Positions 1 through 43,346 of a stretch of DNA of 43,346 nt are shown here, piece after piece. The position numbers and the translations under genes are program-made. Source of the stretch: a virus. Under the pieces are notes generated by a model that ran no database searches, had not been told where the DNA came from, and worked only from the letters and a program-made list of their open reading frames with translations. The DNA lies in IMG/VR virus record IMGVR_UViG_3300007354_000008, positions 1-43,346 of that record; one strand, given 5' to 3'. Every line of letters begins with the position of its first letter. Within the stretch, counting starts at the first letter, position 1.

Positions 1-3
1 TCC

Positions 4-39
4 CTATCCCCGCTCCAGGCGGGTCAGAAGGCGGGCCAT
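4..39 (-). pseudogene. 11-codon stub related to gene B at 42497-42718
   Basis: A tiny ORF starts one base after the stop of the 454-aa gene (TGA-C-ATG) and reads MARLLTRLERG then TAG. The right end of the window has the same arrangement: TGA-A-ATG followed by MGRVLTRLERARRRLERA and 55 more residues. The first ten codons align closely; the left copy then stops. It looks like the truncated remnant of a duplicated gene, or its coding sequence is damaged by the window edge. No function is suggested. It could also be a fortuitous short ORF, but the shared position and start context argue against that. Confidence 0.45.
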
Positions 40-40
40 G

Positions 41-1405
41 TCAGGCATCCTCCTCTTCGTCCCGGGCAGCCTCAATCCGGTCTGCCTCGGCCCGCTCGGC
101 CTTCTTGGCCTCCATCTGCTGGATGTGCTCGACCAGGTCGTCAATCTCCTCGAACTCGCGCCGGGCCCACTGCATGGCCAGGGCGTCGAACTTGTCGGAC
201 GTGACCTCGATGCCGCCGATGATGACCGAACCGGTGACCGGGGTCTCGACCTCGTAGCCGCCCTCGCGGAGGGCCCCCAGCAGAACCGCGGTGGCCTGGG
301 CAAAGTCCCGGTCGTAAGCACTGTCACCCGGGCGAGGACCGGAAGGGGTGTTTCCCCGCTTAGCCACCCGACCCACAAACAGCACGTCCGCGTCCGCATC
401 CAGGCCGGGCTTGCCGAGCACGAACCGCTCCGGAACGGAGGCCTTGGCTTCCTCCAGCGTGCCGAAGGAGTGACTGGCGTGTGCCGTCATCCCGTCGCGC
501 TCGTGGTAGGCGACGACGAACGGTTTGGCGTCGGGGTCCTGGCCGAGGACCTCGGAGATGACGACGATCTCAGGGGACCGCCGCGAAGCGATGTACTCCT
601 GAACCTGGTGCCACGTCCACACCGGGCCCGACGCGAGTTCCTGCTGCGGCCTGGGCAATTGCCCCCGGCCCCGGTAGACGCTGAGCTTCCGCACGTCGAG
701 GCCGGCCGCCTCCGCGAACTCGGTGAGGCCGTAGAGCCGGTCGACGTACCAGTTGTGGTCTCCCCAGACGCGCTCGGCGATCTGCGAGACCGTGGCCTCG
801 ACCTCCGGCTCCTCCTCGATGCCGTCCTCGGGAGCCGCGACCGACACGGCCCGCAAGGGGCCCGTGGTGTTCTCGGCCAGCCGGACCTCGACCTTGGCCC
901 CGGGGAACTCGGCCTCCAGGGCCTCCTCCAGGAGTTCGCGGTAGCGGTGGGCGCTCGCCCGGGTGTCGATGCTCTCTGTGTCGCCCTCGCCGAACAAGTC
1001 GAGTTCGGCCTGGGTGTAGGTGATGGTCCAGCCCCGGTAGGGCGGGATGATGTGGTCGCCGTCGAAATCCTCCTCGGTGGCCCAGCCCCAGGCGATAGCC
1101 GCACTCCGGGCCTCGGCACCCATGGTCCGGGCAAGCTCGCCATGGGCCACCGTCGTGATGGCGCGGGCCTCGGCGATTTGTTCCTCCAATTCCCTGACCA
1201 CCGCTTCGCCCTCGTTCATGGCGCACTCCCCGAGCGCGTCGTCCTCGCCCTCGGAGGTCCAGGCTACCCCGGCGTTACTCTCGACGATGTAGTCCCTGCC
1301 GCCCGGAACGTAATAGACGGACAGGTACTCCCCGTCATGCGAGGGTTGCCTGCCCTCCCGCTTGGCATCGCCTATCGCGATGCTGCCGGTCATGATGCGC
1401 TTCAT
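41..1405 (-). CDS. 454-aa HTH-containing protein of unknown function (A1)
   Basis: No known function recognised. The start ATG follows a GGAGAGG-type ribosome binding site. The N-terminal half is acidic with no recognised motif. Around residues 218-270 the pattern YGLTEFAEAAGLDVRKLSVY, then a LP.P turn, then WTWHQVQEYIASRR resembles AlpA/MerR-like helix-turn-helix proteins that bind DNA and end the motif with W....v..yi..R. The C-terminal 180 residues are an alpha/beta region followed by an acidic, Lys/Glu-rich tail. The C-terminal half is clearly paralogous to the partial gene at 42720-43346. It is transcribed leftward from its own operator-bearing promoter, away from the late operon. A regulatory role is inference; the HTH call is moderate. 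Confidence 0.75.
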   Translation of the reverse strand: MKRIMTGSIAIGDAKREGRQPSHDGEYLSVYYVPGGRDYIVESNAGVAWTSEGEDDALGECAMNEGEAVVRELEEQIAEARAITTVAHGELARTMGAEARSAAIAWGWATEEDFDGDHIIPPYRGWTITYTQAELDLFGEGDTESIDTRASAHRYRELLEEALEAEFPGAKVEVRLAENTTGPLRAVSVAAPEDGIEEEPEVEATVSQIAERVWGDHNWYVDRLYGLTEFAEAAGLDVRKLSVYRGRGQLPRPQQELASGPVWTWHQVQEYIASRRSPEIVVISEVLGQDPDAKPFVVAYHERDGMTAHASHSFGTLEEAKASVPERFVLGKPGLDADADVLFVGRVAKRGNTPSGPRPGDSAYDRDFAQATAVLLGALREGGYEVETPVTGSVIIGGIEVTSDKFDALAMQWARREFEEIDDLVEHIQQMEAKKAERAEADRIEAARDEEEDA

Positions 1406-1452
1406 CGTTCCCTCTCCTCTCCCCCGGCCCCGTGTCGGGCCTGCGGGGTGTT

Positions 1453-1467
1453 GTTGACTCCATCAAC
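1453..1467. promoter_or_regulatory. Operator-like palindrome 1 (GTTGA-N5-TCAAC)
   Basis: GTTGACTCCATCAAC is a 5-bp inverted repeat with a 5-bp spacer. It lies just downstream of the -10 box of the leftward promoter, over the expected start of transcription. Its centre is 33 bp (about three helical turns) from that of the second palindrome, with identical half-sites, so a protein dimer could occupy both on one DNA face. Confidence 0.65.
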
Positions 1468-1470
1468 TGC

Positions 1471-1499
1471 ATTATCTCATGGAGTGTTGATACTGTCAA
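1471..1499 (-). promoter_or_regulatory. Near-consensus sigma-70-type promoter for the leftward gene A1
   Basis: On the minus strand TTGACA (1499-1494) is separated by exactly 17 bp from GATAAT (1476-1471). The start codon of A1 lies 66 bp downstream of the -10 box. This is the best promoter match noticed in the window, so its two flanking palindromes imply it must be repressed under some condition. Confidence 0.75.
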
Positions 1500-1500
1500 C
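1486..1500. promoter_or_regulatory. Operator-like palindrome 2 (GTTGA-N5-TCAAC)
   Basis: GTTGATACTGTCAAC overlaps the -35 box of the leftward promoter completely. The half-sites are identical to those of the palindrome at 1453-1467 while the spacers differ, which is the signature of a selected protein-binding site rather than of a chance duplication. Confidence 0.65.
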
Positions 1501-1602
1501 AGAAAAAAGAGAGAGATTCTGGGCTGCGGAGAGGCCCTCCGCACGGCCCGGGCGGCGCCGAAAAACCGTGACGGCCTTTCCCCAGCTAGCCCGCCGAAAG
1601 CC

Positions 1603-1652
1603 TGTCCGAAAGTTGTCCGGTTTCTGTCCGAACGTTGTCCGGTTTCTGTCCG
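1603..1652 (+). repeat. Five TGTCCG iterons at exact 11-bp spacing
   Basis: TGTCCG starts at 1603, 1614, 1625, 1636 and 1647, always 11 bp apart. The array can also be read as a 22-bp unit (1602-1623 and 1624-1645, one mismatch) plus a partial third copy. It ends 8 bp before the candidate -35 box of the late promoter and about 165 bp before the small terminase gene. Helically phased repeats in this position could bind an activator of late transcription or the small terminase subunit (pac or cos recognition). Sequence alone does not separate these. Confidence 0.7.
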
Positions 1653-1660
1653 AGTTGGGC

Positions 1661-1689
1661 TTGCGTTCGTGTCGCGGGGGTGGTAGACT
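1661..1689 (+). promoter_or_regulatory. Candidate late promoter ahead of the terminase genes
   Basis: TTGCGT (1661-1666), 17 bp, TAGACT (1684-1689). Both boxes match the consensus at four of six positions, which suits a promoter needing an activator, and the phased iterons lie immediately upstream. Expected transcription starts near 1696. No better rightward promoter was seen between 1500 and 1817. Confidence 0.5.
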
Positions 1690-1750
1690 CCGCCAGAGTG
1701 GGGTACCACGTACAGGACCTTCGTTCAACGGCTGAAGACGGCAAGACCTG

Positions 1751-1784
1751 AAGGCCTCCGGGAGATCTCGGGGGCCTTTATTCG
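1751..1784 (+). terminator. Terminator-like hairpin in the late leader
   Basis: Bases 1751-1762 pair with 1767-1778 (AAGGCC... with ...GGCCTT), about 12 bp with two G-U pairs around a 4-base loop, followed by TTTATT. It lies between the candidate late promoter and the small terminase gene, so transcription would stop after about 85 nt unless antitermination occurs. The short, interrupted T run makes partial termination equally likely. Confidence 0.55.
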
Positions 1785-1816
1785 TCGCGGAATACCAGAG
1801 CAGGGGGTGTACGGCA

Positions 1817-2497
1817 GTGCCGATGAAGGGCTGGGATCCGGAGGTCAGACTGAAGGCCGTGGCGGTCTCCGAGGCACTGGGCATCCGTGAGGCCTCTGAG
1901 GCGACCGGGGTTCCGTCTGGGACGATCAAGCGGTGGAGGTTTGAGGACCGGGAGGCCCGCAAGGACACGGCCGAGGCTCCTGAGACGGAGAGGAAGAGCA
2001 ACGTCGTCTCGCTTGCGAACCGAACGGGGAAGCGAACCAAGAAGGGTCAGAGGCCCGTTTCCGAACCGGGTCGAACCGGGAAAAAGGACAAGGCGGCGCC
2101 GGCGACTCGACCGCGTGTCCTGGATGAGCCTGAGATCCGGCAGGCCCTGTCTGAGGCGGGGGCTGAGATCAAGGCCCGGACGGTCGAGTTCGCGGACCAG
2201 CTCTTCGGTCTGGCCGCCAAAGCTGTCCGGGAAGTTGATGTGGCGATCTCGACGGAGCAGGAGCGCCCGAAGGGCCGGGAGGGTGTCTCTCGCGACCGTG
2301 ACGGGGCGGCCTGGGTTCGGTCCTTGGTCGGCGTCATGGCCCAGGCCGTGGAGAAGGCCCAACTCCTTTCCGGCAAGGCGACGGGGCGGGTCGAACTCGC
2401 GGAGGTCCTGCGGAAGATCGGGTCGGATGCTGAGACGTCGAGAGCGGCTCACGACATCCTGAAGCGAGTGGGCTACGGGCAGGAGGGGGCTGGCTAG
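1817..2497 (+). CDS. Terminase small subunit (putative)
   Basis: 226 aa. Small terminase subunits bind the packaging site on phage DNA and load the large subunit. Residues about 14-45 form a helix-turn-helix (EALGIREASEATGVPSGTIK), followed by a basic linker (residues 60-97) and a helical C-terminal region that could oligomerise. The assignment rests on the N-terminal HTH, the size and the position directly ahead of the large subunit, with one base between its stop and the next start. The GTG start is chosen because AGGGGGTG lies 8 bases upstream; an in-frame ATG two codons later is less well spaced. The sequence is divergent, so the family is not certain. Confidence 0.75.
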   Translation: MPMKGWDPEVRLKAVAVSEALGIREASEATGVPSGTIKRWRFEDREARKDTAEAPETERKSNVVSLANRTGKRTKKGQRPVSEPGRTGKKDKAAPATRPRVLDEPEIRQALSEAGAEIKARTVEFADQLFGLAAKAVREVDVAISTEQERPKGREGVSRDRDGAAWVRSLVGVMAQAVEKAQLLSGKATGRVELAEVLRKIGSDAETSRAAHDILKRVGYGQEGAG

Positions 2498-2498
2498 G

Positions 2499-4031
2499 GT
2501 GGCCGAGGTTGACGCCAACCTGGCCTCGAGGCTGGCCACGCCCGCAGGTTTTGCCCAGGTGATGAGCGGTGGCCGCTACGTGCCCGCCCCTCATCACATC
2601 CTCATGTCGGAGTGGGCGGCCGACTGCTTCTACGGCCGGCGCAAGCAGGTCGTGATGAACATCCCGCCCCAGCACGGGAAATCGGAACTCATCTCCGTCC
2701 ACGTGCCGGCCTGGGCTGCTTGCCTTGACCCTGACTCGCCGAACATTCTGACAGGATACGGGGCGGATCTCGTCCACGGGTTCTCAAGACGAGCCCGCGA
2801 CCTGGCAGCCGCTGCCGGTGAGCAGTTCTTCGGTCTCAAGCTCGACAAGAGCTCGGCTGCCGTCGACGAATGGCGGTTCGAAGGACACCCGACCGGAGGG
2901 TGGATCGCGGCCGGCATCAGCGGCCCAATTGCTGGTCGTGGCGCTGGCCGGCTCTTCATCCTGGATGATGCGATCAAGAATCCCCAGGAGGCCTTCAGCC
3001 AGGTCTATCACAAGAACTTCTGGGACTGGTGGCAGTACGTCGTGCTCGAGCGCGTGTGGCCGCAGGCGTCCAAGCTCGTCATCATGACCCGGTGGGCTCT
3101 CGACGACCCGGCCGGCCGGCTCCTTGAGGAAGGGGGTTGGGATCTCCTCCGACTCCCGGCTCTCGCGGAAGAGAACGACCCTCTGGGACGCAAGCCAGGA
3201 GAGGGTCTGTGGCCATGGCGGTTCAAGACGGAGGACTACATCCGGTTGAGAGATGGCGATGGAGACAGTCCCGGAATGCTCCCGGAAGCGTGGGCCGCCC
3301 AATACCAGCAAGCGCCGCTACCACCCGGGGGCGGTCTCTTCAAGCGGGAGTGGTTCCGCTACTTCACGTTCGAACCGGCTCCCGAGGTGGGCGTGCAGAG
3401 TTGGCAGGAGCAGTTTGGGACCTACATCCTGACCACGTCCGAGGGGGAAAAACGCTGGCCGTCGGACAAGGTCTGGCGGTTCAGTGTGTGCGACCCGGCG
3501 TGGACGACCAAGACGACTTCGGACTGGTTCGTGCTCCTGACGTGCGGAGTCACGTCTGATGCGGATCTTCTCCTCCTCGACGTGGTCCGGGTGCGCGTGC
3601 GAGGTCCGGAGGGCGAGGACCTCGTGGCTCAGGACTACGCTAAGTGGCGGCCGGCCTACGAGGGCATGGAGGAAGTCTCGGTCGGCCAGGACATTCTTGC
3701 GAGACTGGTCCGCAGGGGCCTGCCGATGCGGCCGCTCAAGCCGGGACATAGAGACCCTCGGACCCGGGCCCTGACCGCCGCCTCGCGCTACCAGTCCGGT
3801 TCGATCTACCATCGGGCCGGGGCGCTTTGGCTCAACGAGTGGGAGCGCGAGCTCCTGGCGTTCGGGCCGGGCTGCGAGTACGACGACCAGGTCGCCACTA
3901 TCAGCTACGCCGCCCTCGAACTCTACCAGCCCGAGGGCCCCCCGCCGCCCAAGAAGCCCGAGGTGGCACGCATGATCGACGAGATCCTGGCCAAGCAGCA
4001 GCAGGCCCAGGAAGGGGAGAACTGGCTGTGA
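2499..4031 (+). CDS. terL: Terminase large subunit
   Basis: 510 aa. This is the ATPase and nuclease that drives DNA into the prohead at the portal and cuts the concatemer. Walker A is PPQHGKSE (residues 56-63), Walker B is LFILDD (152-157) with the catalytic acid following, and ITRW-like motif III is IMTRW (195-199). The C-terminal RNase H-like nuclease starts with the metal-binding Asp in CDPAW (331-335), a second acidic strand follows at LLLLDVV (357-363), and the last acid pair is in DDQVA near residue 480. It resembles the Terminase_6 / psiM2 ORF9 type. GTG start after AGGAGGGGG. Its stop overlaps the next gene's start (GTGA). Confidence 0.93.
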   Translation: MAEVDANLASRLATPAGFAQVMSGGRYVPAPHHILMSEWAADCFYGRRKQVVMNIPPQHGKSELISVHVPAWAACLDPDSPNILTGYGADLVHGFSRRARDLAAAAGEQFFGLKLDKSSAAVDEWRFEGHPTGGWIAAGISGPIAGRGAGRLFILDDAIKNPQEAFSQVYHKNFWDWWQYVVLERVWPQASKLVIMTRWALDDPAGRLLEEGGWDLLRLPALAEENDPLGRKPGEGLWPWRFKTEDYIRLRDGDGDSPGMLPEAWAAQYQQAPLPPGGGLFKREWFRYFTFEPAPEVGVQSWQEQFGTYILTTSEGEKRWPSDKVWRFSVCDPAWTTKTTSDWFVLLTCGVTSDADLLLLDVVRVRVRGPEGEDLVAQDYAKWRPAYEGMEEVSVGQDILARLVRRGLPMRPLKPGHRDPRTRALTAASRYQSGSIYHRAGALWLNEWERELLAFGPGCEYDDQVATISYAALELYQPEGPPPPKKPEVARMIDEILAKQQQAQEGENWL

Positions 4032-4231
4032 ACGAGTTCCAAATGAGCTACCATGCCGAGGACATGACGCGGGCGTGCGTGATCTGCGTCCACGTCCGCG
4101 CGGGCGGGTACGTCAGCGTGAGCCCGGTGGACGACCTCTGCATGGAGTGCGCCCGGAAGGTCTACAGGGTCGTCCGGGTGGCCGACTACCACGAGCAGAG
4201 GCGGGTGGAGCGAGGCGGGAAGGCCTCATGA
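4028..4231 (+). CDS. Small zinc-ribbon-like protein
   Basis: 67 aa. The GTG start is inside the terminase stop (GTGA), implying translational coupling. Two CxxC knuckles, CVIC (residues 17-20) and CMEC (39-42), are 18 residues apart and would bind one zinc ion; the C-terminus is basic. Small zinc-ribbon proteins occur between terminase and portal in other phages, but their role is not established. It is followed by another 4-nt overlap (ATGA). Packaging accessory or DNA-binding roles are only inferences from position. Confidence 0.65.
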   Translation: MNEFQMSYHAEDMTRACVICVHVRAGGYVSVSPVDDLCMECARKVYRVVRVADYHEQRRVERGGKAS

Positions 4232-4545
4232 CCCGGACCGAACTTTTCGCCCTGGCGGAGGCCTGTGGGTGGGACCCCCGATGCGTCAGGCAGGCCCTCA
4301 GGGAGTATTTCAAGACCCCTGCCGGCAAGGAGGCCCTGGCCCGGGCCCCACGCGTGACCGTGGAGACGGTCAAGACCGAGGCCGATGAGATTGAGAGCAC
4401 GGAGGCCTTTCAGGAGTTCCTGAAGGGCCCCCACAAGGGCAAGGTCACGGTGAAGCACGTCAAGCCCCCGAAGGAGCAGCGCCGGGACGTCATAGCGGAT
4501 CTCCTCGAGGAAGTCGAAGCGGAGAAGGCGAGGCGGGGACTGTGA
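4228..4545 (+). CDS. Hypothetical 105-aa protein
   Basis: No family recognised. The start ATG overlaps the preceding stop (ATGA). The protein is mixed helical, begins MTRTELFALAEACGWDPRCV, which could be a small HTH-like or three-helix domain, and ends in a charged helix rich in Glu, Lys and Arg. It lies between terminase and portal in a translationally coupled chain and overlaps the next GTG start by 4 nt. A head-assembly or packaging accessory role is possible but unproven. Confidence 0.65.
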   Translation: MTRTELFALAEACGWDPRCVRQALREYFKTPAGKEALARAPRVTVETVKTEADEIESTEAFQEFLKGPHKGKVTVKHVKPPKEQRRDVIADLLEEVEAEKARRGL

Positions 4546-4826
4546 GCGGGTTCGACTTATTGTTCGCCCTGGTCGTGTTCGTCGCCGCCCTGGGGTTCGT
4601 AGCCTGGCGGGAGCGCGAGCGCGAACAGGTGTTCCGCGTGGAACGCGAGGCCTGGACCCGGGAGCGAGCCGACCTCCTCTCCCGCCTCATGGCGCAGGAC
4701 TGGAGTCTCTACACGCAAGGGCTCATAGCCCAGCGGCCCCCCAACACGACCACGGCCCAGGCTCTGACCGACGAAGAGGAGGCAATCCTGGAACAGAGGC
4801 GCCTGGAGGCGATGAGACGTGGCTAA
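4542..4826 (+). CDS. Small membrane-anchored coiled-coil protein
   Basis: 94 aa. GTG start overlapping the previous stop. One N-terminal membrane helix (residues about 5-21, LLFALVVFVAALGFVAW) is followed by a highly charged helix rich in Arg and Glu. This is an unusual protein to lie between terminase and portal. Its C-terminus overlaps the portal start by 8 nt. A role anchoring a head-assembly intermediate, or in the infected-cell membrane, is speculation. Confidence 0.65.
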   Translation: MSGFDLLFALVVFVAALGFVAWREREREQVFRVEREAWTRERADLLSRLMAQDWSLYTQGLIAQRPPNTTTAQALTDEEEAILEQRRLEAMRRG

Positions 4827-6792
4827 GGACAGCGCGCTCTGGACCGCCAAAGGCGAGGGCCGCAAGCTCATCGAGGACCTCGACGAACTCTACGAGCGGG
4901 CCAAGAAGGCGCGGCAACCGCACGAGCCGCAGTGGCTCATCAACCTGGCGTTCTATCTCAACAAGCAGTGGGTCCTGTGGAACCCGGCCTCATCGAGGCT
5001 GATAAGGCCGGTCGTGCCCTCCTGGCGTGTCATGCTCACCGTCAACCGCGTGAGGTCCATCGTGCGGACCGAATACGCCAAGCTCACCAAGCAGCGGCCG
5101 ACAATAGGCGTGCAGCCGGCTCGTAGCGACCCGGATGCGGAGGCTCAGGCCAAGGGCAACGAGAAGATCCTCGAATACCTCTGGCGCCCGAGCGGAAGCG
5201 ACCGGGCGACGAAGAGCACCCTCCTCTGGGCCCTCATCACCGGGACCGGCTTCCTGAAGAACTACTGGGACAAGTTCTACGGGCCCGTCATGACCGAGAG
5301 CGGGGAGCATCTCGGGGAGGTCTCGGTGGACGGTTGCAGCCCGTTCGAGACCTACTGGGACCCCCTGGGGGAAGACGTAGAGGACATGCAGTGGTGCTTC
5401 CACGTGAAGGTCCGGTCTGGGGCCTACGTGCTCGAGAAGTTCGACGTGGAGATGGACGAGCAGACGATCAACGGCGAGGACACCCTCGAGGGCCGGCTCG
5501 GCGCTCTCGAGGAGAAGGGCTACGGCAACCTGAGCGGGATTCTGGTGAAGGAATTCTGGGAAAGGTCGTCAAGGAAGCATCCCAACGGCCGCTACGTGGT
5601 CTACGCCGAGGACAAGGTGCTCTACGCGGGGGACAACCCCTACCCGAAGGTCCAGATACCCTTCATTCGGGTCCGCCACCTCCCGATTCCCGGCAAGTTC
5701 TACGGCGACAGCGTCGTGACCGACCTCGTGGACATCCAGCGGGAGTACAACAAGACCTACTCCCAGGCCGTCGAGTCCAAGAACCTCAACCTCCGGCCAG
5801 GCCTTCTCGCCGTCCGGAACCAGGTGAGGACACCCTTTACGAGCCAGCCGGGGGTGCTTGTAGAATATGACCTGATCCCGGGAGCACCGAAGCCCGAGCC
5901 CATCGTGGGCAAGGAGACACCCGCGACATTCTGGCGGCTCCTGGACCGCATCGAGAAGGACTTCATGGAGGTCTCAGGCCAGCACGAGGTGACCCACGCC
6001 CAGACCGGCGCCAGCGGCGCGAAGTCCGGCATAGCCATCGCCTACCTCCAGGAGCAGGACGACACGCGGCTCGGCCCGACCTCCCAGGACTACGAGGATG
6101 CCATGGAACGGCTTGAGACCAACAAGCTCCGGCTCGGCCGCCAGTTTTACCTCGAGCCGCGCGTAGGCAGGATCATCGGCGAGGACAACACCGTCGAGGT
6201 CTTCCAGTTCAGCCGGGAGGACATCCCGGAGGACGTCGACGTGAGGGTGCAGGCCGGTTCGAGCCTGCCGCAGAGCCGGGTGGCCAGGCAGGAGTTCATC
6301 ATCAACCTCTGGCACGAGAAGCTGATCCGGGACCCCCGGGTGGCTCTCAAGATGCTCGAGTTCGGCGACGTGGAGGGCCTGTACGAAGACCTGGAGGCGG
6401 ACATGGCGCAGGCTGAGCGTGAGAACGAGACCATGCAGCAGCTAAGGGTGGTCGTCGTCGAGGACTGGCACAACCATCCCGTCCACTTCGGGGAGCACAC
6501 GCGGTTCATGAAGTCCCAGGAGTACGAGCGGCTGCCTCCTGACGCCCAGACCCTGTTCCGGGCCCACATCGCCCAGCACAGGCAGTTCGAGGCGGCCGAC
6601 CTCATGGCGGCCGAGAACGCCCAAGGGCAGCCGCGACAGGGAGCCGGGTTCGGCGCGGCCGTAAGGTCGGCCAGGCCGGTTCCCGCGATCGGAGGTGCTC
6701 TGGGTGAGCTCGAGGCCTCGCTCGGGCTCGGGGGCCCGGTTCCGGGCGCTCAAGCGCCGCCTGGCCGGGCGACCGGGGGTCCGGGACCCTAG
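4819..6792 (+). CDS. Portal protein
   Basis: 657 aa. Portal proteins form the dodecameric ring at one capsid vertex through which DNA is packaged and ejected. Residues 1-130 contain the usual helical N-terminus with NLAFYLNKQWVLW and TVNRVRSIVRTEYAKLTKQRP. The core has the wing/stem pattern with FYGDSVVTDLVDIQREYNKT (about 293-315), typical of P22-type portals. The final 60 residues are low-complexity, rich in Gly, Ala and Pro. Length fits the 600-750 aa P22-like group and exceeds siphophage portals of about 400-500 aa, in line with a short-tailed virion. GTG start, overlapping the previous gene by 8 nt. Confidence 0.9.
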   Translation: MAKDSALWTAKGEGRKLIEDLDELYERAKKARQPHEPQWLINLAFYLNKQWVLWNPASSRLIRPVVPSWRVMLTVNRVRSIVRTEYAKLTKQRPTIGVQPARSDPDAEAQAKGNEKILEYLWRPSGSDRATKSTLLWALITGTGFLKNYWDKFYGPVMTESGEHLGEVSVDGCSPFETYWDPLGEDVEDMQWCFHVKVRSGAYVLEKFDVEMDEQTINGEDTLEGRLGALEEKGYGNLSGILVKEFWERSSRKHPNGRYVVYAEDKVLYAGDNPYPKVQIPFIRVRHLPIPGKFYGDSVVTDLVDIQREYNKTYSQAVESKNLNLRPGLLAVRNQVRTPFTSQPGVLVEYDLIPGAPKPEPIVGKETPATFWRLLDRIEKDFMEVSGQHEVTHAQTGASGAKSGIAIAYLQEQDDTRLGPTSQDYEDAMERLETNKLRLGRQFYLEPRVGRIIGEDNTVEVFQFSREDIPEDVDVRVQAGSSLPQSRVARQEFIINLWHEKLIRDPRVALKMLEFGDVEGLYEDLEADMAQAERENETMQQLRVVVVEDWHNHPVHFGEHTRFMKSQEYERLPPDAQTLFRAHIAQHRQFEAADLMAAENAQGQPRQGAGFGAAVRSARPVPAIGGALGELEASLGLGGPVPGAQAPPGRATGGPGP

Positions 6793-6828
6793 TGCCCTAG
6801 CCGCGCAAGGACGTAAGAAGGGATAGCC

Positions 6829-6847
6829 GGCCGGGGACACCCCGGTC
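6829..6847 (+). other. Stable hairpin between portal and scaffold
   Basis: GGCCGGGG (6829-6836) pairs with CCCCGGTC (6840-6847) around a 3-base loop, with one G-U pair. No T run follows, so it is more likely an mRNA-stability or processing element than a terminator. It stands in the first sizeable non-coding gap of the late operon. Confidence 0.5.
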
Positions 6848-6893
6848 GTTCGCTTGTACAAGACCCCACGGCGGGAAGCCGGAGGTGCGAGAA

Positions 6894-7676
6894 TTGCCAC
6901 CACTAGACGCTTTTGACGTAGAAGGCACGGGCGGGACCGGAGCGGGGAGCGCGGCTCCCCCTGACGCCACGGCGGCGGCAACAGCCGGAACAGGAGAAGG
7001 ACAGGCCCCAGCGGGGCAGGCCGACGGCGGCCAGCCAGCGGGTGGAGCGGGAGCGGCAGGAGCCCCCGCGGCGCCCGCGCCGGCGAAGACCTTCACGCAG
7101 GCGGACCTTGACCGGACCGTGCAGGACCGGCTCCGCCGGGCGGAAGCGCAGTACCAGGCACGGCTGAGTCAGGAGACGGCTCGGCTCCAGCGCGAGTATG
7201 AGGCGCGCATGTCACAAGGCGGGGAGAGGGAGTCCCCCGACCCCTACGAGGCGCGCTTCAAGACCATCGAGGAGCAGGTCGAGGACATGGCTCTGGAGAG
7301 AGACCTCCAGGGCCTCTTCGCGAAGCACCCCGACGCCAAGGCGCTGGAGCAGGAGATCATCCGGACGGCTGTGGACCTGGGGACCACCAACCTCGAACTC
7401 GCCTGGCGCCACATGAAGTTCGAGGAACTCTCCAAGGTCGACCCCAAGGCCATCGAAAAGACGGCCTACGAGCGCGGCAAGCGCGAGGGGGTCGAGGAAT
7501 ATGTCAAAACCAAGCGTGAGCAGGCCGGGGCGACACCGGCTCCCGAAGGCAAAGGCGGCGCCCCACCCCCCAAGGATGCCGAGAAGAAGCACTTCGGCTC
7601 GGACCGCGAGCGGTGGGAACACGCCGAGAAGGCTGCCATCGAGAACATCCGGGCTCGCCGGACCGCCACGCAGTAG
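6894..7676 (+). CDS. Capsid scaffolding protein (putative)
   Basis: 260 aa. Scaffold proteins direct prohead assembly and leave before or during packaging. The N-terminal 60 residues are low-complexity Gly/Ala/Pro; residues about 65-130 contain FTQADLDRTVQDRLRRAEAQ, a Gln/Glu/Arg-rich coiled coil; a helical region follows and the C-terminus is basic, as expected for a domain that contacts the capsid protein. Position directly ahead of the major capsid gene supports the call. A GTG at 6885 overlaps the GGAGG itself, so the TTG at 6894, 8 bases after GGAGG, is preferred. Confidence 0.78.
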   Translation: MPPLDAFDVEGTGGTGAGSAAPPDATAAATAGTGEGQAPAGQADGGQPAGGAGAAGAPAAPAPAKTFTQADLDRTVQDRLRRAEAQYQARLSQETARLQREYEARMSQGGERESPDPYEARFKTIEEQVEDMALERDLQGLFAKHPDAKALEQEIIRTAVDLGTTNLELAWRHMKFEELSKVDPKAIEKTAYERGKREGVEEYVKTKREQAGATPAPEGKGGAPPPKDAEKKHFGSDRERWEHAEKAAIENIRARRTATQ

Positions 7677-7691
7677 GGAAGGTGATCCCGA

Positions 7692-8888
7692 GTGGCCGGC
7701 AACATGACCACCTATGATCCGGTACTGAAGGACCAGCTCGCTCCCGCCGTCGAGGACCAGGTCTTCAACAAGACCATCCTCCTCAAGCGGCTCCAGCGGA
7801 CCGGGAAGTACACCGACCTCAGGGGCCGGAAGTTCATCGTGCCCCTCCACACAGGTCGGAACGAAGGCGTCGGGGCCCGGGCCGAGACCGGCACGAAGCC
7901 CACCGCCCGCAACCAGCAGTTCGCTGACGCGGAATACACCCCCAAGTACAACTGGGGTTCCATCAGCCTGACCCAGGTCGTCATCACCGCCACCAAGGGC
8001 GACGACGCCGCGTTCGTGAGGGCCATCTCCTCCGAGACCCGCGGCATGGCCAAGGACCTGGCGGCCGACATCAACCGTCAGGCCTACGGCGACGGGACGG
8101 GGCTCCTCGAGACCTGCGGGACGACCACCGCTTCGACGACCGTGCAGCTCGCCTCCACGGCGCAGATGAAGCACCTCCGCGTCGGGATGTACGTCGATGT
8201 CCTGGTCAAGGCCAGCGGCGCGACCAGCACCGGCTGCGTCAACTCCCTCATCAGCGCCATCGACAAGACCAACAAGACCATCACCATCGCGGCCTCCGTG
8301 ACGACCGACAACACCTTCGGCGTCTACCGGACCGGGAACTACGGCCTGGAGACCATGGGCCTCGCGGGCATGATCAGCGACAGCGGCACCATCGGGACCA
8401 TCAACTCGGCTTCCGCCGACAACGAGTACTGGCGGGCCTACGTCAACAGCAACGGCGGGACGAACCGGTCTCTGACCGAGATCCTGATGCAGACGTGCTT
8501 CGACGCGCCGGCCGAGAACCACGGCGGGGACGTCAGCCTCATGATCACCTCCTTCGGTGTCCGCCGGGCCTACATGGACCTCCTGACCTCGATGAAGCGG
8601 TTCACGGGAGAGATGGTCACAAAGCTCGAGGGCGGCTTCTCCGCCCTGCTCTACAACGACAAGCCGCTTGTGACCGATCGTGACGCCCCGAACCACATCA
8701 TCTGGTACATCGACGAGGACCACCTCGAATTCGCCGAGATGGCCAAGCCGAGCTGGAAGGACGACGACGGCTCGGTCCTCAAGGACGACGGGAACCTCGG
8801 CTACTACGGCGTCTACTACTGGTTCTCGAACATGGTCACGAACCACCGCGGGCGCCATGCCGCGCTGAAGGACATCACCGAGAAGTAA
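7692..8888 (+). CDS. Major capsid protein
   Basis: 398 aa. Main building block of the icosahedral shell, most likely with the HK97 fold. Expected features are present: an early helical arm, an A-domain/P-domain alternation, a long central helix region (EILMQTCFDAPAENHGGD, with SLMITSFGVRRAYMDL after it) and a beta-rich insertion at about 125-210 rich in Thr, Ser and Ala. The order portal-scaffold-this gene, the length and the absence of enzymatic motifs support the call. GTG start, 5 bases after a GGAAGGTGA site. It is followed by a compact hairpin, which may insulate this highly expressed gene. Confidence 0.85.
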   Translation: MAGNMTTYDPVLKDQLAPAVEDQVFNKTILLKRLQRTGKYTDLRGRKFIVPLHTGRNEGVGARAETGTKPTARNQQFADAEYTPKYNWGSISLTQVVITATKGDDAAFVRAISSETRGMAKDLAADINRQAYGDGTGLLETCGTTTASTTVQLASTAQMKHLRVGMYVDVLVKASGATSTGCVNSLISAIDKTNKTITIAASVTTDNTFGVYRTGNYGLETMGLAGMISDSGTIGTINSASADNEYWRAYVNSNGGTNRSLTEILMQTCFDAPAENHGGDVSLMITSFGVRRAYMDLLTSMKRFTGEMVTKLEGGFSALLYNDKPLVTDRDAPNHIIWYIDEDHLEFAEMAKPSWKDDDGSVLKDDGNLGYYGVYYWFSNMVTNHRGRHAALKDITEK

Positions 8889-8901
8889 CCCCGAGCGGGC
8901 C

Positions 8902-8917
8902 AAGGGGCCGCCCCTTT
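8902..8917 (+). terminator. Compact hairpin after the capsid gene
   Basis: AAGGGGC-type stem: AAAGGGG-like bases 8902-8907 pair with 8911-8916 around a 3-base loop, followed by TTTCTCTT. It is short and the T run is broken by C, so it would be a partial terminator at best. It lies 14 bases after the capsid stop. Confidence 0.4.
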
Positions 8918-8962
8918 CTCTTCCCGGGCGGCCCTACTTTCTCCTGAGAGGAGGAGGCTGAG

Positions 8963-9487
8963 TTGCCCGATTACGTACAGGACGCCTGCCCCGTGTTCAA
9001 GGAAGGTGCCCGAATCCAAACCGACAACATCGACGACTTGGCCGTGACGGAAGCCAAGGTTGCCGCCTTGGCCATTACGCCAGCGAAGCTTTCCACGATA
9101 GCCAATACCCGGATCATCACCATTCCCATCGGTACGCTCTCGGCGACCGGCTCCTTCGCGGGTTTCCACGCCCCGGCGGCCTGCGCCATCGCCGCCGCCT
9201 ACCTCATCAACACCACGGCAATCGCCGCGAACGACATCGATTACTGGACCATTGCCCTCGTCGACAAGGGGGCGAACGGGTCCGGGTCGGACACCATCGC
9301 ATCCAAGACCACGCAGGCCACCGGTGGCGCGGGCATCAGCGCCTATGCCGAGTGGACCCTTGGCGATCTCAACGCTAGCCACAAGGTGCTGGGTGCGGGG
9401 GACGTGGTCGGCCTGACCTGCACGAAGGCCGCGGCGGCCGCCAATCTCGTCGGCGCAGTGCTCCAGGTCGAACTCACGATGAGTTAG
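8963..9487 (+). CDS. Capsid decoration / head-fibre-like protein
   Basis: 174 aa. TTG start preceded by GAGGAGG. Residues 20-50 contain the repeat-like pattern AVTEAKVAALAITPAKL, which is common in N-terminal segments of phage head-fibre and decoration proteins; the remainder is small-residue-rich and beta-stranded (many Ala, Thr, Gly), ending VLQVELTMS. Position directly after the major capsid gene fits a shell decoration or fibre protein. The exact family is not recognised, so a minor capsid or neck role remains possible. Confidence 0.6.
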   Translation: MPDYVQDACPVFKEGARIQTDNIDDLAVTEAKVAALAITPAKLSTIANTRIITIPIGTLSATGSFAGFHAPAACAIAAAYLINTTAIAANDIDYWTIALVDKGANGSGSDTIASKTTQATGGAGISAYAEWTLGDLNASHKVLGAGDVVGLTCTKAAAAANLVGAVLQVELTMS

Positions 9488-9505
9488 GTCAGTAGGACGG
9501 AACGT

Positions 9506-9531
9506 GGCGGGGGTCCACCCGGGCCCCCGCC
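9506..9531 (+). other. Perfect 8-bp hairpin between decoration and neck genes
   Basis: GGCGGGGG (9506-9513) and CCCCCGCC (9524-9531) pair perfectly around a 10-base loop; no T run follows. Together with the hairpins at 6829 and 8902 it brackets the scaffold, capsid and decoration genes, which may need higher expression than their neighbours. Confidence 0.5.
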
Positions 9532-9568
9532 GTCGGGATATTCGGCACCGAATAACGGAGGTCCAATC

Positions 9569-10030
9569 ATGGGAGTCCCCATCCTGCAGTCCCGTCCCCG
9601 GAAGTCCGTGCCGATCCTCGGCTCGGGTCCGGGGGATCCGTTCGGCATCATCGACCGCGTCAAGGAGGTCGACCCCGACCTCTTCGTCGCCTGGAACCCC
9701 AATCTGTGGCGTTTCGAGGTGCATGACCGGCGGGCCCCGGGCGAGGAAACCATGGTCATGCGCGTCCAGGAGCCCGACGGGCGCTTCCGGATGCTCGACA
9801 ACCGCGTCCTCGAGACGCTCAGGGCCAACCGTCGCGAGCGGTTCCCCGAGATCCTGCGGGAGGTCGAGCGGGTTGAAGAGGAGCGCGAGAAACGCTGGGA
9901 GTCGGACCTCGAGAGCCTGGCGCACGGGGTGGCCGACGAGCTCAAGTTCGCCGGCAAGGTGGTCGTCCAGGGGGTGAACACGCTTGAACCGGGGAGCGTT
10001 GAGAGCAAGGGTCAGAAGCGAGATAGTTGA
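9569..10030 (+). CDS. Hypothetical virion-region protein (153 aa)
   Basis: No family recognised. ATG start 9 bases after GGAGG. N-terminal part is compact and mixed (GPGDPFGIIDRVKEVDPDLF, then WNPNLWRFEVHDRR), followed by a long charged helix (about residues 90-125, rich in Arg and Glu) likely to form a coiled coil. The next gene starts 47 bp before its stop, with its ribosome binding site inside this gene. Location between the decoration and neck genes suggests a structural or assembly protein. Confidence 0.65.
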   Translation: MGVPILQSRPRKSVPILGSGPGDPFGIIDRVKEVDPDLFVAWNPNLWRFEVHDRRAPGEETMVMRVQEPDGRFRMLDNRVLETLRANRRERFPEILREVERVEEEREKRWESDLESLAHGVADELKFAGKVVVQGVNTLEPGSVESKGQKRDS

Positions 10031-10616
10031 GCCGACCGAGGGCTTCTGGACGGATGTCGAACTCAACTACTGGCTGAACGAGGCGAACGAGATCGCCACG
10101 ACCAAGGCGGGGATCCGGAAGCTCAACCCCGACTTCTCGACCGTCTCCGGGACAGCCGGCTATGCCCTGCCCTCGGACTTCCTGAACGCGAGGCGCGTCC
10201 GCTGCGGCGGTTACGACCTCCTGCCCGGCACCCTTGAGGACTGGACCGGCGAGAGCGGCACCCCCACCCGGTACTACGTCATGTCCGGCGAGAGCAAGGT
10301 CTATCTCGACCCCGTCCCGAACGCGGTCCTGACCGTGAAGCTCTGGTACGACATCCGGGCGACGGAGATGACCGCGGACGACAAGAGCCCCTCCTTCCCC
10401 GCCCGCTGGCACCATCTCTGCTACCTCTACTGCACGGGCCAGGCCAAGCGGAAGGCCGACGACCCCGGCTACGTCACCTACCTCCGGGACTGGGAGAGCG
10501 GCGTCCAGGAGATGTGCGCCGAACTCGCGAGCCAGGGCCAGGCCGAGAGACCGCGGCACATCATCGACGACTGGGACGAATACCCGGGCATCCGGACGGT
10601 GACCCTCGATGAGTAG
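9984..10616 (+). CDS. Neck / tail-adaptor protein (tail tubular A-like)
   Basis: 210 aa. Such adaptors dock under the portal and connect it to the short tail. The N-terminal helical motif, EIVEPTEGFWTDVELNYWLN (residues 14-33), followed by helices, a beta region (YALPSDFLNARRVR) and again helices (PARWHHLCYLYCTGQAKRKA) is the typical pattern of T7 gp11-like and related podovirus adaptors. The following gene is the matching hub/nozzle protein and overlaps by 8 nt. TTG start preceded by AGGGGGTG; 47 bp overlap with the previous gene. Confidence 0.7.
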   Translation: MNRGALRARVRSEIVEPTEGFWTDVELNYWLNEANEIATTKAGIRKLNPDFSTVSGTAGYALPSDFLNARRVRCGGYDLLPGTLEDWTGESGTPTRYYVMSGESKVYLDPVPNAVLTVKLWYDIRATEMTADDKSPSFPARWHHLCYLYCTGQAKRKADDPGYVTYLRDWESGVQEMCAELASQGQAERPRHIIDDWDEYPGIRTVTLDE

Positions 10617-13600
10617 GGCGCCCGAGCGCTACCCCGACCCGAAGTTCCAGAAGCCCAAGGTCGTGCGGCTGGCCGATTTCTCCGGCGGGCTCAACAACAA
10701 GGTCTCGCCGATGCTCCTTGCCGACAACGAGCTCGCCGACGTCCAGAACTTCCACTACGACGAGCGGGGCACCCTGACGAAGCGGGCGGGCTACCAGAAG
10801 CGGTACGCGGCCGCTTTCGCCACGGGGCCGGTGAGGGGCCTTTACAACTACCGCAAGGAGGACGGCTCCTCCATCCTCGTCTTCGCGGCCGACGACAAGC
10901 TCTTCTACGAGTCGACGACTCCGGTCGAGAGCTACGACTCGCAGGCCGAATGGGAAGCCGTGGCCACCCTCTCCCGTCTCTCCACCGGCAAGAAGTACGG
11001 CCTCGACGACTTCTCCACCGGTGCCTTCGGGACACTCTCGAATAACTGGTCCGAAGCCAACCCGACAGCCGCCATCGAGTCGGGCGAACTTTCGCTTGAG
11101 GCTAGCGGGGGCGGCACCTTGGTCACGGTCATGTCCCTCGCTAGCTACTCCGGCGACGCGGTGGTCTGCGCTCGGGCGCGGACTATCTCCGCTGGCGCGA
11201 CATTCATGCTCTACTGGCATCGCTCTAACGGGCCGAACTACTACCGCTTTCAGGTCCAGGGGACCGGGACCGGCATAACGGCCATCATCTACAAGGTCGT
11301 CGCCGGCGCTCCCACCACGCTCAAGTCGGCTTCTATCACCTGGACCGCCGGTGTCGATTACAACGTCAAGGTTGCTCACGTCGCCGGGGCCATCAAGGTC
11401 TGGCAGGACGGCGCACTCATCCTGGAGGCCACGGATGGCGCGCTATCGTCGGGTGAAATCCTCCTCTGTTTCTACCACGCCACCCCCGACACCGCCCACG
11501 GGCACTGCGATAACGTATCCATCTCCGGCGCCAACTCCATCACCTGCGCGAACCTCCCGACCGGCTGGAAACTGCGGGTCGCCGAGAACGACACGTACAA
11601 GGCGACCGAGGTGGGCGGGACAGCCACGGTGGACCTCGCAGGACTGACCTTGCCGGCGAGCAAGGCGGAGGCGCTGGACGCGGCGGATGCCGTCAGGCGA
11701 TCGTTCACTTCGGCGAGCGACGTGTGGGGCGAGGACGCGTTGTACCTGGACCGGGCGGTCTCGGTGAACATCGACTCTACCACGACGCCGGGAGACATCA
11801 CGCTGCCCCTGCCGGTATTCGACCGTGCTTCGAGCGCCAAGAAGGCCGATGGAACCGACGTGGCCGAGGACGCGGGGCGCTTTGAGTCCGGCCGCGTCGG
11901 GAGCGCCCTGACCATTGAGGAGGCCACCACAAACCTCCTGGTGAACCCGGGCTTCGAGAAAGGGAATCTCGACGGCTGGACGGACGGCTATGGAACCCGG
12001 GCCGCGTCCACCGCGAGCAAGCGGAGCGGCAGCTACTCCGTGAGGTTGGCCTCGAGCGACGCCCGGTGCGGCCAGACCGTGACGGGCGCGACACCCGGAA
12101 CGGTTTACACCGCGTCGGCCTACCTCCGCCTGGTGACCGGGACGAACATCGGCCTCTACATGCGATTTCTCCGTTCGGACAACAGCCAGATCAGTTCGTA
12201 CAACGTCACCCACGCCACATCGACCTGGACCCGGAAGACGCTTACCCAGACGGCGCCGGCCGGGACGGCCAAGGTCCTCGTAGACGCGAGGGCCCCGGCC
12301 GACGCGACCCATGAGTCCTTCGCCGACGACATCCAGCTTGAGGCGAAGGCCTACGTGACGTCCATGTGCCCGGCACCGGCGGACAGCACGACCCAATACA
12401 CCCGGGCGGCGGAGACGCTGACCTTCCCGGGGGCACTCATCGACCCCGAGGAAGGCACGTTCGAGTGCAACGTCTACCTCGACCGGGCCCCGGGCACGCA
12501 GAACCAGTACATCCTGGACGCAGGAGGACCGACCAACCGGTCCCTGAAGGTCTACATCCGGGCGAGCGATTCCAAGCTGGTCACGGAGTACGGCACCGGC
12601 AGCGCGGTGGTGACGCTCGTCTCGACCTCGACCTTCGCGGCGACGACCTGGTACGGGGTGGCCGTCCGCTGGTCGGCTGCCGGCGTCAAGCAGTTCCGAA
12701 ACGGGTCTGGCGAAGGCAGCGGCGCAAGCGTTCCGGACATCGCCTTCGCGGAGCGGGTCTACCTCGGCTCCGCGGCCGACGGGACCTTGCAGCTCGACGG
12801 GCGCCTGGACGACGTCCGGGTCTCTTCGACGGCCCACTCCGACGCCGATATCCTGGATGACTACACGGCGGGGACCGCTCTCGCCGTCGAGTCCGACACC
12901 CTTCTCAAGCTCCCTTTGGACTCGGACCTGTCGGCCACGGGGGGCAGGATGGTCGGCACCTGGACCTCCCCTGCCATCGACCTTGCCGCTGTCGCGGACA
13001 AGGACACGGGGCGGGTCGTGAGGACGCTGACGGCGCCCTCCGGGACGACGGTGGCCATCGTCACCCGGGCTTCGGCGGACAACGTCGTGTGGGGCCCCTG
13101 GACGGCTCTCGGGGCCGGCAACTCCATCGTCTCGGCCGCGCAGCGCTACCTCCGGGTCAAGGTCACCCTGACCACCACGGCCTACTCGACCGTGCCGTCC
13201 GTCTCGCTCCTCGAAGTGGTCTACTCGGCCACCCCCACGGCGACCGAGATCACCGACCTCCTCTCCACGACCGCCCGCTACTGCTTCGTGACCCAGAACG
13301 ACTATCTTTTCATCGTCAACGGCGAGGACGGGAACATGCGGTGGGACGGGACGACCTTGACCAACCAGGCCGGGAGCCCGCCCATCTGCCCCTATGCCCT
13401 GGTCCACAAGAACATGATGTTCCTCGCGGGCTCGCCGGCCAACCGGAGTCGCCTCTACTTCTCGGAGATCGGGGACCCGGAGTCCTGGGACGCCCTGGAC
13501 TACATCGACGTCGGCCGCGGCGACGGTGACGCCATCACCGGCCTGGCCATCGTCATGGACGCCCTGGTCATCACGAAGGAGACCTCGCTCTGGATCCTCC

Positions 13601-14379
13601 AGGGCGACAGCGGCTCCAACTTCGTCCTCAGGCGCATGGAGGAGAACGGCGGGTCGGTCGGCCAACACACGCACACTGTCGTGAAGCAGACCGTGGCCAT
13701 GCTGGGAACCGACCATATCCGGTTCTTCAACGGTATCCAGGCCGTGAACGCCTCGGAGAAGATCGAGGTGACCGTCGGCGGCCTGAACGAGCGGATCCTC
13801 TCCCGGGCCGCGGCGGTCTACTGGGATAACAAGTACTTCCTCGCCGTCCCGGACGGTTCGTCCTCGTACAACGACCTCGTCCTCGTCTTCGACGTCCTGA
13901 GGGCGGCCTGGACCAAGTACAGCGGCATGGATGTCGGCGAATGGTGCATCTGGCGCAAGCAAGCCGAGACGGTCCTGGTGTTCGGATCCGCGACGACCGG
14001 CCAGATCTACGAGATGACCGAGGACTACAACGACGACGGTGCCGCCATCGACGCCTACGCGGTGACCAAGGCCCTCGACTTCGGCGCCGCGGAGGCCGTC
14101 AAGCTCGTCCGGTCGCTCTACGTCGTGGCCGCGGAGGGGAACGGCCAGACGACGAACCTCTCGGTGTCTTTCTTCAAGGACCTTTCTTCTAGTGAGACCT
14201 CGGCGGCCACGGTCAGCCTGGGGGCCGACCTCACCGTGGGGCAGGTCATCCCGTCCACGGTGGGGATATCGACGGTGAGGACGCTCCAGGTGAAGGTGAG
14301 GAACGGCGTGCTCGACCGGTCCGCCAAGATCTACGCCCTGACCCAGGAGTACGTCCCGAAGGGGGTCCGCGCGACGTGA
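10609..14379 (+). CDS. Giant tail hub/nozzle protein with inserted lectin-like domains
   Basis: 1256 aa. Residues 1-100 (LADFSGGLNNKVSPMLLADN and on) and about 880-1256 (YCFVTQNDYLFIVNGEDGNM, later RRMEENGGSVGQHTH) have the split beta-propeller pattern of podovirus tail-hub proteins (T7 gp12 / P22 gp10 type). Between them lie three carbohydrate-binding-like modules: a concanavalin-like jellyroll (about 132-305), a CBM4/9-like domain with NLLVNPGFEKGNLDGW (about 441-575), and a LamG-like domain (about 595-752, ending LDGRLDDVRVSS), then a discoidin-like stretch (about 780-865). Usual hubs have 500-800 aa. The insertion likely mediates host-surface binding. Codon choice looks more relaxed over 11040-11540, suggesting separate acquisition. 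Confidence 0.78.
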   Translation: MSRAPERYPDPKFQKPKVVRLADFSGGLNNKVSPMLLADNELADVQNFHYDERGTLTKRAGYQKRYAAAFATGPVRGLYNYRKEDGSSILVFAADDKLFYESTTPVESYDSQAEWEAVATLSRLSTGKKYGLDDFSTGAFGTLSNNWSEANPTAAIESGELSLEASGGGTLVTVMSLASYSGDAVVCARARTISAGATFMLYWHRSNGPNYYRFQVQGTGTGITAIIYKVVAGAPTTLKSASITWTAGVDYNVKVAHVAGAIKVWQDGALILEATDGALSSGEILLCFYHATPDTAHGHCDNVSISGANSITCANLPTGWKLRVAENDTYKATEVGGTATVDLAGLTLPASKAEALDAADAVRRSFTSASDVWGEDALYLDRAVSVNIDSTTTPGDITLPLPVFDRASSAKKADGTDVAEDAGRFESGRVGSALTIEEATTNLLVNPGFEKGNLDGWTDGYGTRAASTASKRSGSYSVRLASSDARCGQTVTGATPGTVYTASAYLRLVTGTNIGLYMRFLRSDNSQISSYNVTHATSTWTRKTLTQTAPAGTAKVLVDARAPADATHESFADDIQLEAKAYVTSMCPAPADSTTQYTRAAETLTFPGALIDPEEGTFECNVYLDRAPGTQNQYILDAGGPTNRSLKVYIRASDSKLVTEYGTGSAVVTLVSTSTFAATTWYGVAVRWSAAGVKQFRNGSGEGSGASVPDIAFAERVYLGSAADGTLQLDGRLDDVRVSSTAHSDADILDDYTAGTALAVESDTLLKLPLDSDLSATGGRMVGTWTSPAIDLAAVADKDTGRVVRTLTAPSGTTVAIVTRASADNVVWGPWTALGAGNSIVSAAQRYLRVKVTLTTTAYSTVPSVSLLEVVYSATPTATEITDLLSTTARYCFVTQNDYLFIVNGEDGNMRWDGTTLTNQAGSPPICPYALVHKNMMFLAGSPANRSRLYFSEIGDPESWDALDYIDVGRGDGDAITGLAIVMDALVITKETSLWILQGDSGSNFVLRRMEENGGSVGQHTHTVVKQTVAMLGTDHIRFFNGIQAVNASEKIEVTVGGLNERILSRAAAVYWDNKYFLAVPDGSSSYNDLVLVFDVLRAAWTKYSGMDVGEWCIWRKQAETVLVFGSATTGQIYEMTEDYNDDGAAIDAYAVTKALDFGAAEAVKLVRSLYVVAAEGNGQTTNLSVSFFKDLSSSETSAATVSLGADLTVGQVIPSTVGISTVRTLQVKVRNGVLDRSAKIYALTQEYVPKGVRAT

Positions 14380-14777
14380 GGATAGCCCTCCTGCGCCTCC
14401 GGGACTTCAAGGACATGACCGTCCCTCAGAGCAACTTTGACGCTCTGGAGAACTTCGTGAACAAGGAGCTGCCGACGGAGGTACCCGAGTGCGCCGCCGG
14501 CTCCTACACGGGCACCGACGCGGCCAACCGCGTCAAGGCCGTAGGGTTCATGCCGAGGTACGTCATCGTCTACGACCCGACTGGTGGGAACACCTTCGAG
14601 GCCATAGGCTCCGGCGACGTTGCCCTCGAGGCGTGGTACCGCGGTTCGACGGGGGCCCACGTGAGGGATACGACGCAGTGGCAGGGGATAGCGACGACAG
14701 GCTTCAAGTGCGGCTCGGCGGCGGCTAGCGCGTCGAACGTCTCCGGCCGCACGTATTACTACTTCGCCGTCAGGTGA
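14376..14777 (+). CDS. Small tail-associated protein (133 aa)
   Basis: No confident family. GTG start overlapping the previous stop. After a short helical N-terminus with DNFALEN-like character (SNFDALENFVNKELPTEVPE), the protein is beta-rich and ends with GFKCGSAAASASNVSGRTYY and a short FAVR terminus, a type of C-terminal strand-pair ending often seen in phage fibre or tail-tip proteins. Position between the hub and the internal proteins suggests a virion component. Confidence 0.6.
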   Translation: MRIALLRLRDFKDMTVPQSNFDALENFVNKELPTEVPECAAGSYTGTDAANRVKAVGFMPRYVIVYDPTGGNTFEAIGSGDVALEAWYRGSTGAHVRDTTQWQGIATTGFKCGSAAASASNVSGRTYYYFAVR

Positions 14778-14788
14778 GGTGACGATGG

Positions 14789-16099
14789 ATGGGCAACTAT
14801 TCATTGAGCGCGCTTGAGCGCCACAAGAAGAGGCGACAGCCGGGGACCGGCGAACCCGAGGAGGGCTTCTACGACCAGTACTCCGCCGACCAGACCTATC
14901 AACCCGCCTCCGCCCCTGTGTCCCCCGAGCCCGCCGGGGGCACGAAGACCACCCCCGCTCCCCAGCAGGAGCTTCCTTTGCCGGGGGACTTGAAGCCCAT
15001 ACGGGCTCCCCTTCCGCCCGGACCCGGGGCGTTGCCGCCGGGTGGACAGGGCGCGGGAGGCGGAGGAGGCGGCGGGGGTAGCGCGGGCGGCGGCAGCGCG
15101 GGATACGGCGAGGGCGCTCTCCAACGCTACATCGAGCGGGCGCAGCCCGCCGGCGGGGAGGCTCAGGCCTCCGGCGCTACCGGGGTGACCGGAGCAGACG
15201 TCAACGCGACCCCGGTGACGCCAGGCGCGAGCGGAGGCGAAAACCTCCTCGAGGGTCTCCGCCTGAGCATCGCCGACCTCCTTTCCATGAGCAAGGACGC
15301 CGTGGCCGACCCCGAGGCCGGCGCGGCCTACTACACGGGGCTTCAGAGCATCATGGAGATGCTCGCTCAGGAAGAGGCCTCGCTGAGGGCCGAGTATGAG
15401 GCGCGCGGGGCCCAGCCGGACCAGGCTACCCTGTGGGCCCTCGGACAGATCAAGGAACGCCTGGCCGAACACCTCGAAGAGGCCAAGGCCGAACTCAACC
15501 GCCGGGGCCTGTTCGACTCCGGAGTGTGGGAGAAGGTCCAGGCCAAGATCCGCGCCGGGGACATCTCCGAGACCGGGCGCATCCTCTCCGAACGTCTCAC
15601 CAGCCTCTCCAATCAGTTCCACTCGGCCCTTCAGTCGCTTCGTGAGCGGAAGTGGCAGATGGCCGGGGAGTTCACGTTGGGGGCCGCCGGGGCCGTCGAA
15701 GGCGAGCGGGCTGCTGGTGAGGACTACAAGCGCAGGCTCGCCCAGATGCGCCTCGAACAGAGATACCAGAGCGCCGAGGCCGAGAGGCAGCGCGCCTACG
15801 GTACCTCGGAGGCCGGAGCCGAGCGCGCCTGGCGGTCGGGTGAGTCAGAGAAGGAGCGCCAGTTCCAGGCCCAACAGACCGGGGCGACCGGAACCGGCGG
15901 AGCCGCCGCGGGATCGGGCGACGTGACCGAGGCCGCCATCTCCGAGGTCTCGCAGTTCGCCTCGGGCGAGGAGGCCTACCAGGACCTTCTCAACAACATG
16001 ACGGCCCTGCTCGAGTACAGAGTGGATCTCGTCCGGCTCGTCGGTGAGATCAACCGTGTCTTCGGAACGAAGTACAGCTGGCCGCCGCCTTCGAGGTAG
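14789..16099 (+). CDS. Internal/ejection-type virion protein (putative, 436 aa)
   Basis: The N-terminal 150 residues are low-complexity Pro/Gly/Ala with a glycine-serine run near residues 88-108. From about residue 150 the protein is almost entirely helical, with long Glu/Arg/Gln-rich coiled coils (EEASLRAEYEARGAQPDQAT, later EAERQRAYGTSEAGAERAW). It lies between the tail proteins and a very large protein with a transglycosylase-like end, the place of internal core or ejection proteins in T7-like and P22-like phages. GTG-free ATG start after GAGGTGA. Assignment is by position and composition only. Confidence 0.6.
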   Translation: MGNYSLSALERHKKRRQPGTGEPEEGFYDQYSADQTYQPASAPVSPEPAGGTKTTPAPQQELPLPGDLKPIRAPLPPGPGALPPGGQGAGGGGGGGGSAGGGSAGYGEGALQRYIERAQPAGGEAQASGATGVTGADVNATPVTPGASGGENLLEGLRLSIADLLSMSKDAVADPEAGAAYYTGLQSIMEMLAQEEASLRAEYEARGAQPDQATLWALGQIKERLAEHLEEAKAELNRRGLFDSGVWEKVQAKIRAGDISETGRILSERLTSLSNQFHSALQSLRERKWQMAGEFTLGAAGAVEGERAAGEDYKRRLAQMRLEQRYQSAEAERQRAYGTSEAGAERAWRSGESEKERQFQAQQTGATGTGGAAAGSGDVTEAAISEVSQFASGEEAYQDLLNNMTALLEYRVDLVRLVGEINRVFGTKYSWPPPSR

Positions 16100-16109
16100 G
16101 TGAGATTGC

Positions 16110-19100
16110 ATGGGGGACTTCCGCAGGGCGCTCAGCCCGTTCCAGCGGGCCCAGAAACTGCCTACATTTCCGCGAGCCGCGACTCCGCAGGCCGTGTCCC
16201 GGGCTGACCGCTACCCGGCCTACCGGACGGCTTCCGAGATCACGAATGCCGAGCGGCGCCTGGCGGCCGCCGGCCAGGAGGTCCCCCAGAAGAAGCCGTC
16301 GTTCTGGGAGCGCGTCCTGTGGGTCATCGACCGCCCGCGGGCCATGGGCGCCGGGGCTGTCTCCGGCTGGTGGTCGAGGCCGTCTACCGGCCTGGGAATC
16401 AAGGCCGCGGCCAAGGGCGCCTGGGAGGGCCTCACCGGCAAGCGCGTCCTCTGGGGTATGGACCTGTGGCGCCAGGCGGCTGAGATGGAGCCGCGTAACT
16501 GGACCGAGGCCGGGGCGAAGGCTCTCGGCCGCTGGCTGACCGCGCCCGGCGACAAGCCGCTTATGTCGACCGACGAGGCGATGAAGGCCTTCGGCCAGTG
16601 GGGCGAGGCCCCGCCTACGGTGCGGTATCAGGAGCCTCCCGGACGCAGGGAAGTCCTCGGCGAGCTCCTAGCCGGCTTCGCCGTGGATCCGATGACTTAC
16701 GTGGGCGTCGGCGGGGCAACGAAGGTCCTCCCGCGCTATGGCCAGAAGGCCCTCGCCCGGAGGATCGGACGCGAGGTCACCAAGGCGACGGGGAAGACCC
16801 TGACCCGGGCTTCCACGGCCCGCCTGGCCGCGAACGCCTTGAGGGGTGACATCCCGGTCGGCGGCTTCGGCGCGGCCGTTCGGAAGGCCATGGGCGAGAC
16901 CATGGAGGCCGTCGAGCGCGAGGTCCCACTGGGCCGGCTCGCCCGAGCCGAGACCAAGACCACGGTCCTACCCTCGCTGCGCGAGCAGCTCAAGACCGCC
17001 CGCAAGACGGCCAGAGCGGCGGAGACGGAGGTCAAGTACGCCGGGAAGCCCATCAGGACCGCTACCATGCGCGGGCTCCACGCGGCAGGCAAGGGCATCG
17101 AACTGGGCCATGAGGGCGTGCGGGATGTTGCCGGCCGCGCTTTCGGAGTAGGCAGCCTGAAAGAACTCACCGAGAGCCAGGGGCGGGCCCTGATGGGTTC
17201 GCTGACAAAGCCAGGCCGCGCCGGCGCCCTCGCCCGCAGGGCCAAGAAGGCCGCCGAGGGCTTCGACGTGACCGCCGCGACCACCCGCGCCGCCGAGGCC
17301 GCGACCCAGGCCGCAAGGCTGGGCGAGAGGGTCAAGGACCTCGGAGCCGCCGTCAAGCGCGCCCCCGCCAGGGCGACCGAGTACGTCTCGACCGGGATGA
17401 AGGCCCAGTCCATCCTTCGCGTGGGGGCCATCCCCATCGCCAACGTGACGCCCATCAAGACCGCTCTCGGAGCAACGATTCAGCGCGTGCCGGGGATGAC
17501 AAAGCTCACAGATACCTTGGGAAGAGCCTTCATCTTCAACTACACGCCGCTCTCGATTCGAGGGGCGGCCAGGGAGGCCATCACCGGGGCGAAGAAGACG
17601 GTGACGGCCGCGGCCGCCAAGGGCCCCGCGGTGGCGAGGCGGGCGCTCCGGGAGACTCTCGGCGAGTGGCACGGGGTGAGCCGCGAGGCAGCCGAGAGGG
17701 CCGCCGGCGTCATCGAGGAGACGGTGAGGACGGCAGACCCGGCCGTCCTGGGCGCGGCGGCCAGAGCCAAGGCGCTCTTCGCGCGCGACGTGGCCCTCTT
17801 CCAGAAGAAGGGCATCCCCCTGGGCGCCCTCGACAACTACGTCATGCACCTCTATAAGGACCCGCCGGCCCGGGTCAAGGAGATCCTGTCCAAGTGGCGG
17901 GGCCGGAAGATCCATGTGAAAAGCGCGAAGCCGGGCTTCACTTACGCCAGGACGATCCCCACGATCGAGCAGGCCAAAGCGCTCGGTCTCCATCCGGTCG
18001 AGGACGTCCGTGTCCTGACTTCCGTCCACCGGGCCATGGCCGAGCAAGCGGCCGTGTTCCAGGACATGGGCAGGGCCCTCCTCGGGATGGGCAAGGAGGT
18101 CGTCGTCGAGAAGGCCATCGAGGGCTACATCCAACTCGGGGACGAGATCCCGGCTCTCGCGGGCAAGTACGTGCATCCCGAGGTCGCGAACACCCTGCGG
18201 GCGTTCTACCCGGTGCTCACCAACACGGATGAGGCCGTCAACGCCTTCACTCGGAACTGGGACAACATAACGAACACCTGGAAGGCAGTCGTGCTCGCGA
18301 CGCCGACCTTCTCCATGCGGAACCTAGCCGGCGGCATCTTCCTGAACGCCGCCGACGGGGTGATCAACCCGGGGCGCTACGCTCAGGCCACGGCCCTCAT
18401 GATCGAGGCCGGGGCGGGTTTCGGCAAGGGAGTCCTCCGGGAGATCGAACTCGCCGGCAGACGCGTGCCCGCGAAGGTCGTCTGGGAGTGGTTCGAGGAC
18501 GCGGGTCTACCCGGCCAGGGCATGTACCGGAGCATGATCCGGGAGATGTCCCTCACCCAGGAAGCGCAGCGGACGATCTCCGCGCTCGAGCACGGAGGGC
18601 TGGGCAAGGTAGCCTACATCGCGAGACATCCGTTCCAGAGCTTGAGAGAGTTCGGCGAGGCGGGCGACACGTGGAACCGTCTGACGAACTTTCTGCATCA
18701 CCTCGATCAGGGCCTCGGGCCGGCGGAAGCCGCCAGACTCACGCGCCTGGCCCAGTTCGACTACGGCCAGCTGACACCCTTTGAGAGGCAGATCAAGCGG
18801 TGGGGCATCCCGTTCTACCCCTGGCGGCGGTTCGTCCTGCCACGGCTCGTCGAGAGGCTCCTTGGGGCCCCCGGGGTCTTCACCGGCGCCGCTCACTTCC
18901 GGGACGCTCTGGTCAGAGGGAACGACGTAGACGAGACACACCTCCCGGACTGGCTCCGGGACAACCAGGCCCTGCCGCTCTTCGTCGACGCCGAGGGCAA
19001 CGTCCACTACCTCACGCTGAACCTCCCTTACACAGAACTCTCGGCGATCCACGACCCCTGGGAGGTCCAGGAGTGGGGGCGCGAACTCCTCGCCAACATG

Positions 19101-19892
19101 CACCCGCTGGTTAAGGCCATCCCCGAAGCCGCTTTCAACCAGGTGCTCTACACGGGCCACAAGATCAACAGGACCGCCCCGGGCCCGGGCTGGGACGACG
19201 TCGCCGACTACGCGAAATACGTCCTTCAGAGCTTCGGGGGGCTGCCCGGCCGCGAACTCGCGTCGGCGATGATCGGCCGAGAGCAGGCTGTCAGGGAGAC
19301 CCTTGACAGGGCCCGGGGGCGCGAGCAGGAGGTCCCTTCCTTCAGGAAAGCCCTGGCGGGGATGCCCCTCACCATCCAGCATCCTGCCCGCTGGGCGCGT
19401 GAGGCTCTCTACGAGAGGCGGGACACTCTCCGGGAGGCCATCGGGGCAGCCGAGCGGCGCGGCGTCGTCGTGCCGACGACCGAGGAGCTGCAGAGGCCGA
19501 GCTTCCTCTCAGCGGTGACCAGGCCGAAGCAGTACGTGATGCTGGGGGGCGGCGGAAGCTTCGCCCGGGCGGTCCGCGGACAGGGCCAGGAGAAGGTGCA
19601 GGTCGGGCAGGCGCCGTCCGCCGTCCGGGAGGCCGTCTGGATCGCCGGCGTCCCGCGCGACTGGGAGCCTTGGCTCATCCGGGTCATGGACCAGGCCAGC
19701 GGCGGCAATCCCGTCGCCTATGACGCAGGCTCGAAGCGGACCGGCCTCTTCGGCCTGACCCCCGCCGAGTTCAGACGGTTCGCCGGCGAGGGCATGGCCG
19801 ATATCTGGAACCCGCTTCACAACACGGTCGCGGCCATCCGCCGGATCCGCGCCATGTGGGGCCACCCCTCGAGGATGCCCGGCGTCGGCTAG
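16110..19892 (+). CDS. Giant internal virion protein with degenerate transglycosylase end
   Basis: 1260 aa, the largest product here. The N-terminal two-thirds are Ala/Arg/Lys-rich helices; a central part has TPTFSMRNLAGGIFLNAADG (about 733-752), a motif of large phage polyvalent/ejection proteins. The last 100 residues match the layout of SLT-type lytic transglycosylases (ASGGNP at about 1196-1201, GLFGLTP, then DIWNPLHNTVAAIRRIR), but the catalytic Glu of the ESGGNP motif is Ala. In T7-like phages a large internal protein cuts peptidoglycan and forms the ejection channel; this one probably ejects with the DNA but may only bind the wall. It ends one base before the convergent gene. Confidence 0.72.
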   Translation: MGDFRRALSPFQRAQKLPTFPRAATPQAVSRADRYPAYRTASEITNAERRLAAAGQEVPQKKPSFWERVLWVIDRPRAMGAGAVSGWWSRPSTGLGIKAAAKGAWEGLTGKRVLWGMDLWRQAAEMEPRNWTEAGAKALGRWLTAPGDKPLMSTDEAMKAFGQWGEAPPTVRYQEPPGRREVLGELLAGFAVDPMTYVGVGGATKVLPRYGQKALARRIGREVTKATGKTLTRASTARLAANALRGDIPVGGFGAAVRKAMGETMEAVEREVPLGRLARAETKTTVLPSLREQLKTARKTARAAETEVKYAGKPIRTATMRGLHAAGKGIELGHEGVRDVAGRAFGVGSLKELTESQGRALMGSLTKPGRAGALARRAKKAAEGFDVTAATTRAAEAATQAARLGERVKDLGAAVKRAPARATEYVSTGMKAQSILRVGAIPIANVTPIKTALGATIQRVPGMTKLTDTLGRAFIFNYTPLSIRGAAREAITGAKKTVTAAAAKGPAVARRALRETLGEWHGVSREAAERAAGVIEETVRTADPAVLGAAARAKALFARDVALFQKKGIPLGALDNYVMHLYKDPPARVKEILSKWRGRKIHVKSAKPGFTYARTIPTIEQAKALGLHPVEDVRVLTSVHRAMAEQAAVFQDMGRALLGMGKEVVVEKAIEGYIQLGDEIPALAGKYVHPEVANTLRAFYPVLTNTDEAVNAFTRNWDNITNTWKAVVLATPTFSMRNLAGGIFLNAADGVINPGRYAQATALMIEAGAGFGKGVLREIELAGRRVPAKVVWEWFEDAGLPGQGMYRSMIREMSLTQEAQRTISALEHGGLGKVAYIARHPFQSLREFGEAGDTWNRLTNFLHHLDQGLGPAEAARLTRLAQFDYGQLTPFERQIKRWGIPFYPWRRFVLPRLVERLLGAPGVFTGAAHFRDALVRGNDVDETHLPDWLRDNQALPLFVDAEGNVHYLTLNLPYTELSAIHDPWEVQEWGRELLANMHPLVKAIPEAAFNQVLYTGHKINRTAPGPGWDDVADYAKYVLQSFGGLPGRELASAMIGREQAVRETLDRARGREQEVPSFRKALAGMPLTIQHPARWAREALYERRDTLREAIGAAERRGVVVPTTEELQRPSFLSAVTRPKQYVMLGGGGSFARAVRGQGQEKVQVGQAPSAVREAVWIAGVPRDWEPWLIRVMDQASGGNPVAYDAGSKRTGLFGLTPAEFRRFAGEGMADIWNPLHNTVAAIRRIRAMWGHPSRMPGVG

Positions 19893-19893
19893 G

Positions 19894-20667
19894 CTACTTC
19901 AGCACCCCGAGGTCGAAGGTGCAGCGGTACTCGTCCTCGCCGAAGAGCACCACGACGTCTACCGGTTGAGTGCGGTCCAGGCCTTCTGCCGCGAACCCGA
20001 AGCCCTGGATAAAGGTGTAGGTTCCGGACGCTGGGGGATCCACAAGTCTCTCCGTACTCGACTCGCACTCGAACACGACTCCGTTCTGCTCAAGGGTAAC
20101 GGTGATGGGCCTCCCGGGCACCGGCGAGTGTCCAGAGACCACCGCGAACAGCCCTGGGCTGTAGTCTGCGATGAGTTGAGCAGTAGACGGAATCTCCTCC
20201 CCGTCCGTATACCAGCACTGGGCATCTGCCACAAGGCGCCCCCACGGAGTGAGCAGGTCGAGCCAGAGTTCCTCGCTGGACTCCTTGGCGAGCCGGCGGC
20301 AGTACATCGGCAAGAGGTCTTGATAGTCGCTCAGGTCCTTCCCCGCCCGGGCCCACACGAGGGCGTCAGCCACTTGGGCCGGCGTGAGCTCCCAACTCGT
20401 GCAGGGCGCCGGCGAGTCCACCGTGGCCGTGTAGGTCTCCTGGTCCCAGCCGACCTCGGCTCCGAGATACTCCGAGATCACCCGGAGCGGCACGAGCGTC
20501 CGCCCGTGGAAGTTGATGGCAGGCACGTCGTTCACGAGCTCCTTGCCGTCGATGAGCACTCTCACGACCGGGAAGCCCTCATAGTGGCCCCAGCCCGACG
20601 CGGCCAGGCCCACGGTCGAAACCAGGATGAGGGCCAAAGCCAGCCCGTAGACGCCAAGTCTCTTCAT
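19894..20667 (-). CDS. Secreted stalk-domain protein (moron candidate)
   Basis: 257 aa. A signal peptide (residues 1-27: MKRLGVYGLALALILVSTVG then AASG) precedes a copper-amine-oxidase-N-like domain with the pattern VRVLIDGKELVND...GRTLVPLRVISEYLGAEVGWD (about 36-83). This domain occurs in many secreted or surface Firmicutes proteins; the rest is unrecognised. It is oriented against the late genes on both sides and has its own candidate promoter, as expected for a lysogenic-conversion gene. The ATG at 20667 is preferred (GGAGG 8 bases upstream) over a GTG three codons earlier. Its stop is one base from the convergent virion gene, with no terminator between them. Confidence 0.75.
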   Translation of the reverse strand: MKRLGVYGLALALILVSTVGLAASGWGHYEGFPVVRVLIDGKELVNDVPAINFHGRTLVPLRVISEYLGAEVGWDQETYTATVDSPAPCTSWELTPAQVADALVWARAGKDLSDYQDLLPMYCRRLAKESSEELWLDLLTPWGRLVADAQCWYTDGEEIPSTAQLIADYSPGLFAVVSGHSPVPGRPITVTLEQNGVVFECESSTERLVDPPASGTYTFIQGFGFAAEGLDRTQPVDVVVLFGEDEYRCTFDLGVLK

Positions 20668-20688
20668 CGACAACACCTCCCAGTCACC

Positions 20689-20716
20689 AGTCTACTACAA
20701 GACCACCAGATTTCAA
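20689..20716 (-). promoter_or_regulatory. Candidate promoter of the stalk-domain gene
   Basis: On the minus strand TTGAAA (20716-20711), 16 bp, TAGACT (20694-20689), 22 bases ahead of the ATG, with GGGAGG just downstream of the -10 box. The -35 box matches at five positions and the -10 box at four. The short leader would start near the ribosome binding site, so the exact start is doubtful. Confidence 0.4.
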
Positions 20717-20777
20717 CAGTCCCGGGCCGCCGACGCGGAGAAGGGGTCCGGCTCGCACGCATGAGGAGGCGGAACGA

Positions 20778-21080
20778 TTGGGTGAGTCTCTCGGCAATCT
20801 CGGACCGGCCTGGATCGTCGTGGGCGTCCTGCTCACCGTCATCGTGGACCTCGCCCGCGTGAGGCTCGGGGCGAGGAACGGAAAGTCCCACAGCAACAAC
20901 CATTCCTACTCCATGGGGCTTCTCACCGAGGCCGTCCGGGAGTTCCGGGAGACCGGCCGGGAGATGAGGGGGGACATGGGGGCCGTGAAAGAGGCCATCT
21001 ACGCCCAGAACATCATCCTCGCCGCCCATACCGAGAAGCTCGACCGTATCGTCTCCAACACCCAAAGGAGGGGGCCGTGA
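20778..21080 (+). CDS. Small membrane protein of the lysis cassette (holin-like)
   Basis: 100 aa. TTG start after GAGGAGG. One membrane helix (about 10-27: GPAWIVVGVLLTVIVDLARV) is followed by a charged, helical cytoplasmic or periplasmic part ending in basic residues. It overlaps the endolysin start by 4 nt. A second, clearer holin follows the endolysin, so this may be a holin partner (antiholin) or pinholin-type protein. The family is not recognised with certainty. Confidence 0.6.
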   Translation: MGESLGNLGPAWIVVGVLLTVIVDLARVRLGARNGKSHSNNHSYSMGLLTEAVREFRETGREMRGDMGAVKEAIYAQNIILAAHTEKLDRIVSNTQRRGP

Positions 21081-22030
21081 TGCTCCTACTCCGCCCCGTC
21101 CCTCACGATATCAACCCCGACGCCCGGTTCCGGTCCATCGGGCCTTCGTGGAGCCCCTGGCACCACGGCGTGGATTGGCTCTGCCCGAAGGGAACGGCGG
21201 TCCAGGGCTCACCCGGGCGGGTCTCCAGGATTTACACGACCACCTACGGCGGCCTGACACTGGAGATCGCCCTCGCCGGCGGCTACTCGGTCAACTACGT
21301 CCATCTGGCCGAGACCCGGGCAAGCGTCGGCCAGCAGGTCGCCGACGGCCAGATCGTGGCCCTCTCGGGCAACAGCGGTAAGAACACGACCGGGGCGCAT
21401 CTCCACTGCACCCTGCGCGACCCCGGGGGAACGCCGATCGACCCTGAGCCGTGGCTCGACCCGGAGGGAGTGGTGCAATTGGGCAACAGGCGAGTCGTGC
21501 TCGACCCGGCCGGTGGGGGGCGCGAGACCGGACTCCTCACGCCGTCGGGCATCGCCGCGTCGAGACTTAACCTCATGCTGGCGCAGGACGTCCGGAGGAT
21601 GCTGGAGGGCGCCGGCGTGGAGGCCGTGATGACCCTGGACGCCGACAGGGACATGAGCGCCGCCCAGCGCGTCGCGGCGGTCAATGCCGCGAGTTCCGAC
21701 TGCGTGGTGTCCATCGCCTGCGCGGGTTCCCCGGACGCCAAGGACCGGGGCATCGAGACCTTCGCGCTGCCGGGAGGCTCCGCGCAGCGCCTGGCCGAGG
21801 GTATCCTCTACGAGGTCGGCCTGGCGACCCGGGCGCCCGCCCGAGGCCTCACGACCAGGCTCCGCCCGGCCATCCTGACCCAGACGAAGCCGCCGGCGGT
21901 TATCGTCAGCCCGGGCCACGTGACCAATCCCCTGGACGGGGCGTTCCTCGCCGAGCCGACCTACCGCTACCGCGTGGCCCTGGCCGTCTCGGTGGGGATT
22001 CTCGCGTGGCTCGCGGCGGAGAAGGGCTAA
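21077..22030 (+). CDS. Endolysin: M23 endopeptidase fused to a degenerate amidase_3 domain
   Basis: 317 aa. Residues 1-128 form an M23 peptidase that cleaves peptide bridges of peptidoglycan: HxxxD at 29-33 (HHGVD), a YVHL motif with H76, and HLH at 108-110, so all zinc and catalytic positions are present. Residues 138-313 have the amidase_3 fold pattern, but each expected catalytic or zinc position is changed: DPGHGG reads DPAGGG (A145), the SIHAN motif reads SIACA (A214), the late VEL.G motif reads VSPG (S278), and the Glu expected about 17 residues after the first His appears replaced by Ala. The second domain probably binds the wall. No signal peptide, so release needs a holin. Confidence 0.85.
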   Translation: MMLLLRPVPHDINPDARFRSIGPSWSPWHHGVDWLCPKGTAVQGSPGRVSRIYTTTYGGLTLEIALAGGYSVNYVHLAETRASVGQQVADGQIVALSGNSGKNTTGAHLHCTLRDPGGTPIDPEPWLDPEGVVQLGNRRVVLDPAGGGRETGLLTPSGIAASRLNLMLAQDVRRMLEGAGVEAVMTLDADRDMSAAQRVAAVNAASSDCVVSIACAGSPDAKDRGIETFALPGGSAQRLAEGILYEVGLATRAPARGLTTRLRPAILTQTKPPAVIVSPGHVTNPLDGAFLAEPTYRYRVALAVSVGILAWLAAEKG

Positions 22031-22051
22031 GAAGGGGGAGGTGAAGTAGAG

Positions 22052-22243
22052 ATGTTCAAGAATTTCGTCTGGCCCGCCAAACTCAAGTCACGCAAGTTCT
22101 GGCTCGCCGTCGTCGGCGCGTTCCTCCTGATCCTCAAGGAGGGACTGGGCCTCGAGATCGACGGCGAGGCCGTTCTGGCCTTCGCGGCCATCGTCCTCGG
22201 CTACATCTTCACCGAGGGCTACATCGACGCCAAGAACCTGTAG
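22052..22243 (+). CDS. Holin
   Basis: 63 aa. Two membrane helices (about 15-29 WLAVVGAFLLILKEG and 40-53 VLAFAAIVLGYIFT) with a charged linker, a basic N-terminus with LKSRKFW and a C-terminus with TEGYIDAKNL. This matches the small phage holin group found in Firmicutes phages with start pattern ...KSRKFWLA. It would form the inner-membrane lesion that lets the M23 endolysin out. ATG start after GGGGGAGGTGA. It is the last gene of the rightward late operon and is followed by a strong terminator. Confidence 0.8.
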   Translation: MFKNFVWPAKLKSRKFWLAVVGAFLLILKEGLGLEIDGEAVLAFAAIVLGYIFTEGYIDAKNL

Positions 22244-22273
22244 GTTCCACGAGGAACACCCGTTCGACGACGA

Positions 22274-22304
22274 GCCCCCCGGCCATCTCGGTCGGGGGGC
22301 CTTT
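22274..22304 (+). terminator. Rho-independent terminator of the late operon
   Basis: GCCCCCCG (22274-22281) pairs perfectly with CGGGGGGC (22293-22300), followed by CTTTT. It ends the rightward transcript 30 bases after the holin. The rest of 22308-22468 holds no gene: on the minus strand, after the late-regulator stop, there is only a GC-rich imperfect stem (GGCCTC...GAGGCC, about 22432-22459) without a T run. Confidence 0.8.
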
Positions 22305-22468
22305 TCCGATTCCCCTCCCCCGAGTCCCCGGCCCTGACCCCTCCCGCCAGAAGCCCCGGAACACCCGCTCACGTGGCGCGGGCTGAGCGAAGACACCCCC
22401 GGGAGGGAAGGAGTAGGGGCGAATCTCCTGGGGCCTCTCAGCGCGTCCGAGGTCTCGCTCGGAGGCCG

Positions 22469-22906
22469 TCACTCCCGCAGGAGACCCCTCAATCGCTGCG
22501 GGCCGAGGTTTGCCAAAGTGCCGGCGACCATCATCTTGATGCGCCGGACATGCCTCCCGACCGTCCGCGGATGCCGCCCAAGATCCTCGGCGACGGAGAG
22601 CTGCTTCGCCCGCTGCCCCTTCTCGTCGTACACCCCCCTCCCGTAGACCTTCTCGTAGACCGCCCGGAGGTCGGGGCTGAGTTTTCTCAGGCGGCGCTCC
22701 ACCGCCCGGAGCGTGCTGTCGAGGTCGTCACGGCGGACGACGAACGTCTCGACCGGGGAGCCGATACCGCCGGAGGAGGCTGTCGTCAGCGTGATGTAGG
22801 AACCGCCCCGGGACGGTTCGACGAGGCGCAGTTCCTCGCGCCAGTCGTGAAGGTTACAGAGGACGAGTTCGGCGAGCTCGAGGAGGCGGTTGTTGTCGAG
22901 GATCAT
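22469..22906 (-). CDS. Sigma region 4-like late transcription regulator
   Basis: 145 aa. The C-terminal half has the sigma-70 region 4-type HTH: LRAVERRLRKLSPDLRAVYE, then QLSVAEDLGRHPRTVGRHVR (about 106-125), as in ArpU/RinA-like phage late activators of Firmicutes. The N-terminal third begins MILDNNRLLELAELVLCNLH. It is the promoter-distal gene of the early operon, a classic place for the switch to late transcription. The ATG overlaps the previous stop (ATGA); a longer reading frame upstream would overlap that whole gene and is not used. Its target could be the iteron-bearing promoter at 1661. Confidence 0.7.
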   Translation of the reverse strand: MILDNNRLLELAELVLCNLHDWREELRLVEPSRGGSYITLTTASSGGIGSPVETFVVRRDDLDSTLRAVERRLRKLSPDLRAVYEKVYGRGVYDEKGQRAKQLSVAEDLGRHPRTVGRHVRRIKMMVAGTLANLGPQRLRGLLRE

Positions 22907-23145
22907 CCGACCAGCCTCCCCCCTCTGGGCCCGGCGGGCATCATGAGGGCTTCGGTCTCCCCGGGGGCGGCGGAGGCCGGGTGCTCGACCCGGCCCTCCA
23001 CCACGGCCCAGCCCGGGGGTAGCGTGATGAGCGGCTTTGAGGCGAGGTCGGCGAGCAGGCGGCGGAATCGCTTCCTGCCGACGGCGCGCATGAGGCTCTC
23101 GTCCCGGTCCGGGTCGACTCCGAGTAGGTGCTCTATGACCAGCAT
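22903..23145 (-). CDS. Hypothetical early protein (80 aa)
   Basis: No family recognised. ATG preceded by AGGAGGG. Contains MRAVGRKRFRRLLADLASKP, a basic helix, then a Pro/Gly-rich tail. The stop overlaps the regulator start (ATGA), so the two are probably translated together. There are 65 non-coding bases between it and the preceding gene. Confidence 0.65.
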   Translation of the reverse strand: MLVIEHLLGVDPDRDESLMRAVGRKRFRRLLADLASKPLITLPPGWAVVEGRVEHPASAAPGETEALMMPAGPRGGRLVG

Positions 23146-23210
23146 CGTCGCCCTCCTGGCGTGGCATATTTCTAGGCATATTCCCGGCCCCATAATGCAG
23201 CGTCAACCAG

Positions 23211-23414
23211 CTACCAGCCGATGGCCTTCGAGGCCGCCACGTGTCTCTCGTGGCCTCCGGGCTCGGCGCGGAGGTCTCTCATGCGCGCGCTCCAGTACTC
23301 GCCCGTCTCGCCCTGGAACCACGGGTCGCCGGCGGGGGTCTGCCTCCATCCCCGGAGGAGCTGCTCGTAGTCCAGGCTGTCGATATGCGCCTTGTTCTCG
23401 GGTGTCAAATCCAC
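23211..23414 (-). CDS. Conserved small phage protein (67 aa)
   Basis: GTG start, with GGAGG 9 bases upstream. The sequence DSLDYEQLLRGWRQTPAGDP followed by WFQGETGEYW is a recognisable small-protein pattern (Y..LL..WR..P.GDP.FQGE.G.Y) seen repeatedly in phages and prophages of Firmicutes, usually of unknown function. Nothing here adds a function; it is an early-operon gene. Confidence 0.7.
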   Translation of the reverse strand: MDLTPENKAHIDSLDYEQLLRGWRQTPAGDPWFQGETGEYWSARMRDLRAEPGGHERHVAASKAIGW

Positions 23415-23439
23415 GGTCTGCCGCCTCCCCTCCCTGTCG

Positions 23440-23583
23440 TCAAAACGGCCTCTCCTCCTCTCCCCGCCGGCGGAGCCGAAGCCTCACGAACGGTGTCCAG
23501 CGGTACCGCCGCCGGTAGATGCGCTCGGCCACCAGGTAGCGGCCATGGTGGCTATTCCATCGGTCGAAGCTAAGCCAGATCAT
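23440..23583 (-). CDS. Small basic protein (47 aa)
   Basis: A short gene that fits the operon's overlap pattern: its ATG overlaps the preceding stop (ATGA) and GAGGAGG lies 7 bases upstream. It reads MIWLSFDRWNSHHGRYLVAE, then an Arg-rich stretch with many Tyr, then EEERPF. Very basic, so nucleic-acid binding is possible. Not recognised. Confidence 0.55.
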   Translation of the reverse strand: MIWLSFDRWNSHHGRYLVAERIYRRRYRWTPFVRLRLRRRGEEERPF

Positions 23584-23873
23584 GTCGGGTCCTCCTCTCC
23601 TGTCTTGTCATGCCGGTTGGGAGACGGTCGTCCCGGCCGCAACATCACGGCATCGATCAGTCCCTCGCCCACGGCGTAGTCGTCGGCCGTCACGTTGGCC
23701 GCCTGGATTATGCCGCCCTGACTTCTTAGGTCGGCCAGGGTCACGTTGGCCGCCTGGATTATGCCGCCCTGACTTCTTAGGTCGGCCAGGGCTGGCTCGA
23801 ACCAGCGTCGAAACTTCTCCGGGTCCATCGCGACCCTGATGGTCGCCGTCACCCGCCAAGTGCTGTCACTCAT
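23580..23873 (-). CDS. Hypothetical protein with an internal perfect 17-aa duplication
   Basis: 97 aa. The N-terminus (TWRVTATIRVAMDPEKFRRW) is a mixed strand-helix segment. Residues LADLRSQGGIIQAANVT occur twice in direct succession, matching a perfect 51-bp DNA tandem repeat, so the gene gained 17 codons recently. The unduplicated form would be about 80 aa. ATG overlaps the previous stop (ATGA) with GGGAGGG upstream. Function unknown. Confidence 0.65.
   Translation of the reverse strand: MSDSTWRVTATIRVAMDPEKFRRWFEPALADLRSQGGIIQAANVTLADLRSQGGIIQAANVTADDYAVGEGLIDAVMLRPGRPSPNRHDKTGEEDPT
23689..23790. repeat. Perfect 51-bp tandem duplication
   Basis: Bases 23689-23739 and 23740-23790 are identical across all 51 bp. 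The length is a multiple of three and the copies encode the same 17 residues, so the reading frame is kept. The identity at silent positions shows a recent event. Confidence 0.9.
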
Positions 23874-24805
23874 CCCGCAACCCTCCCGTTCCCCGCGCCG
23901 TTCCTCGCCAGTCTCCGGATCCGGACCTCCGCGTCGAACTGCCCGAGGTCCGACCTGAGCGACCGGGCGATATTCTCGAGGTGCTCGGCGATGCGGTGGC
24001 CCTGGTTGGTGTCCACGACCTCGAAATAGATGCTGGACCTGGGTGGCTCGGGCGTGGGCGTCGGGTCAGCCGGGGCCTCGACCCTTGCCGCGTCCTCCGC
24101 CTCCTCCACCGGGGCCCGGTCCTCCGGCCCCCGGTGTCTCAACTCGGCTCGCGTCTCCAGGAGCACGGTCAGGATGCCGAGGGCCGCGTCCAACGCCTCC
24201 CGGTCACCGGCCTGAGCGGCCGCGAGGGCCTCCTTGCGCTTGGCGGTGATGCGCGTCCCCAGGCGCAGCGCCTTCTTCGATGCCTCGCGCGTGGGGTAGC
24301 GCGAACCCTGCCCGCCGCTGGGAGCGAGCAGCGCCTCCTCCTCGGGGGTGAGGGTGAGGGGCTTGCGGCTCACCCTGGCGGCCACATCGCGGGCTTCCTC
24401 CCCTGCGGCCCTGAGTGTGGCCTCCGCCCTGGCCACCACGCCCTTGACCTCGGCCGTCAATGGACTCTCTACCCCCTCGTCCTCCGGCCCGATCAGACCC
24501 GTCGGGATGTAGTCCAGGACCGCCGCGCACTGGCCGAGCAGGCGGGTGCACTTGACGCAGACGACCCCGCACTTCACACGGTCGCCCAGGCAGGCCGGGC
24601 AACTCACCTTCTCGGGCAGGTGCTTGAGGATCTCCTGCCGCCGCTTGGCCTCATCCATCAGGTTTGCCCCTCTCTTCAAGGCCTCTTTCCACCCTTCGTA
24701 AGGGTGCCTGGCGGGTCCGCGCTTCAGGTCACCCACTCCGGTCTCTGTGTCGAAGACGAACCGCGCCCGCATGTCGTCCAGGCGCTTGGGTCCGTCCATC
24801 GTCAC
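23870..24805 (-). CDS. Hypothetical protein with Cys cluster (311 aa)
   Basis: No family recognised. Residues about 69-88 hold CPAC...CGVVCVKC, two paired-cysteine knuckles likely to bind zinc. The middle is helical and Ala/Glu-rich; a Pro-rich linker (about 243-258) leads to a C-terminal helical part with NQGHRIAEHLENIARSL. GTG start overlapping the ASCH-gene stop (GTGA) with AGGAG upstream; an ATG two codons in is the alternative. A DNA-binding or scaffold role among early proteins is conjecture. Confidence 0.7.
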   Translation of the reverse strand: MTMDGPKRLDDMRARFVFDTETGVGDLKRGPARHPYEGWKEALKRGANLMDEAKRRQEILKHLPEKVSCPACLGDRVKCGVVCVKCTRLLGQCAAVLDYIPTGLIGPEDEGVESPLTAEVKGVVARAEATLRAAGEEARDVAARVSRKPLTLTPEEEALLAPSGGQGSRYPTREASKKALRLGTRITAKRKEALAAAQAGDREALDAALGILTVLLETRAELRHRGPEDRAPVEEAEDAARVEAPADPTPTPEPPRSSIYFEVVDTNQGHRIAEHLENIARSLRSDLGQFDAEVRIRRLARNGAGNGRVAG

Positions 24806-25215
24806 GCCCCGGCTCCTTTCTGTGTCTCCAGGCCACTCGCTGTCGGCGGGCTCTCGTAGTCAACGTAGAAGAACCTCTGCTTCCCGAGACATGGCCGGTA
24901 CGGCAGGGGCTCGGCATCCGCCAGGGCGAGCGCGAACGGGCCTCTGAACCAGGGGCTCAGCGACCCGTCTATGCAACCGGTCACTCGCACACGACCGACG
25001 ATGCCGCCGGTCTCCAGCCGGTCCGGGATGACGATGCCGAACCGCTCGCTCACGGCCCGGCAGATGCGGTCGATGTCCGGGTCCACCTTCTTGCTCGCGT
25101 GGATCAACAGCGGTCCCCGGTAATCGGTCCTCCAGGGCCGGTTCTCCAGGGGCTTGTGCCCGTGGACCACGAGCCAAGCCCACGGTTGCCACAGGCTCAA
25201 GGCGCGCTCCCTCAT
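24802..25215 (-). CDS. ASCH-domain protein
   Basis: 137 aa. ASCH domains are small PUA-related beta-barrels thought to bind RNA. The N-terminus has the hallmark SLWQPWAWLVVHGHKPLENR, then the WRTDYRGPLLIHASKK strand-helix pattern, then GGIVGRVRVTGCI. Phage-encoded ASCH proteins are common near replication genes; some relatives bind modified nucleosides or act in RNA regulation, but the target here is unknown. The ATG overlaps the RusA stop (ATGA). Confidence 0.82.
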   Translation of the reverse strand: MRERALSLWQPWAWLVVHGHKPLENRPWRTDYRGPLLIHASKKVDPDIDRICRAVSERFGIVIPDRLETGGIVGRVRVTGCIDGSLSPWFRGPFALALADAEPLPYRPCLGKQRFFYVDYESPPTASGLETQKGAGA

Positions 25216-25589
25216 CCACTCATCGCCTCCTCCGCGATCTCCGCGACCTCGACCTCGACCCGCTCCTGTCCGTGCGGGCAGCGGCGAAGCGAGGCCTCCA
25301 GTCGGGCGACCTGACTGTCATCCCGGAACGCTATCTCGTTGACGCCATCCAGGATGCTCTTCGAATAGTTGTCCAGATCGCCGCGCTTGCCGGTCGCGAG
25401 GTAGACGTCCAGCTTGACCGACACCGGCCCCTCCAGGGGCTTGGGGAAATGCGGCCGGGCCGCCCAGCCGACAGCCTCCTCATAGGCCAGGGTCTCGCGC
25501 GGCGTGTAGACGTAGGCCCGGCGGCCACCGTAGCCCAGGCGCGGACGCTTCTTCGGGACCGGTCGGCCGGGGACGGTGAATGTGGTCAT
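25212..25589 (-). CDS. rusA: RusA-family Holliday junction resolvase
   Basis: 125 aa. RusA is a homodimeric nuclease cutting four-way DNA junctions made during phage recombination and replication. The signature GDLDNYSKSILDGVNE (about 70-85) carries the catalytic aspartates (D71, D73, D81) and the conserved Lys (K77); further acids lie at D90-D91. The basic N-terminus GRPVPKKRPR is also typical. Length matches the family (about 120 aa). The internal ATG at 25589 is chosen because AGGAG precedes it; a 13-codon longer frame would overlap the preceding gene. Confidence 0.9.
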   Translation of the reverse strand: MTTFTVPGRPVPKKRPRLGYGGRRAYVYTPRETLAYEEAVGWAARPHFPKPLEGPVSVKLDVYLATGKRGDLDNYSKSILDGVNEIAFRDDSQVARLEASLRRCPHGQERVEVEVAEIAEEAMSG

Positions 25590-25732
25590 GGCGCTCTCCT
25601 CACCAGCCTCAACAGAGCCAGGACGCACTCGCGGACGACGACGTAGTAGACGGTGACGGCTATGGCGAGGCCGGCGACCAGCCCGGCCAGGAGGAATAGG
25701 GGTAGGACGGGCAGGGTCGCCAGGTTTCTCAT
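25586..25732 (-). CDS. Single-helix membrane peptide (48 aa)
   Basis: Starts with an ATG overlapping the previous stop and ends overlapping the RusA start (both ATGA). It is one long hydrophobic segment (LFLLAGLVAGLAIAVTVYYV) followed by a basic tail (LVRRAP). The ribosome binding site is weak, so it is probably translated by coupling. Not recognised. Confidence 0.55.
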   Translation of the reverse strand: MRNLATLPVLPLFLLAGLVAGLAIAVTVYYVVVRECVLALLRLVRRAP

Positions 25733-25938
25733 GGGACCACCCGGAGCTTCCGCGCCTTGGCCCAGCCGTCGAGGCACTGCTGGGCGGCCTCCTGGGTGCC
25801 GCAGACCGGTAGGTGCTCGGACTTCACGCGGCAGAGCGAGCCGCTGGGCTTCCGGTAGAACACACCCCAGGCGCGGCCATCTGAGATGCCGTCGTGCACG
25901 AAGAGGACCCGGCCGTGGCGGTCGATGTAGCGGGTCAT
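25729..25938 (-). CDS. Hypothetical protein (69 aa)
   Basis: Starts MTRYIDRHGRVLFVHDGISD and contains a beta-rich segment with two cysteines (SLCRVKSEHLPVCGT). Four non-coding bases separate it from the preceding gene and it overlaps the next one. Ribosome binding site GGTAGG. No family recognised; the size and strand pattern suggest a small single-domain protein. Confidence 0.6.
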   Translation of the reverse strand: MTRYIDRHGRVLFVHDGISDGRAWGVFYRKPSGSLCRVKSEHLPVCGTQEAAQQCLDGWAKARKLRVVP

Positions 25939-25942
25939 AGGC

Positions 25943-26392
25943 CTACCACCCCTCCCACTCTTTCCAACTGCCGTCTGGGTTGAGTACTGAGCGGACGGGA
26001 ATGAGACAGCGAGTGACGGAATCGTCGTCGCGCTCGATGGACTGGCCCTCCTTGAGCAGAAGCAATTCGCGCAAGGTGAAGTCGGCATAGTCCCTGGTGA
26101 AATCGTAGGCACTCTCCGGGTCGAAAAACCACGGCCCGTCCATGCCATCGCATCGCGCCCACCAGACCATGACGCGGTGCGGGGTCAGGAAAAAACGGGC
26201 GACGGCATAGCCAAAGCAGCAGGCATAGAGAGCTATCACCAGCGGTGTCCACCAGATTGTGCCGAACAGCAACGCAGTCACCGGCGCCAGAAGTAGCGGT
26301 GCCCACGTGGCCCACCACGGCGGGCTATCCCTGCGTATGTCGGCATCGAGTTCCCGCAGTTCCTTTAGGGCCTCGCAGTCAGCCTTGGTCAT
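25943..26392 (-). CDS. Two-helix membrane protein (149 aa)
   Basis: Residues about 27-46 and 48-69 are hydrophobic (WAPLLLAPVTALLFGTIWW, then LVIALYACCFGYAVARFFL), forming a hairpin in the membrane, followed by a polar C-terminal domain of about 75 residues. Its first eight residues, MTKADCEA, resemble the start of the 29532-30026 gene (MTKADRQA) and the underlying DNA is identical over 16 bp. The ATG overlaps the preceding peptidase stop (ATGA). Could be a superinfection or host-takeover membrane protein; no evidence distinguishes these. Confidence 0.65.
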   Translation of the reverse strand: MTKADCEALKELRELDADIRRDSPPWWATWAPLLLAPVTALLFGTIWWTPLVIALYACCFGYAVARFFLTPHRVMVWWARCDGMDGPWFFDPESAYDFTRDYADFTLRELLLLKEGQSIERDDDSVTRCLIPVRSVLNPDGSWKEWEGW

Positions 26393-27279
26393 CCTCCCAC
26401 CCCCAGGAATATCGCCGGGTCGTAGAGTTCACCGTAGACCCGTATCTCCCAATGCAGGTGCGCGCCCGTCGAGTTGCCGTTGTCGCCGACCTTGCCGATG
26501 ACCTGGCCGAGCGAGACCTCGTGGCCCGGCCCCACCAGGACCTCCGAGAGATGCGCGAACAGCATCTCGACCCCGTTGGTGGATTCGAGCACGAGATGGA
26601 GCCCTAGGATATCGTCATACCGGACGGCCGAGACCGTGCCCCACCGGGGAGCGACTATCTGGGTGCCGATGGGTGCCACGATATCGAGCCCCTTGTGGAC
26701 CCTGGGCCCGCCGTAGAGTCTCGACAGCCGCCCGACCACCGGCCAGAGCGGCTGCGCCAGGTGGATCGGACCCTCGCCCGTCTCCACGCAGACCTCCGAG
26801 AGGGCGATTCCGTTCTCGGGGATGGCTAGGGGCAGCCAGACTCTCTGACCGGCCGCGAACACAGCGTCGGAGGCAAGGCCGTTGGCCTGCATGATATCGG
26901 CCAGGGGGAGGCCTGTGTACTCGGCCAGCTCCCGGAGCGTCCCGCCGCCGGCGTCGACCCACAGGCGGGAGGGCCAGAGCGGGATGAGGATCTCGTCGCC
27001 GGGCCACATGCGGAGACCCGGGTTGGCCGACCGGATGGTCTCCTCGTCGACCCGAAACTGGCAGGCCAGGGCCCAGAGCGTATCGCCCCGCTGGACCGGG
27101 TAGGAGACCACCGGTAGCGGCGGGCCCTCCGGTAGGAGGATCTCCGCCGCCTCGACCAGCCGGGACTTGTCCACGAAGTCGGCGGCGTGAACCGCGCCCT
27201 GGCCCGAGAGCACCAGGGCCAGGAACGCCAGGATACAGGCTAGGATGATTGCCAGTCGTCTGCGGTGATCATGGGTCAT
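26389..27279 (-). CDS. Secreted LysM - M23 peptidase (early-operon)
   Basis: 296 aa. A signal peptide or anchor (residues 9-33, LAIILACILAFLALVLS) is followed by LysM 1 (about 60-101, VQRGDTLWALACQFRVDEET), LysM-like 2 (about 110-152) and an M23 peptidase with HKGLD (H195, D199), FAHLS (H243) and HLHWE (H274, H276), all catalytic and zinc positions intact. It would cleave cell-wall peptides from outside. A cell-wall hydrolase among replication genes is unusual: it may open the wall, modify it in lysogens, or block superinfection. ATG overlaps the preceding stop (ATGA). Confidence 0.85.
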   Translation of the reverse strand: MTHDHRRRLAIILACILAFLALVLSGQGAVHAADFVDKSRLVEAAEILLPEGPPLPVVSYPVQRGDTLWALACQFRVDEETIRSANPGLRMWPGDEILIPLWPSRLWVDAGGGTLRELAEYTGLPLADIMQANGLASDAVFAAGQRVWLPLAIPENGIALSEVCVETGEGPIHLAQPLWPVVGRLSRLYGGPRVHKGLDIVAPIGTQIVAPRWGTVSAVRYDDILGLHLVLESTNGVEMLFAHLSEVLVGPGHEVSLGQVIGKVGDNGNSTGAHLHWEIRVYGELYDPAIFLGVGG

Positions 27280-27491
27280 GGCATCTCCACTCCCATCCCT
27301 CGCAGTCTGGCCCGGGCGCGATCGACTTCACCGAGGGCTCTCTCGGTGCTCCGCCGACCGGCCCGGGTCCGGTAACACTGGATGAGTTCGGCCTGGGCCC
27401 GGATGAGCTCGGCCAGGGCTTCCACTCCGGCCTCGATCTCGGCCCGGGCCCGGTCACTGGCTCTCGCGCGGAACTCGCGGGCACTGCTCAT
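27276..27491 (-). CDS. Small helical protein (71 aa)
   Basis: A single Arg/Ala/Glu-rich helical region (SSAREFRARASDRARAEIEA) with a C-terminal helix; probably a coiled-coil dimer. Both ends overlap neighbours by ATGA. A longer upstream frame exists but lies inside the ParB-like gene. Not recognised. Confidence 0.6.
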   Translation of the reverse strand: MSSAREFRARASDRARAEIEAGVEALAELIRAQAELIQCYRTRAGRRSTERALGEVDRARARLRGMGVEMP

Positions 27492-29353
27492 CCAGCCGCC
27501 TCCAGCGCCTCGGCCTCGTCGGGGTATGCCTGCTGGCCTTTCTGGCAGCCGGAGAACTCGTCGCAGTCCGGGCACTTGTGAGGGGCCTCGCCCTTCAGCA
27601 CGTAGTCGCAGCATTGTCCGGTCATGCGGAGGTCGTCGTTGCACGACCGGCACTCGCGGGCGTCGACGATCTTCCGGAGGTAGTGGCAGGCAGCGGGTTC
27701 GGGCTCCTCGTCGGGGTCGTCGGCGGGAGGCTCGGCGGGGCCCGCGTCAGCCGCCTCGTGTCTCGGGTGGCAGCCGCAGCGGGTCTCGGAGCACTCCTCA
27801 CAGACGCCGCCGCAGTCGAGGCCCTCCCCCATCTCCTCGTCCGAGGCCTCGGCGGCCGCCTCGCCCTGGGCGTCCTCCACGGGATCCACGGCCTGGCCAT
27901 CGTCGTCCACGCGGTAGGCGCCACCCTCGGAGGGGTCAGGGGTGTGGGCTGTCTCCTCCGCCGGAGGGGTCCAGCCGATCACCTGGTTCTTGATGTCCTC
28001 ATAGGCGGTATCCCTTGGGAGATATCGCCCATCGGCATTGTCCCAGGTCCAATTGGTCTCGGCCGTCAGCAGGTGTTTGACGGTCTGTCCGATGAGGGTC
28101 GGCAGGTCGGCCCGGGAGAGTTCATCGGCCTGTTCCGGGGCAAGGGCGAACCGCGAGGTGTAGGCGCATATGAGGCGGAGTTCGGCGTCGGAGACGGAGC
28201 CCCCCGACGTGCGGGCGGAAAGGTAACTCTCAGCCCTTTCCAGGCGCTCCTTCTCGCGGCTATCCCATACCGCCCTCGCCCTTTCCTGTCGTTCGCGCCT
28301 GGTCTTCCACTCCAGGTCTTGGCTCTCCTGACTACTCGCCGCCTTGTTGGCCTTCCTCCGTTCGCGGTAGCAGTCCGAATCACGGTCGAGACAGAAGGCC
28401 CGGCTTTCCCCCGCGGCACTGCCGACCCTGGCCTTCTTCCGATGCTCGCAGCTTGCCGGGCAGTCATCGAAGGCCTCCGTCAGGCGGTTGTCCTCTGTCC
28501 AATCAATCGGCTTGCCGGCGAGGACCTTCTCTACGGCCGCGGCCTTCTTGGCTTCCTTCGCGGCCGCGTTCTTGGTCTTCCAGCAGGCCGGGTCCGTGCA
28601 CCGTAGACCACCCCAGCGCCCCTCGACCTTGTTCTCGCAATCCTTACACTCGGTGGCTCCGTCGAACTCCAGGCCGTGCCGGAGGTCCTTGGTGACCCCC
28701 TCGACGGCTTCGCCCACGAGGGATTTGACTCGCTCGACCGTGATGTCGTCGCCGTTGGCAATGTGGCTGTCGATGAGATCCTGGGTCTTCTCCACAGCAT
28801 TCGGCAGGTGCTTGACCTTCAGTATCTCCTGCGCCGCCGAAGCCGAGAGTATTCCGCGCGTAATGAGTTCTTGGCCCGCTTCGGGCAGCGCGAGGAGCCG
28901 AAGCCTGTTGGCGATGTAGGGCTGGCTCTTACCGAGGCGCCGGCCGAGATCTTCTTGCGTGACCTCCGGGTAGCTCTGCAGATAATCCCGGTAGGCCCGG
29001 GCCTCGTCGATGGGGTTGAGGTCCTCCCGCTGGAGGTTCTCGATGAGCCGAAACTCGTGGACCTTCTGGTGGTCTATGCCCATGACGCGGCAGGGCACAG
29101 CTTCAAGGCCGGCCGCCTTCGCGGCCCGGAGGCGTCTGAAGCCGGCCACCAGTTGAAGCCCGTTCAGGATCGGTGACCCCTGGACGATCAGTGGTTCGAT
29201 GATGCCGTGAACCTGGACCGAGGCTAGGAGTTCGGCGTCCTTCTCCGGGTCGGTCGCGGTCCGGACGTTCTCCGGGATGGTGATGGCGGCCACGGGAATG
29301 TGTTGGAACTCAAACTCGCGCTCATATTGTGAAGGTTCCCTCGAAGCTGTCAC
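27488..29353 (-). CDS. ParB-like protein fused to a long Cys-rich region
   Basis: 621 aa, about twice the size of ParB/Spo0J. The ParB/Srx-fold N-terminus has the CTPase boxes GFRRLRAA (71-78) and ENLQREDLNPIDEA (105-118), followed by a KorB-like HTH (about 131-152). Then come several Cys clusters: CKDC and CTDPAC near 238-258, two more near 315-330, and a C-terminal region with CGGVCEECSETRCGCH, CRSC and CPDC after an acidic linker. No ParA is encoded nearby, so partition is doubtful; phage ParB-like proteins can be transcriptional or nucleolytic. The GTG start overlaps the previous stop (GTGA). Confidence 0.82.
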   Translation of the reverse strand: MTASREPSQYEREFEFQHIPVAAITIPENVRTATDPEKDAELLASVQVHGIIEPLIVQGSPILNGLQLVAGFRRLRAAKAAGLEAVPCRVMGIDHQKVHEFRLIENLQREDLNPIDEARAYRDYLQSYPEVTQEDLGRRLGKSQPYIANRLRLLALPEAGQELITRGILSASAAQEILKVKHLPNAVEKTQDLIDSHIANGDDITVERVKSLVGEAVEGVTKDLRHGLEFDGATECKDCENKVEGRWGGLRCTDPACWKTKNAAAKEAKKAAAVEKVLAGKPIDWTEDNRLTEAFDDCPASCEHRKKARVGSAAGESRAFCLDRDSDCYRERRKANKAASSQESQDLEWKTRRERQERARAVWDSREKERLERAESYLSARTSGGSVSDAELRLICAYTSRFALAPEQADELSRADLPTLIGQTVKHLLTAETNWTWDNADGRYLPRDTAYEDIKNQVIGWTPPAEETAHTPDPSEGGAYRVDDDGQAVDPVEDAQGEAAAEASDEEMGEGLDCGGVCEECSETRCGCHPRHEAADAGPAEPPADDPDEEPEPAACHYLRKIVDARECRSCNDDLRMTGQCCDYVLKGEAPHKCPDCDEFSGCQKGQQAYPDEAEALEAAG

Positions 29354-29532
29354 TGACTGTCACTCTCCCTTCGTTCCCGGTCCTTGCGGGCCAGTAACGC
29401 CCCCTGCTCCTCCGGGGTCATGCGGAGAAACGTCTTCACCCGACGGTCGAACTCGTCAGCGGTCATGGTGATGGACCGGCCCTTGTTGGTGGACAGTGTG
29501 ATGGTGTAGTCGTCCTCGCGGCGTTTAGGCAT
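29350..29532 (-). CDS. Small basic protein (60 aa)
   Basis: Starts MPKRREDDYTITLSTNKGRS and continues with a strand-turn-helix and a charged C-terminal helix. ATG with GGAGGAG 8 bases upstream. Its stop overlaps the ParB-like start (GTGA), so it may act with that protein. Not recognised. Confidence 0.65.
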   Translation of the reverse strand: MPKRREDDYTITLSTNKGRSITMTADEFDRRVKTFLRMTPEEQGALLARKDRERRESDSQ

Positions 29533-30026
29533 CAGGTCTCCTCCTTCTTCCCAAACAACTCGGCGTACTCGTCTCCAAAGGGGCAGGCGGGGTCGTGTTG
29601 CCGCCCACCACGGGGACCGGGAGCACTCCTGACACGTCCGCAGGCTGTGCAGTAGTCCCAACTGGGGATGTCTGGGCTGGGGGTCCACCGCGCTCTCCCC
29701 AGCCCCTTGACCCACGTCTCCACCTTGTCCGCCCAGTCCAGCAGGTCAAGCGTCTTCCGGCGGTTGGGGATGAGGTGGTCGGCCAGCCAAGTTTCGGCGG
29801 CGCGGACGGCATCCGGGTAGCTGGAGAACCGTCCCGTGAACAGCACCTCGCGCTCGCCCACTCGCCGGATTTCCACGAACCACTCCACTCTGTCGGTCCA
29901 CACGCACAAGAGGTACTTCTGCCCCTGCCACAGGGCCGCGCCGTGCCAGCCCGCGTTGCTCCGTCCCCACTCCACCTTCGGCCCGGCCATCTTGTCCCGC
30001 AGGGCCTGCCTGTCAGCCTTGGTCAT
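29532..30026 (-). CDS. Hypothetical protein with C-terminal Zn-knuckle (164 aa)
   Basis: The N-terminal two-thirds are mixed (WGRSNAGWHGAALWQGQKYL, then a WF.E.RR...VLFTG strand pattern); the C-terminal part has CTACG and later HDPACPFG, a possible CCHC-type zinc site. ATG chosen at 30026; a TTG one codon earlier is equally spaced from the GGAGG. The ATG overlaps the stop of an 18-codon ORF. Its first codons match the start of the 25943-26392 gene. No known family. Confidence 0.65.
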   Translation of the reverse strand: MTKADRQALRDKMAGPKVEWGRSNAGWHGAALWQGQKYLLCVWTDRVEWFVEIRRVGEREVLFTGRFSSYPDAVRAAETWLADHLIPNRRKTLDLLDWADKVETWVKGLGRARWTPSPDIPSWDYCTACGRVRSAPGPRGGRQHDPACPFGDEYAELFGKKEET

Positions 30027-30082
30027 CAAGCTCTCGCCTCCAATTTCTCGGCCACCCAGTCCTCGAAGGTGAGTCTAGCCAT
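30026..30082 (-). CDS. 18-codon micro-ORF, possibly a leader
   Basis: Reads MARLTFEDWVAEKLEARA then TGA. Its ATG lies 3 bases before the upstream gene's stop (GATGGCTAG) and its TGA overlaps the next ATG (TGATG). GGCGGTGA lies 5 bases ahead. The downstream gene's GGAGG lies inside it, so it may pass ribosomes on (translational coupling) more than make a functional peptide. A chance ORF is possible, but it fills the gap exactly. Confidence 0.4.
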   Translation of the reverse strand: MARLTFEDWVAEKLEARA

Positions 30083-30266
30083 CGACGTTCACCGCCTTGT
30101 CTGGCCCGCCCACCGGATACCGTCGCGCCCCGCAGTGGCACCAGCCGTCCCCGTGGTAGGGGTGGCCCAGTTCTTCGCACATGTCGCGGGCCTGCAGCTC
30201 GTCCTGTTGAGGCTCGTCCGGCCCCTCCAGCAACGAGCCGTCCTCGTAGATGTAGTCTCTAGGCAT
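30075..30266 (-). CDS. Small acidic protein with Cys/His motif (63 aa)
   Basis: Begins MPRDYIYEDGSLLEGPDEPQ and has CEELGHPYHGDGWCHCGARR, where Cys and His residues are spaced like a compact zinc site. Overlaps the upstream gene by 8 nt. Weak ribosome binding site, so coupled translation is likely. Unrecognised. Confidence 0.6.
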   Translation of the reverse strand: MPRDYIYEDGSLLEGPDEPQQDELQARDMCEELGHPYHGDGWCHCGARRYPVGGPDKAVNVDG

Positions 30267-30912
30267 CCCGCCCCACCGCCCTGTCGTAGTCGGCGAGGGC
30301 GGCCCTAGTGTCGAGAACGGCCTGCCACAACGGGATGGTATGTTCGGGCGGCTCGCCCTTGCAAACCGCGTGTTTGATTGCCTGGTCCCACTTATCGAAT
30401 GCCCGGGCAAACGCATCCCCCGCCTTCAGCCGCGCCACGATACCGGAGCCGTCTGGGTTGGCGAGGAGGGCGCGGGCGCGGTCGATGGCGTCAACGGGGT
30501 CCCCGACCTCCACGGCGGCGTACCTGCCCCAACAGTCCAGCACCGCCTCCAACGCCTCCCGGTAGGCGGCGAGCCGGAGTTCCTGGGCTTCCGCCTTGTC
30601 CCTGGCCAGGAAGAGCTTGTGCTCCAGGCGGACTAGGACGCACTCCTCTTCAGGACACTGCCCACGCGGCCAATTGCTGGAGGAACATTCCTCCGTGACA
30701 GGGTCGCGGTGCTCACACTCGTCGCACCCGTCCACCCTGAAACAGTCGCACTCCAGGCACTCCTCCTTGACCCACTTCATCCCGGTCACGTCGGGAGTCG
30801 CCCCTGGGTCTGCGGCGCGAGAAGGGCCCGCGGGGCGGAACAACCTACCCAGCAGAGACCTGAGCAGGCACATCTCGTAGTTCGCGAAAGCCTGGGTCAA
30901 TTTGTCGGTCAC
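30259..30912 (-). CDS. Cys-rich hypothetical protein (217 aa)
   Basis: The N-terminal region has an amphipathic helix; residues about 50-100 are Cys-rich (CLECDCFRVDGCDECEHRD, then CPEEECV), likely one or two metal sites. The C-terminal half is helical with an acidic and aromatic face. GTG start overlapping the ATP-grasp stop (GTGA), with GAGGAGGG 7 bases upstream. No family recognised. One of several Cys-rich proteins in this operon. Confidence 0.65.
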   Translation of the reverse strand: MTDKLTQAFANYEMCLLRSLLGRLFRPAGPSRAADPGATPDVTGMKWVKEECLECDCFRVDGCDECEHRDPVTEECSSSNWPRGQCPEEECVLVRLEHKLFLARDKAEAQELRLAAYREALEAVLDCWGRYAAVEVGDPVDAIDRARALLANPDGSGIVARLKAGDAFARAFDKWDQAIKHAVCKGEPPEHTIPLWQAVLDTRAALADYDRAVGRDA

Positions 30913-31706
30913 TGTCCATCCCTCCTCATCGGGCACTCGGGGTGCCAACTATCGTCTCCGGTGGCCATGTCGATGAGGATCCACCGGCCGTCAGCGGCGA
31001 GGGCGAAATCGACCGACCAGTAGCCGGGGAGGACGGCCGCGACCCGCTCCGCATAGCCGGTCAGGAGCTCGACCTCCTCCGGCGTCTCGGTGTTCATCTC
31101 GGCGAGCTGGTCACGCCAGTCCGCCGGAAGACGCGCCTCGTTTGAGCGGGTCGCCAGGGCCTCCGCCGGCCAGTAGGGATGTCGGCACTCGACCCGCCCG
31201 TCCCGGACGAAATACCGGCGTTCGGGGGCGATGGGAAGATGACCCCAGAAGGCCGTAAACCGCGCGGCCAGGGGGATATACTCGCGGAACACGATGGCCC
31301 GCCAGGGCAGCCCCATGATGTCGGCAGTGTCCATCGCCTCAGCCAGGGCGTAGATGTGCACCGGGTAGTACTGAACGGCGTCGCAGTAGCAGGTCTCGCG
31401 GTAGGAGTGCTTGGCGGCGGAGAGGTCGGTCCGGATGAAGAGTGGTTGGCCAGACCTTGCGATAGAGTAGGCGGCATTACCCAGGCGCGAGAGGACCCGG
31501 CAGACGCGCCGGTGAGCCCTCTCCCATCGACACAACGCCGCGATTGGTTCGTCGCCCGGTTGTCGCGTATACCTGTGGATGCTCAGCGCGTCTATGGTCA
31601 CGGGCCGGAGGCGCACGATCTCCGTCCGGGGCACCGGAATCCCGAGGTTCTTGACCCGTGGCCACCAGTAGATCATCGAGTTCCGGCGGTCGTCTCTCGC
31701 CCTCAT
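30909..31706 (-). CDS. ATP-grasp-fold protein (R2K/DUF4343-like)
   Basis: 265 aa. ATP-grasp enzymes join a carboxylate to an amine or thiol through an acyl-phosphate. Recognisable: LFIRTDLSAAKHSY (basic residue after strand, about 91-104), AIVFREYIPL (about 140-149), RYFVRDGRVECRHPYW, and the metal-binding end WSVDFALAADGRWILIDMAT with D.W.P after it (about 231-257). Phage members of this clade are predicted peptide- or protein-modifying enzymes; the substrate is unknown. The next gene is Cys-rich. ATG at 31706 overlaps the previous stop (ATGA); a GTG three codons earlier is possible. Confidence 0.72.
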   Translation of the reverse strand: MRARDDRRNSMIYWWPRVKNLGIPVPRTEIVRLRPVTIDALSIHRYTRQPGDEPIAALCRWERAHRRVCRVLSRLGNAAYSIARSGQPLFIRTDLSAAKHSYRETCYCDAVQYYPVHIYALAEAMDTADIMGLPWRAIVFREYIPLAARFTAFWGHLPIAPERRYFVRDGRVECRHPYWPAEALATRSNEARLPADWRDQLAEMNTETPEEVELLTGYAERVAAVLPGYWSVDFALAADGRWILIDMATGDDSWHPECPMRRDGQ

Positions 31707-32005
31707 CCGTTCCACCTGCCCCTCGGGTTACTCTCCGGGGCGTTCGGGCCGGGGGGCCTCTGCTCCGGGCCTTTGGTGATGAGCGTCAGTCGGGGCGTGT
31801 GCGCCTGCGGTTGGGACCGGGCAAAGCCCCAGAGCGCCCGGACGTTGGCCCGGGTCGGCAAGGGTAGGTCGCCCGGCCAGAAGATGGCCCTGGCTCCGCA
31901 ACGCCCGCAACGCGCCTCCACAATCCGGGCCCTGTACTCCTCGCTAAGGCCATCCGACAATACCGCTTGACAGTGGGGACAATAAGCTATCTCGTCTCTG
32001 CTCAT
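31703..32005 (-). CDS. Zinc-ribbon protein (100 aa)
   Basis: Starts MSRDEIAYCPHCQAVLSDGL and has a second knuckle CGRCGARA about 28 residues later, a classic four-Cys zinc ribbon, followed by a Pro-rich, probably disordered tail. ATG overlaps the preceding stop (ATGA). Such ribbons often bind nucleic acids or act as adaptors; no partner can be inferred beyond the adjacent ATP-grasp gene, whose start overlaps this stop. Confidence 0.68.
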   Translation of the reverse strand: MSRDEIAYCPHCQAVLSDGLSEEYRARIVEARCGRCGARAIFWPGDLPLPTRANVRALWGFARSQPQAHTPRLTLITKGPEQRPPGPNAPESNPRGRWNG

Positions 32006-32148
32006 GGTCCCGGCCACGGCGGCAGCCTCCCCTCCCCTATCGCGATGCAAAGATGTCTGATGATGTGGGCCATACCGAGACCGATGAACAGCGCGAACCC
32101 CAGGGTCGCTAGGCCCGGCCGCCGGGTGCCATCCTCCAGTCTCATCAT
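32002..32148 (-). CDS. Single-helix membrane protein (48 aa)
   Basis: Starts with ATGATG, the first overlapping the previous stop. Residues about 13-30 (LATLGFALFIGLGMAHII) form one membrane helix; the flanks are basic and Pro-rich. The stop overlaps the zinc-ribbon ATG (ATGA). Not recognised. Confidence 0.55.
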   Translation of the reverse strand: MMRLEDGTRRPGLATLGFALFIGLGMAHIIRHLCIAIGEGRLPPWPGP

Positions 32149-32279
32149 GGCAGCCTCGCGATGACCCAGCCGGCCAGGAGTCCGGCTATGGCGCCGAGCA
32201 CGATCAGGCCGTTGACGAAACGGGTGATATCCGTCCGCGGCAGTTCCTTGCCGTCGATGATGACTCGGATCTCAGTCAA
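32145..32279 (-). CDS. Small membrane protein downstream of the helicase (44 aa)
   Basis: TTG start overlapping the helicase end by 8 nt, with GGAGG 10 bases upstream inside the helicase gene. N-terminus is polar (MTEIRVIIDGKELPRTDITR) and the C-terminus is a glycine-rich membrane helix (GLIVLGAIAGLLAGWVIARL). Not recognised. Confidence 0.55.
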   Translation of the reverse strand: MTEIRVIIDGKELPRTDITRFVNGLIVLGAIAGLLAGWVIARLP

Positions 32280-33633
32280 AGTGCCTCGACCTCCGTTCCT
32301 CGCGGCCTCCGAACAACTCGGGCTTCCTGGGGGTTTGAATGTTGTCGGTCCGGAAGCGCACAAACTCGGGCTCCCACTCGATGCAGACCTCACCGGTGGG
32401 GCCGTTCCGCTGCTTGGCCACGATGACCGTGACCTTGTTGAGGCCCACGTGCTTGGGGTCGTGCCAGAGAAGGAGGACGTTGTCGGCGTCCTGCTCGATG
32501 TCCCCCGATTCCCGGACGTCCGACAGCTGCGGCTTCTTGTCGGCCCGGCCTTCGGGCTCCCGGTTCAACTGGCAGAGGAGCAGCACCGGGCAGCCGAGAT
32601 TGCCGGCCATGTCGCGGATGCGCTTCACCTGCTGGCCGACATGCTGGGCCCTCGTCTCGCCTCTCTGCTCGGGGTCCCGGATAAGTCCGAGGTAATCGAT
32701 GACGACGAGGCCCACGCCCTTGACCCGGCGCGCCTTGGAGACGATGGAGTGCGTCGACTGGCCCCTACGGTCGTCGACCCAGAGCGGCGTCGCGCCGAAC
32801 TCGGCGATGGCCAGGGTGCCGGCCTCCCATCTCTCGTCCGTGAGCCGGCGGGCCCGGACGTCGCGCATGTTGATCTCCGCGCCCATGCTGATCAGGCGCT
32901 CGGCGATCTGCCGCGCCGACATCTCCAGGCTGAAGAGCACAACCGGGACCTGGCGGGCGGCCACGGTCCGGGCGATCGCGAGAGCCAGGCTCGTCTTCCC
33001 GAGAGAGGTCCGGGCGGCCAGGACGGTGAGGTCTCCGGGTTGAAGACCGACGAGCTTCCCGTCAAGGGCCGCGAACCCGGTCGGAAGGCCCACAAGTTCG
33101 CGGCGGTCCCTCGCGTCGTAGAGCTCGCGCCAGTGCGCGGCGGCCACGGGCCCGATCGGCCTCGGCCCCGGGTCGAAGGCGCTCAGTGAAGAGGCTCCGA
33201 GGATCCGCCTCTCGGCCTCGTCGGCAAGGGCCTCGAGCTCGACCGTGGAGTCGTGGGCCATGCTCGAGATGAGCGCGGCCTCCCGGATGAGCCGGCGGCG
33301 GACGCTCGCCTCCTTGACCTGGCGGGCATAGTGCATCGCGTGGGCGGCCGTCGGGACCGACCGGGCCACGGTGACGACGTGGGACAGGCCGCCGGCGCGC
33401 TCGAGATGCCCCTTCTCGGTCAAGGCCTTCGGGAGCGTCACGGCGTCGATGGGCGTCCTGTCGTCGTGCATGGCGAGCATGGTCGCCCAGATGACCTGGT
33501 GCTTGTCCTCCGAGAAGTCGTCAGGCGCCAGCATGGCCGCGAGTTCCGTGACCTTGTCGGGGTCGATGAGGCACGAGCCGATGACGGCCTGCTCGGCCTG
33601 GATGTCCTGGGGAGGCGTCCGGCCCTGACTCAT
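32272..33633 (-). CDS. dnaB: Replicative DNA helicase DnaB
   Basis: 453 aa, the usual length. A hexameric 5'-3' helicase that opens the replication fork. The N-terminal helical domain starts QDIQAEQAVIGSCLIDPDKV (9-28); the RecA-like domain has Walker A ARTSLGKTS (207-215; many relatives have GRPSMGKTA), the SLEMS motif (235-239), Walker B VVIDYLGLI (310-318), and the downstream QLNRE...DVRESGDIEQDAD signature. GC-rich context but normal sequence. ATG overlaps the initiator stop (ATGA). Confidence 0.95.
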   Translation of the reverse strand: MSQGRTPPQDIQAEQAVIGSCLIDPDKVTELAAMLAPDDFSEDKHQVIWATMLAMHDDRTPIDAVTLPKALTEKGHLERAGGLSHVVTVARSVPTAAHAMHYARQVKEASVRRRLIREAALISSMAHDSTVELEALADEAERRILGASSLSAFDPGPRPIGPVAAAHWRELYDARDRRELVGLPTGFAALDGKLVGLQPGDLTVLAARTSLGKTSLALAIARTVAARQVPVVLFSLEMSARQIAERLISMGAEINMRDVRARRLTDERWEAGTLAIAEFGATPLWVDDRRGQSTHSIVSKARRVKGVGLVVIDYLGLIRDPEQRGETRAQHVGQQVKRIRDMAGNLGCPVLLLCQLNREPEGRADKKPQLSDVRESGDIEQDADNVLLLWHDPKHVGLNKVTVIVAKQRNGPTGEVCIEWEPEFVRFRTDNIQTPRKPELFGGREERRSRHFD

Positions 33634-34550
33634 GTGGCGATCTCACCCCCGGCCTCGCGGAGGTGGCTCAGGAACGCCTCGGCCTCGCGGGTCTGCTCCT
33701 CGGCTGTGGGACCGCGGGCGGTGGGTCCTGCCCGGGCTCCCTGCTTCTGGGCTTCCTTCTCCGCCTTCTCCAGCCAGTTTCTGAGCCGCGACCGCCAGTT
33801 GCCCTGGGGCTTGCCGGCCCACCAGTCCAAACACTTGTCCGCCTCGTGGGCGAGGTCAACGTGCGGGAACCTCACGAGCCACTTCCGGACGCAGCCGACG
33901 TCGACCTCGTAGCTGAACGGGTAGCCGTCGATGCCCCGGAGCACCCGGAGGATCTCGCGCTCCTGTTCGGTCAGACCAAGCGGTGGCGACGGTTCCTCGG
34001 GCTCCTCCGGGAATCGGGTTCGGGTTCGGGTTCGGGAATCGGGTTCGGGAATCGGTGCGGCTTCGATGCCGCTTTCGTGGCCCTCCGATGCGGCTTCGAT
34101 GCGGCTTCGATGCGGCTTCGATGCGGCTTCGATGACTCTCCCGAGAGCCTTCGCAAGCTCGGGGCAGATGGTCTGGGCGATATCCAGGAACGCCTCTAGG
34201 AGCGATGTATCGGGAAGCTCGCGGATGACCGAAACGGCCCCGACCGTCTGCTTGCCGGCCCCCGGCGGGTCGTCCTCGAACGCCTGCGGGACGAAGACGA
34301 CTTCGGCTGCGGCATCGTAGCGCACGTACTCCCGGACGGCCACGAGTTCATCGAGGGCGCTCGTGAGCCGCGGGAGGTCCCATCCGAGGTCGGCCGTCAT
34401 GTAGGCCACGGGGCAGTAGTAGAGCGCCACCATGTTCCGGTGGGAACAGGTCGAAAGGTAGAGCGCGAGGGTCCGGGCATCCTCCGACCAGTCGCGGGAG
34501 ATGCGCCAGAAGCGCGGGCTCACGTGGTAGTACCGTCCGAGAGGCGTCAC
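33630..34550 (-). CDS. Phage replication initiator-like protein carrying internal iterons
   Basis: 306 aa. The N-terminus (YYHVSPRFWRISRDWSEDAR, then TLALYLSTCSHRNMVALYYC) is typical of phage replisome-organizer / helix-turn-helix initiators that precede DnaB. Residues about 140-200 are repetitive and charged (IEAASKPHRSRIEAAS), corresponding to DNA iterons, followed by a C-terminal domain with LTEQEREILRVLRGIDGYPF and LRNWLEKAEKEA. The combination of initiator, internal iterons and helicase downstream follows the lambda O/P plan. ATG overlaps the preceding stop. Confidence 0.75.
   Translation of the reverse strand: MTPLGRYYHVSPRFWRISRDWSEDARTLALYLSTCSHRNMVALYYCPVAYMTADLGWDLPRLTSALDELVAVREYVRYDAAAEVVFVPQAFEDDPPGAGKQTVGAVSVIRELPDTSLLEAFLDIAQTICPELAKALGRVIEAASKPHRSRIEAASEGHESGIEAAPIPEPDSRTRTRTRFPEEPEEPSPPLGLTEQEREILRVLRGIDGYPFSYEVDVGCVRKWLVRFPHVDLAHEADKCLDWWAGKPQGNWRSRLRNWLEKAEKEAQKQGARAGPTARGPTAEEQTREAEAFLSHLREAGGEIAT
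34010..34055. repeat. GGGTTC / GGGAATC short tandem repeats
   Basis: GGGAATC, then GGGTTC three times, GGGAATC, GGGTTC, GGGAATC in direct succession, inside the initiator gene. In the protein they give the Arg/Thr/Pro/Glu-rich linker. They adjoin the 11-bp iterons and may be part of the same origin region. Confidence 0.65.
34087..34130. repeat. Four perfect 11-bp iterons (GATGCGGCTTC), candidate origin
   Basis: GATGCGGCTTC occurs four times without a gap (34087, 34098, 34109, 34120), followed by GATGAC; two degenerate copies lie upstream (about 34054-34075). Because 11 is not a multiple of three the copies are read in different frames, so the DNA repeat, not the protein, is conserved, as expected of initiator-binding iterons in a phage origin. 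Confidence 0.7.
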
Positions 34551-34786
34551 AAAGCCACCGTCCCCTCGGGGTTCTCAAGCAACTGCCCCCGCCAGCAGAG
34601 CGGGCAGTTGCCGACGCAGACCGCGATCCCCGGCGGGCACCCGGCCTTCTTTCGGAGGAGGGCCCCGGCGGCCAGGAGGCCCCGGTCGTAATGCTGCAGC
34701 TGGGAGAAGAGACGGACCGGGTCCGTCGCCCGGACCACGGCCTCGACGGCGCTGTTGAGCGGAGTGACGTAGGGTATCGCGGTCAT
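34547..34786 (-). CDS. Small Cys-rich protein (79 aa)
   Basis: Starts MTAIPYVTPLNSAVEAVVRA and has a CVGNCPLCWRG motif near residue 58, with a Cys at about 50, a likely zinc site. Ends with the ATG of the initiator gene (ATGA). Five non-coding bases separate it from the preceding gene. Not recognised. Confidence 0.62.
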   Translation of the reverse strand: MTAIPYVTPLNSAVEAVVRATDPVRLFSQLQHYDRGLLAAGALLRKKAGCPPGIAVCVGNCPLCWRGQLLENPEGTVAL

Positions 34787-34791
34787 CTGGT

Positions 34792-35052
34792 CTAGCTCGC
34801 CTCCTCGAACTTGATGGCCAGCTGCTTGAGCCCGAACGCCCTGGCCGCGGAACCCTCGAAGTCCCTCAAGGTCTCGGCCTGTTCCGCGAGCCTGTCGCGC
34901 TCACTGCGCCAGGGGTAAGGCGCGTTGTTTAGGCCCAGCACGGCCTCGAAGTGGGTCCGGGATACCGCTGGAAGGTCAACCAGGCCGGCACCCTCTATCG
35001 TTGTCGTGGGGAATATGGCCGCCACGCACGCCAATGCCTGTTCTGTCGTCAC
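34792..35052 (-). CDS. Hypothetical protein (86 aa)
   Basis: GTG start overlapping the preceding stop (GTGA). N-terminus MTTEQALACVAAIFPTTTIE, then a stretch with YPWRSERDRLAEQAETLRDF. A start four codons earlier (GTG) is possible. No family recognised; size and composition suggest a small helical early protein. Confidence 0.55.
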   Translation of the reverse strand: MTTEQALACVAAIFPTTTIEGAGLVDLPAVSRTHFEAVLGLNNAPYPWRSERDRLAEQAETLRDFEGSAARAFGLKQLAIKFEEAS

Positions 35053-35234
35053 CTCGTCGCCCACTGTCCTACCGCCTCCCTCTGTTCCCGCAGGCACCTC
35101 CGGCAGACAAACCCCTTGGGGGTGTCCCGCCCTCCGTCGCGCCGCAGGCCGAACCACTCATGCGTCCGCCCGCAGGCGATGCAGACAGCCCGGTGGGGCT
35201 CGTCAATCCCGGGAACTCTCCTGGGTCTGGTCAT
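35049..35234 (-). CDS. Small zinc-finger protein (61 aa)
   Basis: CIACG (residues about 18-22) and CRRC (44-47) form a four-Cys zinc site with a basic surround. The ATG at 35234 is preferred because AGAGG lies 9 bases upstream; an ATG three codons earlier has no spacing. It is the first gene after a 160-bp non-coding gap, which contains only a CCGGCC...GGCCGG stem (35261-35278) and the repeat at 35393. Confidence 0.6.
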   Translation of the reverse strand: MTRPRRVPGIDEPHRAVCIACGRTHEWFGLRRDGGRDTPKGFVCRRCLREQREAVGQWATR

Positions 35235-35392
35235 GGGCGTCATCCTCTCTCACTCAAGGTCCGGCCGGCGGGGGCCGGTCCTGCCCCGGCTTCCGCGTTT
35301 ATGGCCCGGATGCATCTCCCACAAGGTGGGCGCGTTACGTCAGTCTCCCGGGCGTGTCATCTAGTCGCCACGCCGCCCCGCCAGCCCTTAGT

Positions 35393-35650
35393 GTCGGTTG
35401 TCAGCTCAATCCCGGCCCTGGCACAAGCCGGCCTCCCTAAGCCTCTTTGCCGTGGGCATCGTCGGCAGAGGCTCGTCCAGCCGGAAGATGCCGTGCTGAC
35501 GGTTAGCCTCCTCCACGTCGACAAGGCGCCCTTCTAGGTTGTCAAGAACCTTGCGTATAGCCGCGATGCCGTCATGGAGTTCGTCGATGTTGTCCGCTAC
35601 CGTCCCTTTCACTCGGTCACCCCCCTCCGCCGGCCAAGTCGGTTGTCAGC
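35393..35650. repeat. 13-bp direct repeats flanking a small gene
   Basis: GTCGGTTGTCAGC occurs at 35393-35405 and again at 35638-35650. The two copies bracket the 68-aa gene at 35406-35612 almost exactly (one base before its stop and 25 bases before its start), as if the segment had been inserted or duplicated by recombination at the repeat. Confidence 0.6.
35406..35612 (-). CDS. Small coiled-coil protein (68 aa)
   Basis: GTG start after GGAGGGGG. Residues about 5-40 form a heptad-like helix (DNIDELHDGIAAIRKVLDNL then EGRLVDVEEAN) suited to coiled-coil dimerisation; the rest is basic. It is flanked by 13-bp direct repeats and by non-coding stretches, so it may be an inserted cassette. Not recognised. 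Confidence 0.6.
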   Translation of the reverse strand: MKGTVADNIDELHDGIAAIRKVLDNLEGRLVDVEEANRQHGIFRLDEPLPTMPTAKRLREAGLCQGRD

Positions 35651-35691
35651 GTCGGTCTAGTAATCGTCTATTCTGTCTCTCGTCTAAGTTC

Positions 35692-35721
35692 GGGCGGCTA
35701 AGACCCCTCGGGTAGCCGCCC
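35692..35721. other. Perfect 9-bp hairpin in an intergenic leader
   Basis: GGGCGGCTA (35692-35700) and TAGCCGCCC (35713-35721) pair perfectly around a 12-base loop. With the hairpin at 35738-35754 it makes the 146-bp gap downstream of the nuclease gene strongly structured; neither has a T run on the leftward transcript, so they are more likely processing, stability or antitermination elements. The rest of 35613-35758 shows no clear promoter. Confidence 0.6.
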
Positions 35722-35737
35722 TATTCAGTTGTGTGCC

Positions 35738-35754
35738 TGGCCCCGGAGGGGCCA
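35738..35754. other. Compact 7-bp hairpin after the nuclease gene
   Basis: TGGCCCC (35738-35744) and GGGGCCA (35748-35754) pair perfectly around a 3-base loop, 4 bases past the stop codon of the nuclease gene on the leftward transcript. Confidence 0.55.
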
Positions 35755-35758
35755 AGGG

Positions 35759-36721
35759 TTAGGTCCCTGTCTGGCCGGGGCTGAGCCTGACGATCTTGCT
35801 CTGCCAGTAGGTCGAGTCAGCCACGGTGTAGCCGCGCCGGTGCATCTCCGTGCCGGTGATGAGCCAGTCGCCGACGACGACCTTCTCGCGTCCGTCGAAG
35901 ACCTTCTTGAGTTCCCGGTCGATGGCCTCATACTCGTGCCTGGCCGCCTGGAGCTCCTCGCGCCTGGCAAGGAGCTCCTCGATGCGGGGGTCGTCGGTGA
36001 TCTCCAGCGCCTGACGCTTGATCTCGGGCAGGCAGATGTGGACGAAGCCGCACCCCTCGCAGACAGCGGGGTCCTGGATGGGGTCGGGCAAGGTGCCGGC
36101 GGCTACGTGCTCGTTCACGCGCTCGAGCTTCCGGCAGATCTCCTCCGCGTAGTCGTAGTCGAGATCCACCCAGATGACCTTGGGCGCGTAGGTCTGCTTG
36201 GATACGAGGTAGAACAGGCCGCACTCGCGCCCGGAGTTGAGGAGATACATGGTGAGTTGGGCCGGGTAGCGGCGCATCCAGGGCCGTGAGGAGGAGAGCA
36301 TGTCCTCCACGGAGTTCACGGCCTGCCAGGAGTGGTGGGCGAACCCCTTGACCTCGACCGGGTAGGCGTTACCGTTCACGCGCAGGACGCAGTCGAGGTG
36401 GCCCGTCAGTTGCAGGGCCGGCCACTCGAAGGCCCGCTGCTGCTCGGTGACCTCGAAACCGGCCCCCCGAAGCTGGGCCAGGGCCATCTCCTCGATGAGG
36501 CGCCCGCCCTCGAAGATGAGCTCGAGCTCGGGCCCGTGGAGGACCTTCTCCTGCCAGCGGGTCCGGCCGAGGACGAGATACCTCTCACACGGGTGGCCCG
36601 CGTCGCTTGCCCTGTTTGTGTGTTGCGGGTGTCCCTTGATGCGGCCTCGTTTGGCCTCGTAGACCGCCCCCACGATGTCCGGGCGGTCCGGGCTAGAGCT
36701 CGAGCTGGTCGCCGATGTCAT
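35759..36721 (-). CDS. Cas4/RecB-like PD-(D/E)XK nuclease with predicted Fe-S cluster
   Basis: 320 aa. Probable 5'-3' exonuclease partner of the annealing protein. The first conserved Cys is in HPCERYLVLGRTRW (about 43-56); the nuclease core is GHLDCVLRVNGNAYPVEVKG (Asp at about 109, then EVK at about 121-124); a last Cys triad is CEGCGFVHIC (about 215-224). Four cysteines in this spacing hold a 4Fe-4S cluster in Cas4/AddB-like enzymes. The C-terminal third is helical and lacks a helicase. It overlaps the upstream gene by 29 nt. Confidence 0.82.
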   Translation of the reverse strand: MTSATSSSSSPDRPDIVGAVYEAKRGRIKGHPQHTNRASDAGHPCERYLVLGRTRWQEKVLHGPELELIFEGGRLIEEMALAQLRGAGFEVTEQQRAFEWPALQLTGHLDCVLRVNGNAYPVEVKGFAHHSWQAVNSVEDMLSSSRPWMRRYPAQLTMYLLNSGRECGLFYLVSKQTYAPKVIWVDLDYDYAEEICRKLERVNEHVAAGTLPDPIQDPAVCEGCGFVHICLPEIKRQALEITDDPRIEELLARREELQAARHEYEAIDRELKKVFDGREKVVVGDWLITGTEMHRRGYTVADSTYWQSKIVRLSPGQTGT

Positions 36722-37532
36722 CGGCGCTCGCCCCCTCCTCGCCCTGGGTGCCCCTGGCCGCCCAGGCCTCGTAAGCCGTCTTGGCCTTACCGTAGGTCAC
36801 GGGGATCTGGCGTTCGCTGAGTTCATCGATCCGGCGCTTGCCGGCGACCTCCTTGCCGTCCTTCGCGATGAAGCTCGTGAGGCCGAGGAGGATGTCCTTA
36901 GCCGTCTCGCCGTCGCCGCCGGCCATCTCGAGGATCATCCGGCGGAGTTCGGTGCGCAGATCCTTGACTTCCTCGCTCATCTCGCTCTTCTGGTAGCTCA
37001 CCTTGGCCGTCTCGCCGCGCCTGAAGCCCCCGAACTCCTCGACCTCTTCCCAGGTGAGGTTCCGGATACCGATGAGCCGCGCGATCCCATTGCCGACGCA
37101 GTTGGTGTAGGCGGCCTTCCGGACGTCCTGGCGGTCAATCTGATCCAGCGGGACATCCCGGCCCTTGTGTCGGCTGAAAAACGGGTCCCTCGAGGACCGG
37201 GTACCCACGGCGTCGATCGTGGCCGCGCCCATGCTGAACTCGCCGGTGTAGATATGGCTGTAGTGCCCGTCGGGTTCGACGTCCAGGGTCGGCTCGTTGA
37301 TGCGCCAGGAGATGCCGAACAGCCGGGCCACCTTCTCGGCCCCCGAAACCCAGAGGTACGGTTTGCCGTCCTGGTCCACCCAGTCGTGCTTGTTGGTCAC
37401 GGCCAGGGCGATTTTCTTGATCCGCTTAATGGCCTCGACCCGTTTCTCCGCCGCCTGGGCTATGGCGACAAGGTTGTCGCTCCCGATGCCCTGCTCGTCC
37501 GGCAGGACTACGGCCGTACGCTCATCGATCAC
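36693..37532 (-). CDS. Putative single-strand annealing protein
   Basis: 279 aa. GTG start 4 bases after GGAGGAGA. Features: ERTAVVLPDEQGIGSDNLVA, a KPYLWVSGAEKVARLFGISW segment, a GTRSSRDPFF motif and AYTNCVGNGIARLIGIRNLT, which together give an alpha-beta core with conserved Gly, Arg and Asn of the kind seen in Rad52/Sak-like or related phage recombinases. Position directly upstream of a Cas4-like nuclease supports a Red-type recombination pair. It is not a clear RecT, Erf or Bet member, so the call depends partly on context. Confidence 0.55.
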   Translation of the reverse strand: MIDERTAVVLPDEQGIGSDNLVAIAQAAEKRVEAIKRIKKIALAVTNKHDWVDQDGKPYLWVSGAEKVARLFGISWRINEPTLDVEPDGHYSHIYTGEFSMGAATIDAVGTRSSRDPFFSRHKGRDVPLDQIDRQDVRKAAYTNCVGNGIARLIGIRNLTWEEVEEFGGFRRGETAKVSYQKSEMSEEVKDLRTELRRMILEMAGGDGETAKDILLGLTSFIAKDGKEVAGKRRIDELSERQIPVTYGKAKTAYEAWAARGTQGEEGASADDIGDQLEL

Positions 37533-37534
37533 TT

Positions 37535-38056
37535 TTATCTCTCCTCCGTTTCCGTCAAACCCAGTAAGACGCGCAGGAAGTCCCGCGTCCGCTCCGGGGT
37601 GGATAGGTCCTGGGTCATCCGCCCGAGCCACTCGCGAATCTCGACCACGGGAAGCGTCCAGCGGTCATGCCCGAACCGGGCCACATAGCGCCACTTGAAT
37701 ACCTGGTGCAGGTCGAGGGCGGAGAGGTAGGCCTCGTGCCGAGAGGAAGGCGATGCCTGGTCGACGTCGCCGTAGATTTCGGCCAAGAGGCTGCGGAGAT
37801 AGTGGGACAGGATGGAGAGCGCCAGGTCGGCGGGCCTACTGCCCCCGTAGCCCCACTCGATGTCCTTGCCGTGGAGCAGGACGTGGGCGACGCTCTGGGC
37901 CTGCTCGGGCTCGGGGCCCACAGCCCAGACCTGGGGACCGTCCTCGTCCGCGTCGTCGGGCTGGCGCCAGCCGATGTAGACCCGGCCCGACCCGCGCAGT
38001 TCCTCGGGCGTGACCGGGATGTTGACCGTCGTGCCGTGATACTGTGCCTGGATCAT
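37535..38056 (-). CDS. DUF6166-like protein
   Basis: 173 aa. The motif IEWGYGGSRPADLALSILSH (about 66-86) is the signature seen in phage DUF6166 proteins, whose function is unknown; the N-terminus (HGTTVNIPVTPEEL) is also of this type. The C-terminal half (HQVFKWRYVARFGHDRWTLP) is less conserved. ATG with AAGGGCGAAGGGC upstream; its TAA stop is 2 bases from the next GTG, so it is read in the same unit as the recombination pair. Confidence 0.65.
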   Translation of the reverse strand: MIQAQYHGTTVNIPVTPEELRGSGRVYIGWRQPDDADEDGPQVWAVGPEPEQAQSVAHVLLHGKDIEWGYGGSRPADLALSILSHYLRSLLAEIYGDVDQASPSSRHEAYLSALDLHQVFKWRYVARFGHDRWTLPVVEIREWLGRMTQDLSTPERTRDFLRVLLGLTETEER

Positions 38057-38113
38057 GCCCTTCGCCCTTCCCTTCCTCGCCCCAGCGTGTTAGACTAGGG
38101 CTGTCACTGACTG

Positions 38114-38136
38114 GCCCTGGCCGCTTCGGTCAGGGC
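38114..38136. other. Stable hairpin between early genes
   Basis: GCCCTG (38114-38119) pairs with CAGGGC (38131-38136) and CCG (38121-38123) with CGG (38127-38129), around a 3-base loop. It lies 7 bases past the stop of the 90-aa gene on the leftward transcript. No T run on that side; a CTCTCTCTT run lies on the other strand. Confidence 0.5.
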
Positions 38137-38142
38137 TCTCTC

Positions 38143-38415
38143 TTATGCGCAACTCGGCGGCCGGTTGAGCGGCCTCCCCTCGAGCGGGTCCTGCCCGTCC
38201 TGTTGCAGGTCTCCCGCGATGCGTAGCCGGACCCGGACGCGGGTGCCGCCCGGCGACCTGCGGACAAGCGCGTGCCTGGTGATGCAGTCGTCGACCCCCA
38301 TCCGGCCCAGGGCCTCCGCGAGTTCGCGCTGGGCGAACCTCCGGGTCTCCCGGGTGTGGGCCCCGGCCACGGTCATGGCCAGGCTGTCGATGCACTCCTC
38401 CGCCTCACGCGGCAT
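38143..38415 (-). CDS. Hypothetical early protein (90 aa)
   Basis: ATG after GGGAGGTG. The N-terminal half (EECIDSLAMTVAGAHTRETR then RFAQRELAEALGRMG) is helical; the C-terminal half is basic and beta-rich (RVRVRLRI) and then Pro/Gly-rich. Overlaps the upstream XRE gene by 11 nt. Not recognised. Confidence 0.6.
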   Translation of the reverse strand: MPREAEECIDSLAMTVAGAHTRETRRFAQRELAEALGRMGVDDCITRHALVRRSPGGTRVRVRLRIAGDLQQDGQDPLEGRPLNRPPSCA

Positions 38416-38953
38416 GTCGTTTCACCTCCCGTCCCTGGATGTAACCCTTGGCCGCCAGGTCGGCCCTGTGCTCGGCGTGGATCTCCCGCAGGCTCCTCCC
38501 GTAGTCCCGGCAGAGGACCGCCAGGAACGTCCGGCACGCGGTCTTGACCTGGACCACCTGCCGGGCCGCGTGGTCGATCTGCGCGTTTCCGGCCTCGCCG
38601 AGGTCGGCGGCGTTCCTGCAGTTGGTGAGCGGTTCGCAGGCCCACACGGCGTCGATGGCCTCCTGCAGTTCCTCGATCAGCTTCCTGGCCACCGAGGAGC
38701 GGTGGGTATCGACCCGGGGCCCGTCGAGCCAGGGCGAACCGATGCCCCCGGAGGCCTCGAGTTGGACGGCCGCCGTGAACCTCGGGTCATCCAGGAACTC
38801 GACCAGGCTCCGCGCCACATCCGGCGCGAGGCGCCTCTCCCCGTTCTCGACCATGCCGACCATGTTGGCCCCATAGCCGACCCGGCGGCCGAGCTGTCCC
38901 TGGGTGAGGCCGCGGGCCTTCCGCGCCTCACGGAGCGCTGTGGCGATTCCCAT
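38405..38953 (-). CDS. XRE-family DNA-binding protein (182 aa)
   Basis: Residues about 5-55 form an HTH_3 domain (ALREARKARGLTQGQLGRRV then GANMVGMVENGERRL). The rest is helical with several Cys and His, so it differs from the simple Cro. It is the third gene of the early operon after the small repressor and excisionase-like genes, and may regulate early transcription. ATG after GGGGGTGAAACGAG. Confidence 0.78.
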   Translation of the reverse strand: MGIATALREARKARGLTQGQLGRRVGYGANMVGMVENGERRLAPDVARSLVEFLDDPRFTAAVQLEASGGIGSPWLDGPRVDTHRSSVARKLIEELQEAIDAVWACEPLTNCRNAADLGEAGNAQIDHAARQVVQVKTACRTFLAVLCRDYGRSLREIHAEHRADLAAKGYIQGREVKRHAA

Positions 38954-38959
38954 CTCGTT

Positions 38960-39247
38960 TCACCCCCTCCCGTGTGTGCCGGTGGCTGGCAGGCCACCAC
39001 GTACAGGCATAACCTCAACCTTGGGCCGGGAGGTCCGGGCTGCGACGGCTGTCTGGGGGTGTGCCGCGTCGGGATGCTGCCAGTAGCGGATCTCATCTCG
39101 CGGAATTCGGACCAACCGGCCCAAACGGATGTGCGGGATCATGCGCTGACGGACGAGCTTGTAGACCTGGTTACGGTTGACTCTGAGGACGTCGGCGGCC
39201 TCCTCGACCGTGAGTTGCAGCGGCAGGTCGTCCCAGCTCGTCGTCAT
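38960..39247 (-). CDS. Excisionase-like MerR/HTH_17 protein
   Basis: 95 aa. Residues about 9-55 have the HTH_17 pattern: LTVEEAADVLRVNRNQVYKL, then IPHIRLGRLVRIPRDEIRYW. Such proteins are recombination directionality factors or small repressors. The tail is basic and Pro/Gly-rich. It overlaps the preceding stop (ATGA) and stands two genes downstream of the switch, where an excisionase would be expressed with early genes. The integrase at 41080 would be its partner. Confidence 0.75.
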   Translation of the reverse strand: MTTSWDDLPLQLTVEEAADVLRVNRNQVYKLVRQRMIPHIRLGRLVRIPRDEIRYWQHPDAAHPQTAVAARTSRPKVEVMPVRGGLPATGTHGRG

Positions 39248-39495
39248 CGGCCGGCCACCGCCTGGGGCTTGGACGCTCCGTCCACGCCGTAGAACAGGGC
39301 GTCAACGCTTGCGCCGAGCGCATGTGACAGCGACCCCATCAGGGCGAAGCTCGGATTGCGTGTACCCTCCTCGATCTTGTAGAGAAGCGAGGACGAGACG
39401 CCGACGAGGGAAGCCAGACCCTCTATGCTGAGGCCCTTGGCGGTGCGCGCTGCGGTGAGCGCCGTCCGTCTTGTGCGCAACTTAGGACACTCCAT
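39244..39495 (-). CDS. Cro-like XRE repressor (83 aa)
   Basis: A one-domain HTH_3 protein: LTAARTAKGLSIEGLASLVG then SSSLLYKIEEGTRNPSF (about 10-48). The ATG at 39495 is chosen (MECPKLRTRRT) because a longer frame would start inside the operators. Its promoter and ribosome binding site are overlapped by two TGGAC-N5-GTCCA sites, so it is probably autoregulated or repressed by the divergent XRE protein. First gene of the leftward early operon, as Cro is in lambda. Confidence 0.8.
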   Translation of the reverse strand: MECPKLRTRRTALTAARTAKGLSIEGLASLVGVSSSLLYKIEEGTRNPSFALMGSLSHALGASVDALFYGVDGASKPQAVAGR

Positions 39496-39499
39496 TTCC

Positions 39500-39514
39500 T
39501 GGACTGATGGTCCA
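39500..39514. promoter_or_regulatory. Operator-like palindrome (TGGAC-N5-GTCCA), promoter-proximal
   Basis: TGGACTGATGGTCCA lies just ahead of the Cro-like start codon (39495), over its ribosome binding region and downstream of the -10 box. Half-sites are identical to those of the palindrome at 39527-39541. Half-sites also occur at 39568-39572 and 39589-39593. Confidence 0.65.
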
Positions 39515-39519
39515 TCTAC

Positions 39520-39549
39520 AGAATACTGGACCGACGGTCCACGTGTCAA
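39520..39549 (-). promoter_or_regulatory. Promoter of the leftward early operon
   Basis: On the minus strand TTGACA (39549-39544), 18 bp, TATTCT (39525-39520), 25 bases ahead of the Cro-like ATG. The consensus -35 box abuts the operator at 39527-39541, which fills the spacer. The divergent rightward promoter for the XRE/ImmA genes is not evident: only a weak TGCTAAGCT extended -10-like element (39600-39608) was noticed. Confidence 0.65.
39527..39541. promoter_or_regulatory. Operator-like palindrome (TGGAC-N5-GTCCA) within the early promoter
   Basis: TGGACCGACGGTCCA occupies the spacer between the -35 and -10 boxes. Its centre is 27 bp from the other palindrome's. A repressor bound here would block the early promoter directly. 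Confidence 0.7.
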
Positions 39550-39629
39550 GGGGAAATTTCACTTGTAGTCCAAATATCTCGCCACCCCTGGACTCAGTGT
39601 GCTAAGCTCTCGGAAGAGGTGGACCTCTC

Positions 39630-39992
39630 GTGCAGATGAGCAAGCGCATAGGTTTCGCCTGCGCAATGGCTGGCTTCTCTCGCAAGGGTCTGGCCACCGC
39701 GCTGGGCGTGTCGTATTGGTCGGTCTGTAAGTACCTGGATGGCAGTCGTATTCCGCCGCCCGACGTAGTGGCCCAAATAGCAGAGGTCACGGGGGTTTCT
39801 ACGGATTACCTCCTGGGCAGGACCGACAATCCGATACCACCGTCGGCGGTCCAGGAGAATGACCAGGACATCGCATTTTGGCTACGCTCGACCGGGGATT
39901 TGAGCGCCGCGGACAGAAAGCAGCTCCTGGATTTCGCGGACTGGCTCAGGAGCCGACCACCGAAGGGGGTTACCCGCAAGAAGCGCGACTGA
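39630..39992 (+). CDS. XRE repressor of the ImmR/CI type
   Basis: 120 aa. N-terminal HTH_3 (MSKRIGFACAMAGFSRKGLA, then GVSYWSVCKYLDGSRIPPPD and AEVTGVSTDYLLGR), followed by a helical C-terminal part (AADRKQLLDFADWLRS) with a basic end. It sits divergent to the Cro-like gene and next to an ImmA-type protease, the arrangement of ICEBs1 immR-immA, so it is the likely lysogeny repressor. GTG start; GAGGTGG lies 7 bases upstream. The ribosome binding site can be hidden in a 5-bp stem (39615-39628). Confidence 0.78.
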   Translation: MQMSKRIGFACAMAGFSRKGLATALGVSYWSVCKYLDGSRIPPPDVVAQIAEVTGVSTDYLLGRTDNPIPPSAVQENDQDIAFWLRSTGDLSAADRKQLLDFADWLRSRPPKGVTRKKRD

Positions 39993-40043
39993 GACCGGCC
40001 GCCCATTCTACGCGGAATAATCGCAGCTCGGGTGGTGGTAATC

Positions 40044-40544
40044 GTGTCCCGGAGGGCCAGCCCAGAGGCATTGGCCCGGCAGCTCCTAGCAGCGACAGGC
40101 TACCTTGACACCTACCGCTCCCGTCCTCGCCTGGACCTCCCCAGCCTGCTGGAGCACTATGACCTAGAGTGGTATCGCCGGCCGTTCGACGACCTGTCCG
40201 GAGCCCTGCTCCGCGTGGGCGGAGTCTATCGCGTCGTCACTAACGCCCGGCACAGACTGGCCCGCCAGAGGTTCACGGCGGCGCATGAGTTCAAGCATTA
40301 CCTGACCGACCGGCACCTGTCGCCGGGCTTTGCCTGCCGCCGGTACGTCGACAACCGCCTGGAGCGCGAGGCGAACGTGTTCGCGCGAGACCTACTGATG
40401 CCCGCGGAGGTCCTGGGGTGGCTCTGGGGCCAGGGCTACCACGCCCCCGAGCAGATAGGCCGCGCGCTAGGGGTGAGCGCCCAGGCCGTAGATATCCGCA
40501 TGGCCGAGCTGGAGATCGGGCCGGAAAAGGCTCTCTGGGGGTAG
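40044..40544 (+). CDS. ImmA/IrrE-type metallopeptidase
   Basis: 166 aa. A zinc protease that in ICEBs1 and related phages cleaves the XRE repressor during induction. The zinc motif HEFKH (residues 81-85) lies in AAHEFKHYL; a downstream EREANVFARDLLMP helix contains the third ligand Glu. Length is normal. GTG at 40044 is preferred because GGTGGTGG precedes it; a GTG four codons earlier lacks a ribosome binding site. The adjacent upstream XRE gene is the expected substrate. Confidence 0.85.
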   Translation: MSRRASPEALARQLLAATGYLDTYRSRPRLDLPSLLEHYDLEWYRRPFDDLSGALLRVGGVYRVVTNARHRLARQRFTAAHEFKHYLTDRHLSPGFACRRYVDNRLEREANVFARDLLMPAEVLGWLWGQGYHAPEQIGRALGVSAQAVDIRMAELEIGPEKALWG

Positions 40545-40591
40545 AGCGCGGACTGGCTGAGCAACAACCTTGGCCGAGGGAGGGGCTGTCA

Positions 40592-41008
40592 CTGAACAGA
40601 ACACGCTTTGCGATTGGGGCGACCGCAATGCTCGTTGCCGCAGGAGTCGTCGTCTGGTATCTCATCGTCACAGTGCCGATTAGGACCGACCTGGCCACCC
40701 TTAACAAGGCCGTCGCTGACCTGCTGAGGGAATCGGGGTATCGTGAGCACTTCGCGGACCTGACCCCACCGCCGCCTACCGAAAGACCATCTTTCGCCGC
40801 AGCGATCTGGGCAGCCATTGACCCGGCCGAGTATGCTGCCGCCAAACAACTGCGACTGGTCAAGAGAGACAGAGAGAAGTGCAGGGAGCAACTCGCACGA
40901 TTGAGCCTTACCGCTCTGTGTGCCGCCGGAGGGGTTCTGCTCCTTGGCGTGGTCGGCGTTGCAGCCATCCCCGCGGAACGGAAGAAGACGCCGGAGATGG
41001 ACGACTGA
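40592..41008 (+). CDS. Two-helix membrane protein, possibly CTG-started
   Basis: 138 aa. An N-terminal helix (FAIGATAMLVAAGVVVWYLI) and a C-terminal helix (LTALCAAGGVLLLGVVGVAA) surround a polar part of about 75 residues. No ATG, GTG or TTG lies in frame ahead of the first helix: GAGGGAGGGG precedes CTG at 40592 by 6 bases, which gives the whole helix. An ATG at 40628 would cut into it. In the immunity region this could be a superinfection-exclusion protein; no family recognised. Confidence 0.55.
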   Translation: MNRTRFAIGATAMLVAAGVVVWYLIVTVPIRTDLATLNKAVADLLRESGYREHFADLTPPPPTERPSFAAAIWAAIDPAEYAAAKQLRLVKRDREKCREQLARLSLTALCAAGGVLLLGVVGVAAIPAERKKTPEMDD

Positions 41009-41079
41009 TGGCCGGGGGCTACAGCGGGCAGGGACCGCAGGCGCGTCATCGAACATCCGACCGGGGGGTGAGGTAGGCC

Positions 41080-42279
41080 GTGGCCACAGGTCGCATCGAA
41101 TGGCGGAACGGGCGCCCCAGCTACATCGTCGAGTACGGCTACGACGGCCGCGGCGAGCGCCAGCGGAAGCGCTACAGCCCCAGGCGCCTCGGCCTCCCCC
41201 AGCCCCGGAACAAGGGCGAGGCGCGCCGGCAGCTCCGTAGCATCCTCGCCGAGATCGACGGCGGGACGTTCGTCGAGCCCACCGACATGACGCTCGGGGA
41301 GTATCTCGAGTACTGGCTCACGAGCTGCGCCGCGCTCCGGGTCCGGCCCCACACCCTCCTCCACTACCGGCGGGCGCTCGACCTCTACGTCACCCGGTTC
41401 CTCGGGGACCTCAGGCTCCGGTCCCTGACGCCCGTCCACATCCAGTCGCACTACCGCTACCTCCTGGAGGACGGGGCCCGGAGCCGCGAGGGAGGCCTCG
41501 GCGCGACGAGCGTCAGGATGGTCCACCGGATCCTCCGCTCCGCCCTCGCCTGGGCCGCGGACACGCGCCTCATCGCCTACAACCCGGCCGCAAAGGCCGA
41601 GCTCCCGACCGGCGACTACGAGCCGGCGGTCATCCTCGACCAGGCCGGGGCGGGAAGGCTCCTTGCCATGCTCGAGGGCACCCGTCTCGGGGAGGTCGTC
41701 CGGGCGGCGCTCCTCACGGGCTGCCGGCGGGGCGAGGTCCTGGGCTGGCAGTGGCAAGACATCGACTGGGAGGCCGGGCGGATCCGCGTCCGGAGGAACC
41801 TCACCGTCTCGCCGGGCGGGATCGTCGAGGCGCCGACCAAGACGCGGGCGGGGAAGCGCTGGCTCCGGATGGGCCCGAGCCTCGAGGCCCTCCTCCGGAG
41901 CATCCGCCGGCGCCAGGCCGAGGAGAAGCTCCGTCTGGGCCCGGCCTACGGGGACGGCCGCTGGGTGTTCGCCGAGCCGGACGGGAGCCGTCCCTCGCCT
42001 AACGCGGTGTCGGAGAGGTACCGGCGCTTCGTGGCCGGCGCCGGGCTGAAGGGCCTCCGGTTCCATGACCTCCGCCACGCGGTCACGTCGGCGCTCCAGG
42101 ATGCCGGCGAGCCGCGGCCGGAGATCGCCCGCTGGATGGGCTGGGCCTCCGAGGAGATGGTCCCGACCTACTCCCACCCTCTCCGGGACGGCCGGACCGC
42201 CGTCGAGGTGTTGGAGAGAGCCTTTGGGCACCAAACGGGCACCAAAACGGCCGCGAAAGGTTCCGACCGCGACGCCTAG
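41080..42279 (+). CDS. int: Tyrosine-type phage integrase
   Basis: 399 aa. Mediates recombination of attP with attB. N-terminal AP2-like arm-binding domain (about 1-60), core-binding SAM-like domain (about 70-170, LGEYLEYWLTSCAALRVRPH), catalytic domain with Arg in TGCRRGE (R216), Lys (K254), HDLRH (H329, R332) and Tyr in TYSH (Y364). All residues of the active site are present. GTG start with GGGGGTGAGG upstream. The extreme C-terminal codons contain two GGGCACCA elements that are part of the att region. It is transcribed with the lysogeny genes. Confidence 0.93.
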   Translation: MATGRIEWRNGRPSYIVEYGYDGRGERQRKRYSPRRLGLPQPRNKGEARRQLRSILAEIDGGTFVEPTDMTLGEYLEYWLTSCAALRVRPHTLLHYRRALDLYVTRFLGDLRLRSLTPVHIQSHYRYLLEDGARSREGGLGATSVRMVHRILRSALAWAADTRLIAYNPAAKAELPTGDYEPAVILDQAGAGRLLAMLEGTRLGEVVRAALLTGCRRGEVLGWQWQDIDWEAGRIRVRRNLTVSPGGIVEAPTKTRAGKRWLRMGPSLEALLRSIRRRQAEEKLRLGPAYGDGRWVFAEPDGSRPSPNAVSERYRRFVAGAGLKGLRFHDLRHAVTSALQDAGEPRPEIARWMGWASEEMVPTYSHPLRDGRTAVEVLERAFGHQTGTKTAAKGSDRDA

Positions 42280-42454
42280 CCCCAGCTAGAGGGCCTGCGG
42301 GGTCCCCGGTGTGGAATAACAAGGGTATTATAGCATGGCATGTCGTCTACCTGCACGAATGCGGCTCTAGCTGGGGCGGGAGTATCGCCGCGTCTCGTCC
42401 CGTCCCGTTTCGTACCGCCCCGACCCGCGGATTTGGGCACCATTTTGGGCACCA
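42223..42454. other. Putative attP: paired arm repeats around a GC-poor core
   Basis: TTTGGGCACCA occurs at 42223-42233, 42432-42442 and 42444-42454, plus GGGCACCA at 42237-42244: a pair at each side of the integrase end. Between them a perfect 13-bp inverted repeat (GCCCCAGCTAGAG at 42279-42291 and its complement at 42365-42377) encloses an AT-rich stretch with TATTATAGC (42326-42334). This is the layout of arm-type sites, core sites and overlap region of a tyrosine-recombinase attP. The 217-bp gap 42280-42496 otherwise holds no gene; a TGCTATAAT minus-strand element at 42335-42327 may be a promoter or the overlap region. Confidence 0.5.
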
Positions 42455-42496
42455 AGAGGCCGGGCCTCCGGAGAGACCCGGCCCCTTGCCCCTCCC

Positions 42497-42718
42497 CTAC
42501 CCCTCCAGTCGAAACTCCGTCCAGTCGGCCGGCGGCCTCCCGGCCTCGACCGCGAGGTACTCTCGTTGCCGGCGTCTCACGGTGTTGATCGCGACGGCCT
42601 GGGCATGGAGGTATCTCGAGATATCGCGGTAGTCCTCCGGCCGGATGGAGATCAGTCTGTTGCAGGCCCGCTCAAGGCGGCGCCGGGCCCGCTCCAGGCG
42701 CGTAAGGACGCGGCCCAT
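42497..42718 (-). CDS. Small basic helical protein (gene B, 73 aa)
   Basis: ATG one base after the stop of the 42720 gene. N-terminus MGRVLTRLERARRRLERACN is Arg-rich and matches the stub at 4-39; the middle (PEDYRDISRYLHAQAVAINT) is helical. Likely to bind nucleic acid by its charge. The partner gene upstream is the paralogue of A1. Function unknown. Confidence 0.65.
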   Translation of the reverse strand: MGRVLTRLERARRRLERACNRLISIRPEDYRDISRYLHAQAVAINTVRRRQREYLAVEAGRPPADWTEFRLEG

Positions 42719-42719
42719 T

Positions 42720-43346
42720 TCAGGCCTCCTCCTCCTCGGTGATCTCGTCCACGAGATCGCCAATCTCGTCGTACTCGCCCCTGGCCCACCCCATGGCCAG
42801 GACCTCGAACCGCTCCCCGGCTACCTCGTGGCCGTCGATGATTACGGCCCCGGTCGCGGGGGTCTCGACTTGGTGGCCGGCGGCCTCGAGGTCGGCCAGG
42901 AGGCGATGGGTAGCCAGGGCGAAGGATTGGTCGCTGGTCCGGATGGCGCCGACAGCGCCCAGACGCGTCCGACCGACGAGGATTACATCGCCGTCGGCGT
43001 CCGGGCCCGGCGCCTGCAACTCGAACCGCGCCGGAACGGACGCCCGGGCCGCGTCGAGGGTCTCGAACGCCTGGCTGGCGTGGGCGGGCATTCCGTCCCG
43101 TGCGTGGTAGGAGACCACGAACGGCTTCGCCTCCGGGTCCTGGCTGAAGACCTCGGACACGGTGACGATCTCAGGCGAGCGACGGGAGGCGATGTACTCC
43201 TGGACCTGACTCCAGGTCCAGGCCGGGTGGTTGCCCACGTACTGCTTGGGCTCCGGGATGCCGGCCAGGCCGCGGGTCCGATACGACCCGACGGTCTCCG
43301 TGTTCCATTTTTTCGCCGGAAACGCCTCGGCCAGGGCCAGGGCGAA
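42720..43346 (-). CDS. HTH-containing protein, paralogue of A1 (A2, partial)
   Basis: At least 208 aa; the N-terminus is cut by the window edge. It keeps the HTH-like part (AEAFPAKKWNTETVGSYRTR, then AWTWSQVQEYIASRR) and is close to A1 over most of its length: EYIASRRSPEIV, QDPEAKPFVVSYHARDGMPA, then A-domain-like and DEITEEEEA at the C-terminus. The order A2-B mirrors A1-stub at the other end. No function assigned. Confidence 0.7.
   Translation of the reverse strand, partial: FALALAEAFPAKKWNTETVGSYRTRGLAGIPEPKQYVGNHPAWTWSQVQEYIASRRSPEIVTVSEVFSQDPEAKPFVVSYHARDGMPAHASQAFETLDAARASVPARFELQAPGPDADGDVILVGRTRLGAVGAIRTSDQSFALATHRLLADLEAAGHQVETPATGAVIIDGHEVAGERFEVLAMGWARGEYDEIGDLVDEITEEEEA

Follow-up and report, generated by a model that had tools for sequence, protein, structure and literature searches.

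Five phased TGTCCG sites upstream of a phage late promoter: a candidate operator for a divergent ArpU/Alt-type activator

Alt of the Lactococcus phage TP901-1 binds four imperfect direct repeats that lie at -76 to -32, upstream of the late promoter (PMC13123087). Ltr of the Staphylococcus phage Phi13 acts on repeats located before the packaging operon; these late-promoter repeats are 18 bp long, Ltr needs them, and their deletion abolishes activity (PMC13123087). A preliminary description of the locus examined here reported five TGTCCG repeats and stated that no comparable type was known, which overlooked both of these systems.

The window is the whole stretch of virus DNA that was analysed, 43,346 nucleotides in length. 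The features around the repeats, some of which recur in a sister phage (C72), and the proposed regulator are as follows.

1570 to 1588, + strand: GACGGCCTTTCCCCAGCTA block just 5' of the array, with 18 of 19 bases kept in C72
1603 to 1652, + strand: candidate operator array of five TGTCCG cores in 11-bp phase, with a 22-bp alternating unit
1661 to 1666, + strand: -35-like hexamer TTGCGT; TTGCG is also found in C72
1681 to 1689, + strand: extended -10, TGG-TAGACT, 31 nt past the last core, the same 31 nt as in C72
1698 to 1709, + strand: hairpin at the start of the leader RNA, GTGG-GGTA-CCAC, kept in C72 with loop AGTA
1751 to 1779, + strand: terminator-like hairpin with a weak T tract, between the late promoter and terS
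1817 to 2497, + strand: probable small terminase gene (terS-like, 226 aa), first gene of the late operon, product with an HTH-like N-terminus, named from its position
2499 to 4031, + strand: large terminase gene, terL (phrog_38, 2.3e-73)
22469 to 22906, - strand: proposed late activator of 145 aa with a sigma-70 region-4-like HTH, of divergent ArpU/Alt/Ltr type

The five cores start at 1603, 1614, 1625, 1636 and 1647 on the + strand with a step of exactly 11 bp, confirming the positions and phasing first described. The term "perfect" is correct for the six core bases and not for the spacers, which alternate (AAAGT, GTTTC, AACGT, GTTTC), so that the sequence equally forms 2.4 copies of a 22-bp unit with 96% matching. 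Because TGTCCG occurs at chance level in the window (33 found, 35 expected), it is the array that is special and not the hexamer, which is an ordinary word here. From the frequency of TGTCCG itself, simple arithmetic gives an expectation of about 1e-12 occurrences per window for five copies in 11-bp phase. When periods of 7 to 30 were scanned, no second hexamer with five phased copies was present in the window; the array is its longest phased hexamer run, followed by a four-copy 11-bp array at 34.1 kb.

The array ends 8 bp before a promoter, as had been described, if the distance is taken to the -35-like TTGCGT. The -10 hexamer TAGACT (1684-1689) is extended by TGG in front and separated from TTGCGT by a spacer of 17, and transcription is predicted to start at about 1696, a position deduced from the promoter. 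The claim that the small terminase gene follows holds for gene order, with a terS-like gene at 1817 and a clear terL at 2499, but the name terS derives from position and its product gave no significant family match. The hairpin at 1751-1779 might act as an attenuator or control read-through of late transcription. Similar leader hairpins occur in other ArpU-type phages, and TP-778L has an annotated terminator. Leader terminators by a strict criterion were found in TP901-1, TP-778L, phiFL2B, IPP24, Javan87, L207, G006 and G007, as against at most 3 of 100 shuffles, and the hairpins of the window, C72 and G032 fall below this criterion. An Rfam scan returned nothing meaningful, and there are no tRNA genes.

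Upstream of the array, inverted repeats GTTGA-N5-TCAAC are present at 1453-1467 and 1486-1500, together with a minus-strand promoter near consensus (TTGACA-N17-GATAAT, 1499-1471). These repeats are likely repressor operators of the early block.

To identify the protein acting on the array, a profile was built from 16 ArpU/Alt-type proteins, with the 145-aa regulator left out, and compared by hhalign with every window ORF of at least 60 aa. The only match was the 145-aa regulator (4.8e-5), while the next unrelated ORF scored 0.068 and the best of 40 shuffles 0.15. Compared with the ArpU profile, the profile of the regulator's own family gave a probability of 97.5% (E=8.4e-12). Three homologues of the regulator matched phrog_248, 'transcriptional activator' (5e-13 to 2e-7), with a fourth at 9e-5; homologues at the level of 30-32% identity are concerned here, and bona fide ArpU proteins match phrog_248 as well. 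Taken alone, the 145-aa protein stays below the ArpU cut-off in NCBIfam, without a significant match, and gives only sub-threshold sigma r4 matches in Pfam. Its AlphaFold model is of moderate quality (pLDDT 71), and the top PDB fold matches are sigma region-4 domains with weak E-values. These profile comparisons place the 145-aa regulator within the ArpU/Alt/Ltr late activators, among which it is divergent.

The regulator gene is the last of the minus-strand (early) block, about 21 kb from the array and on the opposite strand. A circular copy of the phage in genome G153 (contig C8) joins window positions 2 and 42503, which means that the minus-strand block continues through the circle. The last 843 bp of the window (42504-43346) are absent from this copy and form a 69% similar copy of part of gene 41-1405; strain variation or an overhang from assembly may thus explain this contig end. 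A perfect 51-bp tandem duplication occurs at 23689-23791 in a minus-strand coding region.

Searches with terL, terS and the regulator found nothing close in the phage and viral-contig collections. Relatives were obtained by searching the host class, taken as the class of the Symbiobacteriaceae MAG L271, whereas in a 396-genome sample from the phylum to which a Streptomyces genome belongs all matches were weak and most fell inside frames of much greater length. Genome G153 of the host class carries, besides the phage of the window, the sister phage C72, whose regulator is 65% identical to the 145-aa protein. G032, G006, G007, G029 and G023 carry homologues that are more distant. In five of the six other phages that carry a homologue, an 11-bp array lies directly 3' of the regulator gene and before a -10; the number of shuffles, of 200, that were as good as the array was 0 for C72, G032, G006 and G023 and 4 for G007. 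No array was found in the sixth, G029. Genes like terS and terL then follow in C72, G032, G006 and G007. The suggestion that the array serves the 145-aa sigma-like regulator is thereby well supported by comparison from two sides, the arrays of its diverged homologues and its own homology to ArpU/Alt. In the phage of the window the regulator gene is remote from the array, in contrast to the five phages in which it adjoins, a separation for which an inversion of the early block would account.

In the relatives, where the preliminary description had proposed to look for the motif as a check, the array recurs but not a constant core, which drifts with the regulator. Repeats of TTGTCCGsTTT (core TTGTCCG) directly follow the homologue of G032, and the other cores are TTGTCCA/TTGACCG/TTGGCCC in G007, TTGWCGG in G023 and TTGGCACC in G006. 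The C72 cores are of CGCTCC type with one TGTCCG among them; they have drifted together with the recognition helix, while the five positions are kept and the gap to the -10 is again 31 nt (31 or 32 by register). This shared gap argues against an accident of one sequence; in G032, G006, G007 and classical phages the gap is 20-22 nt. Conserved between the window and C72 are the block GACGGCCTTTyCCCAGCTA 5' of the array, TTGCG at -35, the extended -10 and the leader start GTGGnGTACCACGTACA. The first of these, at 1570-1588, is conserved despite the drift of the adjoining array.

Arrays of the same core were also surveyed in public contigs, yielding 284 distinct TGTCCG arrays. An extended -10 peaks exactly 21 nt past the last core (15 cases), with smaller peaks at 10 nt, which we interpret as one repeat nearer to the -10, and at 29 nt, where these same promoters probably have their start-site motif. 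These arrays are located at the 3' end of a regulator gene or shortly past it. In the independent IMG/VR phages L202, L207, L211 and L119 this regulator is TIGR01637 (ArpU) above the NCBIfam cut-off with the TGTCCG array directly after it, and two other tested array-linked regulators are longer sigma-like proteins. Late genes lie downstream of the array and -10 in most cases, i.e., terS/terL or a PBSX-like tail operon. Annotated ArpU phages likewise have 11-bp repeats with a 21-nt gap (phiFL2B, TGGCGG; Harrison and Pd_22F, TTGCAG; CL2, TGAGAC), but the stretches scanned at the ArpU loci of GBSV1, phiOH2, Sitara, 2972 and TS-12 contained no clear 11-bp array. Period 11 was best with a score of at least 23 in 11 of 750 sampled stretches, ten of which are downstream of an ArpU-type regulator and one of which is the iteron array of the DnaD gene (ori). 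The reversed motif, used as control, was found in 60 viral stretches as against at least 120 for the real motif. Part of the raw array count must therefore be mere tandem repeats, and for this reason we rely on the -10 spacing and regulator linkage rather than on raw counts.

TGTCCG arrays in Duganella chromosomes, in Streptomyces and in one Bacteroidetes MAG were judged unrelated. In Oxalobacteraceae chromosomes (L242, L244, L267, L276, L327, L328, L337), 4-6 copies at 11 bp lie upstream of the TTGACC-N17-GATSAT promoter of one conserved chromosomal gene. In the Bacteroidetes MAG, RUG13410 (L247, L250, L257, L259 and others), dozens of long inverted arrays of TGTCCGCTTGT, each with a short spacer at its centre, are spread across the genome. 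L025 has a similar geometry but without a related gene. Many unrelated phages (L005, L027, L206, L229 and many more) have TGTCCG 11-bp arrays inside ORFs, beside pyrimidine/purine-rich tracts. These are apparently origins within replication genes, and the core they have in common with late operators may reflect coincidence or selection by the search pattern.

Other functions of the array were considered with the following additional genes of the window.

27488 to 29353: ParB-like protein
33630 to 34550, - strand: DnaD-like helicase-loader gene, upstream of the DnaB gene in the same operon
38405 to 38953: XRE-type protein

Packaging sites are commonly near terS. The array is 165 bp upstream of the terS-like gene, whose product has an HTH-like N-terminus, and the preliminary description had offered a packaging site as the alternative to an activator array; in this reading the small terminase would bind it as a cos/pac site. 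Yet C72 keeps the five sites in place, along with the leader, although its terS and terL are non-homologous to those of the window. The array motif goes with the regulator and not with the terminase, which argues for an operator. Moreover, the -10 spacing is fixed in independent phages, and in PBSX-like tail clusters it is a tail operon that follows the array, where no terminase was seen immediately downstream. The starts of the window and of G153:C8 are not at the array, but assembly breaks prove nothing about packaging ends. We consider a packaging function very improbable. Only slightly less improbable is binding by another regulator (XRE-type, ParB-like or a host factor) that represses or modulates the late promoter. 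DNA-binding proteins of the first two types are encoded in the window, and regulators of several kinds act from positions upstream of the -35, such as that of the array. However, in contrast to the sigma-like family, XRE-type and ParB-like proteins were not found linked to such arrays, and the GTTGA-N5-TCAAC repeats at the divergent promoter suit an XRE repressor better.

Iterons of a replication origin would account for the likeness to the intra-ORF arrays near purine-rich tracts, which look like origins in many unrelated phages. The late array, on the other hand, is intergenic and followed by a promoter, and it is not in or next to an initiator or helicase-loader gene with an AT- or purine-rich tract. 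The window also has a separate iteron-like 11-bp array with a different core at 34052-34134 in the DnaD-like gene. We consider an origin function for the late array extremely improbable. This second array, TCGATGCGGCT in about seven copies, is located beside 13-bp and 6-bp repeats within 34008-34134, a region of the DnaD-like gene that is the probable replication origin.

We therefore hold it highly probable that the array is an operator of the late promoter, activated by the 145-aa protein. Comparison establishes the array, its phase and spacing, and its linkage to a family of regulators that is itself homologous to ArpU; from these we infer binding, activation, stoichiometry and the contact with RNA polymerase. 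In the proposed mechanism, the 145-aa protein would occupy the five TGTCCG cores in head-to-tail order along a single face of the DNA, and the bound regulator would bring host RNA polymerase to the weak TTGCGT-N17-TGGTAGACT promoter or stabilise it there, so that terS, terL and the structural genes would be turned on after early expression. In classical ArpU/Alt promoters 21 nt separate the end of the last core from the -10, and this core overlaps the -35; in the window and C72 the separation is 31 nt, and the core lies upstream of a free -35-like element. The array is shifted about one helical turn further upstream, and this geometry makes it likely that the RNA polymerase contact differs and is more class-I-like, such as with the alpha-CTD. 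As a tentative and rather doubtful generalisation, sigma-region-4-like late activators of phages may form a large family that polymerises in head-to-tail fashion on 11-bp arrays, with the core co-drifting with the recognition helix as a readable protein-DNA code; a high-GC lineage would have moved the array one turn away, changing the mode of activation.

The analysis provides the late switch of this phage, for whose late regulator and small terminase the searched phage collections contained no relatives, with an operator and a likely regulator. A simple search rule also emerges, by which late promoters and their activators can be sought in uncharacterised phages as an 11-bp array that follows a region-4-like gene and lies 20-22 or about 31 nt upstream of a -10. 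In addition, the diverged pairs of regulator and array (window, C72, G032, G007, G023, G006) offer a compact set on which to study DNA choice by sigma-like HTH proteins and class-I versus class-II activation.

Among known systems, the SARP activators of Streptomyces use direct repeats about 11 bp apart near the -35, and their DNA-binding domain is a winged OmpR-type domain. Of the window proteins that were scanned, none was a SARP. The PBSX-like tail-cluster regulators (L226, L100, L043) share TGTCCG arrays with the window, there located after the regulator gene, but the extended -10 is at 21 nt instead of 31 and the proteins are longer (about 205 aa). Most of these arrays precede the tail-sheath operon, L100 preceding an HTH gene instead. 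Ltr of Phi13 and RinA of the Staphylococcus phage phi11 resemble the present case as late regulators with repeats before the packaging operon, although the Phi13 repeats are 18 bp long as against an 11-bp phase. In TP901-1 the repeats also lie before the late promoter, as four 11-mers if TATACT is the -10 (register inferred), and a terminator-like hairpin precedes terS. It differs in its core, imperfect repeats, an array nearer to the -10 and an activator gene adjoining the promoter. With the ArpU family (TIGR01637) the window shares the region-4-like HTH, the GS..TE..A motif region, 11-bp arrays, the extended -10 and control of the terS/late operon; it departs in a protein that alone is below the cut-off, a gap of 31 versus 21 nt and an activator gene that lies at the other end of the genome. 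The features of this operator class found in the window are repeats upstream of the promoter of a packaging/late operon, the 11-bp phase, the extended -10 and an encoded activator homologue; the 20-22 nt gap from core to -10 is replaced by one of 31 nt. The kind of operator is already known from Alt and Ltr, and what is new is that the array stands off from the promoter by about one additional turn of the DNA.
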